The notes under the pieces are model-generated. The model had not been told where the DNA came from and ran no database searches. It worked only from the letters and a program-made list of their open reading frames with translations. Made by a program: the position numbers and the translations under genes. A stretch of 64,000 nt of DNA from Thermosulfurimonas marina (lineage in GTDB: Bacteria; Desulfobacterota; Thermodesulfobacteria; Thermodesulfobacteriales; Thermodesulfobacteriaceae): NCBI RefSeq assembly GCF_012317585.1, contig NZ_CP042909.1, positions 744,001-808,000 of the forward strand. Direction: 5' to 3'. The first letter of the stretch is position 1, and every line of letters begins with the position of its first letter. Below are positions 1 to 64,000 of the stretch, piece after piece.

Positions 1-1
1 C

Positions 2-895
2 CGTATGGGAGGGGCGGTCTTCCCTCGAGACGGCGAAGATCCCGAAGAAGTGGTTAGCAAGGCCGAAATAGCCCTCAAACGGGCCAAAGAGGCCGACGAA
101 CCCTACGCCCTCTACTCTCCGGAGTTAGAGCGACTTCTTCTGGAAGAAGACTTTCTGAAACGGGCCCTCCTTGAAGGGCTTAAAAAGGGAGAATTTTTCC
201 TGTCTTACCAGCCCATTGTGACCCTCCAGAAAAAGCAGGTTATCGGAGCGGAAGCCCTGGTGCGCTGGCAACATCCGGAATTGGGGCCTATCGCCCCGGC
301 GAAATTCATCCCCTTGGCGGAGCGCACCGGGCTCATCGAGCCCCTGGGAGACTATGTCCTTTCTCAGGCCCTCAAGGAGTTTGGCCCCCTGGCCCGGGAA
401 AAGGGCCTGGAGCTGGCCCTCAATTTTTCCCCCCGCCAGTTCTGCAAAAGAGACCTTTCGCTCCGGATAGAAAAGGCCCTTACGGAAGCGAACTTTCCTC
501 CGGAGAAGCTTTTTCTAGAGATCACCGAGTCCACGGCCATGGAAGATCCGGCCCTGACCCTCAAAATCCTTGAGGATCTTCGCTCCCTAGGGCTCAAAGT
601 GGCCCTGGATGATTTCGGCATGGGTTATTCCTCTCTGCGCTACCTGGTAGAATTCGCCGTGGACCGGATCAAGGTGGACCAATTTTTTGTAAGCGCCCTT
701 CCCTTGGACTCCAAGGCCCTCCATGTGATCCGCACCATTCTGGAGTTGGCCCGAAGCGTAGGGGCCCGGGGGCTGGCCGAGGGGATCGAAAGGGCTGACC
801 AGGTGGAGATCCTTCTTAAATTGGGATGTGAGGAGGGACAGGGGTATTTCTTCGGCCGTCCCGTAAGGATCGAAGACTTCGGGAGGTTCCTTTGA
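2..895 (+). CDS. c-di-GMP phosphodiesterase, EAL domain (5' partial)
   Basis: Open from the window edge. The first ~30 residues (GGAVFPRDGEDPEE...AEIALKRAKE) match the end of a GGDEF domain, so the real start lies upstream and this is the tail of a GGDEF-EAL protein. The EAL domain follows, with the signature EALVRW, the Asn of LNFSPRQ, the LEITES glutamate, the DDFGMGYSS loop 6 motif, the Lys of IKVDQFF and the late AEGIE glutamate, so the phosphodiesterase site looks intact. EAL domains hydrolyse c-di-GMP to pGpG. Whether the GGDEF half is active cannot be seen. The stop overlaps the next gene. Confidence 0.9.
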   Translation, partial: RMGGAVFPRDGEDPEEVVSKAEIALKRAKEADEPYALYSPELERLLLEEDFLKRALLEGLKKGEFFLSYQPIVTLQKKQVIGAEALVRWQHPELGPIAPAKFIPLAERTGLIEPLGDYVLSQALKEFGPLAREKGLELALNFSPRQFCKRDLSLRIEKALTEANFPPEKLFLEITESTAMEDPALTLKILEDLRSLGLKVALDDFGMGYSSLRYLVEFAVDRIKVDQFFVSALPLDSKALHVIRTILELARSVGARGLAEGIERADQVEILLKLGCEEGQGYFFGRPVRIEDFGRFL

Positions 896-1341
896 GGGCG
901 GTGGTCCAGCGGGTAAAGGAGGCCGGAGTGCGGGTGACGGGCCGGGAGGTGGCCCGCATCGGCCGGGGCCTCCTGGTCCTTCTGGGGGTGGAAAAGGGGG
1001 ATACGGAGGAGGACCTCCGGTGGATGGCCGGAAAAATCGCCGGCCTGAGGATCTTTGAGGATGAGGCCGGGAAACTCAATCGGGCCCTCTCCGAAGCAGG
1101 GGGAGAGATCCTTTTGGTCTCCAATTTTACGGTCTGTGGGGATTGTCGTAAGGGCCGGCGGCCCTCTTTTGATCCCGCCGAAGACCCCGAAAAGGCCCGC
1201 GCCCTCTGTGAGGCCCTGGCCCGCAAACTCACCGAAGCGGGCCTTCCGGTAAAGACCGGGGTCTTCGGGGCCTACATGGAGGTCTTCCTGACCAACGACG
1301 GGCCGGTAACCCTCATCCTGGACTCCCGCAAGAGACTCTAA
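892..1341 (+). CDS. dtd: D-aminoacyl-tRNA deacylase
   Basis: 149 residues, the usual size for DTD. It starts MRAVVQRV and carries SNFTVCGD (the SQFTL-type motif) and a C-terminal NDGPVTL (the cross-subunit Gly/Pro motif). The enzyme releases D-amino acids mischarged onto tRNA, in the cytoplasm. The start is TTG, overlapping the stop of the EAL gene by four bases, which suggests translational coupling. prmA follows after 2 bases, so the three genes probably form one transcript. Confidence 0.93.
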   Translation: MRAVVQRVKEAGVRVTGREVARIGRGLLVLLGVEKGDTEEDLRWMAGKIAGLRIFEDEAGKLNRALSEAGGEILLVSNFTVCGDCRKGRRPSFDPAEDPEKARALCEALARKLTEAGLPVKTGVFGAYMEVFLTNDGPVTLILDSRKRL

Positions 1342-1343
1342 GG

Positions 1344-2144
1344 ATGCCCTATCTGCGGGTAAAGATCCGGACCCGGGATCCGCAAGAAGTTCTGGCCCGC
1401 CTTTCCGCGGGAGGGGAAGCTCCTCTGGCCAGCCACTTCCTGGACACCGAAGGTCTTCTCATCCTGGTCTATCCCGGCGAAGGGCTCCATGAGCGTCTGC
1501 GGCGTCTAGCCCGACTTTTGCCCCAGGCCGATTTTGAAGAGACGGAACTGGCCGAGGAGGCCGATCTCCAGGAGAAAACTTTTCAGGTGGGACCTCTTAC
1601 CTTTCGCCTGACCCTCTCCCCGGGCCCGGTTCCGCCCGGGGAGATCTCCCTCCGGGCCAATCTCTCTTTCGGAAGCGGGCGCCACGCCACCACCCTCCTC
1701 TGTCTTAAGGCCCTGGTTCGGCTGGCCCAAGAGCTTCCCCTCGGGCGGGTCTTCGATCTGGGCTGTGGAAGCGGCATTCTCTCTCTGGCTGCGGCCCACC
1801 TGGGGGCCGAAAGGGTCCTGGCCGCAGACATCGATCCCCGGGCCGTGCGGGAGGCCCGTTACAACGTGGCCCTCAACGCTCTCGGGGAGCGCATCTTGGT
1901 AATCCGGGGGAGTCTCTCCGCGGCCCGTCCCGCGAGCTTCGATCTGGTGTTGGCCAATCTCACCATCGGGACCATCCTGGCCCTGGCTCCGGAGATTCCC
2001 CGGCTGCTCCGGCCCGGAGGACTGGCCATCCTTTCCGGGTTCGGTCCCTCGCAGAAGGGAGAACTCCTCGCTCGCCTTCCGCAGGCCCGGGTGTACTTTT
2101 CCGAAAATCTCGAAGGCTGGCAGGCCCTAGTCCTGGGCTTCTAG
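1344..2144 (+). CDS. prmA: Ribosomal protein L11 methyltransferase-like protein
   Basis: 266 residues. The C-terminal half is a class I SAM-dependent methyltransferase: motif I DLGCGSGILSL, then AADIDPRAV (acidic loop) and LVLANLT where PrmA has its Asn-Ile/Leu motif. The N-terminal ~90 residues fit the substrate-recognition domain. PrmA trimethylates ribosomal protein L11. It sits 2 bases after dtd and converges on the inositol-phosphate gene, overlapping its 3' end by 18 bases. Family assignment is firm; the exact substrate is inferred. Confidence 0.85.
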   Translation: MPYLRVKIRTRDPQEVLARLSAGGEAPLASHFLDTEGLLILVYPGEGLHERLRRLARLLPQADFEETELAEEADLQEKTFQVGPLTFRLTLSPGPVPPGEISLRANLSFGSGRHATTLLCLKALVRLAQELPLGRVFDLGCGSGILSLAAAHLGAERVLAADIDPRAVREARYNVALNALGERILVIRGSLSAARPASFDLVLANLTIGTILALAPEIPRLLRPGGLAILSGFGPSQKGELLARLPQARVYFSENLEGWQALVLGF

Positions 2145-3428
2145 TCCTTCCTTCTCTCTCCAGAAGACCCAGAGACTATAGAAGACCTTGAGGTGAGTAA
2201 GAAGGGCTAGAGTCCAGAAGATCTCGGCCAGTCTCCCGAAAAGCCCCAGAATAAAGATAAGGAAGATGCGCTCGTCCCGTTTTCCGGGAAAGCGGTGAAG
2301 TTCCGGAAAAAGGGTGTAGGCCTCGCGTCCGTAGGCCCCCCGGAAACGCTCCGTGACATAGCTCACCATCACCGTGCCGAGAAGGGCCAGAAGGCCTACC
2401 GCCAGGTCCATCCCCGCCGGGCTCCAGCGCCAAAGAAGCACCGCCAGAAAGACGAAGTCCACGTAGCGATCGAGCACGGAATCCAAAAGTCCGCCAAAGC
2501 GGGAGGTGCGCAGGGTGGCCCGGGCCAGTTCCCCGTCCACCCCGTCGAGCACGGAATGGATCTGGTAAAGGAAGGCCCCCAAAGGGAGATGAAAGGCGGC
2601 CACCAGGGCCGAAAAGAACCCCAGAAGGGTGGAAAGGACCGTGGCCTGATTGGGATAAAGGTGGTCACAGAGATAGGGGGTAAGGCGGGTGGAAAGCCGG
2701 CGATTGAAAAGACGGGAAATCAGGCCGTCGCTTCCTCCCTTCACACTGGCCCGCACCAGGAGTTTTCCGGCCCGGCGGAGGTCCTCCGGGGTATCCACGT
2801 CCATCCAGAAGAGCCCGGAGACTTCCGTGGCCGGGATGCGGGCTGCGGCCAGAATCTCCGAAAGGGAGATTTCCCCTTCCGGCCGCTGGGCCACTATTCG
2901 GCCGGCCACCTCGAAGACCTCGGGAGAGAGCACAAAGAAGCCGGTATCCAGCCCCTCGTAGGGCTCGAGTCCTTTCCCCAGGGCGGCCACCCTCCCCCCG
3001 AAAAGCCTTACCCGGGTGGCCTCCCGGTGATCCACATAGCGGCCTTCCCGATCGAGGATGAGCCCCTGGCCCTGAAGGGCCGCCCGGACAAACTCCTCCT
3101 CGTAGAGATGGTCACTCATGGTGAGGACAAAAGGCCCGGAGACCGCTAGCCGGGCACACCAGAAGGAATAGCCGTTTCCTCTTTCGGGATAGGGATTCTC
3201 TATGAGGGTCACCCGGTATTGGGGATAGCGGGCCAGGAATTCCTCAAAATAGGGGCGGGACCGGGGGTTGATCACCAGCACGAAATCCCGGATTCCATAC
3301 CGGGAAAGAAGCAGGAATTGGCGCAGGAGGAGTTCCCTTCCGGCCACCCGGAGAAGCCCTTTGGGGAAGCCCTCCCGGTCCAGCCCCATCCGCGTGGCCA
3401 GCCCCGCCGCCAGGATTACCGCCTGCAC
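2127..3428 (-). CDS. Bifunctional inositol-1-phosphate cytidylyltransferase / di-myo-inositol-phosphate-phosphate synthase
   Basis: 433 residues with two domains. Residues 1-~225 are a sugar-phosphate nucleotidyltransferase (AVILAAGLATRMG, then FPKGLL). Residues ~235-425 are a membrane CDP-alcohol phosphotransferase with DGVDGELAR followed by the spaced G..D...D residues and several hydrophobic segments. This pairing is the known IPCT/DIPPS fusion, which makes CDP-inositol and couples it to inositol-1-phosphate on the route to di-myo-inositol phosphate, a compatible solute of hyperthermophiles. The inositol-1-phosphate synthase gene is not in the window. It is transcribed alone, divergent from the ATP-grasp gene. 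Confidence 0.85.
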   Translation of the reverse strand: MQAVILAAGLATRMGLDREGFPKGLLRVAGRELLLRQFLLLSRYGIRDFVLVINPRSRPYFEEFLARYPQYRVTLIENPYPERGNGYSFWCARLAVSGPFVLTMSDHLYEEEFVRAALQGQGLILDREGRYVDHREATRVRLFGGRVAALGKGLEPYEGLDTGFFVLSPEVFEVAGRIVAQRPEGEISLSEILAAARIPATEVSGLFWMDVDTPEDLRRAGKLLVRASVKGGSDGLISRLFNRRLSTRLTPYLCDHLYPNQATVLSTLLGFFSALVAAFHLPLGAFLYQIHSVLDGVDGELARATLRTSRFGGLLDSVLDRYVDFVFLAVLLWRWSPAGMDLAVGLLALLGTVMVSYVTERFRGAYGREAYTLFPELHRFPGKRDERIFLIFILGLFGRLAEIFWTLALLTHLKVFYSLWVFWREKEGLEAQD

Positions 3429-3466
3429 CTTTACCCCCTTGGCCGGGATCTTTTACAGTTAATTCC

Positions 3467-4273
3467 ATGGGCACGATCGTGGTCTCTTTCAACCCCTGGG
3501 TGGACGGGGAGCGCAACTTTTTCCAGTTCACCGGGCTTACGGAGGAGGTCCTTTCGGCCCTGGCCGAGGCCCGGGCGGTCATTTTTCCCCAGACCGTCTC
3601 CCCGGAACTCTACTACTTTGTACGCCGGCTGGGCAAACCGGTCTTTCCTCAGTACGATCTGCGCTTTACCTTTCCGGGAAAGATCGGACAGATCCTCCTT
3701 TTCCGGGCCCTGGGACTCCCTCATCCCCGGAGCCTCTGTATCCCCCGCATCTGTGCCTTCGGCCCCCATCCCGGGGCGGCGGAAATCCCCCTTCCGGAGC
3801 CCCCCTTTGTGGTCAAGGGAAACCACGGACACGAGGGCCGGGAGGTCTTTCTGGTGAGAAATCCGGAGGACTGGGAGGAGGCCCTGGCCCGTCTGCGCTC
3901 CTGGGAGGCCTCCGGCCGTTACGGCTTCCTCCTCCAGGAGTATCTGGAGTTCCCCTACGACCTGAGGGTGGTGGTCCTCGGGAAAAAAAGGCTTCCCTTT
4001 TGGCGGGAGGGCGGCTTCAGACGCAATCTGGCTCAGGAGGGGCGCCCCGTACCCTGCCCGGATCCGGAAATTGAGGCCCGGGCCCTGGAGGTGGTGGAGG
4101 CCTTGGTGGAAAAGACGGGTTTCAACCTGGTGGCCGTAGATCTCCTCTTCCGGGAAGGAATCCCCCTTCTCAACGAGCTCAATTTTGTCTTCGGCCTGCG
4201 ACTCCTGGGAGGAGAGGCCGCCTTCCGGCACTATCTGGAGGAGGCGGTAAGGGAGTTTTTGACAAATCTATAG
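3467..4273 (+). CDS. ATP-grasp domain protein (RimK-like)
   Basis: 268 residues. The middle and C-terminal parts show an ATP-grasp fold: PPFVVKGNHGHEGREV (ATP-binding Lys and Gly-rich loop), LLQEYLEFPYDLRVVVLG, and LVAVDLLF...PLLNELNFVFG, where metal-binding acidic and Asn residues lie. RimK-type enzymes ligate amino acids to an acyl phosphate; the substrate here is unknown. The ATG lies 38 bases from the divergent IPCT/DIPPS start, and the 3' end overlaps korC convergently by 43 bases. Confidence 0.75.
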   Translation: MGTIVVSFNPWVDGERNFFQFTGLTEEVLSALAEARAVIFPQTVSPELYYFVRRLGKPVFPQYDLRFTFPGKIGQILLFRALGLPHPRSLCIPRICAFGPHPGAAEIPLPEPPFVVKGNHGHEGREVFLVRNPEDWEEALARLRSWEASGRYGFLLQEYLEFPYDLRVVVLGKKRLPFWREGGFRRNLAQEGRPVPCPDPEIEARALEVVEALVEKTGFNLVAVDLLFREGIPLLNELNFVFGLRLLGGEAAFRHYLEEAVREFLTNL

Positions 4274-4797
4274 CCCTGCTCAAAGACCCGCCGGTTGGGC
4301 TCGAGAAGGGCCTTTCTTTCCGGAGGAAGAAGGGCCTTGAGCCCGGCGATAACCTTTTCCGGAGGGATCACCCCGGAGGCGGCCACCAGGGCTCCCAGGG
4401 CGGCCATGTTGGCCAGGGCCGGAAAACCCTCCTCTTCGGCCAACCGGTCGGCAGGGACAAAGACCAGGCGTCGCCCGGGGAAATCCCGAGCCAGAGCCTC
4501 GGGAACCAGGTCGCCGTTGACCACCGCCAGGCCCCGGGGCTTGAGCCAGGGCATGAATTTTTCGAAAGAGGGGCGGTTCATGATCACGAGGGCTGAGGGG
4601 CGGCGCACCACCGGGGAGGCGATGGGCCGGTCGGAAAGGACCACCGTGCAGTTGCAGGTCCCGCCGCGCATCTCCGGACCGTAGACCGGAAGAAAGGTCA
4701 CCTCAAGGCCGCTCTCCAGCCCCGCCTGGGCCAGGAGGTTCCCGGCAAAAAGGATTCCCTGTCCCCCGAAACCCGCAAGAATGACCTCAAACTTCAC
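4231..4797 (-). CDS. korC: 2-oxoacid:ferredoxin oxidoreductase, gamma subunit
   Basis: 188 residues from GTG (VKFEVILAGFGGQGI). The glycine-rich GFGGQGILFAGNLLA motif and YGPEMRGG are typical of the gamma domain of KorC/OorC. With KorA, KorB and the KorD ferredoxin it would oxidise a 2-oxoacid, probably 2-oxoglutarate, to acyl-CoA and reduce ferredoxin. The frame extends 12 codons further upstream, but the GTG at 4797 overlaps the stop of the preceding 40-codon gene and begins at the conserved sequence, so I prefer it. Last gene of the kor operon. Confidence 0.85.
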   Translation of the reverse strand: MKFEVILAGFGGQGILFAGNLLAQAGLESGLEVTFLPVYGPEMRGGTCNCTVVLSDRPIASPVVRRPSALVIMNRPSFEKFMPWLKPRGLAVVNGDLVPEALARDFPGRRLVFVPADRLAEEEGFPALANMAALGALVAASGVIPPEKVIAGLKALLPPERKALLEPNRRVFEQGYRFVKNSLTASSR

Positions 4798-4909
4798 GGG
4801 CCCGCGCTCTTTCTCGTTTTTCCAACCAGTCACTCACCTTGAGCAGGAGAAGACCGAAAAGGATCGCCCCTCCGGTGAAGAGAAGAAGATTCAAAGTAAA
4901 AGGATCCAT
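4787..4909 (-). CDS. Small single-span membrane protein (40 aa)
   Basis: A reading frame MDPFTLNLLLFTGG... of 40 residues: one hydrophobic segment (~residues 5-23) followed by a charged tail (WLEKRERARAREV). The stop overlaps the GTG of korC and the start lies inside the 3' part of the preceding small gene, a pattern expected of coupled genes. I do not recognise the family. It could be a small subunit that places the oxidoreductase at the membrane, but that is only inference from position. Confidence 0.5.
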   Translation of the reverse strand: MDPFTLNLLLFTGGAILFGLLLLKVSDWLEKRERARAREV

Positions 4910-5102
4910 TTTTCATCCTCCCTCTTTTGATGAGGAAGAAACCCGCAGTTAATAGAGCCAGCATAGAAAGAAAAGCTACAAGAAAAAAATACCAGGAAAA
5001 CTTTTGATCAAAAAGAGGTTTTATCACTCTTGCCGCCACTACAGCAAGGGCTAGGTGATAGAACCCCTTTCCGAGTTCGATTAACTCTTCTCGTCTTTCC
5101 AC
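4830..5102 (-). CDS. Small two-span membrane protein in the kor operon
   Basis: 90 codons from a GTG overlapping the end of korB by 22 bases. Two hydrophobic segments (about residues 14-32 and 36-57) are joined by KPLFDQKFSWY. After residue ~62 the sequence looks less protein-like and overlaps the 40-aa frame, so a downstream frameshift or a long tail is possible. It somewhat resembles small uncharacterised two-helix membrane proteins; no function is assigned. Confidence 0.5.
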   Translation of the reverse strand: MERREELIELGKGFYHLALAVVAARVIKPLFDQKFSWYFFLVAFLSMLALLTAGFFLIKRGRMKNGSFYFESSSLHRRGDPFRSSPAQGE

Positions 5103-5836
5103 GTGCGAAAAACTCCCAGAGGGAAGGTCTCCGCCAGTTCGTCTATCTTACGCGCCGCGGAGACCGGATCCAGTTTCCAGTTGACCGGACAGGCGGAAAG
5201 GACCTCCACGTAGCCAAAGCCCCGGTCCTCCAATTGGGCCAGAAAGGCCTGGTACAGGGCCTGGCGGGCCTCAAGGACCCTTTTGGGGGTATTTACCGCC
5301 ACCCGGGCACAATAAGCCACCCCCGGAAACTGGGCCAGGATCTCCGCCACCTTCAGGGGATATCCGTAAACCCGGGGGTCGCGGCCCTGGGGAGTAGTGG
5401 TCGTCTTCTGTCCGGGAAGGGTGGTAGGAGAGAGCTGCCCTCCGGTCATTCCGTAAACCGTGTTGTTGATCATGATGGCGGTGATGCGTTCGCCCCGGGC
5501 TGCGGCCTGGAGGCTTTCGTTAAGTCCGATGGCCGCAAAGTCTCCGTCTCCCTGATAGGTGAAAACCGCAAGCTCCGGCCGGGCCCGCTTGGCCCCGGTG
5601 GCCGCGGCACAGGCCCTTCCGTGCGGGGCCTCACAGATGTCGATATCGTAGTAATAGTAAAGGAAACAGGCGCAACCGATGGAGGCCACTCCGTAGGCCC
5701 TTTCTCGGAGATCAAGCGCTTCCAGCACCTCGGCCAGGAGACGATGGACGATCCCGTGGTGGCAGCCCGGGCAATAATGGAAGGGGCGCGCGGTGAGCAC
5801 CCGGGGAAAGGTGAATTTCACCTTCGAGCCAGGCAT
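5081..5836 (-). CDS. korB: 2-oxoacid:ferredoxin oxidoreductase, beta subunit (TPP-binding)
   Basis: 251 residues. It contains CPGCHHG near the N-terminus (cluster and TPP region), the thiamine-pyrophosphate signature starting YQGDGDFAAIG and continuing to NNTVYGMTGGQ, and a conserved Cys in SIGCACF. This is the catalytic TPP subunit. The start overlaps the end of korA by 19 bases. Gene order D-A-B-(two small frames)-C matches OorDABC/KorDABC of anaerobes apart from the inserted small frames. Confidence 0.93.
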   Translation of the reverse strand: MPGSKVKFTFPRVLTARPFHYCPGCHHGIVHRLLAEVLEALDLRERAYGVASIGCACFLYYYYDIDICEAPHGRACAAATGAKRARPELAVFTYQGDGDFAAIGLNESLQAAARGERITAIMINNTVYGMTGGQLSPTTLPGQKTTTTPQGRDPRVYGYPLKVAEILAQFPGVAYCARVAVNTPKRVLEARQALYQAFLAQLEDRGFGYVEVLSACPVNWKLDPVSAARKIDELAETFPLGVFRTWKDEKS

Positions 5837-6870
5837 CTTCGGATCCTCCGGTAAATGTCCTCCGGGGCAGGGAGATCGCTTGGGGGAAGGGCCCAGGACT
5901 CCACTTCCGCGCGCCCGCAGACGGCCAATTTTACATCCTCGACCATCTGGCCACAGTTGAGTTCCACCACCAGAAAGGGAACTCCCCGGGCCGAAAGTTC
6001 TTGATAAGGCCTTTCCGGAAAGGGAAAAAGGGTAATCGGACGCACGAAGGCCACGGAATAGCCCTTCTCCCGGGCCATCTCCACGGCCTCGCGCACGATG
6101 CGCGAGAGGGAGCCAAAGGCCGTCACCGCAAGCTCCGCCCCTTCGGCATAAAGGACCTCCGCCCGGGCCTCCCTGCGCATGGCCCGGTACTTCTTCTGGA
6201 GGAGGAGATTGCGGGCCCGGAGCTCCCCCGGTCCCAGAAAAAGGCTCCGTAGCGTGCGGCCGGGCCTCCCTTTAGCCCCGGTAAGGGCCCAGTCCTCCAC
6301 CGGATAGCGCCGGATACGGAGCTTGCGGGGACGCAGGGGTTCTTTCATCTGCCCCAGAAGGGCATCGGTGAGGATCATCGCGGGCTGGCGATATCTTTCC
6401 GCAAGTTCAAAGGCCCGGGCCGTAAGCTCGTAGGCCTCTTGAATGCTCGCCGGAGAGAGGACCAAAAAATGGTAATCCCCGTGACCCGCCCCCCGGGTGG
6501 CCTGAAAATAGTCCCCCTGGGAGGCCTCGATCCCTCCGAGCCCTGGTCCCCCACGGGAGACATTCACGATCACCGCCGGAAGCTCGAGGGCGGCCAGATA
6601 GGAAAAGGTCTCGGCCATGAGAGAGATTCCCGGGCTGGAAGAGGAGGTCATGGCCCGCACCCCGGTGGAGGCCGCCCCAAGGAGCATATTCACCGCAGCC
6701 AGTTCGCTTTCCGCCTGCAGAAAGACCCCGCCTCTTTTGGGAAGCTCCCGGGCCATAAGTTCGGGAATTTCGTTCTGCGGGGTAATGGGGTAGCCGAAGT
6801 AACAGCGACAGTCGGCCGCCAGGGCCCCCAGGGCGATGGCCTCTGAACCCTTGACCAGGATGGGCTTCAT
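5818..6870 (-). CDS. korA: 2-oxoacid:ferredoxin oxidoreductase, alpha subunit
   Basis: 350 residues starting MKPILVKGSEAIALGAL. The alpha-subunit hallmarks GYPITPQNEIPE, QAESELAAVNMLLGAAS and TSSSSPGISLM are visible. The ATG at 6870 gives an ATGA overlap with the ferredoxin stop; a longer frame exists upstream but runs through korD. With KorB it forms the catalytic core, and the PITPQNE form favours 2-oxoglutarate or branched-chain 2-oxoacid rather than pyruvate as substrate (inference). Confidence 0.92.
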   Translation of the reverse strand: MKPILVKGSEAIALGALAADCRCYFGYPITPQNEIPELMARELPKRGGVFLQAESELAAVNMLLGAASTGVRAMTSSSSPGISLMAETFSYLAALELPAVIVNVSRGGPGLGGIEASQGDYFQATRGAGHGDYHFLVLSPASIQEAYELTARAFELAERYRQPAMILTDALLGQMKEPLRPRKLRIRRYPVEDWALTGAKGRPGRTLRSLFLGPGELRARNLLLQKKYRAMRREARAEVLYAEGAELAVTAFGSLSRIVREAVEMAREKGYSVAFVRPITLFPFPERPYQELSARGVPFLVVELNCGQMVEDVKLAVCGRAEVESWALPPSDLPAPEDIYRRIRRCLARR

Positions 6871-7076
6871 CTTACCTCCAGGACCACATCCGGACACATA
6901 AGATAGCATATCCCGCAACCGGTGCACTTTTCCGGGGCCTTAAGCCCCACCACCCGGTAGCCCTGGACATTGCGCTCCCCGGTAATTATTAGCACTTCCT
7001 TGGGACAAAAGTGCACACAGAGGCCACAGCCCTTGCAGCGTTCCGGAAAGGAGATCTGTACTCGGCGGCGGGCCAT
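6867..7076 (-). CDS. korD: 2-oxoacid:ferredoxin oxidoreductase, delta subunit (2[4Fe-4S] ferredoxin)
   Basis: 69 residues with two clusters of the form CxxCxxCxxxC(P): CKGCGLCVHFCP and CTGCGICYLMCP. This is the electron-transfer subunit that collects electrons from the TPP site. First kor gene in the operon, 6 bases after fabD and overlapping korA by 4 bases. Confidence 0.92.
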   Translation of the reverse strand: MARRRVQISFPERCKGCGLCVHFCPKEVLIITGERNVQGYRVVGLKAPEKCTGCGICYLMCPDVVLEVR

Positions 7077-7082
7077 AAAAGT

Positions 7083-8003
7083 TCAAAGCTCCCTTAGGAG
7101 ATTTTCTATTTCCTCCGGGCCTTCCACCTGGACCACGCGCACCTGCGGAGCGATGCGCCGGATGAGGCCGGAAAGGACCTTCTTGGGCCCGGCCTCCACA
7201 AAGAGCTCCACCCCGGCCCGAACCATGACCTCTACCCCTTCCACCCAGCGCACCGCCGAAAGCATCTGCCGGGAAAGGGCCTCGCGGATGGCCTCCGGGT
7301 CGGTTTCGGCCTGAGCGGTGACGTTCAGGACCACCGGGATCTCCGCCGGCCGAAAGGCCGCGGCTTCTATTTCCCTTTGAAACTCCCGGGCCGCTTCCTC
7401 CATAAGCGGTGAATGAAAAGCCCCCGAGACCGGAAGCCTTACCACCCGCTTGGCCCCGGCCTCTTTGGCCGCCTCGGCGGCCCGGCAGGCGGCTTCTTCC
7501 TCCCCGCTGATCACACTCTGCTCCGGAGAATTATGGTTGGCTAGATAGACCCTCCCGGGCACCCGGGAGAGGAGATCTTCCAGGCGAGAGCGCTCAAGTC
7601 CGATCACCGCATACATGGCCCCCGGGGCCGTCTCTCCGGCCCGGGCCATGAGTTCTCCCCGGCGTCGGACCAGCCGAAAGGTATCTTCCGGAGAAAGCAC
7701 CCCGGCCGCACAGAGGGCGGAAAATTCCCCCAGACTGTGGCCGGCCACCAGGACCGGGCGCAGACCTTCGGCCCGAAGCACCGCCCAGACCGCAAGATTT
7801 ACCGCAGTGAGGGCCGGCTGGAGGTTTTCCGTACGTTGAAGGGCTTCTTCCGGGCCGGAAAAGGCCAGCTCCCGCAAAGGAAGCCCGGTGATCTCCTCCC
7901 CGAGCGCAAAAATCTCCCGGGCCTCGGGCCGGGCCTCGAAAAGGGCCCGCCCCATACCCACATACTGCGATCCCTGTCCAGGAAAGACTACCGCCACCCG
8001 CAA
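7083..8003 (-). CDS. fabD: Malonyl-CoA:ACP transacylase
   Basis: 306 residues. It shows FPGQGSQYVGMG at the N-terminus, the nucleophile elbow GHSLGEFSAL (Ser92-type), a conserved Arg further on and the catalytic His in SGAFHSPLM. It loads malonyl groups onto acyl carrier protein for fatty acid synthesis. It lies between the gcvH-like gene (2 bases) and the kor genes (6 bases), so it is probably co-transcribed with carbon-metabolism genes rather than with a fab cluster. Confidence 0.95.
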   Translation of the reverse strand: MRVAVVFPGQGSQYVGMGRALFEARPEAREIFALGEEITGLPLRELAFSGPEEALQRTENLQPALTAVNLAVWAVLRAEGLRPVLVAGHSLGEFSALCAAGVLSPEDTFRLVRRRGELMARAGETAPGAMYAVIGLERSRLEDLLSRVPGRVYLANHNSPEQSVISGEEEAACRAAEAAKEAGAKRVVRLPVSGAFHSPLMEEAAREFQREIEAAAFRPAEIPVVLNVTAQAETDPEAIREALSRQMLSAVRWVEGVEVMVRAGVELFVEAGPKKVLSGLIRRIAPQVRVVQVEGPEEIENLLREL

Positions 8004-8005
8004 GA

Positions 8006-8449
8006 CTACTCTTCCTCCTCGCTCAGGAATTCCAGCTCTTCCTCTTCCTCCTCTAGCTCCTCAAACCCCTCCTCCAGATAGTCCTCGTATTCGTCCGCAC
8101 TCATGAGTTCTTCCAGCTCCTCCGGATCCGAAAGCTTGACCCGCAGGAGCCATCCGTCTCCATAAGGATCTTCACTCACCAGTTCCGGGTCCTCCAGGAC
8201 CTCTTCGTTGACCTCCACCACCTCTCCGGAGACCGGGGCCACCAGCTCCTCCACCCCCCGGGGAGTCTCTACGCTCCCGAAGACCTCCCCCCTCTCGATC
8301 TCCTCTCCCTCCTCCGGGAGTTCTAAGTCCAGGATCTCCCCGTACTTGCGGCGGGCAAAGTCCGAAAATCCGAGATAGACCCGCCCCCCTCGTTCTTTCT
8401 TCACCCACAGGTGCTCTTCGGAATAAAGCCGATCTTCAGGAATGCTCAT
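8006..8449 (-). CDS. GcvH-like protein lacking the lipoyl lysine
   Basis: 147 residues. Residues 1-~125 follow GcvH: EEHLWVK, VYLGFSDFA, YGEILDLELPEEGE, APVSGEVVEVNEEVL, PYGDGWLLRVK. The lipoylation site differs: where GcvH has ESVKA-S, this protein has SVETPRGVEEL, with no lysine and about three extra residues. A very acidic tail (runs of Glu, ~residues 128-147) follows. It is therefore unlikely to carry lipoate and to act as a normal glycine-cleavage H protein. First gene of the fabD-kor operon. It could be a scaffold or a thiol-related relative; the function is unknown. Confidence 0.75.
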   Translation of the reverse strand: MSIPEDRLYSEEHLWVKKERGGRVYLGFSDFARRKYGEILDLELPEEGEEIERGEVFGSVETPRGVEELVAPVSGEVVEVNEEVLEDPELVSEDPYGDGWLLRVKLSDPEELEELMSADEYEDYLEEGFEELEEEEEELEFLSEEEE

Positions 8450-8504
8450 AGGCCTCCTCCACCGCGATTTAACTCCACCGATTAGCCGAAAAGCCTGCCT
8501 TTGA

Positions 8505-8525
8505 CAAGGGGGAAAAGCCCCCTTG
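8505..8525. promoter_or_regulatory. Perfect inverted repeat, possible operator
   Basis: CAAGGGGG-N5-CCCCCTTG, an 8-bp perfect palindrome, lies in the 155-bp gap between the divergent gcvH-like and YeeE operons. No T-tract follows on either strand, so it looks more like an operator than a terminator. GC-rich palindromes of this kind are bound by CsoR/CstR-type repressors, including persulfide sensors, which would fit a sulfur-transport operon; that link is speculation. Confidence 0.4.
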
Positions 8526-8604
8526 CGGAAGCCTCTAAAAGGGCTTATCGTTTGAGGTGAAATTGCGCGATCGTTAAAGAAAAATTGAGATCGGGAGGTG
8601 AATC

Positions 8605-9360
8605 ATGAGGAAGATACTCTGGGTGCTGGGGTGTTGGGGGCTGGTCTTTCTGCCGGTTCTGGCCCGGGCGGTGCCTACCCGGGTGGTGGTGGGCGTAAAG
8701 GCCCGGGATGCCCTTTTCATCGGTTCCCCCATGGGGGGAGCGCAGGTGATTATTCGGGATGCAGACACCGGAGAGATCCTGGCCCAGGGGGTCACCCGGG
8801 GGCTTCCGGGAAATCCCAAACTGATCATGGCCACTCCTAAGGAACGCTATACCCGGTATTTGGAAGGAAAGACGGCCCGGTTTGAAGCGGTGTTGGATCT
8901 CCAGAGACCCCGGCGAGTGCGCATTGTGGCCCGGGGGCCTCTGGCCCAGCCCCAGGCCCTGCAGGAGGTTTCGGTGACCACCTGGCTCTTTCCGGGAAAG
9001 GACCTTCCGGAACTGGTCCTGGAGATGCCCGGACTTGTGGTGCGGGCCCTGGCGCCGGTGGCCCACGCCCGACTCAAGGCCCCGGCCCGGGTGGAGGTGC
9101 GGGCCGCGGTCATGCCCCTTTGTGGCTGTCCGGTAAACCCCAAATTTTTCTGGAAGCCGGAAAACTATGAGGTGGCGGTCCAGGTCCTGCGCAATGGAAG
9201 GCCTTACGGGACCTTCCCCCTGAAATTTACCGGAAAGACCAGTCTCTTTTCTACGGTCCTTGAGCTTCCCCAGAAGGGGATCTACGAATTGACCCTTTAC
9301 GCTTACGATAAACTCACGGGAAACACCGGGGTGGATCGGACCACTGTGGTGGTGAAATAA
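8605..9360 (+). CDS. Secreted protein of unknown function, next to YeeE-type transporters
   Basis: 251 residues. It begins with a clear signal peptide (MRKILWVLGCWGLVFLPVLARA, cleavage near residue 22). The mature part is rich in beta-strand-like stretches and has one LCGCPVNP motif near residue 172. The start is supported by GGGAGGTG 5 bases upstream. Two YeeE/YedE-type membrane proteins follow, so it may be a periplasmic partner in sulfur-compound uptake. I do not recognise a named family. Confidence 0.75.
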   Translation: MRKILWVLGCWGLVFLPVLARAVPTRVVVGVKARDALFIGSPMGGAQVIIRDADTGEILAQGVTRGLPGNPKLIMATPKERYTRYLEGKTARFEAVLDLQRPRRVRIVARGPLAQPQALQEVSVTTWLFPGKDLPELVLEMPGLVVRALAPVAHARLKAPARVEVRAAVMPLCGCPVNPKFFWKPENYEVAVQVLRNGRPYGTFPLKFTGKTSLFSTVLELPQKGIYELTLYAYDKLTGNTGVDRTTVVVK

Positions 9361-9381
9361 AATCTTGGGGAGGTAAACACC

Positions 9382-9906
9382 ATGCGTAACGGCTGGTCGC
9401 CCTATCTGGGAGGGGCCCTCACCGGGCTTCTCCTGGTGCTTTCGGTCCTGGTTACCTATCAGCTCTTCGGCCATCCCCGGTATTTGGGCACCTCCACGGC
9501 CTATGTGAGGGTGGCCGGACTGGTAGAGAAGGCCCTTTCTCCGGAGAGTGTGGCCACAAACGCCTACTACGCCAAGGAGGGGGTGGGGATCGACTGGAAG
9601 GTCATGCTGGTTCTCGGGGTACCGCTGGGGGCCCTGATCGCCGCTTTGCGCAACCGGGAATTCCGGTTGCGTTGGGTGCCGGAGCGCTGGGCGGAGCGTT
9701 TCGGCTCCTCTCCGGTTCTGCGGGCTGTAGGCGCCTTTGTAGGGGGTTTTCTGATCATCTATGGGGCGCGGCTTGCCGGGGGGTGTCCCAGCGGGCATGG
9801 ACTTTCCGGGATGAGCCAACTGGCCGCCAGTGGCTTCATCGTGGTGGCGGGATTCTTTGTGGGGGGTATCCCTTTGGCCCTGTTAATCTACGGGAGAAGG
9901 AGGTAG
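9382..9906 (+). CDS. YeeE/YedE (sulfur transport) family protein, first half
   Basis: 174 residues with about four hydrophobic segments and the family motif GARLAGGCPSGHGLSG containing a conserved Cys. YeeE/YedE (TsuA-type) proteins move thiosulfate or related sulfur species through a line of cysteines. In some bacteria one long protein does this; here two half-size genes stand in tandem. The start ATG follows GGGGAGGT. It is 3 bases from the next gene. Confidence 0.85.
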   Translation: MRNGWSPYLGGALTGLLLVLSVLVTYQLFGHPRYLGTSTAYVRVAGLVEKALSPESVATNAYYAKEGVGIDWKVMLVLGVPLGALIAALRNREFRLRWVPERWAERFGSSPVLRAVGAFVGGFLIIYGARLAGGCPSGHGLSGMSQLAASGFIVVAGFFVGGIPLALLIYGRRR

Positions 9907-9909
9907 GCC

Positions 9910-10434
9910 ATGGAGCCCATCGTAGGACTTATCACCGGTATCCTCTGGGGCTATATCTTTCAGCGGGCCCGCATCCTGCGTTTTGAAAAACACATCGGGC
10001 TCCTCACCCTTACCGATCTCACGGTATTGAAATTCCTCCTTTCCGGAGTGGTGGTAGGGACCCTGGGGATCAACCTCCTGGCCACCCTGGGCCTGGCCCC
10101 TTATCACCTCAAGCCCACCTTCGTGGCCGCCAACTTCGTGGGCGGAGTGATCTATGGTCTGGGCTGGGCCATCCTGGGATATTGCCCGGGAACGGCCCCC
10201 GGGGCCGTGGGTGAGGGATCGCTGGACGGGCTCTTTGCGGTCCTGGGTGGCCTGTGCGGGGCCGCGGCCTTTGCCCATACCTATCCCTTCTGGAAACAGA
10301 CCCTCTACGGGATCGGGGGCTACGGAAAGGTTTCTTTTCCCCAGCTCCTCCACCTTCCGCCGCTTCTTCTCGCGGTCCTTTTCGCCGGGCTCCTCTTGGC
10401 CTTCATCTTTTTCTTAGAGAAAATGGGCTGGTGA
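9910..10434 (+). CDS. YeeE/YedE (sulfur transport) family protein, second half
   Basis: 174 residues with four or five membrane segments and the matching motif GYCPGTAPGAVGEG with its conserved Cys. It pairs with the preceding gene as the second half of a YeeE-like channel. The start follows AGAAGGAGGT. Its stop overlaps the GTG of pyrK by four bases (GTGA), so the sulfur and pyrimidine genes are probably one transcript. Confidence 0.85.
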   Translation: MEPIVGLITGILWGYIFQRARILRFEKHIGLLTLTDLTVLKFLLSGVVVGTLGINLLATLGLAPYHLKPTFVAANFVGGVIYGLGWAILGYCPGTAPGAVGEGSLDGLFAVLGGLCGAAAFAHTYPFWKQTLYGIGGYGKVSFPQLLHLPPLLLAVLFAGLLLAFIFFLEKMGW

Positions 10435-11198
10435 GGCCGGCCAAGGTCCGATCCAGACGCAGACTGGCTCCAGGATATTTCCTCCTGGAGATAGAGGCCC
10501 CGGAGGCGGCCCCCAGGGCCCGCCCGGGGCAATTTGTGCGCCTTAAGGCCTGGCCCGGCTACGACCCCTTGCTCCCTCGCCCCTTTTCCATCCATGCCCG
10601 CTCCGAAAAGACCCTGAGTTTCCTTATTCAAGAACGGGGGCGGGCCACGGCGGTTCTTTCCCGGCTGCGGCCCGGAGAGGAGGTGTGGTGGGACGGCCCT
10701 CTGGGGCACCCCTTTCCTCTTCCGGAAAGGGGAGAGGTCTGGCTGGTGGCCGGAGGGGTGGGCCTGGCCCCCTTTTTCTTCTATCTAGAGACCCTTCGGG
10801 CCCGGGGCCTTTCCGCACGGCTTTTTTACGGGGCCCGCACGAGAGGGGATCTGGTGAGACTCTCTGCGCTTGAGAGGCTCTGTCCGGTACAGGTAGCCAC
10901 GGAGGACGGCTCCCGGGGGCGGCCGGGACTGGTGACCGATCTCTTACGGGAGGCCCTGAAAAAAGGGAGCCCGGAATTCATTTTGGCCTGTGGCCCTCCG
11001 GGGATGCTGGCCGCCGTAGGGCACCTGGGGGAAAGGGCCGGAGTCCCGGTCTATCTCTCCCTGGAGGCCATGATGGCCTGCGGGCGGGGACTCTGTCTGG
11101 GCTGCGCCGTCTCCCGCAAGGGGGGAGGCTACCTTAAGGTCTGTGTGGAAGGGCCGGTTTTTCCGGCCGAGGAGGTGGACCTTGACCGGCTCGGTTGA
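10431..11198 (+). CDS. pyrK: Dihydroorotate dehydrogenase B, electron-transfer subunit
   Basis: 255 residues from a GTG overlapping the preceding stop. It has an FAD-binding domain (LPRPFSIH), an NAD-binding part (VAGGVGLAPFFF, ACGPPGML) and a C-terminal [2Fe-2S] site ACGRGLCLGCAV with a later Cys in KVCVEGP. It passes electrons from PyrD to NAD in pyrimidine synthesis. A longer frame exists upstream but overlaps the transporter gene completely, so the GTG at 10431 is preferred. Confidence 0.92.
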   Translation: MRPAKVRSRRRLAPGYFLLEIEAPEAAPRARPGQFVRLKAWPGYDPLLPRPFSIHARSEKTLSFLIQERGRATAVLSRLRPGEEVWWDGPLGHPFPLPERGEVWLVAGGVGLAPFFFYLETLRARGLSARLFYGARTRGDLVRLSALERLCPVQVATEDGSRGRPGLVTDLLREALKKGSPEFILACGPPGMLAAVGHLGERAGVPVYLSLEAMMACGRGLCLGCAVSRKGGGYLKVCVEGPVFPAEEVDLDRLG

Positions 11199-12033
11199 GC
11201 TTTCCGGCCTCCGACTTTCCAACCCCCTGATGCTGGCCTCCGGGACCTGGGGCTTTGGGGAAACCCTCTCTCCGGAGATCCTCCGGTCGGTGGGGGCCCT
11301 GGTGACCAAGGGAATCTCGCTTGAGCCCCGGGCAGGGAATCCGCCTCCCCGGCTTTCAGAGACCCCTTGCGGGCTCCTCAATTCCATCGGCTTGGAAAAT
11401 CCCGGACTGGCGGCCTTCCGGAAAGGGATCCTTCCGCGCCTTCTCCGGATCGGTCCTCCGGTGATCGTCAATATCCTGGGGGAAAGCGAAGAAGAATTCC
11501 TGCGCCTGGCCGAGGGCCTGCGCGAAACCGGGGTCGCGGGACTGGAAGTGAACATCTCCTGTCCCAATGTCAAAAAGGGCGGGCTTGCTTTTTCGCAGGA
11601 TCCGGACGGAGTCTTCCGGATGGTCCGACGCCTGCGGGAGGTCTGGCCGGGGTGGATGAGCGTAAAGCTTTCCCCGGTGGGACCGGTGGCGGAGGTGGCC
11701 CACGCTGCGGAGGAGGGCGGGGCCTCGGCCCTCACCTGTGCCAATACCTATCCCGCGCTGGCCATTCACCCGGGCCCCAAGGGGCCGTACTTTCATCTCG
11801 GAGGTCTTTCCGGGCCGGCCATAAAGCCCCTCACCCTGCGTCTGGTCTACGAGCTTTCGCGCCGGCTAAGACGGCCCCTCATCGCCTGTGGGGGAATTCT
11901 CTCCGGCCGCGACGCCTATGAGTATCTTCTCGCCGGGGCCCGGGCCTTTCAGGTGGGCACGGCTACCCTCCTTGACCCGGAGGCCCCCCGGCGCATCCTT
12001 TCCGAACTTGACGAGCTCTCCCGGGCCGACTAA
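11182..12033 (+). CDS. pyrD: Dihydroorotate dehydrogenase B, catalytic subunit
   Basis: 283 residues starting LTGSVELSGLRLSNPLMLASG. It shows the FMN-barrel motifs NSIGLENPG, VNISCPNVKKGG with the catalytic Cys, and SVKLSPV. The TTG start at 11182 is preceded by GGAGGTGG (11171-11178) and matches the family N-terminus; the longer frame from 11143 lies inside pyrK. It oxidises dihydroorotate to orotate together with PyrK. Confidence 0.92.
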   Translation: MTGSVELSGLRLSNPLMLASGTWGFGETLSPEILRSVGALVTKGISLEPRAGNPPPRLSETPCGLLNSIGLENPGLAAFRKGILPRLLRIGPPVIVNILGESEEEFLRLAEGLRETGVAGLEVNISCPNVKKGGLAFSQDPDGVFRMVRRLREVWPGWMSVKLSPVGPVAEVAHAAEEGGASALTCANTYPALAIHPGPKGPYFHLGGLSGPAIKPLTLRLVYELSRRLRRPLIACGGILSGRDAYEYLLAGARAFQVGTATLLDPEAPRRILSELDELSRAD

Positions 12034-12042
12034 AAGCAAAGT

Positions 12043-12825
12043 ATGCGCCGGGGAATCTTTCTCCTTTTGGCCCTCCTTTTAGTCGGCTGTGTATCCGACC
12101 AGCAGTTCCAGGGACTGGCCCTGCGGGTCTCGGCGCTTGAGGTCCAGCAGACCTCCCTAGAGAAGGCCCGGAGGGAGGAGGCCGTAAGGCTGGCGGCCCT
12201 GGAGAAGCGACTGGCGTCCCTGGAAAAGCAGGTCTCGGTCCTTTCGGAGAAAAGGGCCGAGCTCCTTTCGGAGATAGAGGCCCTGCGGGCGGAGATCGCC
12301 CGTCTGAACGGTCTTTACGAGGAACTTTCCTACCAACAAAAGCAGGACCGGGAGGCCTTTTCCGAATTTCAGGCCGAGGTCCTGAAAAGACTCTCTCAAG
12401 GGGAAAAGCCTCCGGCCCCGGCCAAGGCCCCCTCCGGGCCCAAAACCCCCTCCGAAAAGGAACTTTATGATCAGGCCCTGGCGGCCCTTAAAAAGAAGGA
12501 CTACGAGGGGGCCCGCAAACTTCTGCAACGCTACCTCGAGGTCTATCCCCAAGGAAAGTATGCAGCCAACGCCCACTACTGGATTGCCGAAACTTATTAT
12601 GCCCAGCGGCGCTACGAGGAAGCCATCCTGGAATACCAGAAGGTGGTGGATGGGTTTCCTCAGAGTTACAAGGTCCCGGCAGCCCTCCTTAAACAGGGCC
12701 TGGCCTTTCTCCGTATAGGGGACACGGAGGCCGCCCGCATCCTCTTTAAGAAGATCCTTTCCCGGTATCCCCAAAGCGAGCAAGCTCCTCTGGCCCGCAA
12801 GTATCTCAAGCGCCTTTCCCGATGA
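12043..12825 (+). CDS. cpoB: Tol-Pal system protein CpoB/YbgF-like lipoprotein
   Basis: 260 residues. The lipobox LLVGC at the N-terminus predicts a lipoprotein. Residues ~25-110 are coiled coil, followed by a Pro/Ala linker and three TPR-like repeats starting at SEKELYDQALAALKKKDYEGA, the YbgF C-terminal pattern. CpoB coordinates outer-membrane constriction and peptidoglycan synthesis at division. No tol or pal gene is in the window. Overlaps the next gene by four bases. Confidence 0.88.
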   Translation: MRRGIFLLLALLLVGCVSDQQFQGLALRVSALEVQQTSLEKARREEAVRLAALEKRLASLEKQVSVLSEKRAELLSEIEALRAEIARLNGLYEELSYQQKQDREAFSEFQAEVLKRLSQGEKPPAPAKAPSGPKTPSEKELYDQALAALKKKDYEGARKLLQRYLEVYPQGKYAANAHYWIAETYYAQRRYEEAILEYQKVVDGFPQSYKVPAALLKQGLAFLRIGDTEAARILFKKILSRYPQSEQAPLARKYLKRLSR

Positions 12826-13856
12826 GGATCCTTCTTTGCGTGGTCTTTTTCCTCTGGCCCTGGGCCTTGCAGGCCTTTACCGTAGGGGCCCTCTTCGGGA
12901 CGGAAACCCCGGAGGCGGAACTGGCCCGGATCCTGGCCTCCCAGGCCCGCCTCCGGGGCCACGCCCTGCAGGTCAAATTTTACGACCCTTCCGGGGAGCC
13001 CCAGAGGATCTTCCCTCTGGTGCGGAGGGCCCGGGAGGAGGGGGTACGTTTTCTCCTGGGGCCCCTTGATCCCCGTCTCCAGTCCGAGGCCCTCACCGCC
13101 GCTCAGGCCTATCGCCTGCCCCTCATCCTTCTTTCCGGGGACTATGATCCCATCCGCGTCCCGGACGAACCCTTCGCCTACATCTTCCGCACCGGGCTCT
13201 CTCCCCGGATGGCGGCCCGGGTGCTCCTTTCCTGTCTTTCCCGTAAGGGACTGCGGCGGGTGGGAGTCCTTCTCTCCCTGAACGAGGTAGGGCGGGAAGG
13301 GCTTAAGTGGCTCAAAATTTACGCTTGGGAAGCGCGCCTCCGGCTAACCAAGGTGGCCTGGTTTTCTCCGGAGGACACCTACCTCTACCCCAAGTTTGAG
13401 GAACTCCTTTCCACCGAGGGGGTGGTGGTGTGGTGCGATCGGGAAAGTGCCCTCAAGGTAGTCCAGGAAAAGGAACGCTACGGGTTGGGGCTTCCCTTTT
13501 TTTTCGGGCCGGAGCTGGCCGATGAGGAATTCCTGCGGACCCACCCCTCCCTTTACGGTTATCCCTTTCCGGGTACGGCCCTTTTTGGCCGCAGGCTCCC
13601 CACCGCGGTCCCTCTCAACCTGGAGCGGGCCGCCCTGGTGGATGCTCTGGCCCTGCTAGAGGAAATAGCGGCCCGCGGTCTTCCCCCTACGGCGGAGTCT
13701 CTGGAAGCCCTCGGCCCGGTCACCCTCCCCGGAGGTCTCTACTACCTTACCAACGACGACCATTACGGCCTGGTCCCGGAAAGTGCGGGGGTCTTCACTT
13801 ACGGACTTGCGGGTTTTCAGCCCTATTGCCCGCCAACACTTCTCTCAAAGCCTTGA
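12822..13856 (+). CDS. Periplasmic-binding-protein-like (type 1) secreted protein
   Basis: 344 residues with a signal peptide (MRILLCVVFFLWPWALQA). The rest follows a type-1 periplasmic-binding fold: VGALFGTETP, VRFLLGPLDPRLQSEAL, LPLILLSGDYD, RRVGVLLSLNEVGREG. It resembles LppC/penicillin-binding-activator or branched-chain amino-acid-binding proteins. Its coupling to cpoB (ATGA overlap) favours a cell-envelope role. The 3' end overlaps the convergent heptosyltransferase by 62 bases. Confidence 0.65.
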   Translation: MRILLCVVFFLWPWALQAFTVGALFGTETPEAELARILASQARLRGHALQVKFYDPSGEPQRIFPLVRRAREEGVRFLLGPLDPRLQSEALTAAQAYRLPLILLSGDYDPIRVPDEPFAYIFRTGLSPRMAARVLLSCLSRKGLRRVGVLLSLNEVGREGLKWLKIYAWEARLRLTKVAWFSPEDTYLYPKFEELLSTEGVVVWCDRESALKVVQEKERYGLGLPFFFGPELADEEFLRTHPSLYGYPFPGTALFGRRLPTAVPLNLERAALVDALALLEEIAARGLPPTAESLEALGPVTLPGGLYYLTNDDHYGLVPESAGVFTYGLAGFQPYCPPTLLSKP

Positions 13857-14835
13857 GGACCTCCTCCGGGGAAATCCCGGAAAGGCAGCGAGGAGCCGGG
13901 CAACGTCGGCGAAAACAGGGGGCACAGGGGAGCCCGGAGTGCAGGATGCGGTGGCCCTTTCCAAAGGGACCGGTACGCCAGGGGGCCGTAGGGCCGAAGA
14001 GGGCCACCACCGGCCGGCCCAGGGCCGCGGCCAGATGCATGGGGCCGGTATCTACGGAGACTACCGCCGCGGCCCCGGAGAGGATCCCGGCCAGCTCCTT
14101 GAGGCTGAGGCCTCCGGCGAGATTTAGCCCGGAGACCGCTAACCGGGAAACATATTCCCGGTCTCCGGGCCCTCCCACCCAGAGGAGGGGAAGGCCAAAG
14201 GCCGGGGCCCTTTCCGCCAGGGCCCTCCAGTGCTCCTCCGGCCAGAGTTTGGTCTCCCAGCGGGTGGCCGGGATGAAGACCAGCCAGGGAGGGGGCGGAA
14301 GCCCCAGCTTTCGGGCCATCTCCCCGGCCGAGGGATAAGGGGCCATGGGGAAATCCACCGGCTCGGCCACTCCACCCAGGATTTCGGCTGCGGAAAGATA
14401 GCGCCTTACAGCATGGAGATCAGGGTCATAGGCCGGAAGCTTTTCCGTAAGCACCAGAGTGCTCCCCTCCCGGTGGTTGGCAAAGCCCAGCTTGCGTTTC
14501 CCCCGGGCCAGAGCTACCACCAGGGCGCTTTTAAAGAGCCCCTGAAGATCCAGGACCACTTCATAGGGTCGGGCCCGGAGCCCTTCCAAAAATTCACCCC
14601 AGAGCTTTAGCGCTTTACCTATTTCCCCGGAGCGCAGAAGGCGCAAGATACGCCGTCGGGGAAAGGGGAAAAGCTCCTCTATCAGAGGATGCCCCCGCAA
14701 GATTTCCGCATTTTCTTCTTCCACCACCCAATCTATCCTCCAATTCTCCCGGGCCCTTTTCAGGGCCGAAAGCACCGGGAGGGTCTGAATCACGTCCCCT
14801 AAGGCCGAAAGTTTTACGAGAAGAACCCTGGGCAC
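13795..14835 (-). CDS. waaC: Lipopolysaccharide heptosyltransferase (GT9; WaaC/WaaF type)
   Basis: 346 residues from GTG (VPRVLLVKLSALGDVIQTLPVL), two bases after the uvrA stop codon and preceded by AGAGGA. GT9 signatures include the N-terminal KLSALGDVI, LVFIPATRWETKLWP, and the C-terminal VSVDTGPMHLAAALGRP with VALFGPT. It adds heptose to the LPS inner core, so an LPS-bearing outer membrane is expected. The WaaC rather than WaaF call is moderate. A long 5' extension of the frame is a shadow of uvrA. Confidence 0.82.
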   Translation of the reverse strand: MPRVLLVKLSALGDVIQTLPVLSALKRARENWRIDWVVEEENAEILRGHPLIEELFPFPRRRILRLLRSGEIGKALKLWGEFLEGLRARPYEVVLDLQGLFKSALVVALARGKRKLGFANHREGSTLVLTEKLPAYDPDLHAVRRYLSAAEILGGVAEPVDFPMAPYPSAGEMARKLGLPPPPWLVFIPATRWETKLWPEEHWRALAERAPAFGLPLLWVGGPGDREYVSRLAVSGLNLAGGLSLKELAGILSGAAAVVSVDTGPMHLAAALGRPVVALFGPTAPWRTGPFGKGHRILHSGLPCAPCFRRRCPAPRCLSGISPEEVLKALREVLAGNRAENPQVRK

Positions 14836-14836
14836 T

Positions 14837-17800
14837 TCATTTTCCTCTTTGAAGATAGGCCCGCAGGGCCTGGGCCGTAGGGGTCTCCAGGGCCAGGAGC
14901 CCTTCAGGTGGCCCCTGATAGAGGACCTCCCCTCCCTTCTCGCCCCCCTCGGGACCCAGGTCCACGATCCAGTCTGCGGCCTTGATGACCTCCAGGTTGT
15001 GCTCGATGACCACCACGGTGTGCCCTCGGTCCACCAGGCCCTGGAGGAGCCGGACCAGCTTTTCCACATCGGCGATATGGAGTCCGGTAGAGGGCTCGTC
15101 CAGGACAAAGAGGGTCCCTCCGCGGCCGCCCTTTACAAACTCGGTGGCCAGTTTTACCCGCTGGGCCTCGCCCCCGGAAAGGGTAGGGCTCGGCTGCCCC
15201 AGGGTGAGGTAATCCAGGCCCAGCTCACAGAGGAGGCCCAGGGGTTGGGCAATCTCCGGCACCGGGGCAAAGAATTCTCGGGCCTCGGCCATGGTCATGG
15301 AAAGCACCTCGGCTATATTCTTGCCCCTCCAGCGCACCGCCAAGGTCTCCTCGTTGAAACGGGCCCCGCCGCAGACCTCACAGACCTGATAGACCTCCGG
15401 GAGAAACTTCATCTCCACCCGCACCACCCCTTGCCCCTTGCAGGCCGGGCATCTTCCCTCCTCCACGTTAAAGGAAAAGCGGCTTTCCGTATAGCCCCGG
15501 GCCCGGGCCTCGGGGGTGCCGGCAAAGAGCCGCCGGATGGCGGTCATGAAGCCCACATAGGTGGCCGGGGTGGAGCGAGGGGTGCGCCCGATGGGGGAAT
15601 GGTCCACCTGAAGGACCCGACGCAGGGCCTCGTGTCCCCGGAGGCGCCGGCAGCCCACAGGGCCTCCCCGACCGGAAAGAAGCCTTTCTAGACTCCGGTA
15701 AAGGACCTCGGTGACCAGGGTGGACTTCCCCGAGCCCGAGACCCCGGTGACCACGGTGAGGGCTTCCAGCGGAAAGCGCACGGTGAGGTCCTTTAAGTTG
15801 TAAAGCCGGGCCCCCTCCACGGTGAGGAATCTTTCCGGCTGGCGTCCGCCCCCGGCAAGCCTATAACGCGAGGGATCGGAAAGGACCCTTCCGGTGACCG
15901 ACTGGGGGGCGCGGGGAAGTTCCTCAGGCGGACCGCAGAAGACCACCCGCCCTCCTTCCCGGCCCCCTCCGGGCCCTAGATCCACCAGCAGGTCCGCCGC
16001 CCGAATGGTGTCTTCATCGTGCTCCACCACGATCACCGTATTGCCCCGATCGCGCAAACTTCGCAGGGCCGAAAGGAGTTTTTCCGTATCCCGGGGATGG
16101 AGCCCGATGGTGGGCTCATCCAGCACATAGGCCACCCCGGTAAGGTTGGAGCCCAACTCCGCGGCCAGTCTCACCCGCTGGGCCTCGCCCCCGGAAAGGC
16201 TCTCCCCGGGCCGGGAAAGGGAAAGATAGGGGAGTCCCACCTCCACGAGAAAATCGAGACGCGCAAGGAGCTCCCGGAGGATAGGCCGGGCAATCTCCGC
16301 CTCGCGCCCGGAAAAGGAAAGCCCGGCGAGAAACTCCCGGAGGTCTTCTACCGGAAGGTCCGAAAGTTCGGCAATGTTTCGCCCCCCCAGGCGCCAGGCC
16401 AGGGCCTCCGGACGCAGACGGCTCCCGCCACAGGACCGACAGACCCCTCCGCCCTTCATCCCCAAGCCCCCGCAGTCCGGGCAGGCCCCGGCTTTGGTAT
16501 TGAAGGAAAAGAGAAGGGGATCCGGCTCCGGAAGACTCAGTCCGCAGTCCGGACAGGAAAGCCTCTCGCTCACGAAAAATTCTTCCTCTGGAGACCAGAC
16601 CAGGGCCTCTCCCCGCCCTCCGGAAAGGGCTATCTCCAGAAGCCTTCGTACCTCGGACTCCCTTTCCGGAGAGATCACGGTCTCCCCCACCACCACCTCG
16701 ATGGTGTGCTCCCGGAAGCGGGAAAGTTCGGGGAGAGGGGGCAGGGTAAGGAACCGTCCGTCCACGCGCACCTCGGAAAAGCCTGCGGCCAGGGCCCTTT
16801 CGAAGACCGGCCGGTGAAAGCCCTTGCGGCGCCTCACTCGGGGCGAAAGGATCTTCACCCTGCGGCCGGAAAATTCCTGAAAGAGACGAGAAAGAAGGAC
16901 CTCGCGAGAGACCCGGGAAAGGGGCCTTCCGCAGGAGGGGCAATAGGGGTTAGAGAGACGGGCAAAAAGAAGGCGCAGATAGGGCAGGGTGTCCGTGAGG
17001 GTGCCTACGGTGGAGCGGGGCCCGGGGCGGCTGCTCCTCTGCTCCAGGGCCACCGTAGGGGGTAGCCCGGCAATGAGGTCTACCTCCGGTTCTTCGTAGA
17101 GTTTGACAAATTGCCGCAAATAGGCCGGAAGGCTTTCCAAATACCGACGCTGGCCCTCGGCAAAAAGGAGGTCAAAGGCCAGGGTGGACTTCCCTGAGCC
17201 CGAGACCCCGGTGATTACGATAAGGCGCTCCCGGGGGAGATCCAGGTCCAGGTTCTGGAGGTTGTGATGCCGGGCCCCGCGTATGCGGATGACCCTTTCG
17301 GCAGGCTCCACCCGGGGACGTTCTCCGGGCTTAAAGGCCACCTCTCCGGAAAGATAGCGGGCCAGCCACCTTCCGGTGGGAGTCTCTTTTTGCAGGAGTT
17401 CGGCCACCGGCCCCTGGTGAAGGAGATAGCCCCCACCCTCTCCTCCTTCAGGGCCCAGCTCCACCACCCAGTCGGCCGAAAGAATCACCTCCGGATGGTG
17501 TTCCACCACGATCACCGTATGCCCCCGGGACACAAGGGCCCGCAGGGCCGAAAGGAGTCTCTGGATATCCAGGAGATGGAGTCCCACGGTGGGCTCATCC
17601 AGGAGGAGAAGGGCCGGCTGGTCCTCGGAGAGGCTGAAGGCCCGGGCCATTTTGAGGCGCTGGGCCTCGCCTCCGGAGAGGGTGGAAAGGGGCTGACCCA
17701 GACGGAGGTAAGAAAGCCCCACTTCTCGGGCTGGCAGAAGCCGGCGTACCAGCTCCCCGTGGCCCTTGAAAAATTCCAGGGCCTCCTCCACGGTCATCTC

Positions 17801-20068
17801 CAACATCTCGGCCACGTTCTTGCCCCGCCAGCGGACGGAAAGGACCTCGGGACGAAAGCGTTTTCCTCCGCAGGCCTCACAGGGGAAGGTGAGGTCGGAA
17901 AGAAATTGCATCTCCACCACCTGATATCCCAGCCCCTCACATTCCGGACAGCGGCCTTCCGGGGAATTGAAAGAAAAATGAGAGGCGCCAAGACCGCGCT
18001 CCTTGGCCTCCGGGGAGGAGGCCAGCAGACGCCGCAGAAGATCGTAGACCCGGAGATAGGTGGCCAAATTCCCCCGAGGGGTGCGGGCCAGAGGGCTCTG
18101 ATCGAGAAGGACCACCTCGGAAAAGCCCTCTCCCCCTTGAATCTCAGCCAGCGCCCCTGGGGGCTCGGTAGCCTCCCCGCGCAGCCGCTTGAGCCCCCGG
18201 TAAAGACAGAGTTCCACCAAAGTGGACTTTCCCGAGCCCGAAACCCCGCAGACCACGGAAAGGGCCCCCCGGGGGAAGCGCACGATAAGATCCTTGAGAT
18301 TGTTCTCCCGCACCCCGGAAAGGACCAGAAACTCCCGGAAGGTCTGGGACCGTCGGGGTTTACGGGTAAAGGGAAGGGCTCTTAAGGCCTTTCCGGTGGG
18401 GGTCTCCTCTTGGAGCAGTCCTTCGGGAGGCCCCTGATAGAGGAGCTCCCCCCCGGCCTCCCCAGCCCCGGGACCGAGGTCCAGGGCCAGATCCGCGGAA
18501 AGGATGACCTCCGGGTCATGTTCCACCACCACCGCCGTGTTCCCTGCCGCGGAAAGCTCGTGAAGAAAGCGCACCACCCGGGCCGTGTCCCGGGGATGGA
18601 GCCCGGTGGTGGGTTCATCAAGGAGGTAAAGGGTCTCGGTGAGGTCTGAGGAAAGGGCCCGGGTAAGAAGGACCCGGGCCACTTCGCCCCCGGAAAGGGT
18701 GCGACTCTGGCGATCGAGGGTAAGGTAAGAAAGGCCCACCTCGTCGAGATAGCGCAGACGCCGCAAGATCTCCCGCACCAGGCGCTCCTCCGCCGCCCCG
18801 GAGATTCCCCTTTCAAGAAGCCCCTCCGTAAACCTCCGGGCCTCGGCGATGGGCAGGGCGTAAAACTGGGGAAGGTTCAGATCTCCCAGATAGAAAAGCC
18901 CGGCCTCCGGGCGAAAGCGCGTCCCTTTGCAGGCCGGACACTCCCGATAGGCCCGAAAGCGGGAAAGGAAAATGCGCACGTGAGCCTTGTAACGCTTGGT
19001 CTCCAGCCAGTCGAAGAGTTCCTTGACCCCATACCAGTCCCCATTCCCGAAAAGGATCTTCTGCTTTACCTCCTCCGGGAGTTCCTTCCAGGGCCGGTCG
19101 AGAGGGATGCCTTTCCGGCGACAGTAGGAAATTAGGTCCTCCCGCACCTCCCAGGCCAAGGGCATCTCCAGTACGCTGATGGCTCCTTCTTTGAGAGACT
19201 TCCGGGGATCGGGGATGACCAGATCCCAGTCGATATCCAGCACCCGCCCGAAGCCCCGGCATTCCGGACAGGCCCCCAGCGGGCTATTGAAGGAAAAGAG
19301 GTTGGGATGTCTCCGGGGGGCAGGAAGTCCGCAGTAGGGACAGCGTTCGGCGGAGGCGAAGCGCAGTTCCCGGTCATAAGGCAGGTGAATCCGCACCTCT
19401 CCGGACATGGAAAGCCCCCGCTCCAGGGCCTCGACCAGCCGGGAGAACTCCTCGGCCCGGAGCTTCAGCCGATCCAGAACCACCTCGAGTTCTTCGGGAA
19501 TCTCGCCCATTTCTTCCAGATCGCAGACCTTTCCCGCGGACCAGACCCGGAAATAACCTGCGGAAAGGAGGCCTTCGCGCAGGAGCCTCGGGTCCCTTTC
19601 CACGTGAAGGGGGGCGGTGATGACCGCCGGAGCCCCTTCGGCCTCAGAAAGGAGGCGGCGGGCGGCCGAAAGGGGATCGGCGGCCAGAAGGGGCTTCCCG
19701 CATCCCGGACAGCGGGCCTCGGCCGCCCGAAACCAGAGCATCTTAGCAAAATGGGTGATCTCCGCCAGGGTCCCCACCGTGGAACGGGAGCTTTTCACCG
19801 GGTTGGTTTGGCTGATGGCGATGGCCGGGGGGATATTCTCGATGGCTTCCACCCGGGGCCGGGGCAGACGCTCAAAATACTGGCGCACGTAAGAAGAAAA
19901 GGTCTCGAGATAGCGGCGCTGACCCTCGGCAAAGAGAGTATCGAAGACCAGGGTGGACTTTCCCGAGCCCGAGGGTCCACTGACCGCCACCACCCGGTAA
20001 AGGGGAATCTCTAGATCCAACCCCTTTAGGTTATGTTCGCGACAGCCCCGCAGGACAATTTTTCTCAA
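14837..20068 (-). CDS. uvrA: Tandem (double-length) UvrA excinuclease ATPase
   Basis: 1743 residues, nearly twice the usual ~940. Two complete UvrA-like units follow each other (about 1-840 and 880-1743). Four Walker A motifs are visible (GPSGSGKST once, GVSGSGKST three times), with four ABC signatures (LSGGE) and four LDEPT Walker B motifs. Both halves have the [10 protein letters not shown] segment and CxxC zinc-finger pairs (for example [33 protein letters not shown]). UvrA dimerises to find DNA damage and load UvrB, so one chain could form an intramolecular dimer. It precedes waaC in the same direction; the UvrB gene is not in the window. The ATG start matches the family N-terminus. Confidence 0.92.
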
Positions 20069-20102
20069 CTTTCTTCCTCGTTAAGGTTGCCTTTTTCTAA
20101 AT

Positions 20103-20119
20103 TTTTGGTTAAACCAAAA
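20103..20119. promoter_or_regulatory. Perfect palindrome between uvrA and the HDOD-GGDEF gene
   Basis: TTTTGGTTAAACCAAAA, 8-bp arms around one base, lies in the 76-bp divergent gap. It could be a shared operator or part of a promoter. No matching site was seen elsewhere in the window. Confidence 0.35.
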
Positions 20120-20144
20120 TTGAATTTTTCTTGGGGGAAGTCCG

Positions 20145-21674
20145 ATGGACCTTGACAAAGTTAAAGCCTTTTTTGCGGATCGAAAAGTACATCTCCCTTC
20201 CCCTCCGGCCCTGGCGGTAAGGCTTTTGGAGCAGGTCCGACGCGACGATTATCGCCAGCTGGCCGAGACCATCCGCCTGGATCCGGCCCTGGCCGCCCGG
20301 GTCCTGGGGCTGGCCAACTCTCCCCTCTATCGGGGCGGAGGAAAGGAAATTACCTCCCTGGAGAAGGCTATCGCCTTCCTGGGAACGGAAGTTATCAAAA
20401 ATTTGGCCCTTACTTTCAAAGTTTACGAGGGATTGAAGAGCGAAAAAAAACTGACCAGAGCCACAGAATTCGATATGGAACACTTCTGGAAACGTTCGGT
20501 GGCCAATGCCGTGGGAGCCAGACTCCTGGCCCAGGAAATGGGGCTGGAGGAGGATCACCTCTTTTCCGCCGGTCTTCTCATGGACATCGGAGTCCTGGCC
20601 CTCTATCTCCTCTTAGGAGAAGACTATCTCGCGGCCTTCGACGAAAAGGAGGTCTCTCAGAGGTCCTTGGCGGAAATCGAAAGGGAGATGTGGGGTTTTA
20701 CCCATGCGGAGGCCGGAGGGTACTTCCTCAAGACCTGGTCCCTTCCGGATCACCTGGTGATGGATATTACCTACCATCACTGCTGGACTAAAGCCCCTGA
20801 GGAATATCGCGCGCACGCCCGCATTCTCTCTCTGGCCGGCCTCCTGGGAGGGATCTATTTCAGCCGGAGGAGTGCCTTTTACTACGAAGAGACCCTTTCC
20901 CAATTTAAGGACCTCTTAGGATTCCCCGAGGAAAATACCCGGGAGATCATTGACCGGGTGGCCGAAGAGACCAACCAACTCCTGGCCTTCTTCGAACTCC
21001 CTGGGGAAAGAATCCCTCCCTATTCCCACATCCTGGAAGAGGTACGAGAAGAGCTGGGTAAGCTGAGCCTGAATTATGTTCTTCTGGTAAAAAAACTCCA
21101 GGAGGAAAAGGCCCGGGCCGAGGAACTGGCCCGGAAGCTCAAGGCCGCCAATGAAAGACTACGCCAGCTCAGCATCCGCGACGGTCTTACCGAACTTTAC
21201 AATCACCGCTACTTCCAGGAACGCTTGCGGGAGGAATTTGAGAGGGCCCGGCGCTACCGACGGGCCCTTTCTCTGGTGATCCTGGATATCGATCATTTCA
21301 AGAAAGTAAACGATACCTACGGGCACCCGGTGGGCGACCAGGTCCTCAAGGAACTGGCCCGCCTCATAAGGCAAAGCATGCGGACTTCGGATATTCCAGC
21401 TCGTTACGGAGGGGAAGAATTTACCATCATCCTCCCGGAGACCGATCTCCAAGGAGCTTCCTGTTTCGGAGAGCGCCTTCGGAAGACCGTAGAACAACAT
21501 TCCTTCGAAGCCAACGGCCTTACCCTCCAAATCACCATCAGCTTAGGGGTCTCCTCCGTTTTCCCCTCTGCCACCCAAGCTACCCCCCAGCGCCTCATCG
21601 AAGTGGCGGACAAGGCCCTTTATTATTCCAAGACCCACGGGCGGAATCGCCTTACGGCCGTCTCTATAGAATAG
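20145..21674 (+). CDS. HDOD-domain diguanylate cyclase
   Basis: 509 residues. Residues ~15-215 form an HDOD domain (LPSPPALAVRLLEQ, DPALAARVLGLANS, AIAFLGTEVIKNLAL), a non-catalytic HD-like signalling module. A coiled segment (~300-340) leads to a GGDEF domain with DGLTELYNHRYF, LDIDHFKKVNDTYGH and an intact active site YGGEEF. It should make c-di-GMP. No inhibitory RxxD motif is evident directly upstream of GGEEF. There is no membrane segment, so it is probably cytoplasmic. Confidence 0.9.
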   Translation: MDLDKVKAFFADRKVHLPSPPALAVRLLEQVRRDDYRQLAETIRLDPALAARVLGLANSPLYRGGGKEITSLEKAIAFLGTEVIKNLALTFKVYEGLKSEKKLTRATEFDMEHFWKRSVANAVGARLLAQEMGLEEDHLFSAGLLMDIGVLALYLLLGEDYLAAFDEKEVSQRSLAEIEREMWGFTHAEAGGYFLKTWSLPDHLVMDITYHHCWTKAPEEYRAHARILSLAGLLGGIYFSRRSAFYYEETLSQFKDLLGFPEENTREIIDRVAEETNQLLAFFELPGERIPPYSHILEEVREELGKLSLNYVLLVKKLQEEKARAEELARKLKAANERLRQLSIRDGLTELYNHRYFQERLREEFERARRYRRALSLVILDIDHFKKVNDTYGHPVGDQVLKELARLIRQSMRTSDIPARYGGEEFTIILPETDLQGASCFGERLRKTVEQHSFEANGLTLQITISLGVSSVFPSATQATPQRLIEVADKALYYSKTHGRNRLTAVSIE

Positions 21675-21699
21675 CCCTTTTCTTATAGCTCAAATGTTA

Positions 21700-21705
21700 T
21701 ATAAT
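21700..21705 (+). promoter_or_regulatory. Probable -10 box for the chemoreceptor gene
   Basis: TATAAT lies 24 bases before the ATG at 21729, with a ribosome site GGGAGGAGAG between. The -35 region (about 21677-21682) is poor, so this is a moderate call. Confidence 0.4.
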
Positions 21706-21728
21706 GCCCAAAAGCCGGGAGGAGAGAC

Positions 21729-23294
21729 ATGAAGCGTTTCGGTCTGGTAGCGCGCATGGGGCTGGTCTTCGGGATCATCGTGGCCCTCAACCTTCTGGGT
21801 CTAGCCGCCCTCTTCTGGGCCAAACAGGAATACCGCCTCGTTCAAAGGGAAGCCAATGAGCGTATAGAAGAGCTCCTACGCCTCCAAGACCTCAAATATC
21901 AATTCACGCGCTGGAAGGTGAATATCCTTTCCGGCATGTTCAATCTTGCGGAATTCCGCTTCTCCACCAAGGACCTGGTCCAAGATCTCCAAAGTCTCAA
22001 GGCCCACACCACCGAAGAGAAGGCCTTCCTGGATAAATTGCAGAGGCGCTACCGGAAAATGAATGCGCTCTCCGATCGGGTCTTGGAGATGCTTTCCCGG
22101 GCCGACCAATGGGAGGACGAAGACGAACTGCGCGAGGCCCTCCTGGAGATCTACAATGAGGAATTAAGCCCCCTTACCAAGACCCTCTACAAGGAGCTAG
22201 ATCAGGGGGCCCAGATCCTGCGGTCCCAGATCGGAGAACTTCAGCGGAGGGCTGAAGAACGCCTGCGACTAGTCTCCCTCCTTCAGGCGGTGGTGGTGGG
22301 GCTTTCGGTACTTCTCCTTGTGGCCTTTGGACTTTACTTTCATCGCAAACTCCGGGGAGGCTTTGCCGCCCTAAGTGAGGCCCTCACCCGCCTGGCCCAG
22401 GGAGATTTCTCCCATCATTTGGAAGTGCGAGACCGCGACGAGATTGCCCAGATGCTGGCCATGATCAACCAGACCCTGGAAGAACTGCGCCCCATGGTGC
22501 AGAAGATCCGGGAGGCCTCCGGAGACCTGCAGGAGGAGGCCCGGCAGATGCAGGCCGCCGCCGAAGAGACCATCCAGAGCAGCGAAGGGACCAAACTGCG
22601 GGCCGAAAGCATGGAGCGCAACGCCCAGACTATCCTTTCCCATGCCCAGGCCGAGGCCCAGGCGGTAAACGAGATCTCCACCGCCATCCAGGAAATTAGT
22701 CAGAACACCACCAAGGCCACCCAGATCACCAACGAGGCCGTGGAGAAGGCCCGGCTGGCCCAGGAGGTCATCCACAAGGTGGGAGAGGTCTCCCGGGAAA
22801 TCGAGTCCGTGATCCAGCTCATCACCGGAGTGGCCGAACAGACCAAGTTTCTGGCCCTGAACGCCACCATCGAGGCCGCCCGGGCCGGGGAGGCCGGAAA
22901 GGGCTTTGCCGTGGTAGCCAATGAAGTCAAGGAGCTGGCCCGGCAGACCGCCGAGGCCACGGAGGGGATCACCGGAAAGATCCGGGCCATGCAGAACGAG
23001 TCCCGCCAGGCCGTAGAGGCCACGGACGAAATCGTGAACATCATTGAAGAAATCAACCAGATCGCCTCGGCCATCGCGGCCGCAGTAGAAGAACAGACCG
23101 CGGTCATTTCCGAGATCGCCGAACGGCTGGAATCCACCAGAAGGGAGGCCGAAAACCTCTCCGGGGAGGCCCAAGCAGCCTACCAGGAAGCCCTCAAGGC
23201 CGTAGAGACCGCCCGCAAGAACCTGGAGCAGGCCCAGGGGCTCTCTCGCCTGGCCCAGGATCTGGCCTCTCTGGCGGCCCAATTCCGGGTTTAG
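21729..23294 (+). CDS. Methyl-accepting chemotaxis protein
   Basis: 521 residues. Membrane segments are at ~8-30 and ~183-207, with a roughly 150-residue helical sensor between them, then a HAMP domain and a long coiled-coil signalling domain. The hairpin tip ([21 protein letters not shown]) is the conserved CheA/CheW contact. The ligand is unknown; the short helical periplasmic domain resembles a four-helix bundle. No che genes are adjacent. Confidence 0.92.
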
Positions 23295-23297
23295 GGG

Positions 23298-23588
23298 TTA
23301 AAACCGGGTCTTTCCGATTACCCGACCCTTGTAGCCTCCGGCCCGAGAAATGGCCTGAAGTAGGGCCTCTTCCGGAACCGCATCTTCGCTTACCACCACC
23401 GCGATGCGGTTTTTGAGGGAGGTCTTCACCCATTTGACCCCCTTTATCCGGGAAAGAGACTTGCGGATGGCGATGGGGCAGAGCTTACAGGTCATACCCT
23501 CCACATCGATGACCCACACCGTCTCCGCCCAGGCCGCAGAAGCCGTAAGGCTCAAAAGGAGAAGGAAAACCCCCATCCTCTTTTTCAT
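23298..23588 (-). CDS. merP: Periplasmic heavy-metal-binding protein (MerP type)
   Basis: 96 residues from MKKRMGVF, with a signal peptide (to about AWA) and a heavy-metal-associated domain carrying GMTCKLCP, the CxxC metal site. It would bind Hg(II) in the periplasm and pass it to MerT. The start at 23588 fits the signal peptide; the longer frame upstream is merT sequence in another frame. It lies 10 bases after merT. Confidence 0.88.
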   Translation of the reverse strand: MKKRMGVFLLLLSLTASAAWAETVWVIDVEGMTCKLCPIAIRKSLSRIKGVKWVKTSLKNRIAVVVSEDAVPEEALLQAISRAGGYKGRVIGKTRF

Positions 23589-23598
23589 GCCGACCCCC

Positions 23599-23973
23599 TT
23601 AACCGTAAATATGGGCCAAAGCCCAGGGGTAAAAGGTGGCCACCAAGAGAAGGACCAGGGCCACCCAGGTGAGGAGACGCCCGACCCGAGAGACCCATCC
23701 GGCCTCCTCACAGGCACAGCGGAAGACCCTCTTTTTGAGGATCTTTTCCCGGAACCAGTCCCGGAGGTGGTACATCCGATAGAAGGAAAAGGCTACGGCC
23801 AGATAGCCCACCACCAAAAAATAAGGGCGATAGGGTTCGAGGCTGCTCAAGAAACCCAGTCCGCTTACCGAGACCCCGAAGACTAAAAAAAGCGTGGGGA
23901 CTACGCAGCAAGAGGCGGCCAAGATGGAGGCCACACTGGCCACCAGCCCTCCGGCAGCTTCTTTAAAAGACAT
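23599..23973 (-). CDS. merT: Mercuric ion transporter (MerT type)
   Basis: 124 residues with three membrane segments. The first contains the paired cysteines ILAASCCVVP and the cytoplasmic loop has CAC, the two Hg-binding sites of MerT. It would carry Hg(II) inward to mercuric reductase, but the merA next to it is broken, so import without reduction could be harmful unless another MerA exists. Only 19 bases separate it from the merA remnant. Confidence 0.88.
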   Translation of the reverse strand: MSFKEAAGGLVASVASILAASCCVVPTLFLVFGVSVSGLGFLSSLEPYRPYFLVVGYLAVAFSFYRMYHLRDWFREKILKKRVFRCACEEAGWVSRVGRLLTWVALVLLLVATFYPWALAHIYG

Positions 23974-23992
23974 GGGACCCTCCTTTCAGGGA

Positions 23993-24439
23993 TTATTCCA
24001 CACAGCAGGGCTGGCAGGCCGGATCTTGGGTAAAACTTTGGGCCACCTTTTTCGGGGCCTCACCCATAGTGGGGAAGAGCCACCGGACCTCCTCCCAGGA
24101 CCGCCACCGAGGCCACCGCTCGAGAAAGCTCCAGGAGGTTGCGGTAGGTGAGATGCGGGGTTTCCGCAAGCCCCGGCACCGGCGGCAGAGCCGGAGAAGC
24201 CCCCGTGGCCACCAGAAGGAAACGGGCCTGAAAAGTCTTCTCCCCTGCGGCCCCCTTCCCAGGCCTGCTTGGCCCGGTGCAGGAGAATCTTGGAAGGGAT
24301 ACAGCCCACGTTGACGCAGGTCCCCCAGGGGAAGGATTCGGCTGTCGTTTATGAGAAGGGTGCGTTTGCCGAGCTCCTCGGCCCGATAGGCCGCGGCAAA
24401 GGCCGCCGCTCCCCCTCCCAGGATGGTCAAATCAAACAT
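23993..24439 (-). pseudogene. merA: Mercuric reductase remnant (frameshifted, internally deleted)
   Basis: Parts of MerA appear in three frames. The first frame gives FDLTILGGGAAAFAAAYRA (FAD site). A one-base loss in a G-run near 24334 then moves the redox motif GTCVNVGCIPSK into a second frame. FLLVATGASPALPPVPGL and VAVLGGGPVA follow in a third. The last part returns to the first frame with LFPTMGEAPKKVAQSFTQDPACQPCCVE's Cys pair, the MerA C-terminus. About 450 bp remain of ~1.4 kb, so most of the NADPH and dimer domains are gone. Confidence 0.85.
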
Positions 24440-24495
24440 AATTTTAGTTTAGCAGAAAAATTCTCCCTGTAAAATTTGCAATCCAGAAATTATTT

Positions 24496-26904
24496 TTGGT
24501 CAAAAACCGGAAACTTGAAGAGGGGATCTTTTCCGATAAAATTGAGCAAAAGAAAGGAGGTCTGCTGGAGATAGGGCCCAGAGAGTTTTCCTTGGTTTCC
24601 CCGCTACTTCTTCCTACGGAAGAGGAGAAGGGGCTCCTGGAGGAGCTTGCGGCCCTGGCTCAGGAAAGAGGGCTCTACGAGGAATTTTATCGCCATGTAG
24701 CCCTTCTCAAGGACTCCCCGGCCCTGGAAGAGATCTTCTCCGACCCCCAAAGATTTGCCGCCCTTAAAGAAAAGATCTCCTCCTTCCTGGTGGATTTTCT
24801 GGCGGCTCCTTCTTCGGCCGAGATCCTTGCCCGCACCGAAGCGGTGGCCCGACGACATCTGGAGGTGGGGGTCAGCCCGGCCCGGTTTCAGGAGGGGCTC
24901 TTCCTCCTGTGGCACATCCTCTATCGGGAGCTCGGGGCCCGGGAGAAGGTTCCCAAAAGGCGCGGGACCCTGCGCATCCTCCTTACCCGGCTCATCTTCT
25001 GGCTTTCTCTCCGGGTCACCGGGGTCTATTTTGTCCTGCGGGAGGAAAATCTTGCGGAGGCCTTAAAAGAACTCGAGACCCTGAACCGCATTTACGCCCT
25101 CCTGCGGGAGATCAATCTTCTCATCTTTGAGGAACGGGAGGATGTGCACCGGCTCTTGGAACGGGCCTGTGAGATTATGGTCCGGGTAGGGGGCTTTGCC
25201 CTGGCCTGGGTGGCCCTGAACCGGCCCCCTTCCCCGGAGGTAGAGATTGCGGCTGCCGCCGGAGAGACGGCCTATCTTGAAGACTTTGAAGTCTCTGCGG
25301 ATCCGGAAAGACCCTCCGGCCAGGGCCCCTGCGGCCTTTCTTTGCGGGAGGGCCGTCCGGTGGTCGTGGGAGATACCCGTCAGGACCCCCGCTTTCGTCC
25401 CTGGGCGGAAAAGTCCGAAAGGTTAGGCTTCCGCTCTCTGGTGGCCCTGCCCCTGTCTCTGGAAGGCGAGCTCCGGGGAAGCCTCCTCCTTTACGCCCGC
25501 ACGCCCCACCACTTCACCGCCAGGGAAATCCGTCTCCTGGAAGAGATTGCCCGGGACCTTTCCCTGGGCTACCTCCATATCTTAAAGACCCGCGCCTTGG
25601 AGGAGGCCCTCTTTCGAGACGTCCTTACCGGGCTCCCCAACCAGCGCTATCTCCTGGCGGCCCTAGAGCACGAACTAGAGATCGCCGGGCACAAAGCTCT
25701 TCCCCTGATTTTGGTAAGGCTCGATCTTGATCGTTTCTCCGCCCTGAACCTGGAACTCGGCCGTGTCCGGGCAGATGCCCTCTTACGGGAGATCGGGGCT
25801 CGCCTCCTCTGGCTGGTGAGCAACTCTGGGACCCTGGCCCGGGTGGGTCCCGATGAGTTTGCCTTCTCCTATCTCCTGGATGACCTCTCTCCCGGGGCCT
25901 TGGTGGCCCGGGTCCAGAAGGCCCTGAGCGAGCCCTTCCGCATTGACCACGAGGAAATCCGCCTTACGGCCTCTCTGGGGGCGGCCCTGTTTCCCGAAGA
26001 CGGCCGGGAGCCGGAGGCCCTCCTGGATGCCGCTTCTCTGGCCTTGAAAGAAGCCCGAAAGAAGGGCCCGGGTGGGATGGCCTTTTACTCCCCCAAGGTC
26101 TCGGAAAAGGCCCTCACGCACTTTGTCCTCCTGCGGGACCTGGAAAGGGCCCTTGAAAGGCAGGAATTTGTACTCTACTTCCAGCCCCGCATCGCCCTTT
26201 CTTCCCGCAAGGTCACCTCCCTAGAGGCCCTGATCCGCTGGCAAGCGCCAGAAAAGGGGCTGGTGCCTCCCGGAGAGTTTATCCCCCCCCTGGAGGACTC
26301 CGGCCTCATTGTAGAGGTGGGCCGCTGGGTGATCCGGGAGGCCGCCCGGGCCCTGAAGGAGCTCCGCGAGGAATTCCCGGAGCTTCGTCTTTCCTTCAAT
26401 GTCTCCGTAAAACAATTTCTGGACCAGGAGGTCCTCCTTTCCGCTCTGCGAGAGGCCCTTTCGGAGACCGGTCTGCCCGGCCAAGCCCTGGAGATGGAGA
26501 TCACCGAAAGCCTCCTCTTCAAGGTAGGGGCTTCCGGGGAAGGCCTCCTAGAAGAGGTGGCCGGGATGGGTCTGGAGATCGCCCTTGATGATTTCGGTAC
26601 CGGCTACTCCTCTTTTGCTTACCTCAAAAAGATTCCCGCCCGGACCCTTAAGATCGACTACTCCTTTGTCAAAGGGCTTCCGGAAAGTCGAGAGGACGCC
26701 GAGGTAGTCATGGCCATCGTCTCTATGGCCCGCAATCTGGGAAAACGCCTGGTGGCCGAAGGAGTGGAACGCAAAGAACAACTGGCCTTTCTGGCCGGCC
26801 TAGGGGTGGAAGAGATCCAGGGTTTTCTCTTTGCCCGTCCCCTGCCCCTGGAGGAGGTACGCCTTTTCCTTCGCACTTTCGACCCTTCTAAAGCCTTTTG
26901 GTAA
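24496..26904 (+). CDS. Globin-coupled GAF-GGDEF-EAL protein
   Basis: Up to 802 residues. An N-terminal sensor-globin-like region (~35-190) has RRHLEVGVSP, where globin-coupled sensors carry the proximal His. A GAF-like domain (~215-370), a GGDEF domain with altered site RVGPDEF (probably inactive) and an intact EAL domain (SLEALIRW, DDFGTGYSS, AEGVE) follow. Likely a haem-based gas or redox sensor that degrades c-di-GMP. The start is uncertain: TTG at 24496 has no ribosome site, while AAAGGAGG at 24553-24560 stands just before in-frame CTG codons at 24562 and 24565. Confidence 0.85.
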   Translation: MVKNRKLEEGIFSDKIEQKKGGLLEIGPREFSLVSPLLLPTEEEKGLLEELAALAQERGLYEEFYRHVALLKDSPALEEIFSDPQRFAALKEKISSFLVDFLAAPSSAEILARTEAVARRHLEVGVSPARFQEGLFLLWHILYRELGAREKVPKRRGTLRILLTRLIFWLSLRVTGVYFVLREENLAEALKELETLNRIYALLREINLLIFEEREDVHRLLERACEIMVRVGGFALAWVALNRPPSPEVEIAAAAGETAYLEDFEVSADPERPSGQGPCGLSLREGRPVVVGDTRQDPRFRPWAEKSERLGFRSLVALPLSLEGELRGSLLLYARTPHHFTAREIRLLEEIARDLSLGYLHILKTRALEEALFRDVLTGLPNQRYLLAALEHELEIAGHKALPLILVRLDLDRFSALNLELGRVRADALLREIGARLLWLVSNSGTLARVGPDEFAFSYLLDDLSPGALVARVQKALSEPFRIDHEEIRLTASLGAALFPEDGREPEALLDAASLALKEARKKGPGGMAFYSPKVSEKALTHFVLLRDLERALERQEFVLYFQPRIALSSRKVTSLEALIRWQAPEKGLVPPGEFIPPLEDSGLIVEVGRWVIREAARALKELREEFPELRLSFNVSVKQFLDQEVLLSALREALSETGLPGQALEMEITESLLFKVGASGEGLLEEVAGMGLEIALDDFGTGYSSFAYLKKIPARTLKIDYSFVKGLPESREDAEVVMAIVSMARNLGKRLVAEGVERKEQLAFLAGLGVEEIQGFLFARPLPLEEVRLFLRTFDPSKAFW

Positions 26905-26908
26905 AACT

Positions 26909-26984
26909 TGGAGCCGGCGGAGGGACTTGAACCCTCAACCCTGGGATTACAAATCCCATGCTCTGCCAGTTGAGCTACGCCGGC
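26909..26984 (-). tRNA. tRNA-Thr (anticodon TGT)
   Basis: Cloverleaf read on the minus strand: acceptor GCCGGCG/CGCCGGC, anticodon stem GGGAT-TTGTAAT-CCC with anticodon TGT, T-loop GGTTCAAGTCC, and an encoded CCA end. Confidence 0.95.
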
Positions 26985-26997
26985 GGGTGGGTGGAGG

Positions 26998-27090
26998 TGG
27001 CGGAGGGGGTGGGATTCGAACCCACGGTGCCCCTTTTGGGGGCACACTCGCTTAGCAGGCGAGCGCCTTCGACCACTCGGCCACCCCTCC
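26998..27090 (-). tRNA. tRNA-Ser (anticodon GCT)
   Basis: Class II tRNA with acceptor GGAGGGG/CCCCTCC, anticodon stem CTCGC-CTGCTAA-GCGAG, a long variable arm (GTGCCCCC...GGGGCAC) and an encoded CCA. Confidence 0.95.
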
Positions 27091-27131
27091 GGGCCTTTTC
27101 CATTTTAAGCTATATCCTCTCGGGCGACAAG

Positions 27132-27220
27132 CGGAGGGGGAGGGATTCGAACCCCCGGAGGGCGCTAAGGCCCTCAGCGGCTTTCAAGGCCGCCCCCTTC
27201 GACCACTCGGGCACCCCTCC
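27132..27220 (-). tRNA. tRNA-Ser (anticodon TGA)
   Basis: Class II tRNA with acceptor GGAGGGG/CCCCTCC, anticodon stem GCGGC-CTTGAAA-GCCGC (anticodon TGA) and a long variable arm (GAGGGC...GCCCTC). CCA is not encoded. Confidence 0.94.
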
Positions 27221-27280
27221 CTTGTAAGTCCGTCTTTTATCTTATAAATTTTGAGCCACAAATCCCAGGAGGTCAAATCC

Positions 27281-27757
27281 ATGAGTCCGGAAGAGCTCTT
27301 CGAAGAAGGAGCCTTCCTCCTTTTCAAACAACAATTTGAGGAAGCCATTGTCTATCTTACCAAGGCCCTGGAGGCCGATCCCCGGCTAGCCAAGGCCTAC
27401 CAGGCCCGGGCTGCGGCCTATCTCAAGCTGGAGCGCCTGGAGGAGGCCGAGGCCGACCTTAACCGGGCCCTGGAGCTGGAGCCCGAAAACCCCCGCCTCT
27501 ATTTTCGGCTGGGGCAGGTCTTCTACCGCCGGAGTCAATTGACCCAGCAAGAGGAAGAAAAAAAGGCCTTACTCGAGAAGGCCCTGGAGACCTTCAACCG
27601 GGCTATTGATCTTGAACCCCTTTATGCGGCGGCCTTTATGGCCCGCAGTCAGGTCTATCGCGACCTGGGGGAGGAAGAGCTGGCCGACTTTGATCTGGAC
27701 AAGGCGGCAGCCATCCAGCGCGAGACGGCCAAGGCCAAAAAGATCGTCGATTTTTAG
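27281..27757 (+). CDS. TPR-repeat protein
   Basis: 158 residues from the ATG at 27281, which follows CAGGAGGTCAAATCC; a TTG 10 codons upstream is less likely. Three or four tetratricopeptide repeats are visible (for example EEGAFLLFKQQFEEAIVYLTK, A..YQARAAAYLKLERLEEAE). No signal peptide. Probably a protein-protein adaptor; no specific role is visible. The stop overlaps the convergent ilvE end by 4 bases. Confidence 0.8.
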   Translation: MSPEELFEEGAFLLFKQQFEEAIVYLTKALEADPRLAKAYQARAAAYLKLERLEEAEADLNRALELEPENPRLYFRLGQVFYRRSQLTQQEEEKKALLEKALETFNRAIDLEPLYAAAFMARSQVYRDLGEEELADFDLDKAAAIQRETAKAKKIVDF

Positions 27758-28824
27758 GTCAGGATCAAGGTCCAGCCGAAGGGGTCGGGCCTTTCCCCGT
27801 ACTGGATGCCGGTGAGTTCCTCAAAGAGACGGCGGGCCAGAGGGCCGGTCTTTCCGTCATTGATGACGTATTCCCGTCCCCGGTAAGCCAGGGCCCCCAC
27901 CGGGGAGATGACCGCGGCGGTGCCGGTGCCAAAACACTCCTTGAGGCGCCCGCTTTCCGCCCCCTCGATCACCTCTTCGATGGAGATCCTCCTTTCGGAG
28001 ACCGGAAGCCCCCAGGAGTGGGCCAGTTTCAGGACCGAGTCCCGGGTGATCCCCGGAAGAATGCTTCCGGAAAGGGCCGGGGTGGTCAGTTCATCCTCGA
28101 AATAAAAGAAGATGTTCATGGTCCCCACCTCTTCCACATAGCGCCGTTCCACCGCGTCCAACCAGAGGACCTGGGTATAACCTTTGGCCTTGGCCACCTC
28201 TGCGGCCTTGAGACTGGCGGCGTAGTTGCCTCCGGCCTTGACCTCCCCCGTGCCCCCGGGAGCGGCCCGCACAAATTCGTCGGTGACATAAATCTTTACC
28301 GGGTTAAACCCCTCCTGATAGTAGGCACTCACCGGAGAGAGGATGATCATAAAGGTATAGGTATGGCTGGGCTTGACCCCCAAGGTGGGCTCGTCTCCAA
28401 ACATGAAGGGACGAATGTAAAGGGCCGCCCCCTTTTCCCGCGGAATCCAGGCCTGGTCGATAAGGACCAGTTTCTTAATGGCCTCCAGGACCAACTCCTC
28501 GTCCACGCGGGGCATACACATGCGGTCTGCTCCGCGGTTTAAGCGCTTCAGGTTCTCCCAGGGACGAAAAAGACGGATCTTTCCGTCCACCCCCCAGTAG
28601 GCCTTGAGGCCTTCAAAGATGGTCTGGGCATAGTGGAGCACAATGGCCGCCGGATCGAGGGTCACGGGTCCGTAAGGCACGATGCGTGGAGAATGCCAGC
28701 CTCTCCGGCAATCATATTCCATGACGAACATGTGCTCGGTGAAAAGCCTTCCGAAGACCAGATTTTTGAGCTCCGGGACCGGACGCCTCTTTTCCTCCGG
28801 GACCAGGTGAAGTTCGATCTCCAT
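27754..28824 (-). CDS. ilvE: Branched-chain amino acid aminotransferase
   Basis: 356 residues. Fold-type IV PLP enzyme: the PLP Lys lies in GEVKAGGNYAAS, with TIFEGLKAY, LFRPWENLKRL, and C-terminal ECFGTGTAAVISPVG typical of the longer IlvE subfamily. It interconverts branched-chain 2-oxoacids with Val, Ile and Leu. The start MEIELH at 28824 fits; the far longer frame upstream is antisense to ftsY. It is divergent from ftsY. Confidence 0.93.
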   Translation of the reverse strand: MEIELHLVPEEKRRPVPELKNLVFGRLFTEHMFVMEYDCRRGWHSPRIVPYGPVTLDPAAIVLHYAQTIFEGLKAYWGVDGKIRLFRPWENLKRLNRGADRMCMPRVDEELVLEAIKKLVLIDQAWIPREKGAALYIRPFMFGDEPTLGVKPSHTYTFMIILSPVSAYYQEGFNPVKIYVTDEFVRAAPGGTGEVKAGGNYAASLKAAEVAKAKGYTQVLWLDAVERRYVEEVGTMNIFFYFEDELTTPALSGSILPGITRDSVLKLAHSWGLPVSERRISIEEVIEGAESGRLKECFGTGTAAVISPVGALAYRGREYVINDGKTGPLARRLFEELTGIQYGERPDPFGWTLILT

Positions 28825-28885
28825 GGCTTGCCTCGCTAAAAGATCAATAATAAAGTATGGCCAACATTTAACGCAAGGTCCGGCC

Positions 28886-29902
28886 ATGCTCAAGTGGTTC
28901 CGCCGAAAAAAGGAAGAAAAGGCCCCGGCAGCAGCCCAAGAACTCCCCTCGGAGCCTTCCCCGGAAGCCCCTCCTACCGAAGAGCCCGAAGAGAGCGGGC
29001 TCTGGCAAAAATTCCGGGCCGGTCTTTCCAAGACCCGAGAGCGGCTGGCCGACACCCTGGGAGAGCTTTTTGAGATTGACCGGCTGGTGGACCAGGCCTT
29101 TCTGGAGGAGCTGGAAGAAATTCTCATCACCGCGGATATTGGGATTGAGACCGTAAATCGGTTGCTTGAACCCGCTCGTCGCAAGCTGGCCCTGGGAGAA
29201 CCCTTGCGTACCGGGGAACTCAAACGCAGCCTGCGGGAAGAGATCCTGCGCATGGTAAGCCTTCCGGCCCCGCCCTTTCCTCCGGAGGCCAGCCCGGCGG
29301 TGATCTTTTTCATCGGAGTCAACGGGGTGGGCAAAACCACCACCCTGGCCAAGGTGGCCTGGCATCTCAGGGGCCGGGGTTTTTCCGTCCTGGCCGTAGC
29401 GGCAGACACCTTCCGCGCCGCAGCCATCGAACAACTGGAGACCTGGGGAAAGCGGGTGGGCTTTCCCGTGGTCAAACAGGCCCCGGGGGCGGACCCGGGA
29501 GCCGTCGTTTACCAAGGGCTGGAGGCCGCTAAGGCCCGGGGGGTGGAGGTCGTCCTGGTGGATACCGCCGGACGCCTCCACACCAAGTACAACCTCATGG
29601 AAGAACTCAAGAAAATGGTCCGGGTGGCCGGAAAGGTCATCCCCGAGGCCCCGCACGAAAATATCCTGGTGCTTGACGCCACCACCGGACAGAACGCCGT
29701 AAGCCAGGCCCGGCTTTTCAGCGAGGCCGTAAACCTCCACAGCCTGATCCTTACCAAAATGGACGGGACGGCCAAAGGGGGCATCGCCGTGACCGTGGCC
29801 CATCTTTTCAAGCTTCCCATCCGCTTTGTGGGTTTGGGAGAAAAGATGGAAGATCTGGCCCCCTTTGAGCCGCAAGCCTTTGTGGACGCCCTCCTGCCAT
29901 GA
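28886..29902 (+). CDS. ftsY: Signal recognition particle receptor FtsY
   Basis: 338 residues starting MLKWFRRKKEE. A short charged A domain (~1-45) is followed by the NG GTPase: GVNGVGKTTTLAKVA (G1), AADTFRAAAIEQL, VDTAGRLHTKYNL (G3), TKMDGTAKGG (G4). It docks SRP-ribosome complexes at the membrane. Coupled to the following kinase gene by an ATGA overlap. Confidence 0.95.
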   Translation: MLKWFRRKKEEKAPAAAQELPSEPSPEAPPTEEPEESGLWQKFRAGLSKTRERLADTLGELFEIDRLVDQAFLEELEEILITADIGIETVNRLLEPARRKLALGEPLRTGELKRSLREEILRMVSLPAPPFPPEASPAVIFFIGVNGVGKTTTLAKVAWHLRGRGFSVLAVAADTFRAAAIEQLETWGKRVGFPVVKQAPGADPGAVVYQGLEAAKARGVEVVLVDTAGRLHTKYNLMEELKKMVRVAGKVIPEAPHENILVLDATTGQNAVSQARLFSEAVNLHSLILTKMDGTAKGGIAVTVAHLFKLPIRFVGLGEKMEDLAPFEPQAFVDALLP

Positions 29903-30519
29903 AGGCCCTGCACCTTTTGGGCCCCACGGGAGCGGGAAAGAGCCCCTTGGGCCAGGCCCTGGAAAAGGAAGGGCTCTACGGGCACCGGGCCCTGCATTTC
30001 GACTTCGGGGCCGAACTGCGCCGGGTGGCCGCCGGGGAGGGCCCCCCGGAGATCGGCCCGGAGGAGGTGGAGTTCGTGCGCCGGGTGCTCGCCGAAGGCC
30101 TCCTCCTGGAGGATGAGCATTTTCCTCTGGCCGAAAAAATCCTGCGGGCCTTTCTCTGGAGAAAACAGGCCCGAGAGAAAGATCTCCTCATCTTGAACGG
30201 TCTTCCCCGGCATCTGGGCCAGGCCCGGGACGTTTTGCGTCTGCTGGATCTGCGGGTGGCGGTGGAACTTCGGGTGGACGAAAAAACCCTTTGGTTCCGC
30301 CTCCGGAAAGACCCTGCAGGCGACCGCAAAGGGCGCCCGGACGATACTCCGGAACTCGTAGCCCGCAAGCTTTCCTGGTATCGCGAAAGGACCCGGCCCC
30401 TCCTCGAATTTTACCTCCAGCAAGGGATCCCCGTCTTCCATCTCCCCGTAGGCCCCGAAGACACCGGCCTCAAGCTCCTTCAAAAACTGCGGGCCCTCCT
30501 TGCCGAGAACCTTTTTTAA
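29899..30519 (+). CDS. Adenylate-kinase-like nucleotide kinase
   Basis: 206 residues. P-loop GPTGAGKSPLG, then FDFGAELRRVAAGEGPPEIG, an LNGLPRHLGQA segment (the GFPR region of adenylate kinase) and DTPELVARKLSWYRE near the C-terminus. It looks like a divergent adenylate kinase; substrate not provable. It overlaps ftsY by four bases. Confidence 0.7.
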   Translation: MKALHLLGPTGAGKSPLGQALEKEGLYGHRALHFDFGAELRRVAAGEGPPEIGPEEVEFVRRVLAEGLLLEDEHFPLAEKILRAFLWRKQAREKDLLILNGLPRHLGQARDVLRLLDLRVAVELRVDEKTLWFRLRKDPAGDRKGRPDDTPELVARKLSWYRERTRPLLEFYLQQGIPVFHLPVGPEDTGLKLLQKLRALLAENLF

Positions 30520-30532
30520 ATTTACTCTTAGG

Positions 30533-30590
30533 AAAACCGGACTTAAAAAGGGGCCAAATAAACCAAAAGCCCGTAGAAAAGTCCAGTTTT
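30533..30590 (+). promoter_or_regulatory. Stem-loop before the activase gene
   Basis: AAAACCGGACTT (30533-30544) pairs with AAGTCCAGTTTT (30579-30590) at 11 of 12 positions, around a 34-nt loop, and ends in a run of six T. It lies in the 98-bp gap after the kinase gene and could be a terminator or an attenuator for the following gene. Confidence 0.4.
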
Positions 30591-30617
30591 TTACGAAATA
30601 CCGGATGGAGGGGTCGT

Positions 30618-33600
30618 ATGGGAGAGCTTTATGTAGGACTGGATGTAGGCTCCGGGACGGCCAAGGTGGCCGTACTGGATGAAAGCCGCCGTCTGGTCCA
30701 TAAGGTTTACCAGAAGACCCACGGGCAGCCGGTGGAGACCGCCGAAAGACTTCTTTCCGAGGTGGAAGACCGTTTCGGCTCCGCGCTTTCCGGGATCACC
30801 TGCACCGGAACCGCGGGAAAATTCATCTCCCAGATCCTGGGGGTGGCCTTTGTCAACGAAGTCATGGCCCACGCCCGGGCCGTAGAACACTTTCATCCCG
30901 AGGCTCGGACCATTATCGATATCGGGGGTGAGGACTCCAAGCTGGTCTTCATCAAGCATGAAGAAGGCCGGTTTCGTATCGCAGACTTTGCCCTGAATAC
31001 CCTTTGTGCTGCGGGCACCGGGGCCTTTCTGGAACAGCAGGCGGCCCGGCTGGGTTATTCCATCGAAGAATTCAGTCGTCTGGCCCTTAAGGCCGAAAAC
31101 ATCCCCCGGATCGCCGGCCGCTGCACGGTCTTTGCCAAATCGGACATGATCCATCTCCAGCAGGCCGCGGTCCCGGATCACGAGATCATTGCCGGGCTCT
31201 GTTTCGCCATCGTGCGCAACCTCAAGAGCAACCTGGCCAAGGGCCGCCGGGTGGAGCCCCCGGTGGTCTTCCAAGGCGGGGTGGCGGCCAATCTCGGGGT
31301 GCGCCGGGCCATCAAAGAGGTCTTCGGCCTCAAAGACGAGGAACTCATCATCCCCGAACACCACGGAATCATGGGGGCCATCGGAGCGGCCCTTTACGGG
31401 CTTGACGGAAAGGCCGCCTCCCCCTACCGGGGGGCGGAACTCCTCCGGGCCTACCTCAAGGAGCGCCGCCCAGCCCCCCAACGGTTCCCCAAGCTCTCCC
31501 CCATGCGCTCGGTCTATTTAAAAGCCCCGGAGGCCCCGGCCCGACCCCGGAGGGTCTACCTCGGAATCGATGTAGGTTCGGTGAGCACCAAGGCCGTGGC
31601 TTTAGACGAAAGCGGGGCTCTGGTGGCCAAGGTCTATCGACTGCACCACGGAAAACCCTTAGAAAGCGTGAAGGAGCTTCTTCTCGCCCTGCGGGAAAAG
31701 CTTCCGGAGGAGGTGGAGGTCCTGGGGGTGGGGACCACGGGCTCCGGGCGCTATCTGGTGGGAGACTTCGTGGGGGCAGACGTGATCCGCAACGAAATCA
31801 CCGCCCAGGCCCTGGGGGCCCTGGCCCTGGATCCAGAGGTGGACACCATCTTTGAGATCGGGGGCCAGGACTCCAAGTACATCCGTCTTGAGGGGGGGAC
31901 GGTGGTGGATTTCACCATGAACAAGGCCTGTGCCGCGGGGACCGGATCTTTCCTTGAGGAGCAGGCCGTACGCCTGGGAGTGCCCATCGAGCGCTTCGGA
32001 GAGCTGGCCCTAAAAAGCGAGGCCCCCCTCAAGATGGGCGAGCGCTGCACGGTCTTTATGCAGTCCGACCTCCTGCATTATCAACAGCAGGGGCTTCCCA
32101 AAGAGGACCTCATCGCCGGGCTCTGCTACGCCATCGTCTACAATTACCTCAACAAGGTGGTAGAGGACCGGCGTATCGGGAAAAAAATCTTCTTCCAGGG
32201 GGCCACGGCCTTCAACCGCGGGATAGTGGCCGCCTTTGAAAAAGTCCTGGGAAAGCCCCTTACCGTTCCCCCGCATCATGAAGTTACCGGGGCCATTGGC
32301 GTGGCCCGTCTGGCCATGGCTGAACGGACCTGGGAGCGGAGTCGCTTCCGGGGCTTTGACCTCTCTCAGGTGAAATACGCCATCTCTTCCTTTGAATGTC
32401 AGGCCTGTCCCAACCGCTGTGAAATTCACCGGGTCTCGGTAGAAGGCCGGCCGCCTTATTTCTACGGGGGCCGCTGCGAGCGCTACGAGGCCGAACACCG
32501 CAAACCCCCGAAAGACCTCCCCAATCCCGTGGAGGAACGCACCCGCAAGCTCCTCTCTTACGTGAAAGAAGTAGAAGAGGCCCCCAGGGGAGAGATAGGG
32601 ATCCCCCTCTGCCTCCCCTTCTGGGAGCGTCTGCCCTTCTTCGCCACCCTCTTTCAGGAGCTCGGCTTCCGGGTGGTGCTTTCCTCCCCCACGGGTAAGG
32701 CCCTTATCAAAGAGGGCTGTGAGGTGGTGGCTGCCGAGACCTGTTTCCCGGTAAAGCTGGCCCACGGCCACGTACTGGACCTCTTGAGGCGAGGCCTAAA
32801 ACGCATCTTCCTTCCCCAGATCACGGATCTCCCCTCGGATCATCCGCAGCTCAAGAGCGGAAAGGTCTGTCCTTATGTGCAAGGTTTTCCCTGGGCCATC
32901 CACGCCTCCATCAATTTTCAGGATTTCGGGGCCCGGGCGATAAGTCCGGTCTTTCATTTCGGGACCGGAGGGAGTCTCCTACGGGATGAGTTTCGGGAGT
33001 TGGCCCGAGAGCTGGAGATCCCCTGGTCGGAGATGAAACGGGCCCTTTCGGCCGCCGAGGCCGCCCAGGAGGATTTCCAGCGTTGGCTTCGGGCCCGGGG
33101 CCGGGAGCTCCTCCAGGGCCTCACCCCGGACCAGGTGGCCCTAGTGCTGGTGGGCCGCCCTTATAATGCCCTGGATCCCGGGGCCAATCTCGCCATCCAC
33201 AACAAGGTCCGCAGCCTGGGGGTCCTGGCCCTCCCGGTGGATATGCTCCCCCTTTCGGAGGTCCGGGAGCTTGACGGGCTGGAGGGTATGTACTGGCGCT
33301 ACGGACAGCGTATCCTCCTTGCGGCCCACCTCTGTCGGGAGATTCCCCAGCTCTTTCCCCTTTTCATCACCAACTTCTCCTGCGGCCCGGACTCCTTTAT
33401 CGAACACTTTTTTGAGGAACTTCTCGGGGGAAAGCCCTATCTTCAAATCGAGATCGACGAACACAGTGCCGATGCCGGGGTGGTCACCCGCATCGAGGCC
33501 TTCCTGGACAGTATCCGGGGCAAGGCCCGGAGCTACCCCAAACCCCAGAAGCCAGCGCGCCCTCGAGTGCGTCCCGGGGACGGGCGGGTGCTTTACATCC

Positions 33601-34784
33601 CCTATATGGCCGATCACGCCCGAGTGCTGGCCGCGGCCTTCCGGGCCTGCGGGGTAGAGGCCCAAGTCCTCCCCGAGCCCGACGAGGAGGCCCTCTACTG
33701 GGGACGCCGCTACACCTCCGGAAGGGAGTGCTACCCCACGGTGCTTACCACCGGAGACATGATCAAACTCCTCCAAAACGGGGTAGATCCTCAAAAAGTA
33801 GCCTTTTTCATGCCCTCTGGGGCCGGGCCCTGCCGGTTCGGCCAGTACAACCGGCTGCACCGCAAGATCCTGGACGAACTGGGGTTTGCGGAGGTGCCCA
33901 TCTACTCCCCCACTCAGGACGTGAAACTTTACGAGGACCTGGGAATGATCGGGGGGGATTTCACCCGGCTTACCTGGAAGGCCCTCATCTGTATGGACCT
34001 TCTGGACAAACTCCTGCGGGAGATCCGGCCCTACGAGGTCCATCCCGGGGACACGGAAAAGGTTTACTGGGAGGCCGTGGAACGGCTGGAGCGGGCGGTG
34101 GAGGCCCGGGAAGATCTGGTAGAGGTCATGGCCGAAATCCGGGAAAACTTTGCGGCCATTCCGGTAAAAGACCGGGGGAGCAAGCCCGTAGTGGGAATCG
34201 TGGGCGAAATCTATGTGCGTTCCAACCGATTTGCCAACGAGAATCTGGTCCGGGTGCTCGAGGATCTGGGGGCCGAGGTCTGGACTCCCACCATTGCCGA
34301 ATGGTTCTACTATATCAACTACACCTCCAAGCGCTGGGCCAAGCGTTACCGGCTCTTCAAAAACCTCCTCAAACTGGTCCTGGAAAACCGGGTGCAGCTC
34401 CAGGACGAGCATCGTTTTGTGGCCCTGGTGCGGGACCTCCTGCGCACCGCCGAAGAGCCTACGGTGGAGGAACTTCTGGCCCTGGCCCGCAAATACATGA
34501 ACGACGAATTTGAGGGGGAGGCCATCCTTTCCGTGGGCAAATCTCTGGACTACCTCCGGCACGGGGTCAACGGAATCGTGAACGTCATCCCCTTTACCTG
34601 CATGCCCGGGACCGTAGCCGGAATGCTCCTTAAACGGGTAAGGGAGGACCAGGGCTACGTGCCGGTGCTTACCGTGCCCTGTGACGGCCAACGGTCTATG
34701 GGAACACGCATGCGCATCGAGGCCTTCATGTATCAGGTGCGGGAGCACTTTGAGGAAAGACGGAAAAAAGGGCGCCTCTTATAA
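30618..34784 (+). CDS. Acyl-CoA dehydratase activase / dehydratase-like fusion (BadF-HgdC family)
   Basis: 1388 residues from ATG after GGAGGGG. Two tandem ASKHA activase domains (~1-265 and ~310-570) each carry GxDVGS, a DIGGEDSK/EIGGQDSK motif and CAAGTG plus GRCTVF or ERCTVF, the cysteines that hold the shared [4Fe-4S] cluster of 2-hydroxyacyl-CoA dehydratase activators. The remainder (~600-1388) matches the DUF2229/HgdB-like part, with conserved Cys-rich CQACPNRC, ETCFPVK and a Gly-Arg-Glu-Cys segment. Activases use ATP to drive one electron into a dehydratase; the physiological substrate of these giant fusions is not known. Confidence 0.88.
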   Translation: MGELYVGLDVGSGTAKVAVLDESRRLVHKVYQKTHGQPVETAERLLSEVEDRFGSALSGITCTGTAGKFISQILGVAFVNEVMAHARAVEHFHPEARTIIDIGGEDSKLVFIKHEEGRFRIADFALNTLCAAGTGAFLEQQAARLGYSIEEFSRLALKAENIPRIAGRCTVFAKSDMIHLQQAAVPDHEIIAGLCFAIVRNLKSNLAKGRRVEPPVVFQGGVAANLGVRRAIKEVFGLKDEELIIPEHHGIMGAIGAALYGLDGKAASPYRGAELLRAYLKERRPAPQRFPKLSPMRSVYLKAPEAPARPRRVYLGIDVGSVSTKAVALDESGALVAKVYRLHHGKPLESVKELLLALREKLPEEVEVLGVGTTGSGRYLVGDFVGADVIRNEITAQALGALALDPEVDTIFEIGGQDSKYIRLEGGTVVDFTMNKACAAGTGSFLEEQAVRLGVPIERFGELALKSEAPLKMGERCTVFMQSDLLHYQQQGLPKEDLIAGLCYAIVYNYLNKVVEDRRIGKKIFFQGATAFNRGIVAAFEKVLGKPLTVPPHHEVTGAIGVARLAMAERTWERSRFRGFDLSQVKYAISSFECQACPNRCEIHRVSVEGRPPYFYGGRCERYEAEHRKPPKDLPNPVEERTRKLLSYVKEVEEAPRGEIGIPLCLPFWERLPFFATLFQELGFRVVLSSPTGKALIKEGCEVVAAETCFPVKLAHGHVLDLLRRGLKRIFLPQITDLPSDHPQLKSGKVCPYVQGFPWAIHASINFQDFGARAISPVFHFGTGGSLLRDEFRELARELEIPWSEMKRALSAAEAAQEDFQRWLRARGRELLQGLTPDQVALVLVGRPYNALDPGANLAIHNKVRSLGVLALPVDMLPLSEVRELDGLEGMYWRYGQRILLAAHLCREIPQLFPLFITNFSCGPDSFIEHFFEELLGGKPYLQIEIDEHSADAGVVTRIEAFLDSIRGKARSYPKPQKPARPRVRPGDGRVLYIPYMADHARVLAAAFRACGVEAQVLPEPDEEALYWGRRYTSGRECYPTVLTTGDMIKLLQNGVDPQKVAFFMPSGAGPCRFGQYNRLHRKILDELGFAEVPIYSPTQDVKLYEDLGMIGGDFTRLTWKALICMDLLDKLLREIRPYEVHPGDTEKVYWEAVERLERAVEAREDLVEVMAEIRENFAAIPVKDRGSKPVVGIVGEIYVRSNRFANENLVRVLEDLGAEVWTPTIAEWFYYINYTSKRWAKRYRLFKNLLKLVLENRVQLQDEHRFVALVRDLLRTAEEPTVEELLALARKYMNDEFEGEAILSVGKSLDYLRHGVNGIVNVIPFTCMPGTVAGMLLKRVREDQGYVPVLTVPCDGQRSMGTRMRIEAFMYQVREHFEERRKKGRLL

Positions 34785-34789
34785 CTTTT

Positions 34790-34806
34790 TAGCCGGGGAT
34801 CGGCTA
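34790..34806 (+). terminator. Short hairpin after the activase gene
   Basis: TAGCCG-GGGAT-CGGCTA lies 6 bases after the stop and is followed by a T-rich ATTATTTCGTTT. A weak terminator at best. Confidence 0.45.
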
Positions 34807-34856
34807 TTATTTCGTTTGACTTGTGGGGCTTTTCCTGCTAAGCGTAGAGGGCGTGA

Positions 34857-35102
34857 ATGGGAAAAGGCACCTGGGAGTATCTCTGGGAATTGATAGGCGA
34901 GGCCCTGAGTGTAGGGCTGGCCATGGTGGGCTCGGTGCTGGCTGGGGCCGTCTTCGGCTGGTTCCTGGACGAAAAGCTCTTTCACGGCCGGACCTCTCCC
35001 TGGTTCACGGTCATAGGTATAGGGTTGGGGGCTGCCGGAGGGATCAAGAATGTTTTTTACTTTCAGCGCCGTATGAATCCCCCTAAGGACGAGGAAGAAT
35101 GA
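34857..35102 (+). CDS. AtpZ/AtpI-like F0F1-ATPase accessory membrane protein
   Basis: 81 residues, two membrane segments (~13-33 and ~47-63) with GWFLDEKLF between, the pattern of AtpZ-type proteins. Such proteins start F0 operons and are linked to Mg uptake or c-ring assembly. It overlaps the next gene by four bases. A possible TTGACT -35 lies at 34816, but the -10 is weak. Confidence 0.75.
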   Translation: MGKGTWEYLWELIGEALSVGLAMVGSVLAGAVFGWFLDEKLFHGRTSPWFTVIGIGLGAAGGIKNVFYFQRRMNPPKDEEE

Positions 35103-35515
35103 ATTTTTCCCATCCGGAAAGGGCCCTGCGGGAGTTTGAGGTGCGCAATCTTCTTCTGGGGCTGGCCCTGGTGATAGGAACGGCGCTTGCAGCTCGGGAG
35201 CCCCGGGCGGTGGGTAGTGTGCTCGCCGGGGTTGTCCTGAGTCTGGTGCTCTTTCAATATCTTAAACGTGACGGCCGCTGGATCGCCGGGCAGGCCCTGG
35301 CCGGAGTGCCTTACGGAAAAATCCTCCGGAGCTTCCTCTTGAAGTACTACCTGCGGCTTCTGGCCGTGGGCCTTCTCCTGGGACTGGCCTTTCGTACGGG
35401 AATTTTGCATCCGGTCTTTCTGGTCCTGGGCCTTTCGGTGGTAGTCCTCCAGGGCTTTCTCCTGGCCGGAGAGGCCCTTTTAGGTCGTATTTTGCCAATA
35501 GGTTCAAGGAGGTAG
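35099..35515 (+). CDS. ATP synthase subunit I-like membrane protein
   Basis: 138 residues with four hydrophobic segments and no strong motif. Its position between the AtpZ-like gene and atpB, and its four-span layout, are those of AtpI (subunit I), which helps assemble the c-ring. It is 4 bases from atpB with a ribosome site AAGGAGG. Confidence 0.7.
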   Translation: MNFSHPERALREFEVRNLLLGLALVIGTALAAREPRAVGSVLAGVVLSLVLFQYLKRDGRWIAGQALAGVPYGKILRSFLLKYYLRLLAVGLLLGLAFRTGILHPVFLVLGLSVVVLQGFLLAGEALLGRILPIGSRR

Positions 35516-35519
35516 CCCC

Positions 35520-36299
35520 ATGGAAGAACCTCTCTATCTCTTGTGTCTTCTTCTGCAGAAGCTCGGCCTTCCCTCCGGAGAGCACTTTTACGTGCATGCC
35601 CATCCCGAAGGGAGCCTCTTTGCGGATCTCTTTCACCTAAAGCTGGAGTATCTAGTGGCTCCCCACATGGTCTATGGGTATCTGACCCTGGCCATTATCC
35701 TGGTCCTGGCCCTGGCCGGAGCCCGGCGGGGGGAATTCATTCCCAGTGGTCTCCAGAACTTCTGGGAATTCGTGATGGAGATCCTCTATAATTTCACCCG
35801 GGAAAACCTCCCGGATCCCCGGCATCTCAAACGGGATGTCTTCCCCTTGGTCTTCCCGCTGATCGTCTATTTCGCCCTTTTCATCGGGATCTCCAACTTT
35901 ATGGGCCTCATCCCGGGCTTTGCCTGCCCCACGGCCAACATCAACGTCACCCTGGGGCTCACCCTTATCACCATCGTCTATTACCACATCCTGGGGATCT
36001 GGTTTCACGGACCGGGCTACATTAAACACTTCTTGGGTCCTATTAAGTGGCTGGCCCCGCTCATGTTCTTCATTGAGGTTTTCAGCCACCTGGGCCGAGT
36101 GATCTCCCTTTCCGTACGACTCTTTGCCAACATGTATTCCAAGGAGCTCCTGGTGGGGATCCTGCTCTTCCTGGCGGGGAAATACCTGGCTCCTCTGCCC
36201 ATCCTTCTCCTGGGTGTGGTGGTGGCCTTTGTGCAGATGCTCATCTTTATCGCCCTTTCTCTGGCCTACTTTGCCGGGGCGGTGGAGGAGGCGCACTAA
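35520..36299 (+). CDS. atpB: F0 ATP synthase subunit a
   Basis: 259 residues with five or six membrane segments. The essential Arg lies in the conserved SHLGRVISLSVRLFANMYSKE helix, and FVQMLIFIALSLAYFAGAVEE marks the last helix. It forms the proton half-channels against the c-ring. Followed by atpE after 74 bp. F1 genes are not in the window, as is usual where F0 and F1 operons are split. Confidence 0.94.
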   Translation: MEEPLYLLCLLLQKLGLPSGEHFYVHAHPEGSLFADLFHLKLEYLVAPHMVYGYLTLAIILVLALAGARRGEFIPSGLQNFWEFVMEILYNFTRENLPDPRHLKRDVFPLVFPLIVYFALFIGISNFMGLIPGFACPTANINVTLGLTLITIVYYHILGIWFHGPGYIKHFLGPIKWLAPLMFFIEVFSHLGRVISLSVRLFANMYSKELLVGILLFLAGKYLAPLPILLLGVVVAFVQMLIFIALSLAYFAGAVEEAH

Positions 36300-36343
36300 G
36301 ACGGCAGGGGTGCGGGGGAGAACCTCGCATCTGGCGAGTATAA

Positions 36344-36733
<390 letters not shown>

Positions 36734-36757
36734 TTTCAAACTAATTTTCCGGCTCTT

Positions 36758-36798
36758 AAGGCCGTGGGGGCTTTCCGCTTCCACGGCCTTTCCTTTTT
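36758..36798 (+). terminator. Rho-independent terminator after atpE
   Basis: A perfect 10-bp stem AAGGCCGTGG / CCACGGCCTT around 13 bases, followed by TCCTTTTT. It ends the F0 operon 25 bases after the stop. Confidence 0.85.
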
Positions 36799-36814
36799 GT
36801 GCTATAAAAAATCC

Positions 36815-38335
36815 ATGCCGGTGCGGGTCTTTACCGTGGCCCTTTCGGGGGTGGAGGCCATCCCCGTGGAAGTGGAAGTAGACCTTTCTTTCGGTCTTCC
36901 GGGGACCACCATTGTGGGTCTTCCGGACAGCGCCGTAAAGGAAAGCCGGGAGCGGGTGCGCTCGGCCCTGCGCAACTCCGGCTACGATTATCCTGACCGC
37001 AAGATCACCGTTAATCTGGCCCCGGCGGACCTCCGCAAAGAGGGAAGCGGTTTTGATCTTCCGTTGGCCGTGGGGCTTCTGGCCGCGGAGGGAAAGATCC
37101 CCCGGGAGGCCCTTAAGGAACACCTCTTTTTAGGAGAACTCTCTCTTGACGGACGGCTCAAGGGGGTGCGGGGAGCGCTTCCGGTGGCCCTTTCCGCCCG
37201 GGATTTGGGCTTCTCCCGCCTGGTCCTTCCCCGAGAAAACGCCCGGGAGGCTTCGCTCGCCCGGGATCTGGAGATCCTGGCCTTTGAGCACCTCTCTCAG
37301 GTGGTGGAATACCTTCACGGGCGCTTTCGTCCGGACCCTCCGGAGCCCTTCGAGCCCCCGCCGCCCCGCTACGAGGTGGATCTAGCGGATCTGGTGGGAC
37401 AGGAGCAGGCCCGGCGGGCTTTAGAAGTAGCCGCGGCCGGGGGGCATAATCTCCTGCTGATCGGACCTCCGGGAGCGGGAAAGACCATGCTGGCCCGGAG
37501 GCTCCCCACCATCCTTCCGGAACTCTCCCTGGAGGAAGCCCTGGAGACCTCCCGCATCTACAGCGTGGCCGGGCTCCTTTCTCCGGAAAGGCCCTTTGTA
37601 ACCGAACGGCCCTTTCGCAGCCCCCACCACACCATCTCCGAAGTAGGATTGATCGGCGGGGGAACCCAACTGCGGCCCGGAGAGATCTCCCTGGCCCACC
37701 ATGGGATCCTCTTTCTGGACGAGCTTCCGGAATTCAATCGCCGGGCCCTGGAGGCCCTGAGAGAGCCCCTTGAAGAGGGACGGGTAACCATCACTCGAGC
37801 CACAGGCAGTGTAACCTTTCCGGCCCGGTTCATGCTGGTCTGCGCCATGAATCCCTGCCGTTGTGGGCATTACGGGGATCCCCGGCGGGCCTGCCGCTGC
37901 AGTCCCCAGGAGATCCGTCGCTACCGCTCCAAACTCTCGGGGCCCCTCCTGGACCGCCTGGATATCCATCTGGAGGTACCGGCGGTGGATCACCGGGAGC
38001 TTTCTGCAGAAAGACGGGGCGAACCTTCGGAGGCGGTACGCCGGAGGGTGGAAGCCGCCCGCCGGCGTCAGGAGGAACGCTACGGACGTACAGGATACCT
38101 CAATGCCCATCTGGGGCCGCGAGAAATCCAAAAATGGTGCCAGGCGGAGGAGTCGGCCCGCAAGCTTTTAGAGCGGGCCTGTGAGCGGTTGGGGCTTTCG
38201 GCCCGAGCCTACCACCGGGTCCTCAAATTGGCCCGGACCATTGCCGATCTCGAAGGGGAGGAAAAGATCTCCGCGGCCCACGTCTCCGAAGCTCTACAGT
38301 ATCGTAGCCTAGATCGAATCCTCCTCGGAGGTTAA
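36815..38335 (+). CDS. Mg-chelatase-like AAA+ ATPase YifB/ComM
   Basis: 506 residues starting MPVRVFTVALSGVEAIPVEVE, the family N-terminus. It has GLPDSAVKESRERVRSA, an AAA+ Walker A GPPGAGKTMLARRLP, Walker B ILFLDELPEF, and AMNPCRCGHYGD with paired Cys. ComM-type helicases promote branch migration during natural transformation. The first 17 codons of the longer frame overlap the terminator, so the ATG at 36815 is used. Confidence 0.92.
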   Translation: MPVRVFTVALSGVEAIPVEVEVDLSFGLPGTTIVGLPDSAVKESRERVRSALRNSGYDYPDRKITVNLAPADLRKEGSGFDLPLAVGLLAAEGKIPREALKEHLFLGELSLDGRLKGVRGALPVALSARDLGFSRLVLPRENAREASLARDLEILAFEHLSQVVEYLHGRFRPDPPEPFEPPPPRYEVDLADLVGQEQARRALEVAAAGGHNLLLIGPPGAGKTMLARRLPTILPELSLEEALETSRIYSVAGLLSPERPFVTERPFRSPHHTISEVGLIGGGTQLRPGEISLAHHGILFLDELPEFNRRALEALREPLEEGRVTITRATGSVTFPARFMLVCAMNPCRCGHYGDPRRACRCSPQEIRRYRSKLSGPLLDRLDIHLEVPAVDHRELSAERRGEPSEAVRRRVEAARRRQEERYGRTGYLNAHLGPREIQKWCQAEESARKLLERACERLGLSARAYHRVLKLARTIADLEGEEKISAAHVSEALQYRSLDRILLGG

Positions 38336-38344
38336 AATTTCTGC

Positions 38345-38926
38345 ATGACCTTTACCGAAAGAGTAAAAGCCCGTAGCGAACCCCTGCTTCTTCCCCTGGC
38401 CCGCCTCCTGGCCCGCCTTCGGGTAAGCCCCAATGCGGTCTCCGTGGCTGGCTTTTTAGGGGTAGCCCTGGCCGGGGGCTTCATCGCCCTGGGGCATCTC
38501 CGCCTCGGGGGGCTTCTTCTGGGGATCTTCGGGTCTCTGGACGCCGTAGATGGCCTGCTGGCCCGGCGCACCGGACAGGTCTCCACCTTCGGGGCCTTTC
38601 TGGACTCCACCCTGGATCGCTATGCGGAAATCGTCCTTTTTCTGGGAATCCTCTGGTATCTTCTGGTCTGGGAAGACCCCCTGGGAGTGGTGCTGGCCTT
38701 TGTAGCCCTCACCGGGTCTCTCATGGTGAGCTATGCCCGGGCCCGGGCCGAGGGCCTGGGACTTTCCTGTAAGGTGGGACTCCTCACCCGCTTTGAACGC
38801 TTGCTCCTTCTTACCCTGGGGCTTCTCCTCGGTCTTCTTATCCCGGTGCTCGCGGTTTTAGCGGTCCTTACCCATTTCACCACCCTTCAGCGCATCCTCC
38901 ATGTCCGGCGCGCGGCCCACCCCTGA
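38345..38926 (+). CDS. CDP-alcohol phosphatidyltransferase family protein
   Basis: 193 residues, about five membrane segments. It carries the family signature D-x2-DG-x2-AR-x8-G-x3-D-x3-D (DAVDGLLAR ... GAFLDSTLD). It would join a CDP-alcohol to a second alcohol in phospholipid or polar-lipid synthesis. It resembles the membrane half of the fusion at 2127-3428, but the substrate cannot be told. It overlaps rsmI by 26 bases. Confidence 0.8.
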   Translation: MTFTERVKARSEPLLLPLARLLARLRVSPNAVSVAGFLGVALAGGFIALGHLRLGGLLLGIFGSLDAVDGLLARRTGQVSTFGAFLDSTLDRYAEIVLFLGILWYLLVWEDPLGVVLAFVALTGSLMVSYARARAEGLGLSCKVGLLTRFERLLLLTLGLLLGLLIPVLAVLAVLTHFTTLQRILHVRRAAHP

Positions 38927-39794
38927 GGGAAGGGGGGTCCTCTATGTGGTGGCCACCCCCATTGGTAATCTCTCCGACCTTACCCTACGGGCGCTTGAGG
39001 TCCTGCGGGAAGCCGATCTCATCCTCTGCGAGGACACGCGCACCACGCGCAAACTCCTTACCCATTATGGAATCCGCGGAAAGCGTCTTCTAAGCCTTTA
39101 CAAGGACAACGAAAGGAGGCGCCTTCCTCAGATCCTCAAAGCCCTGGCCGAGGGCCAGAAGGTAGCCCTGGTTTCTGAGGCCGGCACCCCCGGGATCTCC
39201 GATCCCGGGGCCCTGGTAGTCTCTGAAACCCGGAGGGCCGGCTTTCCGGTGGTCCCGGTCCCCGGACCCTCGGCCCTTACGGCCTTCCTTTCGGTCTGCG
39301 GACGAGACCTTTCCGGGGGGTTTCTCTTCCTGGGATTCCCTCCCCCGAGGAGTGCGGAAAGGAGAAGGCTTCTGGCAGAGCTCAAAGAGGTCCCCTACCC
39401 CTTGGTCTTTTTCGTCCCTCCTCATCGCCTGAGGACTTTCCTGGGGGATCTCCTGGCCGTCCTGGGGGATCGCCCGGCCATCCTGGGGCGGGAGCTAACC
39501 AAGGTCTTCGAAGAGGTGGTCTCGGGGAGGGTCTCTCAATTTCTAGAGCGATATTCCGCGGAGTCCCCGCGAGGAGAGATCCTTCTTCTGGTAGAGCCGG
39601 CCCTCCCGGAAAAGAGCCTCTCCGCGGAAAAGATCCTGGCCGAGGTTCAGGGACTTCAGGCCCGGGGACTTTCCCTCAAAAAGGCGGTCAAGGAGGTAGC
39701 CTCCCGCTACGGACTTTCTTCTAAGGAACTTTACCGCCGGATGATAGAAAAGAAGCGCCCCCGGGAGGACTCGAACCTCCGACACCGGGATTAG
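38901..39794 (+). CDS. rsmI: 16S rRNA 2'-O-ribose C1402 methyltransferase
   Basis: 297 residues. LYVVATPIGNLSDLTLRALEVL, ICEDTRTTRKLL and VSEAGTPGISDPG are the RsmI/YraL hallmarks. It methylates C1402 of 16S rRNA. The last ~13 residues (RPREDSNLRHRD) are an antisense read-through of the tRNA-Arg attachment site: the stop lies within attL, so integration of the island left this C-terminus unchanged. Confidence 0.92.
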   Translation: MSGARPTPEGRGVLYVVATPIGNLSDLTLRALEVLREADLILCEDTRTTRKLLTHYGIRGKRLLSLYKDNERRRLPQILKALAEGQKVALVSEAGTPGISDPGALVVSETRRAGFPVVPVPGPSALTAFLSVCGRDLSGGFLFLGFPPPRSAERRRLLAELKEVPYPLVFFVPPHRLRTFLGDLLAVLGDRPAILGRELTKVFEEVVSGRVSQFLERYSAESPRGEILLLVEPALPEKSLSAEKILAEVQGLQARGLSLKKAVKEVASRYGLSSKELYRRMIEKKRPREDSNLRHRD

Positions 39795-39801
39795 GAATCC
39801 C
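39756..39801. repeat. attL of the nif island (46-bp tRNA-Arg 3' fragment)
   Basis: An exact 46-bp copy of 58868-58913, which is the 3' part (acceptor, T-arm, anticodon arm) of the intact tRNA-Arg(CCT). Identity ends at both sides. It has no 5' half, so it is the duplicated core site left by integration. Confidence 0.93.
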
Positions 39802-39906
39802 ATCTAAAAACTTTCCCACTATTTCCTTGTCCTTCCTAACACCTTTACAAATCAAGGATTTTGGGAATACTATATTTCCCGGAACTTCCCTAAAATTCCC
39901 CTTCCA

Positions 39907-40017
39907 GGTGGGGAATAGGTGGGGAAAATTTCAAGGCCTAGACAACGGGATCTAATGGGATTCTTAAGCATTAAGTCCTCCTCGGAGGGTGGGGAAAAGA
40001 AGGTGCAAGGTGGGGAA
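39907..40017. repeat. Left arm-type sites: four copies of GGTGGGGAA
   Basis: Identical nonamers at 39907, 39918, 39988 and 40009, all in the same direction, in the 250 bp between attL and the integrase gene. Related copies stand near attR. Clustered short repeats next to an integrase usually are its arm-binding sites. Confidence 0.55.
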
Positions 40018-40051
40018 ACCCTGGGATTAAAAACGGACACGGGGTGCGTTT

Positions 40052-41245
40052 ATGGCGAAACCCAAAAAGTATGAAACTTTCAAAAAGTTCCCTGGAGTAA
40101 GGGCTTACCTAAGCGAGACCCGAAAAACGCCTGATGGAAAGCCTGATAAGTGCTTTTACATTCGCTATAAGGCCTTAAACGGCAAGCTCATTGAGGAAAA
40201 GATCGGCTGGGCCTCTGAGGGAATCACAGCCGCCTATGCCGCCCAAATCCGGGCTGAAAGGTTAAGAACCATCCGCCTAGGTGAGGAGCCCATACCCATC
40301 CACAAAAAACGCAAAGAGGCCATCACCTTTGCCCAGTTCATGCGAGAACGTTACCTGCCTTGGGCCAAAGAGAACAAAGCATGGGAATCCTACCGTCGAG
40401 AGGAAGAGCTTTTCCGAAGGTATCTTGAGGTCATCCTTGGCGACAAGGCCTTGAAAGACATCTCGCCTTTTGACCTTGAAAAAGTCAAAAGCCACATGCG
40501 CAAAGAAGGCCTTGCCGAGAGGACCATAGAGTATGCCCTGGCCGTGGTTCGCATGGCCTTCAATCGGGCCAAGGAGTGGGAGCTTTTTCAAGGCGATAAC
40601 CCCGCAAGTAAAGTTAAACCTCCTCGAAAGGATAATCGCCGGTTGCGTTTTCTCACACCGGATGAAGCTAGAGTCCTCCTTGAGGCTATCAAAGCCAGGA
40701 GTCAGCAACTTTATGAGATTTGTTTGCTTTCCCTTCATACCGGCATGAGAGCTGGAGAAATCTTTAACCTCACCTGGGGCGATGTAGACCTGGCCCGTGG
40801 CCTCATCTATGTCCGAGATCCTAAAAATAAGACTACTCGCGTGGCTTACATGACCGAGGAGGTCAAACGGACCTTTATGGCAAAAGTCCCTGGAGACCCC
40901 TCGGAATTGGTCTTTAAAGATCGCAAAGGGCAAAAGATAAAGAAAGTCTCGCGGGTATTCTGGGAAGTGGTTCAGAAGCTCGGATTCAATGAAGGGGTGG
41001 CCGACCCCCGGATGAGAGTTTGCTTCCATACCCTGCGACATACCTTCGGAAGCTGGCTCGTCATGGCCGGGGTGCCGATCTACACGGTCAAAGAGCTAAT
41101 GGGCCACAAGACCCTGGCGATGACCGAACGCTACGCCCACCTTGCCGCCGAAGCCCGGAGGGAGGCCGTCAAGGAAATCGAAAAGGTGGCTCGACAGGTC
41201 ACGGGCGGCAAGGTGATTTCCTTGACCGAAAGGCTAGGAGGTTAA
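40052..41245 (+). CDS. Tyrosine recombinase/integrase
   Basis: 397 residues with an N-terminal arm-binding region, a core-binding SAM-like domain (~95-180) and a catalytic domain: Arg in SLHTGMRAGEIFNL, HTLRHTFGSWL (His-x-x-Arg), GHKTLAMTERYAHL (His and the nucleophile Tyr). All six family residues seem present, so it should be active. It should catalyse recombination between the tRNA-Arg att sites. It runs inward from attL, followed by the small gene after 2 bases. Confidence 0.94.
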   Translation: MAKPKKYETFKKFPGVRAYLSETRKTPDGKPDKCFYIRYKALNGKLIEEKIGWASEGITAAYAAQIRAERLRTIRLGEEPIPIHKKRKEAITFAQFMRERYLPWAKENKAWESYRREEELFRRYLEVILGDKALKDISPFDLEKVKSHMRKEGLAERTIEYALAVVRMAFNRAKEWELFQGDNPASKVKPPRKDNRRLRFLTPDEARVLLEAIKARSQQLYEICLLSLHTGMRAGEIFNLTWGDVDLARGLIYVRDPKNKTTRVAYMTEEVKRTFMAKVPGDPSELVFKDRKGQKIKKVSRVFWEVVQKLGFNEGVADPRMRVCFHTLRHTFGSWLVMAGVPIYTVKELMGHKTLAMTERYAHLAAEARREAVKEIEKVARQVTGGKVISLTERLGG

Positions 41246-41247
41246 GC

Positions 41248-41481
41248 ATGGCTACTCTGGAAATACGTCAAGAAAAAGATCGAGTGGTTATCCCTCTTGA
41301 GCTTTGGAAGCGCATAAAAGAATCTTTGGGTCTGCCGGAAGATTTCCGTGAAGCATCCAGAAAGTTATTAGAGCTTAAAGAGACCAGAGAGAAGCGAGGA
41401 GACTGGCGCAAGCTGAGAGGCTCCCTGGAAGGGATCGTTTCCACCAAGGACTTGGAGGAAGACCACAAGCGGGAGGTTTAA
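41248..41481 (+). CDS. Small protein, possible antitoxin
   Basis: 77 residues from ATG after CTAGGAGGTTAAGC. It begins MATLEIRQEKDRVVIPLELW and ends with WRKLRGSLEGIVSTKDLEED and a basic tail, a layout seen in antitoxins of PIN-type toxins. It sits between the integrase and the UPF0175/PIN pair, 1 base from the latter. It may be an extra antitoxin or only a regulator; the family is not certain. Confidence 0.55.
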   Translation: MATLEIRQEKDRVVIPLELWKRIKESLGLPEDFREASRKLLELKETREKRGDWRKLRGSLEGIVSTKDLEEDHKREV

Positions 41482-41482
41482 A

Positions 41483-41737
41483 ATGCCTGTAAAAGTAGAA
41501 TTAACCTTCAATGAAGACGATTTAGCCAGCTTAAGGCTATCACCTGAGGAGTTTGTTCGGGAGATGCGATTAGCAGCTGCGGTGAAGTGGTATGAGATGG
41601 GCCTAATCTCTCAAGCAAAGGCCGCTGAAATCGCCGGAGTAAGCAGGGAGGAGTTTCTAAGGGCCCTCCAACGCTTTGGAGTTTCCCCTTTCCAAGTGAC
41701 GCCCGAAGAGCTGGAAGCCGAGGTAGTGAATGCCTAA
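41483..41737 (+). CDS. UPF0175 family antitoxin
   Basis: 84 residues. LSPEEFVREMRLAAAVKWYEMGLISQAKAAEIAG followed by SREEFLRALQRFGVSPF is the UPF0175 pattern, a helix-turn-helix protein paired with DUF3368 PIN toxins. A ribosome site GGAGGTTT precedes it. Overlaps the toxin start by 8 bases. Confidence 0.82.
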   Translation: MPVKVELTFNEDDLASLRLSPEEFVREMRLAAAVKWYEMGLISQAKAAEIAGVSREEFLRALQRFGVSPFQVTPEELEAEVVNA

Positions 41738-42212
41738 AAAGTTTGTGGTAAACGCCTCCCCGCTTATTATTCTGGGAAAGATCAACCAGCTTCACCTTTT
41801 GCCTTCTTTAGCTAATGAGGTAGTCATCCCACATGGAGTTTATAAAGAAATCCTTGCTGGAAGCCCCGGAGACCCTGCCCGTGAATGGCTCAAAGGTCCG
41901 GGTAAGGCTTTTGTGAGAGAAATCGGCCCTTCGGAGCTCGAGGTCTTGAAGTGGGATCTGGGGTTAGGTGAGACTGAAGTTCTGACTTTCGCTTATCGGA
42001 ATCGAGACTTTATTGCCCTCCTTGATGACCGAGCTGCCCGGAAGTGTGCCCAAACTTTGGGCATAAAGACCAAAGGGACTCTGGCGATTTTGGTTCTAGC
42101 CCGGAAAAGGAAGCTTTTACCGGATATAACAACGGTACTAGATAAGCTTGAACAGGCAGGTTTTTTATGTGTCCCCCTCCCTTCTGGAGGCGGTCAAACG
42201 CCTTGCAAATGA
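41730..42212 (+). CDS. DUF3368 PIN-domain toxin
   Basis: 160 residues. FVVNASPLIILGKINQLHLLP (first acidic/Ser-rich strand), GLGETEVLTFA (central Glu) and ALLDDRAARKCA (acidic pair) match the VapC-like DUF3368 family, presumed RNases. With the preceding UPF0175 gene it forms a typical addiction module, which may stabilise the island. Confidence 0.82.
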   Translation: MPKKFVVNASPLIILGKINQLHLLPSLANEVVIPHGVYKEILAGSPGDPAREWLKGPGKAFVREIGPSELEVLKWDLGLGETEVLTFAYRNRDFIALLDDRAARKCAQTLGIKTKGTLAILVLARKRKLLPDITTVLDKLEQAGFLCVPLPSGGGQTPCK

Positions 42213-42364
42213 GTAAAACCGGGCTCTCTAGGGATGCGCGCCCCGAAAAGCGGGTGACCCTCGCCCGCCTGGGAGTCCGGCTCTTTTTGAACGAGGGAGG
42301 CCGCATGAGGGAGGTCTTGGGTGAAGCAAGAAAAGTTTGTTTTTCCATTACCGTGGACATCTGA
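42209..42364 (+). CDS. Hypothetical 51-residue frame
   Basis: MSKTGLSRDARPEKRVTLAR... runs 51 codons and overlaps the toxin stop and the next frame. No ribosome site stands at a good distance and no family is recognised. It may be a remnant. Confidence 0.2.
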   Translation: MSKTGLSRDARPEKRVTLARLGVRLFLNEGGRMREVLGEARKVCFSITVDI

Positions 42365-42614
42365 TGGGAAATTTCCAAAAGCTCTCCCAGGGTATCCGCC
42401 TTTAAATCTTCCCAGAAAAGGGCGAATTCCTAGTAAAGTCTTTAAACAAAGGTGGCAAGAGATAGTCGAAGAAGCCAAGCAAAAATTTGGAAAATTCTTG
42501 CCTGAGACTACTTGGTGGTATCTTGATGAGGTCGAGGCGTGTAACACGCACTTTATACGTCTCTTAGAAGAGGCCTTAACGATAAAAATAATACTACCCG
42601 GGTTCTCAAAAAGA
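42321..42614 (+). pseudogene. Hypothetical gene truncated by IS copy 1
   Basis: GTG start with GGGAGG upstream; 98 codons of own sequence (KFVFPLPWTSDGKFPKAL ... TTWWYLDEVEACN) before the frame enters the IS at 42615 and stops there at 42647. The family is not recognised. If IS copy 1, the nif block and IS copy 2 are removed, the frame continues open for 30 more codons from 58729, weakly hinting that it was the target of the insertion. Confidence 0.45.
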
Positions 42615-43872
42615 CATAGTGTTTCGTCAACTGTGTCCGCAGGATAAGAGGCCTTCCTCCATAAGATCCTCAAAACCTCTCAGTTTTCGCGAACGGTATT
42701 TCTCCTCTAGACCCCTAAGCACCAGATAGACTACCTTGTAAAGTGCCCCAGGCTCACAGAAAACCTCTATCACCTTGGTCCTGCGCTTGACCTCTTTAAT
42801 CAGCCTTTCAAGCTGATTCGTGGTGTAAATATAATTCCGAATAGGCTCCGGATATTCCAGAAAAACCAAGAGATCCTCGAGGTTCTCCTCCCAGTGCTTC
42901 ACTACTTCCGGATACTTCCCTTGCCACCGGGCCTTGAAAGCCCTGAAGGCCTCCAGGGCCTCGGACCTCCTCCCAGCCCGATAAATTTTCCTCAAATCCT
43001 GAGCCAGCGCCTCTCGGTGAGACCTCCGAACCTTCCTCAGGCTATACTTGAGACTGTGAAGAACGCATCTCTGAAACCTGGCCCCAGGATAAACCCTGAG
43101 AACCGCCTCCTTCAAGCCTGATAGCCCGTCCCCTATGACCACCTCAATCCTCTTGAGACCTCTTTCGCGCAGTTCGTTGAAAATTTCCTGATAAACCAGA
43201 GCGCTCTCACCTTCCCCTCCACTGGTCCAAAAGCCCACAATCTCTCTGGTCCCATCTCGCCTTATCCCCAAAGCCAGATACACCGGCTCCCTGGCCACAG
43301 TTCCTCTCCTCACCGGCAGAAAAGTAGCATCCAGATAAAGGGCAAAGTATTCCTCCGAAAGCCTTCGCTTTCTCCAGGACTCAATTTGGTCCTCGGCTAC
43401 CTCCGTTAGTCTGCTTATACTGGCTGGCGAATAGTAAGCCCCGTAAATGGTCTCGATAAATCTTGAAACCGCCCTGGTACTGGCTCCCGAAGCGTACAAG
43501 GCCAATACAGCTTCTCCCAAGTCGAGACCGGCTCTTCTCCTTGGAGGAGGTAGAATCTGAGCTCTAAAGTTTCCATCTCGAGTTCTGGGAACCATAAGGC
43601 CTTCAATAGGCCCGTATTTGGTGAGAAGGGAGCGAGAGTAGAAACCATTGCCTTTGGTTTCAGGGTGTTCCTCAAGGTAAAGGCTTCTTTCCTCAATAGC
43701 CAGTCGCTCAATCACGCTTTTAATGGCCTCCTTGATGAGGTCCTCCAGCTTTTCTATAATTTCTCTGTCCTGCATGGCCTTCCTCCTTCCCTTTGGTTTG
43801 ACTCCCACTTATTATCGCAAGGAGGAAGGCCTCTTTATTTACCCCCTCGGACACAATTTGTGAAACACTACC
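42615..43872 (-). mobile_element. IS256-family insertion sequence, copy 1
   Basis: 1258 bp shared with 57471-58728. Inverted ends AGTGTTTC...TGTGTCCG match at 18 of 22 positions (42618-42639 and 43848-43869); the shared identity extends 3 bases beyond at each side (CAT and ACC). No 8-9 bp target duplication is visible. One transposase gene on the minus strand. Confidence 0.92.
42627..43775 (-). CDS. IS256-family (mutator-type) transposase, copy 1
   Basis: 382 residues from the ATG at 43775, preceded by AAGGAGGAAGGCC; a GTG 11 codons upstream is possible. DDE residues: Asp in LYLDATFLPVR, Asp in VIGDGLSGLKEA and Glu in NQLERLIKEVKRR, in the mutator-type arrangement. Intact, so transposition is likely still possible. 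It differs from copy 2 by one base near the start (Asp instead of Gly in MQDREII). Confidence 0.93.
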   Translation of the reverse strand: MQDREIIEKLEDLIKEAIKSVIERLAIEERSLYLEEHPETKGNGFYSRSLLTKYGPIEGLMVPRTRDGNFRAQILPPPRRRAGLDLGEAVLALYASGASTRAVSRFIETIYGAYYSPASISRLTEVAEDQIESWRKRRLSEEYFALYLDATFLPVRRGTVAREPVYLALGIRRDGTREIVGFWTSGGEGESALVYQEIFNELRERGLKRIEVVIGDGLSGLKEAVLRVYPGARFQRCVLHSLKYSLRKVRRSHREALAQDLRKIYRAGRRSEALEAFRAFKARWQGKYPEVVKHWEENLEDLLVFLEYPEPIRNYIYTTNQLERLIKEVKRRTKVIEVFCEPGALYKVVYLVLRGLEEKYRSRKLRGFEDLMEEGLLSCGHS

Positions 43873-44562
43873 GACTATGACGTTATTGACCAGCGGTGTC
43901 TCGAAACCTCGGCCCGACTGAGGGAACAACTCCAGGCCCTCCTCTCTGGTCTCTCCTTTGAGCGGTTGATCGCTACCGGTTACGGCCGGAATCTGGCCAG
44001 GGAACTTTTCTGGGCCGAAACCCTAACCGAAATCAGGGCCCATGCTATGGGCGTGAGGAGCCTCTTCCCAGAAGCGAGGACCATCCTCGATATCGGAGGG
44101 CAGGACAGTAAGGCCATAGCCCTCGATCCCGAAGGACGGATAGTAAAATTCGAGATGAACGACCGCTGCGCCGCCGGGACGGGGCGTTTCCTAGAGGTCA
44201 TGGCGGAAGCTCTGAGCGTAGAGCTCGAAGAACTGGCCGAACTGGCCCTTAACACAGATCACGCGGCCAACATCAGTGCCCTGTGCACGGTCTTTGCCGA
44301 AAGCGAGGTGGTAGGCCTTATCGGACGGGGAGAAGAGCTGGACCGAATCGCCCGTGGGATCATTTCCTCCATCGTTAAGCGCTCCCTGACCCTCCTGAAT
44401 CGTATCTCCCCTGTCCCGCCCTTGGTTTTCACCGGTGGAGTAGCCCGTAACCGGGCCGTGGTGAAAATTCTCGAGGAAGAACTGGGGTTCCCGGTCTTAG
44501 TTCCCGAAGACCCGCAGATCACGGGCGCTCTCGGGGCGGCCCTTTACGGGATGAGAATTTAA
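43873..44562 (+). pseudogene. CoA-dehydratase activase (BadF/HgdC type), 5' end removed by IS copy 1
   Basis: The frame is open from the IS edge: DYDVIDQRCLETSARLREQL...LIATGYGRNLA, then DIGGQDSKAIAL, CAAGTGRFLEVMA, LCTVFAESEV and FTGGVARN. Activases normally begin with a GIDxGS phosphate-binding loop about 30-50 residues earlier; that part is missing because the IS starts there. An internal TTG at 43966 exists but would not restore it. Probably non-functional. Related domains occur in the fusion at 30618. Confidence 0.8.
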
Positions 44563-44569
44563 GTAGGCA

Positions 44570-44590
44570 GGGCCCGGCCGGGCCGGGCCC
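44570..44590. terminator. GC-rich hairpin between the activase remnant and the porin gene
   Basis: GGGCCCGGC-CGG-GCCGGGCCC, 9-bp perfect stem, placed 7 bases after the activase stop and 18 from the convergent porin stop. Little T-tract, but its place suggests a two-way terminator. Confidence 0.5.
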
Positions 44591-44608
44591 CATTTCGCAA
44601 GATCGGCC

Positions 44609-45400
44609 TTAGAAGGAAAAGCTCACACTCACGCCGCCGAAGAAGTGATCGTGGTGCTTGTCCCAGGACCCGCCCTCAAGGAGACGGTCCGCATCGCCGG
44701 AAAGGGAAAAGCTGTAGTAGACCTTGGGGGTCACGGTGAAGTACTGACCAACCGGGACGCTGACCTCTGCCCCAAGCTGCATGTACAGCCAGCCGGAAAA
44801 CGCATCGTTATTATTGTCGGGATCGGCATAGGCACCCTTGTCGTCGGAGTCTAGGTACATGGCCGAGGCCGAGAGGCTCAAAGTGGCCTTGTACCAGGGG
44901 AGCCCAAAGTCCCGCCCGGCCGAGAGCTCATACCAGGTGCCGGGATAGTGGGAGAGTTCGCGATAAATCGTAAGACCAAAGTTGATCCCGGTCTTCGGAC
45001 AGGTGGCCGAAAGCCCGGCAAAGAGTTCGAAGGAATCGTCCGCGGCATCCAGGGCGTAATAGATGGCTCCCACATCTAGGCTCATTCCGTAGGGCAACTT
45101 GTCGTAGGTATATCCGAAGGTGAAATCCGTCTCGTTCCAGTTGGCATCGTCACTACCCTTCTCGTCGGTGTCATAGTTACCCCAGAAGTTCACATAGGCC
45201 CCGAGGTAGGAGACCGTCATCGAGGGTTGAATCACTACCGAGTCGTCCGAAAGTCCGAAGCCTCGCCAGACATACTGGGAGAGCACATCTACCGTGAAAT
45301 CCGCCGAGGGCTTGGCCTCCTCAGCCCTTACCCCTCCCGCAAGAAGCCATAACCCGAATACCACAAACCCTAACATTACCCAAATCCTTCTAGCACCCAT
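44609..45400 (-). CDS. TorF-family putative porin (TIGR02001-like)
   Basis: 263 residues with a signal peptide (to about GGVRA). The mature chain starts FTVDVLSQYVWRGFGLSDDSVVIQPSMTVS, alternates aromatic and polar residues and ends in FGGVSVSFSF, a terminal Phe typical of outer-membrane barrels. This family commonly accompanies glnK-amtB. It may let small polar solutes such as ammonium reach AmtB (inference). It lies 67 bp after glnK. Confidence 0.8.
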   Translation of the reverse strand: MGARRIWVMLGFVVFGLWLLAGGVRAEEAKPSADFTVDVLSQYVWRGFGLSDDSVVIQPSMTVSYLGAYVNFWGNYDTDEKGSDDANWNETDFTFGYTYDKLPYGMSLDVGAIYYALDAADDSFELFAGLSATCPKTGINFGLTIYRELSHYPGTWYELSAGRDFGLPWYKATLSLSASAMYLDSDDKGAYADPDNNNDAFSGWLYMQLGAEVSVPVGQYFTVTPKVYYSFSLSGDADRLLEGGSWDKHHDHFFGGVSVSFSF

Positions 45401-45467
45401 TCTATACCTCCTTTACATTTTTGTTATTGGATAGTCTAAATTTTTTAACATTTACCCAACAAAGAAT

Positions 45468-45806
45468 TTAAATAGCGGCCTCTCCCCGTTCGCCGGAGCG
45501 TATCCTGAGGGCCTCAATGACCTCATAGACGAAGATCTTTCCGTCTCCGATCTCGCCGGTACGGGCCGCCGAAGCGATGGCCTGCATAATCTTTTCCACA
45601 TCTTCGTCCTTACAGACCACCTTCACTTCTATTTTGGGCAAGAGATCCACCCGGAATTCCCGTCCCCGGAACTGTTCCACCAGGCCGGCCTGCCGCCCGT
45701 GACCCTCCACCTGATAGACCGTGACCCCGGGATGGCCCACTTTTTCCAAAGCCGCCAAAACCTCCTCCATTTTTTCTGGTCTAATGATGGCTCTTATTTC
45801 CTTCAT
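45468..45806 (-). CDS. glnK: PII signal protein (GlnK type), T-loop Tyr replaced
   Basis: 112 residues: MKEIRAIIRPEKMEEVLAAL, T-loop GHGRQAGLVEQFRGREFRVDLLPK, and DGKIFVYEVIEALRIRSGE. PII proteins sense ATP/ADP and 2-oxoglutarate and plug AmtB when ammonium is high. The residue at the uridylylation site (Tyr51) is Phe here, so control by uridylylation is unlikely. It lies 4 bases after amtB. Confidence 0.92.
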   Translation of the reverse strand: MKEIRAIIRPEKMEEVLAALEKVGHPGVTVYQVEGHGRQAGLVEQFRGREFRVDLLPKIEVKVVCKDEDVEKIMQAIASAARTGEIGDGKIFVYEVIEALRIRSGERGEAAI

Positions 45807-45810
45807 GGTC

Positions 45811-47193
45811 TTACCTCCTTACGGTATAGAATTCGGGATAAGCCGGGGTACCGTGTTCCAATAGATCAAGCCCCTGAATCTCCTCTCGCGGAGAGACCCG
45901 AATACCGATAAGAACATCTAGGAGCTTGAAGAGGATAAGCCCCACGCCAAAGGCCCAGACGAATAGGGCCCCCGCTCCGATCAGCTGGGCGATGAGCTGA
46001 TCTACCCCGCCCCCGTAGAAGAGTCCCTTCACGAAGGGAGGTTCGATGGCGTAGTTTCCGTAAGTTCCATCGGCAAACAGACCCACGGCGATAAGACCCC
46101 ATAGGCCGTTAAAACCGTGTACCGGGACGGCTCCCACCGGGTCATCAACCTTTATAGCCTCAAGGAAATAGACCCCGGCCACAAGGATGATACCGGCCAC
46201 CACCCCGATCACCACCGCGGCCCAGGCCTCAACCCAGGCACAGGGAGCGGTAATGGCCACCAGGCCAGCAAGCACGCCGTTCAGGGCCATACCCAAGTCG
46301 AACTTCCGGGTCTTGGCGAGCACGATGAGAAGCGCAGTTAGAGAGGCCGCCGCGGCCGCAAGGGTAGTATTCACCGCGATCACCGAGATGCGCAGATGAT
46401 GGGCAGAAAAGGTAGAACCGGGGTTGAAGCCGTACCAGCCGAACCAGAGGATGAAGACCCCGAGCGTAGCCAACGGGATGTTGTGGCCGGGAATGGCCCG
46501 GGGTTTGCCGTTTTTGTCGAACTTCCCAAAACGCGGCCCGAGAACGATGGCCCCGGCAAGCCCCACCAAACCTCCTACGGCATGCACCACACCGGAGCCC
46601 GCGAAGTCCAGATGTCCGAGACCAAAGGGAAGCTTCGAAAGCCAGCCCCCACCCCAGACCCAGTGGGCGTAAACCGGGTAGATGAAACCGGTAATCGCTA
46701 TGGAATAAAGGAGATAAGCCTGAAACTTGATACGTTCGGCCACGGCCCCGGAGACGATGGTCGCCGCCGTGGCGGCAAAGACCATCTGCCAGAAAAAGGA
46801 AAGGTAGTTGCCGACATCGTAACCCTGACCAGAGAGGAAAAAGCCCGAGGTCCCGATGAGGCCCTTCCAGTCCGTGCCGGTAATCAGGGCATAACCCACG
46901 GCCCAGAAGGCCAGTGCCCCCACCACAAAGTCCATGAGGTTCTTGGTTAAGAGATTGGTGGCATTCTTGGCCCGGCAGAAACCGGCCTCCACACAGGCAA
47001 AGCCCGCCTGCATGAACATCACCAGGAATCCGCACACCAACACCCAGACATAGTCCACCGGAAGCCCAGGGTCGGACTTCAGGGTTTCGGCCCCGGTGGG
47101 GTCCCCGGCCAGGGCCATCCCTGAGCCCAGTAAAAACACCGCCGATAAAATCGGCCCAACCCTTTTACCCGAATAAAACCTGCCACTCTCCAT
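45811..47193 (-). CDS. amtB: Ammonium transporter AmtB
   Basis: 460 residues with a signal peptide (to about GMALAG), then 11 membrane segments. AGFACVEAGFCRAKN, the DFAGSGVVHAVGG segment (first pore His) and the PVHGFNGLWG segment (second pore His) are typical. The ATG at 47193 has AGGAGGTAGGT upstream and lies 24 bases after the expected start site of a sigma-54 promoter; the ATG 13 codons upstream would overlap that promoter. Confidence 0.94.
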   Translation of the reverse strand: MESGRFYSGKRVGPILSAVFLLGSGMALAGDPTGAETLKSDPGLPVDYVWVLVCGFLVMFMQAGFACVEAGFCRAKNATNLLTKNLMDFVVGALAFWAVGYALITGTDWKGLIGTSGFFLSGQGYDVGNYLSFFWQMVFAATAATIVSGAVAERIKFQAYLLYSIAITGFIYPVYAHWVWGGGWLSKLPFGLGHLDFAGSGVVHAVGGLVGLAGAIVLGPRFGKFDKNGKPRAIPGHNIPLATLGVFILWFGWYGFNPGSTFSAHHLRISVIAVNTTLAAAAASLTALLIVLAKTRKFDLGMALNGVLAGLVAITAPCAWVEAWAAVVIGVVAGIILVAGVYFLEAIKVDDPVGAVPVHGFNGLWGLIAVGLFADGTYGNYAIEPPFVKGLFYGGGVDQLIAQLIGAGALFVWAFGVGLILFKLLDVLIGIRVSPREEIQGLDLLEHGTPAYPEFYTVRR

Positions 47194-47228
47194 ACCTACC
47201 TCCTCCTTCGTTTTTACCAATCTTGAAT

Positions 47229-47243
47229 ACAAGATTTATGCCA
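47229..47243 (-). promoter_or_regulatory. Sigma-54 promoter for amtB-glnK-porin
   Basis: TGGCATAAATCTTGT on the minus strand matches the -24/-12 pattern TGGCAY-N5-TTGC at all but the last base, with correct GG-N10-G spacing. Transcription should start near 47217. Confidence 0.7.
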
Positions 47244-47364
47244 AATATGAAAATTACTGTAACGAATAGCCCTAGAAGGGTTTAAGAAAGCAGCTTAACG
47301 ATTTTTATGACATTATTGTTAATAATATAGTTTACAAAAGTGACAAAGAGTAACTTAAAAAGGC

Positions 47365-47381
47365 CGAAAATGATCCTTTCG
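47365..47381 (-). terminator. Weak hairpin after nifE
   Basis: On the minus strand CGAAA-N7-TTTCG is followed by GCCTTTTTAAG, 56 bases after the nifE stop. A weak terminator for the nif operon. Confidence 0.4.
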
Positions 47382-47436
47382 AGATGGTTTCATAAGTAGG
47401 TAAGGTCTTTGGCGAGGGAACTTTTGGCGGTTCAGG

Positions 47437-48711
47437 TTATAGGGCTTTAAGGCGCCACACCGGAGCCCGAAGAACGCGGACCAAACTATAAACAAAATTG
47501 ACAAAACCTTGATAACCGGTGTAGGGGCCGCGTCTGCGCTCTTGAGGAAAAGAGAGGGTGGGAAAACCAAGTTTTACCGCTCGCCACTGCTCTCGGGCGT
47601 TGGTGATCACGAGATCGGGCTTAAGCATAGAAAGGGCCCTTTCAAATTCGTCATCTCCGGGATCATCGGTAAGAAAACCGGAAAAGGGAGCGGCTTCTCG
47701 GTGATCTTCGGAACTCCCGAAGACCGAAGCCGCCCCTATGACCTCAAAGCCGAGTTCTCTAAGCATTCTCCCTAAAGGTCCCAGTCTACCGGCCCCAAGT
47801 ACCACAAGCACTCTTTTTCCTTCAAAGAGTTTAAGCCAGGACCTTATCTCCCTAAAGGTCCGGGTCTCCTCCTCCCGGATCAGGCCCTCCACCTTGGCAG
47901 AAGAGAGGCCCAGGGCCTCTCCTACCTTCCGAAGAGAAGCCCCCACGGCCGAAAGCCCATAAAAGGAGACCTTTAGGTATGGAAGACCAAATCGCTCCTT
48001 CAGGGCCGAGGCAAACTCCCTAGCGGTTGAACCGCAGAAAAGGAGATTCAGATGGGCCCGGGAAAGTCGCTCTATCTCCGAAAAACGGGTATCACCGGTA
48101 AGCACCGTGTGCACCTTAACCCCAAGTTTCTCAAGAAGTCGTTTTATCTCCCGGGCCTCTCCAGCCACATTGTACTCTCCGATGAGGTTTACCGTGGGGT
48201 GCTCGGCCTTGGAAAAGGGCCGAACCAAGTTAAGCAGACTCCGGTAGGCCACAGCATGGCCCCCGGCCTGGCTCTTTCCGGAAAACCCCGGACAGTCCAC
48301 CACCACGATCCTGCGTCTAGATTCTCTCTCGATTTCGCGGGCAAGGCCTGCAAGATCTTCCCCGATAAGCCCCGTTGTGCAGGTAGCGTATAGAAAGGCC
48401 CCGCGGGCCGAGGGTCTAAGGGCGAAGGCCTCACGCAGGGCCTTCCTCAGTTTATCAAGACCTCCGAAAATAATCTCTCCAGCTGTAAGTGCGGTCCCAA
48501 AGAGGTCTTTGGCCTCCCCCCGGACCATAGCTCCATAGTAACCGCAGCCCACGGGGCCATGCACCAGATGCACCGCCTCCCGTATCGGCCCGAGCACATA
48601 GCGGGCGCCGAAATAAACGCAGCTTCGCTGGGTCATGCCCCCAGGTTCGCTCGCAAGACCGCAGGGCTTGATTCTCAAAGGCATACAGCCGTAATTTCCG
48701 CAAGACTTCAT
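47437..48711 (-). CDS. nifE: Nitrogenase cofactor scaffold protein NifE
   Basis: 424 residues. It has cluster-ligand cysteines at RSCVYFGAR, GPVGCGYYG and CTTGLIGEDL, but the HGPVGC/GKSQAGGH pattern and the absence of a cofactor Cys/His pair like NifD mark it as NifE. It would host FeMo-cofactor maturation. NifN, its normal partner, is not in the window. It follows nifK by 14 bases; last gene of the operon. Confidence 0.85.
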   Translation of the reverse strand: MKSCGNYGCMPLRIKPCGLASEPGGMTQRSCVYFGARYVLGPIREAVHLVHGPVGCGYYGAMVRGEAKDLFGTALTAGEIIFGGLDKLRKALREAFALRPSARGAFLYATCTTGLIGEDLAGLAREIERESRRRIVVVDCPGFSGKSQAGGHAVAYRSLLNLVRPFSKAEHPTVNLIGEYNVAGEAREIKRLLEKLGVKVHTVLTGDTRFSEIERLSRAHLNLLFCGSTAREFASALKERFGLPYLKVSFYGLSAVGASLRKVGEALGLSSAKVEGLIREEETRTFREIRSWLKLFEGKRVLVVLGAGRLGPLGRMLRELGFEVIGAASVFGSSEDHREAAPFSGFLTDDPGDDEFERALSMLKPDLVITNAREQWRAVKLGFPTLSFPQERRRGPYTGYQGFVNFVYSLVRVLRAPVWRLKAL

Positions 48712-48725
48712 TCTATTCCCCTTTA

Positions 48726-50198
48726 TTACTGATGCGTCCGGTCGTCCGGATAGTGATGATCCAGGATGGCGTTTACGATCCGGGCCAGAAAACGTTCTCC
48801 CCCCCGATAGCCCACGATGGGTTCCCGTTGATAGCCTATCCGGTCATAAACCGGAAAACCAAACCGGACAAGCGGCACCTTTATCTCTTTCGAAATATTT
48901 ACACATCGCGAGTGTCCCAAGATCACATCCGGCTTGTCGTTCTTAAGGGCGTATTCCCATTCGAACTGGTCGCTACCGTTCATGATGACCGGTTTGTAAT
49001 TATATTCCTCACATACTTTCCAAATCTCTTCCGCAGCTGAAGAACTCTTGGTACCCACGAGAATGTAAGTTGGAATCATACCGAGTTCGCAGACGAAGCG
49101 CGTGGCCGCGGCCGCAAAATCCGGGTCGCCGCAGATGGCTACCTGTTTCATCATGGTGTAGTGCAGGGTATCGGCCATGGCGTCAAGGAGGATGCCCCGT
49201 TCCCAGCGTATAGCCTCCGGAATGGGCCGCCCTGAGACCTCACTTACCGTTTTGAGGAGCTCATCGGTATTGCCCACCCCTATAGGCATAGGAAGCACAA
49301 AGGCCGGCACCTTGTGACGACGGGAAAGCCATTTCGCGCCGGCTCCGCCGGCATCCGGCGAAAGAGCGAAAATAGCCTTCGCATCTCCGGCCCGCACGAA
49401 CTCCTCTACCCGGGTACCTCCCGGAGGATAATAGGGGATCCTATTGGGCATACCCACCAGCGGACAGTCGAGAGTGTCACTTATATCAAAGAGGATATGA
49501 GAAGATACCCCCATGAGCTCAAAGAGATGTTTTAACTCCCGCAAATCTCCGGGCATGAGAAATCCGGGGATGAAGTATAGGTCTTCGGAAGGTTGACCGC
49601 TCTTGCGGGAAAGGGCCTTGAGGAACTCGCGTGCGGCCCGGTTGTAGCCCTCCACGTGGGATCCGGCAAAGCTCGGGGTGTTTACCACCACAAACTTCGT
49701 AAGATCAAGCACCTCCGGTCCGAATTCTTCCTCCATAAGGTCCAGGGCCTCGGCAAGAAAACTCTGGATGTCATCTCCGATGACCTCACTTGAACAGGTG
49801 GTAACGATAGCGATGAGCTCCGGTTTATAGCGGCAGACCAAGTTCCGCACTCCGCGAATAAGGTTCTTACGGCCACCGAAGACCGCGGCATCTTCATGAA
49901 AGGAGGCCGTAGCGATAGAGGCCGGTTCACGGAAGACACGGGAAAAAGTATAACGCACGTAAGTGGTGCAACCCTGGGCTCCCTGTACAAAAGGAATAGC
50001 CCTATGTACCCCCAACGTAGCCCACATGGCCCCGAAGGGCATACAGGTGCGGCTGGGATCAATACAAACTGCCCGTTTGGCAGCCGGCACCAGCTCTGGA
50101 GGTGGTGGAACATATTCCGGCGTCAAAGGCTTCTTTTCTATGCGGAGTTGTTTATAGGTTATCCCTTCTATGGGTATTTCCGATACGTGGTTTATCAT
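48726..50198 (-). CDS. nifK: Nitrogenase MoFe protein beta chain
   Basis: 490 residues. P-cluster ligands: Cys in RTCMPFGAMWATLG, Cys in GAQGCTTYVRYTFSRVFREP, Cys in TTCSSEVIGDD. SFHEDAAVFGG and NTPSFAGSHVEGY are typical of NifK. It pairs with NifD and holds the shared [8Fe-7S] P-cluster. It is shorter than Azotobacter NifK (523), as in other anaerobe enzymes. It is 20 bases after nifD. Confidence 0.93.
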   Translation of the reverse strand: MINHVSEIPIEGITYKQLRIEKKPLTPEYVPPPPELVPAAKRAVCIDPSRTCMPFGAMWATLGVHRAIPFVQGAQGCTTYVRYTFSRVFREPASIATASFHEDAAVFGGRKNLIRGVRNLVCRYKPELIAIVTTCSSEVIGDDIQSFLAEALDLMEEEFGPEVLDLTKFVVVNTPSFAGSHVEGYNRAAREFLKALSRKSGQPSEDLYFIPGFLMPGDLRELKHLFELMGVSSHILFDISDTLDCPLVGMPNRIPYYPPGGTRVEEFVRAGDAKAIFALSPDAGGAGAKWLSRRHKVPAFVLPMPIGVGNTDELLKTVSEVSGRPIPEAIRWERGILLDAMADTLHYTMMKQVAICGDPDFAAAATRFVCELGMIPTYILVGTKSSSAAEEIWKVCEEYNYKPVIMNGSDQFEWEYALKNDKPDVILGHSRCVNISKEIKVPLVRFGFPVYDRIGYQREPIVGYRGGERFLARIVNAILDHHYPDDRTHQ

Positions 50199-50218
50199 GG
50201 TTCACCTCCCCATAAGTT

Positions 50219-51649
50219 TTAAATTTCGTTACGGGCCAGTCGCCATACCGGGGCACAAACCGCTTGGTAAATGTCTCGAGCAAAGTTCACAAACCCGCGG
50301 AAACCAGCGTACGGCCCGGCTTCGTAAGAATGTGAATTGAGGGTCGGCACCCCAAACTTACGCACAAGGTACTTCTCCTTAAGACCGGTGAGGAAAAGAT
50401 CGGGTTTACAAGTCTCGATCATCTCTTCGATCTCGAACTCGTTGGGATTATCGATAACGAGAGTTCCCGGTTTTACGCGTTGGACGATCTTCTCATAGTC
50501 CTCTTTGTGTCCAAAGGTGGTCATACAAGCCACCACCTCCATCCCGAGTTCCTCCATTACCTTTGGCCAGTGCCACACCCGTGGAGCTCCCACGTAAATG
50601 GCCACCCGCTTTCCGGAAAGTCTTTCTCGATACCAGGAAAGAGCCTTCTCTATAGCCGCGGTCTCCTCCTCGATAATTTCCTCGGCCCGACGCTTCATCT
50701 TCTTTTCTCCGAACCAGGCCGCTACATCTCGTAGCGCCTTTGCGGTCTGGGAGATTCCGAAGAGGCTCACACGGACAAAAGGAATCTCGTAGCCCTCCTT
50801 TAGAAGTTCCGCGATGTAGGTAGCCGAACGTTGACAGTGAACAATATTCAATTTGGCATCCGGAAGCTTTAAAAGGTCATTGAGACGGGCATTCCCCGTA
50901 AAGACATTGAGAATCCGCAGACCCAACTTCTCAAAAAGCGGCACTACCGTAACCAAGTCCCAGTCAATGTTGTAATCACCGATGAGATTGACATCATAGG
51001 GTGTCTTCTCCTCTTCCTTCATACATACTTCCGGATGTTTCTCACGATACTTAAGAAGCCACCGGTAAAACTGAGTGTTAAATTCATGGTGTCCCTTGGA
51101 CTGAGAGACTCCACAAAAACCCGGAGAGGCACAAGCAAAGATGGGCTTGCCCACCATTGCAGATACCTCTCGAGCCACCTGTTCGATATCATCCCCAATA
51201 AGGGCGGTGGAACAGGTGTTATAGATAATGGCTCCCTGAGCACCGGGATTGATGCGAAAGGCCTCAAGTAGGGCCCTCTTCAGTTTTTCCGCACCGCCGA
51301 AAATGATATCTTGTTCGGTCATGGCCGTGGTGTAGCAGTGGCGGCGGTGGTTGGCCTCGTTTTCAAGCACTCCGGGAGCGGCCCAGTTGTAAACGTCTCC
51401 TAGATGGCGGCGCGTGCCCCAGGTGTAATAACCGCAGCCTACCGGGGCGTGTATCATCTGAATTACATCCGTAATTGGTCCGCCCACGACCCCGCGGGCC
51501 CCGGCAAAGGCTCACCCACGCTCCGTAAGATCACCCGGTACGGTAGGAGCATTACATCTGGGTATGGTCTTCCTGTCCTCATCTACGATGCAAACATGCT
51601 TTATCCTTTCAGGGATGCAGGCATCACATTTCATCTGATAGTAACCCAT
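50219..51649 (-). CDS. nifD: Nitrogenase MoFe protein alpha chain with in-frame TGA at the first P-cluster cysteine
   Basis: 476 codons from ATG at 51649, preceded by GGAGGGACGCC. The N-terminal part MGYYQMKCDACIPERIKH...PGDLTERG is followed by TGA (51512-51514), then AFAGARGVVGGPITDVIQMIH without any other stop. NifD has Cys (alpha-Cys62) at precisely this point (RGCAYAG). Other ligands are present: Cys88 and Cys154 equivalents (PVGCGYY, NTCSTAL), the cofactor Cys in NIVHCQRS, the His in NSHSYEAGPY and Gln-x-x-x-His in SQSKGHH. Either selenocysteine, a nonsense mutation or a sequence error. Initiation at GTG 51487 would lose a P-cluster ligand. Confidence 0.85.
51482..51499 (-). promoter_or_regulatory. 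SECIS-like stem-loop after the nifD TGA
   Basis: On the minus strand GCCCGC-GGGGUC-GUGGGC can form six pairs (one G-U); the stem starts 13 bases and the loop 19 bases after the TGA. Bacterial SECIS hairpins lie at about this distance with a G early in the loop; the E. coli fdhF loop is also GGUC. GC-rich coding sequence readily forms such hairpins, so support is limited. Confidence 0.35.
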
Positions 51650-51669
51650 GGCGTCCCTCCTTTATTTTT

Positions 51670-52503
51670 TTAAGATATGGCAGCCGCCCATAGAATTGTC
51701 TGTAAGGAATCGCCTTCACCTGGAACACCAGCGGCATCGGCCCGGCAGCGCCGACAAGAGAGAAACTGAGGCATGAACCGGGAGGCCAACCGTCTAGCCC
51801 AGCGGAGTTCGGCCTCCGTGGGTGGCCGCCGGTCACGAAAACGTCCCAGAGGAATGAGGGGGATGATGTTCATGAGATGGGCCCCGGTCTCCCATACCCT
51901 ACGGGCAATTTCACCTACTTCCGCATCATTTATTCCCGGCACGAGCACGGTGTTGACCTTGATCCGGATACCCGCCTTCGCGGCCTCCCTCAAACCTTCC
52001 ATCTGGCAAGAAAGAATCGCTTCTGCGGCCTCTTTTCCGGTAAGCTTCTTCCCCTGGTAACGCACCCAAAGGTAGAATTTGGAGGCGGTCTCTAGGGTGG
52101 CAGCGTTCACCGTAACGGTAAGAAACTGTACTCCAAGAGAAACCAAGTCCGGGAGTTTTTCTTTGAGTAAAAGACCGTTGGTGGAAACGCAGAATTTGAG
52201 TCTCGGAAAGGCCTCTCGCACCCGTGAGAGTGCCCGAAAAGTCTCTTCGTTAGCCAACGGATCTCCTGGGCCGGCCACACCTATCACCTCTATGCGAGGT
52301 TCAAGCGTAAGGGCCATCTCCACATAGTCTGGAGCCTCTTCAGGAGGGATTACCCGGCGCGCGGTCCCGGGCCGATTTTCACTCACGCAGGGATACCGTC
52401 GATCACAATAGGCACACTGCACATTGCACCGCGGAGCTACCGGAAGGTGAAGTCTTCCTACTGTCCGATGAGCAGTCTCATCAAAACATGGATGTCTGAT
52501 CAT
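51670..52503 (-). CDS. nifB: FeMo-cofactor biosynthesis radical SAM protein NifB
   Basis: 277 residues from ATG at 52503 after GAAAAGGAGGTTATCAA. HPCFDETAH is the NifB N-terminal cluster motif, CNVQCAYC the radical SAM CxxxCxxC, and the C-terminal SCRRCRADA holds further cluster cysteines. It makes the NifB-co [8Fe-9S-C] core. It has no NifX-like C-terminal domain, as in archaeal and thermophile forms. Position between nifI2 and nifD is unusual. Confidence 0.93.
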   Translation of the reverse strand: MIRHPCFDETAHRTVGRLHLPVAPRCNVQCAYCDRRYPCVSENRPGTARRVIPPEEAPDYVEMALTLEPRIEVIGVAGPGDPLANEETFRALSRVREAFPRLKFCVSTNGLLLKEKLPDLVSLGVQFLTVTVNAATLETASKFYLWVRYQGKKLTGKEAAEAILSCQMEGLREAAKAGIRIKVNTVLVPGINDAEVGEIARRVWETGAHLMNIIPLIPLGRFRDRRPPTEAELRWARRLASRFMPQFLSCRRCRADAAGVPGEGDSLQTILWAAAIS

Positions 52504-52525
52504 TTGATAACCTCCTTTTCCTATC

Positions 52526-52903
52526 TTAGAAAAGGGCCTCAAGGCCCTCCTCACCGTTGCGGACTCTAAAGACCCCTTCCATCGGGAGCACAAAGATCTT
52601 GCCGTCTCCGTGCTCACCGCTCTGATTTACTCGAATAATTCTTTCCACTACCTTGGGAACCATGGCCTCCGGCACCACTACCAAAAGGAGCCTTTTGGGT
52701 ATGAAACCATAAGAGGAAGTCTCGAGCTTTTCGGCCACTTCAGGGCTTACCCTATAGGCGAGTTCCTTGAGCCTTCCTCCCTGTTTTCCTCGGCCAAGCA
52801 CCTTAAAGGCCGTAAAGGAGGGAAATCCCATCTCCTCCAGGGCCTTCTTGGTGGCAAGCATTTTGTTGGGTCTCACAATGGCTATAATCTCCTTTAAGGC
52901 CAT
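52526..52903 (-). CDS. nifI2: Nitrogenase-associated PII protein NifI2
   Basis: 125 residues. PII core (IIAIVRPNKMLATKKAL, DGKIFVLPMEGVFRVRNGE) with a long, altered T-loop (GRGKQGGRLKEL...SYGFIPKRLL) typical of NifI2. NifI1-NifI2 complexes block dinitrogenase in response to ammonium, relieved by 2-oxoglutarate, in methanogens and anaerobic bacteria. 10 bases after nifI1. Confidence 0.9.
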   Translation of the reverse strand: MALKEIIAIVRPNKMLATKKALEEMGFPSFTAFKVLGRGKQGGRLKELAYRVSPEVAEKLETSSYGFIPKRLLLVVVPEAMVPKVVERIIRVNQSGEHGDGKIFVLPMEGVFRVRNGEEGLEALF

Positions 52904-52913
52904 GATTCACCTC

Positions 52914-53231
52914 CTAGAGTTCGGCCTTTCCGGTGCGGATGGTATAGGCCTCTTCCACCGGCGAGACAAAGATCTTGCCATCTCCGAAGCGCCCGGTGCG
53001 GGCGGCCTCCATAATGGTAGTACAGACCCGCTCGACCTCTTCGTCCGGAACCACCAGGAGAAGGAGGCTTTTGGGGAGCTCGTCGTAAACCACTTCTCCC
53101 ACCGTAAGGCCCCCCTGCTTTCCTCGTCCTACTACGTCCACCCTGGTTAGGGCCAGAAAGCCCTCCTGGGCCAGGGCCTCCACCACCTCTTCCGTCTTTT
53201 CCGGTCTTATGACGGCTTTGATCATCTTCAT
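52914..53231 (-). CDS. nifI1: Nitrogenase-associated PII protein NifI1
   Basis: 105 residues with MKMIKAVIRPEKTEEVVEAL and DGKIFVSPVEEAYTIRTG, and a short T-loop GRGKQGGLTVGEVVYDELPK lacking the uridylylated Tyr, the hallmark of NifI1. It lies between nifH and nifI2, the classical place for these post-translational switches. Start after AAGGAGGCAAATC. Confidence 0.92.
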   Translation of the reverse strand: MKMIKAVIRPEKTEEVVEALAQEGFLALTRVDVVGRGKQGGLTVGEVVYDELPKSLLLLVVPDEEVERVCTTIMEAARTGRFGDGKIFVSPVEEAYTIRTGKAEL

Positions 53232-53261
53232 GATTTGCCTCCTTAGGAGATTTCCGGCCTG

Positions 53262-54170
<909 letters not shown>

Positions 54171-54214
54171 TTAAGGCTTTCGCGGTGTACGGGACCTCTT
54201 ACCAAAACCGACTG

Positions 54215-54253
54215 GTAGGTTTTGCGAGTTTAATTTGTAGGATTTGCAAGTTT
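54215..54253. repeat. Paired 17-bp direct repeats, candidate NifA enhancer sites
   Basis: GTAGGWTTTGCRAGTTT occurs at 54215-54231 and 54237-54253, 22 bp apart (two helical turns), between the divergent nifH and nifV sigma-54 promoters. The classical TGT-N10-ACA NifA site was not found here. Confidence 0.55.
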
Positions 54254-54262
54254 CTTAAAAAG

Positions 54263-54278
54263 TGGAATGTTTTTTGCA
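54263..54278 (+). promoter_or_regulatory. Candidate sigma-54 promoter for nifV
   Basis: TGGAATGTTTTTTGCA has GG and GC at the required 10-base spacing; the bases after GG deviate (AAT instead of CAY). The start site near 54289 leaves a very short leader. Confidence 0.6.
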
Positions 54279-54292
54279 TTTTATTTTTGGTG

Positions 54293-55408
54293 ATGAGGCT
54301 CATGGACACCACCATAAGGGAGGGGACTCAGCGCTGGGGGGTGTATTTTCCGTTCAGGGTGAGGAGGGAAATTGTGAGGCGTCTTGCGGATCTGGGGGTT
54401 GAGGAAGTGGAGCTCGGAGTGGTGGGAGAGGAAAGGCTGCGGGTTCTGATCCTTTCCGCCCGTAGGGTGTCTAAGAGGGTGAGATTCAGCGTATGGTTGC
54501 GTTTAAAAAAAGAAGATATAGAGAAGGCCGCCCGGTTGCCGGAAGTGGGATTTAATCTTGGAGTACCAGTTTCGGATATCCAGCTCAAACGCCGGCTTCG
54601 TTTAGATCCCGAGGTCCTTCTTAAAAAGACGGAGGAGATGATATCGCTAGCCGCGAGATACTCTCCATGCGTCACCCTGGGGCTTGAGGACGCTTCTCGG
54701 GCTGACAGGATTTTTATTTTTCAAATTTGTAGAGTGGCCATTTCATCCGGAGCACAACGGATAAGGATCTCGGATACCCTAGGGCTTTTCAATCCCTTGG
54801 AGGTAGCGGAACTCATCCGAGCCCTCAAGAAGGCTTTTCCAGAAACCGAAATAGGGTTTCACGGCCACAATGATTTCGGCCTAGCCACAGCCAACGCCGT
54901 CTCTGCCCTTGCCGCCGGAGCCGACTGGGTGGATGTAAGTGTTCTGGGACTAGGGGAGAGGGCCGGCATTGCCTCCCTTGAAGAGGTGCTGGCCTATCTC
55001 TATTTCCGAAAAGGTCAAAAACATTATCGTATAGAGCTTCTTCCGAAACTTTCTCATTATGTAGCCTGGCAAGCCGGTGAGGTTATTCCAGAATTCAGGC
55101 CTGTAGTAGGCCGGAAACTCTTTTACTGCGAAAGTGGCCTTCATGTGGAAGGTCTCAAAAAGGCCCCAGAACTCTATGAACCTTTTCCCCCGGAAGCCCT
55201 GGGACTGAAGAGGGAACTATCGCTCGGGGCCAAAAGCGGACGGGCGGCCCTGAAGGCCTTGCTTAAGGAGTGGAAACTTGAATTCCCTGAAGAGAAGCTC
55301 GAAAGCCTGGTAAAAAAGGTCCGCAAACTCTCCTCCAAACTGGGCCGGCCGCTAAATAAACAGGAAGTGGAAAAGTTGGTTAGGATATACTGGTTTAACA
55401 TTTGTTAG
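54293..55408 (+). CDS. nifV: Homocitrate synthase NifV
   Basis: 371 residues from ATG at 54293 (MRLMDTTIREGTQ); ATG at 54302 is as likely given the promoter position, while the longer frame from 54164 would overlap the promoter. REGTQ (with Glu as metal ligand, as in homocitrate synthases), SDTLGLF, FHGHNDFG with metal His pair and GLGERAGIASLEEV are family motifs. It makes homocitrate, the organic ligand of FeMo-cofactor. Divergent from nifH, followed by nifA after 24 bp. Confidence 0.88.
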   Translation: MRLMDTTIREGTQRWGVYFPFRVRREIVRRLADLGVEEVELGVVGEERLRVLILSARRVSKRVRFSVWLRLKKEDIEKAARLPEVGFNLGVPVSDIQLKRRLRLDPEVLLKKTEEMISLAARYSPCVTLGLEDASRADRIFIFQICRVAISSGAQRIRISDTLGLFNPLEVAELIRALKKAFPETEIGFHGHNDFGLATANAVSALAAGADWVDVSVLGLGERAGIASLEEVLAYLYFRKGQKHYRIELLPKLSHYVAWQAGEVIPEFRPVVGRKLFYCESGLHVEGLKKAPELYEPFPPEALGLKRELSLGAKSGRAALKALLKEWKLEFPEEKLESLVKKVRKLSSKLGRPLNKQEVEKLVRIYWFNIC

Positions 55409-55432
55409 ATTTTATTTAACAAAAGTGTAAAA

Positions 55433-56989
55433 ATGAAAAATCTAGAAGCCCTAAAATTAGAAGTTCTTTACGCCACCCATGAACTTATAGGACAGGCCCT
55501 AGAGCTTGAGAAAACCCTACGCAGGATCCTCCGTATCCTGGCGGAAAAGCTCGATATGAAAAGGGCTTCCATAGTCTTATGGGACGAGGCTTCAGGACAC
55601 TTGAAGATTAAGGCTTCTTATGGCTTGAGTCCGGAAGAAGAGGCGCAGGGGATTTATGAAATCGGGGAAGGCGTGACCGGGAGGGTCTTTGCTACCGGAG
55701 AACCCTGCATAGTCTCCGATGTGAGCCAAGAGCCGCTCTTTTTAAACCGCACCGGTGCCCGGCGCCTTACCAAGGAGGTGATTTCCTTTATCGCAGTGCC
55801 CATCCGGGCCGAGCATGAAACCTTGGGTGTCCTATGGGTGGATAGGCTCTTCAGCTACCAGGTGGCCTTTGAAGAGGACGTGAAGTTCCTAGAGGTCATG
55901 GCCTTTCTGATTGCCCAGTTTGTGAAGCTCAAAAGGAGCGTGGAGGCCCGGGAGACCCACCTCCGGGAGGAAAACTTGGCCTTAAGGGACGAACTTAAGG
56001 CCCGCTTCAGTGAGTTCATGTATGGGTCTCGTAGCCCGAAGATGAAAGAGGTCTTGAGTCTGGTGAAACAGGTAGCTCCAGCTCGGGCCACGGTGTTGCT
56101 CCTCGGGGAATCCGGCACAGGTAAAACCCTTACGGCCAGACTCATACATGAACTCAGCCCCAGACGCGGAAAGCCTTTCGTGAAAGTTAACTGCGCCGCC
56201 CTTCCGGAAAATCTCCTTGAGGCTGAACTTTTCGGTTACGAACGAGGGGCCTTTACCGGAGCAGATCGCAGCAAGCCCGGACGCCTGGAGCTCGCTGACG
56301 GAGGCACGGTCTTCCTAGACGAGATCGGGGAACTGCCGCTACCGCTTCAGGGCAAACTCCTGCGTTTCATTCAGGAGCGGGAATTCGAACGCTTGGGAAG
56401 CACTAGGACCCGGCGGGTGGATGTGCGCATCATTGCGGCCACCAACAGGGATCTAGAAAAACTCGTCCGCGAAGGGGCCTTCAGGGAGGATCTTTTCTAC
56501 CGGCTCAATGTCTTTCCCATCTATATCCCCCCTCTTCGTGAGCGACGAGAGGATATTCCGGGATTGGTCAAATTCCTCCTGCACCGCATGGAGAAGACCC
56601 ATGGAAGAGGCTTGATTCTTTCCCCAGGGGCCTTGCGGAAACTGGTAGAATATCCCTGGCCTGGAAATGTGCGAGAGCTAGAGAATGTCCTTGAAAGGCT
56701 TTTTATCGTGGCTGAGGAAAACCTGGTACCTGAGGCCTTGGTTTCCCAGCTTTTGAGTCTTGAAGAAAATCTTAAGAATGGTGGAAAGAGGAGGAACCTA
56801 ACCACCGAGGTCTTTTTAAAAGAACCTTCCGCTGACGAAATCTTGGAGGCCTTGCGCCGTAACAACTTTGTTATCGCCCGTGCGGCCCGGGAACTAGGGC
56901 TTACCTTCCGACAACTCCGCTACCGTATCAAGAAGCTGGCACTCGAAAACCACTTCCCCATCCGCCGTGGCCGACCACCCCTAAAATGA
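55433..56989 (+). CDS. nifA: NifA-type sigma-54-dependent activator
   Basis: 518 residues: GAF domain (~15-170), AAA+ domain (~200-430) with GESGTGKTL, the sigma-54 contact loop GAFTGA and VFLDEIGELP, and a C-terminal Fis-type helix-turn-helix (NNFVIARAARELGLTFRQLRYRI). The linker before the HTH has no CxxxxC pair of oxygen-sensitive NifA proteins, as expected where NifL or another sensor, or simple anaerobiosis, gives control. It should drive the promoters at nifH, nifV and amtB. Confidence 0.9.
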   Translation: MKNLEALKLEVLYATHELIGQALELEKTLRRILRILAEKLDMKRASIVLWDEASGHLKIKASYGLSPEEEAQGIYEIGEGVTGRVFATGEPCIVSDVSQEPLFLNRTGARRLTKEVISFIAVPIRAEHETLGVLWVDRLFSYQVAFEEDVKFLEVMAFLIAQFVKLKRSVEARETHLREENLALRDELKARFSEFMYGSRSPKMKEVLSLVKQVAPARATVLLLGESGTGKTLTARLIHELSPRRGKPFVKVNCAALPENLLEAELFGYERGAFTGADRSKPGRLELADGGTVFLDEIGELPLPLQGKLLRFIQEREFERLGSTRTRRVDVRIIAATNRDLEKLVREGAFREDLFYRLNVFPIYIPPLRERREDIPGLVKFLLHRMEKTHGRGLILSPGALRKLVEYPWPGNVRELENVLERLFIVAEENLVPEALVSQLLSLEENLKNGGKRRNLTTEVFLKEPSADEILEALRRNNFVIARAARELGLTFRQLRYRIKKLALENHFPIRRGRPPLK

Positions 56990-56996
56990 AGGAGGT

Positions 56997-57470
56997 CTAT
57001 AAGGTATCTATGATTCCGGCGATATACTCCAGGGCCTCTTCGCGGGTCTTTACCCGGCCCTCAACCTGGGCCTCCTCTACGGCTTCAAGGAGTTTCCGGA
57101 AGATGGGACCAGGCGCAAGTCCGAAGATCTCTATGAGGTCACGGCCGGTAACCAGTCTCTTCCTCTCCACCTTCCGCAAGGTTTCTCGGTAAAACTCGTG
57201 GAGTTCCCTAAAAAATTCTGCAAGTTTTTCCTCTTCGTCTGGGTCCTTGTCCGGACCTCTCGCCGCCAGACCATCTGCCATGGCCACCACAAAGAGATCG
57301 GGATACTCTGGAACATCCCTCAAAAGCCTCCTCTTGGCCCTGGCTGTAAGTCGGCCTTTTTCTTTTTCAGCAAGTAAATGAAAGGGCCGCATGTGGTTCC
57401 GGATGAGATGGGCTACTCTTTTAGCGAGATCCTTCTTGAAACGCAATCGTTCCGCCATCTCAAGAAAGAT
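56997..57470 (-). pseudogene. HD-domain tRNA-nucleotidyltransferase-like protein, 5' end removed by IS copy 2
   Basis: 158 residues ending the C-terminal half of a CCA-adding/poly(A) polymerase-type protein with HD domain: FLEMAERLRFKKDLAKRVAHLIRNHMRPFHLL and the late GRDLIEIFGLAPGP with KTREEAL. The nucleotidyltransferase head is missing. The ATG at the junction is provided by IS DNA. No remainder is found beyond IS copy 2. Confidence 0.78.
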
Positions 57471-58728
57471 CATAGTGTTTCGTCAACTGTGTCCGCAGGA
57501 TAAGAGGCCTTCCTCCATAAGATCCTCAAAACCTCTCAGTTTTCGCGAACGGTATTTCTCCTCTAGACCCCTAAGCACCAGATAGACTACCTTGTAAAGT
57601 GCCCCAGGCTCACAGAAAACCTCTATCACCTTGGTCCTGCGCTTGACCTCTTTAATCAGCCTTTCAAGCTGATTCGTGGTGTAAATATAATTCCGAATAG
57701 GCTCCGGATATTCCAGAAAAACCAAGAGATCCTCGAGGTTCTCCTCCCAGTGCTTCACTACTTCCGGATACTTCCCTTGCCACCGGGCCTTGAAAGCCCT
57801 GAAGGCCTCCAGGGCCTCGGACCTCCTCCCAGCCCGATAAATTTTCCTCAAATCCTGAGCCAGCGCCTCTCGGTGAGACCTCCGAACCTTCCTCAGGCTA
57901 TACTTGAGACTGTGAAGAACGCATCTCTGAAACCTGGCCCCAGGATAAACCCTGAGAACCGCCTCCTTCAAGCCTGATAGCCCGTCCCCTATGACCACCT
58001 CAATCCTCTTGAGACCTCTTTCGCGCAGTTCGTTGAAAATTTCCTGATAAACCAGAGCGCTCTCACCTTCCCCTCCACTGGTCCAAAAGCCCACAATCTC
58101 TCTGGTCCCATCTCGCCTTATCCCCAAAGCCAGATACACCGGCTCCCTGGCCACAGTTCCTCTCCTCACCGGCAGAAAAGTAGCATCCAGATAAAGGGCA
58201 AAGTATTCCTCCGAAAGCCTTCGCTTTCTCCAGGACTCAATTTGGTCCTCGGCTACCTCCGTTAGTCTGCTTATACTGGCTGGCGAATAGTAAGCCCCGT
58301 AAATGGTCTCGATAAATCTTGAAACCGCCCTGGTACTGGCTCCCGAAGCGTACAAGGCCAATACAGCTTCTCCCAAGTCGAGACCGGCTCTTCTCCTTGG
58401 AGGAGGTAGAATCTGAGCTCTAAAGTTTCCATCTCGAGTTCTGGGAACCATAAGGCCTTCAATAGGCCCGTATTTGGTGAGAAGGGAGCGAGAGTAGAAA
58501 CCATTGCCTTTGGTTTCAGGGTGTTCCTCAAGGTAAAGGCTTCTTTCCTCAATAGCCAGTCGCTCAATCACGCTTTTAATGGCCTCCTTGATGAGGTCCT
58601 CCAGCTTTTCTATAATTTCTCTGCCCTGCATGGCCTTCCTCCTTCCCTTTGGTTTGACTCCCACTTATTATCGCAAGGAGGAAGGCCTCTTTATTTACCC
58701 CCTCGGACACAATTTGTGAAACACTACC
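57471..58728 (-). mobile_element. IS256-family insertion sequence, copy 2
   Basis: Same 1258-bp sequence and orientation as copy 1 (42615-43872); the only difference noticed is one base in the transposase start region. Such identity implies recent movement or recombination. No target duplication seen at its edges or between the outer edges of the two copies. Confidence 0.92.
57483..58631 (-). CDS. IS256-family (mutator-type) transposase, copy 2
   Basis: 382 residues, starting MQGREIIEKLEDL; intact DDE residues as in copy 1. Either transposase could act on all four ends, so the 13.6-kb nif block together with both IS copies could move as a composite transposon. Confidence 0.93.
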   Translation of the reverse strand: MQGREIIEKLEDLIKEAIKSVIERLAIEERSLYLEEHPETKGNGFYSRSLLTKYGPIEGLMVPRTRDGNFRAQILPPPRRRAGLDLGEAVLALYASGASTRAVSRFIETIYGAYYSPASISRLTEVAEDQIESWRKRRLSEEYFALYLDATFLPVRRGTVAREPVYLALGIRRDGTREIVGFWTSGGEGESALVYQEIFNELRERGLKRIEVVIGDGLSGLKEAVLRVYPGARFQRCVLHSLKYSLRKVRRSHREALAQDLRKIYRAGRRSEALEAFRAFKARWQGKYPEVVKHWEENLEDLLVFLEYPEPIRNYIYTTNQLERLIKEVKRRTKVIEVFCEPGALYKVVYLVLRGLEEKYRSRKLRGFEDLMEEGLLSCGHS

Positions 58729-58798
58729 AGAAGGGCTAAGCTCACCTTCGTAACTTCCTTACTTTTTCCCACCGACCATCAAGGGTTATTCTCTCTTA

Positions 58799-58820
58799 AG
58801 CGGGGAATAGGTGAGGAAAA
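58799..58820. repeat. Right arm-type site resembling 39907-39928
   Basis: AGCGGGGAAT followed by AGGTGAGGAAAA agrees with the left-arm pair at 39907-39928 at 19 of 22 positions. It lies 48 bp inside attR. The 140 bp between IS copy 2 and attR hold no gene. Confidence 0.5.
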
Positions 58821-58867
58821 CCGTTTTTCCTTGAAGGGGTGATTTCCTGAAACCGTTGATAATCAAA

Positions 58868-58941
58868 CGCCCCCGGGAGGACTCGAACCTCCGACACCGG
58901 GATTAGGAATCCCGTGCTCTATCCGCCTGAGCTACGGGGGC
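58868..58941 (-). tRNA. tRNA-Arg (anticodon CCT), integration site of the island
   Basis: Acceptor GCCCCCG/CGGGGGC, D-arm GCTCAGGCGGATAGAGC, anticodon stem CGGGA-TTCCTAA-TCCCG, T-arm GGAGGTTCGAGTCCTCC. CCA is not encoded. Positions 58868-58913 are attR, identical to attL at 39756-39801. The gene stays whole after integration. Confidence 0.95.
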
Positions 58942-59183
58942 AGAGGCTTGAATTTGTTGTCTTTTAAGGATCTTACCCAAATCAGGTCCCTATGGCAAGA
59001 ACGGTCAGAACCAGCCAGAACAGGTCAATTGCAATCAATTTTGCTTGCAGTCTGCTTGCAGACACAAGCAACGAAACAATAATAAGCCGAAGAAACACTA
59101 AATTTGCTTGCAGGCAGGCTGAAATTGCATCCAAGGAATCAAACCAGTACTTCCGATAATTTTCGAGAGCCTTGGTTCCCTCC

Positions 59184-59415
59184 TTAGTATATAGGAGTAG
59201 GTATACCCGCACAGTCATATTCTTGTATTCTTGTAATCAAAAATTCGTGGTCTGCCGTCTTGGGCGTCCGATAATCCAGAGCCGAAGGTGGTCTGACCGA
59301 GTTGTAATATTCCCTCCACCAGGCCAGCCTTTCATTTTAACTCCCGAATCCTTTTCCATCGTGCTGTGCAGGCTCTCAATCTGGCCATTGTAGTAGGGGC
59401 TTGCAGGGAGATTGC
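59184..59415 (-). pseudogene. Remnant of an integrase-core (IS3/IS481-like) transposase
   Basis: On the minus strand SPYYNGQIESLHSTMEKD is seen in one frame, then after a frameshift near 59330 WWREYYNSVRPPSALDYRTP, the C-terminal pattern of DDE integrase-core transposases. The rest of the gene is absent. The stretch from 58942 to 59183 holds short TTGCTTGCAG repeats but no gene that I can support. Confidence 0.7.
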
Positions 59416-59494
59416 CACCTCCTCCTGTTTTTCAGGGAGGCGGCCTTGCACCCTAATATTTTAAACAGTCCAAAAATCGGGGAGCATTCCAGAC

Positions 59495-59572
59495 ACCATC
59501 TACGCCTGGGAGAGCGGCCGCCGCACGCCCAGCGCCAGAAAGCTAGCCCAGGTGGGCCGAGCCTCCCTGTAA
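59495..59572 (+). pseudogene. Remnant of an XRE-type helix-turn-helix regulator
   Basis: TIYAWESGRRTPSARKLAQV ends at a stop after 25 codons. This matches the recognition helix and following turn of XRE/Cro-type repressors. No start or first helices are present. Likely left by an older element at the same tRNA. Confidence 0.45.
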
Positions 59573-59624
59573 AATTTCGGGAAATTGCGGTATCCTGAGC
59601 CCAAATTCCTCGCGAGGAGGAGAG

Positions 59625-60434
59625 ATGGCCCGATGGGGTTTCATTGGTGGGGGAAAGATGGCTGAGGCCCTCCTGCGGGGAGGCCTCGCCGCAGGAATCC
59701 TTAAACCGCAGGAGGTTCTGATCTCTACTCCGGGGAAGGACCGTCAGGAGTATCTTCGGAAGACCTATGGGGTGGCGGCCTTTTTTGACAATCCCCGCCT
59801 GGTACGAGAGTGTGAGACGGTGGTCCTGGCGGTAAAACCTCAGGTCCTTTCCGGGGTATTGGAAGAGATCCGGGAAGCAGCCCGGAAGCACCGCCCTCTT
59901 TTCATCTCGGTGGTGGCCGGTTTCCCCCTTGAGAGACTCAAGGCCGGGCTTGGGGGAGTGGAGCGCCTGGTACGCGTCATGCCCAACACCCCGGCCCTGG
60001 TCCTTTCCGGAGTGAGCGCCCTTTGTAAGGCCCCGGAGACCCCGGAGGAGGACCTTTCCCGGGCCGAGGCCCTCTTTTCCGCCCTGGGGGAGGTGGTTCG
60101 GGTGCCGGAGGCCCTTTTTGACGCGGTGACCGGGCTTTCGGGAAGCGGTCCGGCCTACGTCTTCGCCTTCATCGAGGCCTTGGTGGACGGGGGAGTGCGG
60201 GAGGGACTTTCCCGGGAAGTGGCTGAAAGGCTGGCCGTGGGGACGGTGCTCGGGGCGGCCCGGCTCATGAAAGAGACCGGGAAAGACCCTTACGCCCTCA
60301 AGGCCATGGTAACCTCTCCGGGGGGCACCACCATTGCCGGCCTCAAGGCCCTGGCCGACCGTGGCTTTCACGGGGCGGTGATGGAGGCCGTGGCCGCGGC
60401 CACCCGGAGGGCCCGGGAGCTTTCCGGTGGCTAA
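59625..60434 (+). CDS. proC: Pyrroline-5-carboxylate reductase
   Basis: 269 residues. GFIGGGKMAEALLRG (NAD(P) binding), VLAVKPQ, RVMPNTPALV and the C-terminal GLSGSGPAYVFAFIEAL...TSPGGTT signature. It makes proline from pyrroline-5-carboxylate. ATG after GAGGAGGAGAG. Overlaps rlmE by 8 bases. First intact core gene after the island. Confidence 0.95.
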   Translation: MARWGFIGGGKMAEALLRGGLAAGILKPQEVLISTPGKDRQEYLRKTYGVAAFFDNPRLVRECETVVLAVKPQVLSGVLEEIREAARKHRPLFISVVAGFPLERLKAGLGGVERLVRVMPNTPALVLSGVSALCKAPETPEEDLSRAEALFSALGEVVRVPEALFDAVTGLSGSGPAYVFAFIEALVDGGVREGLSREVAERLAVGTVLGAARLMKETGKDPYALKAMVTSPGGTTIAGLKALADRGFHGAVMEAVAAATRRARELSGG

Positions 60435-61044
60435 GCGCAAAAATCCCTGGGCCGACTATTACACCCGCCGGGCCAAGGAGGAGGGCTTTCCGGCCCGCTC
60501 GGTCTTCAAGCTCCAGGAGGCCCAAAAGAAGTATGGTCTGATCCGGCCCGGAGACCGGGTGCTGGACTTGGGCTGCGCCCCCGGGGCCTGGAGTAAGTAC
60601 GCCCTTAAGATCGTAGGCCCCGAGGGCCTGGTGGTGGGGGTGGATCTTCAGGAAGTGAAATTATCCGCCCCCAATTTTGTCTTTGTAAAGGCCGACGTCT
60701 TTGAGCTTGACCCGGAGGAGTTGCGGAAACTAGCCCCGGGGGGTTTTCAGGTGGTCCTCAGCGATCTGGCCCCTAAGACCACCGGGGACCGCTCCGGGGA
60801 CCACTTTCGTTCCCTGCATCTGGCCCGCCGGGCCCTGGAGGTGGCCCGGGAAGTCCTTCATCCCGGAGGCCATTTTATGGTCAAGATCTTCGAGGGGGAA
60901 AGAACGGCGGCCTTCCGCAAAGAGGTGGAAGGGCTCTTTCAAAGGGTCAAATTCTTTCGGCCCAAGAGCACCCGTAGCACCAGTCGCGAAATTTTCATTT
61001 TAGGGTTTGACAAACGCCAAAATTATCTAAAAAAGAGAGGATAG
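60427..61044 (+). CDS. rlmE: 23S rRNA 2'-O-uridine methyltransferase
   Basis: 205 residues from GTG. RSVFKLQEAQKKYGLI (catalytic Lys), LDLGCAPGAWSKYAL (SAM motif), the SDLAPKTTGDRSGDH segment (catalytic Asp), MVKIFEGE (Lys) and RSTSREIFILG (Glu) form the K-D-K-E tetrad. It methylates U2552 of 23S rRNA, a heat-shock-linked modification. Coupled to proC by overlap. Confidence 0.94.
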   Translation: MAKRKNPWADYYTRRAKEEGFPARSVFKLQEAQKKYGLIRPGDRVLDLGCAPGAWSKYALKIVGPEGLVVGVDLQEVKLSAPNFVFVKADVFELDPEELRKLAPGGFQVVLSDLAPKTTGDRSGDHFRSLHLARRALEVAREVLHPGGHFMVKIFEGERTAAFRKEVEGLFQRVKFFRPKSTRSTSREIFILGFDKRQNYLKKRG

Positions 61045-61143
61045 ATTTGCAAACTAAGAATAGATAATATTAATAGGAAACAAAAAATAAAAGAGGCAAA
61101 AACGAGCTTTCTTTCCCCGGCCTGTCGGGAGAGGTGGCGAAGG

Positions 61144-62922
61144 GTGGTCCGCTATATTCAGCCGATCCTGGATCTGAGCCTCTTCTGGAAGATGGGAATG
61201 GTGATCGGAGCCTGCGTGTTGGTAAGTTTTATCATGGCCGGGATCCTTTACTTTGAGCTCCAAAAACTCTATACAGGTTTCGAATTTTCTCCGGGTTATA
61301 AATATGAACTTTTGGCCCAAGAGGGCCTTCGGCTTCTGGAGCGGATGGAAAAGTCTCCGGAAAACTCGGAAGAATACCTACGGAATCTCTTAGAACTGCG
61401 CACCCTCCTTAAGGCCGGAATGGCTGGAGGAATCTACCATGGCCGGCTGGCGAGCCTGCCCGGAGAGTTCACTTTACGCTTTCCAAACCCGGAGACCCTT
61501 CCTCCTGAACCCCGCTCTTATTTAAAAGCCTCCCTTGAGGCCCTCGAAGCCCTAGAAAAAGGAAAGGCCCCCTCCGAAAACCTGGCCAAGCTCCGGGCCT
61601 CCCTAGAAAAGACCCTGATATGGGGGCACGATAACTGCCAAAGATTCCGCCAACAAATGAGTATATTGGTTTCCCGCACCACCACCTTTAAATGGATCAT
61701 GCTCGTTTTTGTGGGGGTCTTCCTCCTCTGGGGGGCCGTGGCCTTCATTTTCATGGTCCTTCAACCTTTGCGCCAGGTTACTGAAAGAATTCGGGATATG
61801 GCCCGGGGAAAGGGGCTGGAGGAATGTATAGATGGGGAGACCGGTTGCGTATTGGAGTATTACGCCCGGGATGAGATTGGACAGTTGGTAGATTCGGTAA
61901 ATGAACTGGTTTCCAATTATCAGGATCTCAATCTCTTCAAGCACGTGATCGAAGAGGATGAGGAGGTAGAAGAGGTCTTTAAGCGGCTAGGAGAGGCCTT
62001 TCAGAAAAAACTGGGGCTTGAAAATTTTGTCCTTCTCCAGGTCTCCAACTCTCAGAACACTATGGAGATCGTCTGCACCTCCCCCCCAGGACTAGAGGTC
62101 AATCCCGAGATCCTCTTTAATGCCTCCTTCTGTCGGGCCAAGCGTACGGGACATGTGGTGAGTTCCCTGGATCACAAAGGGATTTGTCCCCGGTTTCTCT
62201 GGCCAGAGGAGGCCGATCATTACTGTATCCCCATGATGAGCGGAGGAGAGTGCATCGGGGTGGTCCAGTTCCTGCTTCCTCCGGAATATGCCGTAAGGAA
62301 AGAGAAGAATCTCCACGAAAAGTTACGCATGGCCAACAGATACATCGAAGAGGCCGTCCCGGTAATTGAGGCCAAACGTTATGCCGCTTCCTTTAAGGAA
62401 CAAAGCCTTAAAGACCCCCTCACCGAACTTTATAATCGCCGTTTCTTGGAGACGGCTATAGAAAGTTTAGTGGCTGGGGTCATGCGTCGCAAGACCACAC
62501 TGGGAATCCTTATGGCCGATCTGGACTACTTCAAAGAGGTCAACGACAAATATGGACACGATGCCGGAGACCTCATTTTGAAAGAAACCGCCCAGATCTT
62601 CAAGAAAAATGTACGCAATTCGGATCTAGTGGTCCGTTTCGGGGGGGAGGAATTCCTCATTCTCCTCATGGATACCCGGAATGGAGAATCGGTGAAGGTG
62701 GCCGAAAAACTGCGCCGGGCGGTGGAGGCCCACGAATTCCACATCCGGGGAAATATCCTCCACAAGACGGTCTCCATCGGGGTGAGCGAATTTCCCACCG
62801 ACGCCCAGGGGATCTGGGAGGCCATCAAGTACGCCGATGTAGCCCTTTACAAGGCCAAGGAGATGGGCCGCAACCGGGTGGTCCGTTTCACCCCCGATAT
62901 GTGGCCCGCCGAAGAATACTAA
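61144..62922 (+). CDS. Membrane diguanylate cyclase with GAF-like domain
   Basis: 592 residues from GTG (GGGAGAGGTGG upstream). Membrane segments ~17-40 and ~180-204 flank a ~140-residue periplasmic helical sensor. Then a HAMP-like segment, a GAF-like region (~270-410, with several Cys: ASFCRAKRT, HKGICPRF, DHYCIPM), and an active GGDEF domain (DPLTELYNRRFLE, FGGEEFLI). The Cys-rich GAF could bind a cofactor or sense redox state (inference). Confidence 0.88.
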   Translation: MVRYIQPILDLSLFWKMGMVIGACVLVSFIMAGILYFELQKLYTGFEFSPGYKYELLAQEGLRLLERMEKSPENSEEYLRNLLELRTLLKAGMAGGIYHGRLASLPGEFTLRFPNPETLPPEPRSYLKASLEALEALEKGKAPSENLAKLRASLEKTLIWGHDNCQRFRQQMSILVSRTTTFKWIMLVFVGVFLLWGAVAFIFMVLQPLRQVTERIRDMARGKGLEECIDGETGCVLEYYARDEIGQLVDSVNELVSNYQDLNLFKHVIEEDEEVEEVFKRLGEAFQKKLGLENFVLLQVSNSQNTMEIVCTSPPGLEVNPEILFNASFCRAKRTGHVVSSLDHKGICPRFLWPEEADHYCIPMMSGGECIGVVQFLLPPEYAVRKEKNLHEKLRMANRYIEEAVPVIEAKRYAASFKEQSLKDPLTELYNRRFLETAIESLVAGVMRRKTTLGILMADLDYFKEVNDKYGHDAGDLILKETAQIFKKNVRNSDLVVRFGGEEFLILLMDTRNGESVKVAEKLRRAVEAHEFHIRGNILHKTVSIGVSEFPTDAQGIWEAIKYADVALYKAKEMGRNRVVRFTPDMWPAEEY

Positions 62923-62988
62923 CTCTCCTTGTCATAGCCCGTCTTCCCGGTTTAAGTTTGGGAAAGTCCCCAAGCGGAGGCGGTGCAT

Positions 62989-64000
62989 ATGGAGTGGAAA
63001 AAGACCCTCAATCTCCCGCAAACGGATTTTCCGATGAAAGGAAAGCTCCCCCAGCGGGAGCCGGAATTCCTGCGCTTTTGGGAATCCCTTAAACTCTACC
63101 AAAAGCTCAACCAGCGGGAAGGCCCTCTTTTCGTCCTCCATGACGGCCCTCCTTACGCCAACGGGCGCATCCACATGGGCACCGCCTTAAACAAGGTCTT
63201 GAAAGACATCATCCTTAAGAGCCGGCGCATGATGGGCTTCCGGGCCCCTTATGTCCCGGGGTGGGACTGCCACGGTTTGCCCATTGAGCTCAATGTAGAG
63301 CGGGAACTGGGAGTGCGCCGGGGAGAACTTCCCAAAAACGAGATCCGGCAACACTGCCGGGCCTATGCCGAACGCTTCATCCACATCCAGCGGGAGGAAT
63401 TCCGCCGGCTGGGGGTCCTCGGCGACTGGGAGAATCCTTACCTCACCATGAGTCCGGACTACGAGGCTACCATCGCCCGGGAGTTCGTGCGTTTCCTCTC
63501 CTCAGGACAGGTCTACCGGCGCAAAAAGCCCGTTTTCTGGTGCACCCACTGCGTAACCGCCCTGGCGGAGGCCGAAGTAGAGTATTACGATCACCGCTCC
63601 CCCTCCGTTTATGTAAAATTTCCTCTGGCCAAGGACGCCCTTGAAGCCCTGGGACTTTCTGAGCCGGCTGCGGTCCTCATCTGGACCACCACCCCTTGGA
63701 CCCTTCCGGCTAATCTAGCCGTAGCCCTCCATCCGGAATTCGACTACGTGCTGGTGCGCTGGCCCGGAGAGGAACCCTTGCTTCTGGCCGAAGGTCGCCT
63801 TTCGGCCCTTTGTGCGGAGCTTTCCCGGGACCTTCCCGAGATCCTCCTCCGGGTAGATCCGCGAAAGCTCGAGGGCCGGCATGCCCAACACCCCTTCTAC
63901 GAAAGGGAAAGCCTTTTCATCCTGGCCGACTACGTAACCCTGGAGGCAGGAACGGGTTGCGTGCACATCGCTCCCGGCCACGGAGAAGAGGACTACGAAA
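62989..64000 (+). CDS. ileS: Isoleucyl-tRNA synthetase (3' partial)
   Basis: Starts [18 protein letters not shown] at the ATG after GGAGGCGGTGCAT and runs open to the window end (337 codons). The class I HIGH-type motif is [10 protein letters not shown] in [26 protein letters not shown] and [11 protein letters not shown] (editing domain start) are IleS hallmarks. It charges tRNA-Ile. No T-box leader fits the 66-bp gap before it. Confidence 0.95.

Follow-up and report, generated by a model that had tools for sequence, protein, structure and literature searches.

The nifD gene of Thermosulfurimonas marina raises the question of how a frame with a stop codon inside it may give a nitrogenase component 1 alpha subunit. 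It lies in a window of 64,000 nucleotides, the whole stretch of DNA that was analysed. On direct reading the gene runs on the minus strand from an ATG at 51649 to a stop codon at 50221-50219, and the sole internal stop of the frame is a TGA at 51514-51512, codon 46, preceded by PGDLTERG and followed by AFAGARGVVGGPI, AFAGARGVVGG beginning right after the stop. The gene and its signals are:

50219 to 51649, minus strand: nifD, nitrogenase component 1 alpha subunit, 476 aa with predicted selenocysteine (Sec) at residue 46 (translation; TIGR01862; PDB relatives)
51512 to 51514, minus strand: in-frame TGA, putatively read as Sec, at the P-cluster ligand position alpha-Cys62 in A. vinelandii numbering (sequence; numbering from PMC3760896)
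51655 to 51663, minus strand: nifD ribosome-binding site AAAGGAGGG (sequence; similar in relatives)

The ribosome-binding site lies ahead of the ATG that the initial annotation had taken as the start, and the protein scores 542 bits against NCBIfam TIGR01862 (cut-off 486). The initial annotation had also placed the TGA at a P-cluster cysteine, which is borne out by direct reading and by alignment, as the solved nitrogenase alpha chains have a Cys aligned with residue 46, that is, the UGA stands at a Cys conserved in the homologues. The nearest solved relative, PDB 9spz (match spanning residues 3-473), belongs to the same protein family, being a Nif-III-like NifD, and has Cys62 where the window gene would have Sec. 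Howard et al. in 2013 matched residue 46 of the Nif-III NifD to the P-cluster ligand alpha-62 of Azotobacter (PMC3760896).

We hold it highly probable that this UGA is recoded as Sec by the SelA, SelB, SelD and tRNA-Sec of the host under the direction of a hairpin, giving a full-length NifD with a selenolate as P-cluster ligand at alpha-62. Sec insertion, selenium ligation of the P-cluster and nitrogenase activity are all predicted here from sequence. Sec, which the initial annotation had put forward as a possibility, is by far the best reading because the machinery is present, the TGA at the Cys position is conserved over long evolutionary distances, the hairpin is under synonymous constraint and the downstream part of the gene is under purifying selection. 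It is established for bacteria that SelB-GTP-Sec-tRNA binds such a hairpin and decodes UGA. In nifD the same complex would bind the hairpin during translation and decode the UGA, and the alignment suggests that the selenolate of residue 46 would replace the alpha-Cys62 thiolate as P-cluster iron ligand.

The gene lies in an operon-like series on the minus strand in the order nifH, two P-II (nifI) genes, nifB, nifD, nifK and nifE, followed by amtB and a further P-II gene; a nifV-like and a nifA-like gene lie upstream of the operon and divergent from it:

45468 to 45806: P-II gene adjoining amtB (by sequence)
45811 to 47232, minus strand: amtB ammonium transporter, downstream of nifE (profile search)
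47437 to 48711, minus strand: nifE-like gene (profile search)
48726 to 50198, minus strand: nifK, component 1 beta subunit, with Ala at the beta-92 position, GAQGC (profile search)
51670 to 52503, minus strand: nifB, radical-SAM domain only, start inferred at an internal ATG (TIGR01290 265.7 bits, below the full-length cut-off)
52526 to 52903, minus strand: nifI-type P-II regulator (profile search)
52914 to 53231, minus strand: nifI-type P-II regulator (profile search)
53262 to 54095, minus strand: nifH, nitrogenase iron protein (TIGR01287 461 bits, above the cut-off)
54164 to 55408, plus strand: nifV-like homocitrate synthase, start uncertain (profile search)
55433 to 56989, plus strand: NifA-like sigma-54 activator (519 bits against a cut-off of 528.85)

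The profile searches agree with the earlier statement that the other nif genes look intact, in so far as nifHDKE, nifB and the nifI genes are concerned. No nifN adjoins nifE and none was found genome-wide above the TIGR01285 cut-off, the lone match, below the cut-off, being nifK itself. A nifE without nifN, together with the position of the window NifD close to those of Thermodesulfatator and Desulforudis in our tree, places it in Nif Group III. It may be noted that the nif island is flanked by two insertion elements of 1.27 kb (42604-43872 and 57458-58728), 99.8% identical and in direct orientation, each with a 393-aa transposase, in a layout that resembles a composite transposon. Matching target duplications were sought by eye at these elements and none was seen. 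Apparently truncated genes abut both elements (43966-44562 and 56997-57473); one is an ATPase-activator-like frame that lacks a proper start, the other an HD-domain-like frame.

The genome of the host is a single contig of 1.76 Mb. The initial annotation had pointed to selA, selB, selC and selD as the genes to look for, and selA, selB, selD and tRNA-Sec(UCA) were all found in it (SelA 620 bits; SelB 379 bits against a cut-off of 242; SelD 360 bits; tRNA-Sec with UCA anticodon 83.9 bits). Also, the selD gene has an in-frame TGA of its own and therefore, by the usual inference, the host decodes TGA as Sec in one further gene at least. Near-cognate tRNA readthrough does occur in bacteria, by which a Trp or Cys tRNA instead of tRNA-Sec might suppress the nifD UGA; with tRNA-Sec(UCA), SelA, SelB and SelD all present, an in-frame TGA in selD and a SECIS-type element after the nifD TGA, we regard such suppression as very improbable. 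Sec machinery was found in nearly all the other genomes examined that carry a TGA-nifD. In one of these, a metagenome-assembled genome (MAG; G413), no SelA and no tRNA-Sec were found, possibly because it is incomplete. The machinery by itself proves nothing, as three relatives (G065, G101 and G155) have a Cys NifD despite SelA, SelD and tRNA-Sec.

The TGA was then compared among relatives. A nifD is present in four of the six genomes of the genus, the window's included, and each of these nifD genes holds a single TGA, always at this codon; the two genomes without nifD are fragmented assemblies, 89-90% complete. A second genus of the family (G028) has TGA at this codon as well, with a NifD 98.5% identical to that of the window. 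G028 appears to be the genome of Thermosulfurimonas dismutans, because a locus of T. dismutans S95 (L044) sits in a genome whose tRNA and selA coordinates match those of G028. T. dismutans is said to grow diazotrophically, its N2 use not having been analysed in the original description (both PMC4911364). Four genomes from a second family of the order share the TGA too. For pairs in which dS was computable and unsaturated, dN/dS past the TGA is 0.03-0.12, and selection on this part of the gene, as estimated from these alignments, is strongly purifying. These results bear on both alternatives named in the initial annotation. TGA is one base away from the Cys codons TGC and TGT, and a nonsense mutation could thus have turned nifD of this strain or lineage into a pseudogene. 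However, every congener with a nifD has the TGA and it recurs in further genera and phyla, the other nif genes are intact, the low dN/dS extends downstream and the synonymous freeze described below would require a positive explanation, so that inactivation has almost no chance of being the correct account. A sequencing or assembly error at 51512-51514, possible in principle only, has an even smaller chance, since independent assemblies from isolates and metagenomes have the same TGA. The retention of the TGA across relatives and the low dN/dS therefore effectively exclude that the codon arose by a recent nonsense mutation or through faulty base calling.

A recoded UGA in bacteria is followed just downstream by a hairpin (bSECIS) with a G at the start of its loop, the loop being about 16-37 nt away. 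The corresponding features in nifD are:

51482 to 51499, minus strand: SECIS-type hairpin GCCCGCG-GGGU-CGUGGGC, 7 bp (fold; synonymous freeze of codons +5 to +11)
51479 to 51499, minus strand: seven codons, GCC CGC GGG GTC GTG GGC GGA, nearly invariant (TGA genes of Thermodesulfobacteriota and Bacillota)

The 18-nt GCCCGCGGGGUCGUGGGC (51499-51482) folds into this 7-bp hairpin at -12.2 kcal/mol (z -3.1 against 18-mer shuffles); it spans 13-30 nt downstream of the TGA and its loop, GGGU, starts 19 nt past it. We replaced the energy-based SECIS test with synonymous recoding by a test of synonymous conservation, in which TGA genes of Thermodesulfobacteriota were compared with those of Bacillota at about 60-66% protein identity, where synonymous sites are saturated. 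Codon identity reaches 0.88 in the best 8-codon window against a background of 0.42, and this peak, at codons +5 to +11, ranks first of 339 windows. No identity peak is seen at these codons in pairs of TGA and Cys genes or among Cys genes. In the recoding free-energy test TGA and Cys genes did not differ significantly, and the 42-nt stretch with the hairpin folds no better than its shuffles. The evidence for the hairpin is therefore the synonymous freeze and not the energy, and the element resembles a bSECIS in geometry, loop position and synonymous freeze. It shows no compensatory covariation because it hardly varies. Two Cys62 genes nearest to the Sec genes (L099 and L102) keep the SECIS block with one synonymous change each; from their sequences these blocks are likely relics of a lost SECIS, and the genes recent Sec-to-Cys reversions.

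The initial annotation knew of no described Sec in nitrogenase, which proved wrong on two counts. Howard et al. (PMC3760896) predicted Sec at alpha-62 of NifD in three Nif-III species in 2013, and Table 1 of a 2026 selenoproteome inventory lists 'Nitrogenase component I subunit alpha' (TIGR01862, motif RxU, WP_153802866.1; PMC13188914). As far as the parts of the inventory available to us go, this entry is of the same family and RGU context as the window gene and comes from GenBank annotation only, without analysis of distribution or origin. The Sec62-NifD of Howard et al. is like that of the window in residue, Nif-III type, lack of nifN, Sec machinery and a claimed bSECIS; the window gene is from a different organism and genus. 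Also, section 13 of their paper names the amber codon TAG for Sec, whereas all the Sec nifD genes here have TGA. They further report that Sec62 covaries with beta-Ala92, all other sequences having Gly or Ser (PMC3760896). This covariation is not upheld by our data. Ala92 is found in NifK of all readable Sec Nif-III loci, the window's included, and also in 13 of 13 Cys Nif-III loci, and is therefore not diagnostic of Sec62. Of nine phylogenetically independent pairs, one or two at most show Ala92 changing along with Sec. Ala92 is not a marker of Sec, though its presence may be permissive.

To see how far the feature extends, about 85,000 species genomes were scanned for the RG-TGA-NifD motif, which gave 18 stretches, 16 of them NifD-like frames with TGA at the site. 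Of the other two, L045 (Phycisphaeraceae) was rejected as a chance pattern match, and L037 (Desulfofundulus australicus) was left uncounted as a broken nifD fused to an unrelated frame; at 2743-2907 in L037, the opening 55 or so codons of a TGA-type nifD are joined to a homocitrate-synthase-like frame. The scan missed at least one true case (L087, with SRDVVGG), so the counts are lower bounds. With extra searches in related groups, the set came to 61 distinct homologues, of which 26 have TGA, and predicted Sec nifD is far more widespread than the three species of 2013.

Three loci of Candidatus Aquicultor and relatives (Actinomycetota; L028, from G413, L029 and L074) have TGA at the same place in a NifD only about 38-40% identical to that of the window; nifH precedes the gene, and nifK follows it in those stretches that reach far enough. 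Their closest Cys relatives in the set, at about 60-65% identity, are NifD from other families of the window's phylum. An Aquicultor genome (G414) has SelA, SelD with TGA and tRNA-Sec. A link between Sec and the absence of nifN was considered and rejected, as the Aquicultor-lineage genomes have a long NifEN-type frame above the NifN cut-off. NifK of this lineage has Ala at position 92 in both readable cases, against Ser in eight Cys relatives. Sec in this canonical-type NifD apparently had an independent origin, as judged by its sequence relationships. A further actinobacterial locus, L030, comes from the same class and encodes NifD of a third type, again with TGA, among nifHDKEN-like neighbours; its NifK has Ser at position 92, its genome has SelA, SelD and tRNA-Sec, and a hairpin of similar geometry follows the TGA. 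We grade it as a probable Sec NifD only, because it comes from a single MAG and its nearest relatives (62-63%) have no stop at that position.

In a maximum-likelihood tree of NifD, at least nine Sec/Cys changes are forced by well-supported branches. A second tree, from which the Sec site, the 16 codons after it and three rows were left out, again gave nine changes, seven of them inside Nif-III, and a single Sec clade was rejected (p-AU 8e-10). These nine are gains and losses mixed, and the tree does not give the number of gains; horizontal transfer is a possible contributor to the pattern. A Cys62 NifD in a different family (L047, in G065), 82% identical, is nested within the Sec clade, and by its placement reads as a reversion, which may have followed horizontal transfer. 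Conversely placed is G880 (L087 / L107), where a TGA nifD that has Asp for Gly in its SRDVVGG motif and is followed by a different hairpin lies inside a Cys-rich group, a possible regain of Sec. On balance we lean towards several independent recruitments of Sec to the same P-cluster ligand: in Nif-III, in the canonical-type Aquicultor NifD and possibly in L030, with loss and perhaps regain within Nif-III.

The repeated switching also suggests that both residues are workable, and the UGA comes early in the gene, at codon 46, a point made by Howard et al. (PMC3760896). Both would suit a UGA that serves mainly as a regulatory switch, full-length NifD being made only with sufficient selenium and the chemistry of the Sec ligand being incidental. 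We consider this unlikely, since the TGA falls on the metal-ligating Cys in every one of the Sec lineages recovered here (our scans were aimed at this site, so this is no strict test) and its return to one position in NifD of different types speaks for a chemical role. For Sec as a P-cluster ligand, why selenium is favoured is a matter of speculation: it might tune P-cluster redox or the exchange of ligands, play a radical role, or tie NifD synthesis to selenium supply.

No report of Sec in an actinobacterial NifD, or of a Sec nitrogenase in purified form, was found in the open-licence literature, and what is added here to earlier work appears to be the Aquicultor lineage, a count of the Sec/Cys switches, the synonymous freeze and the finding that the Ala92 rule fails. 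Few metalloenzymes have been studied as much as nitrogenase, yet nowhere in that literature is the predicted selenium-ligated P-cluster described as isolated. In such organisms, genome annotation may present NifD as a truncated protein or its gene as a pseudogene. The larger set now offers close Sec/Cys pairs, cultured hosts (Thermosulfurimonas, Desulfofundulus) and an apparently independent origin, and the effect of selenium on electron transfer to the cofactor is therefore testable. If the repeated recruitment is true, selenolate ligation of the P-cluster would be a selected chemical variant of nitrogenase and not the frozen accident of one lineage.
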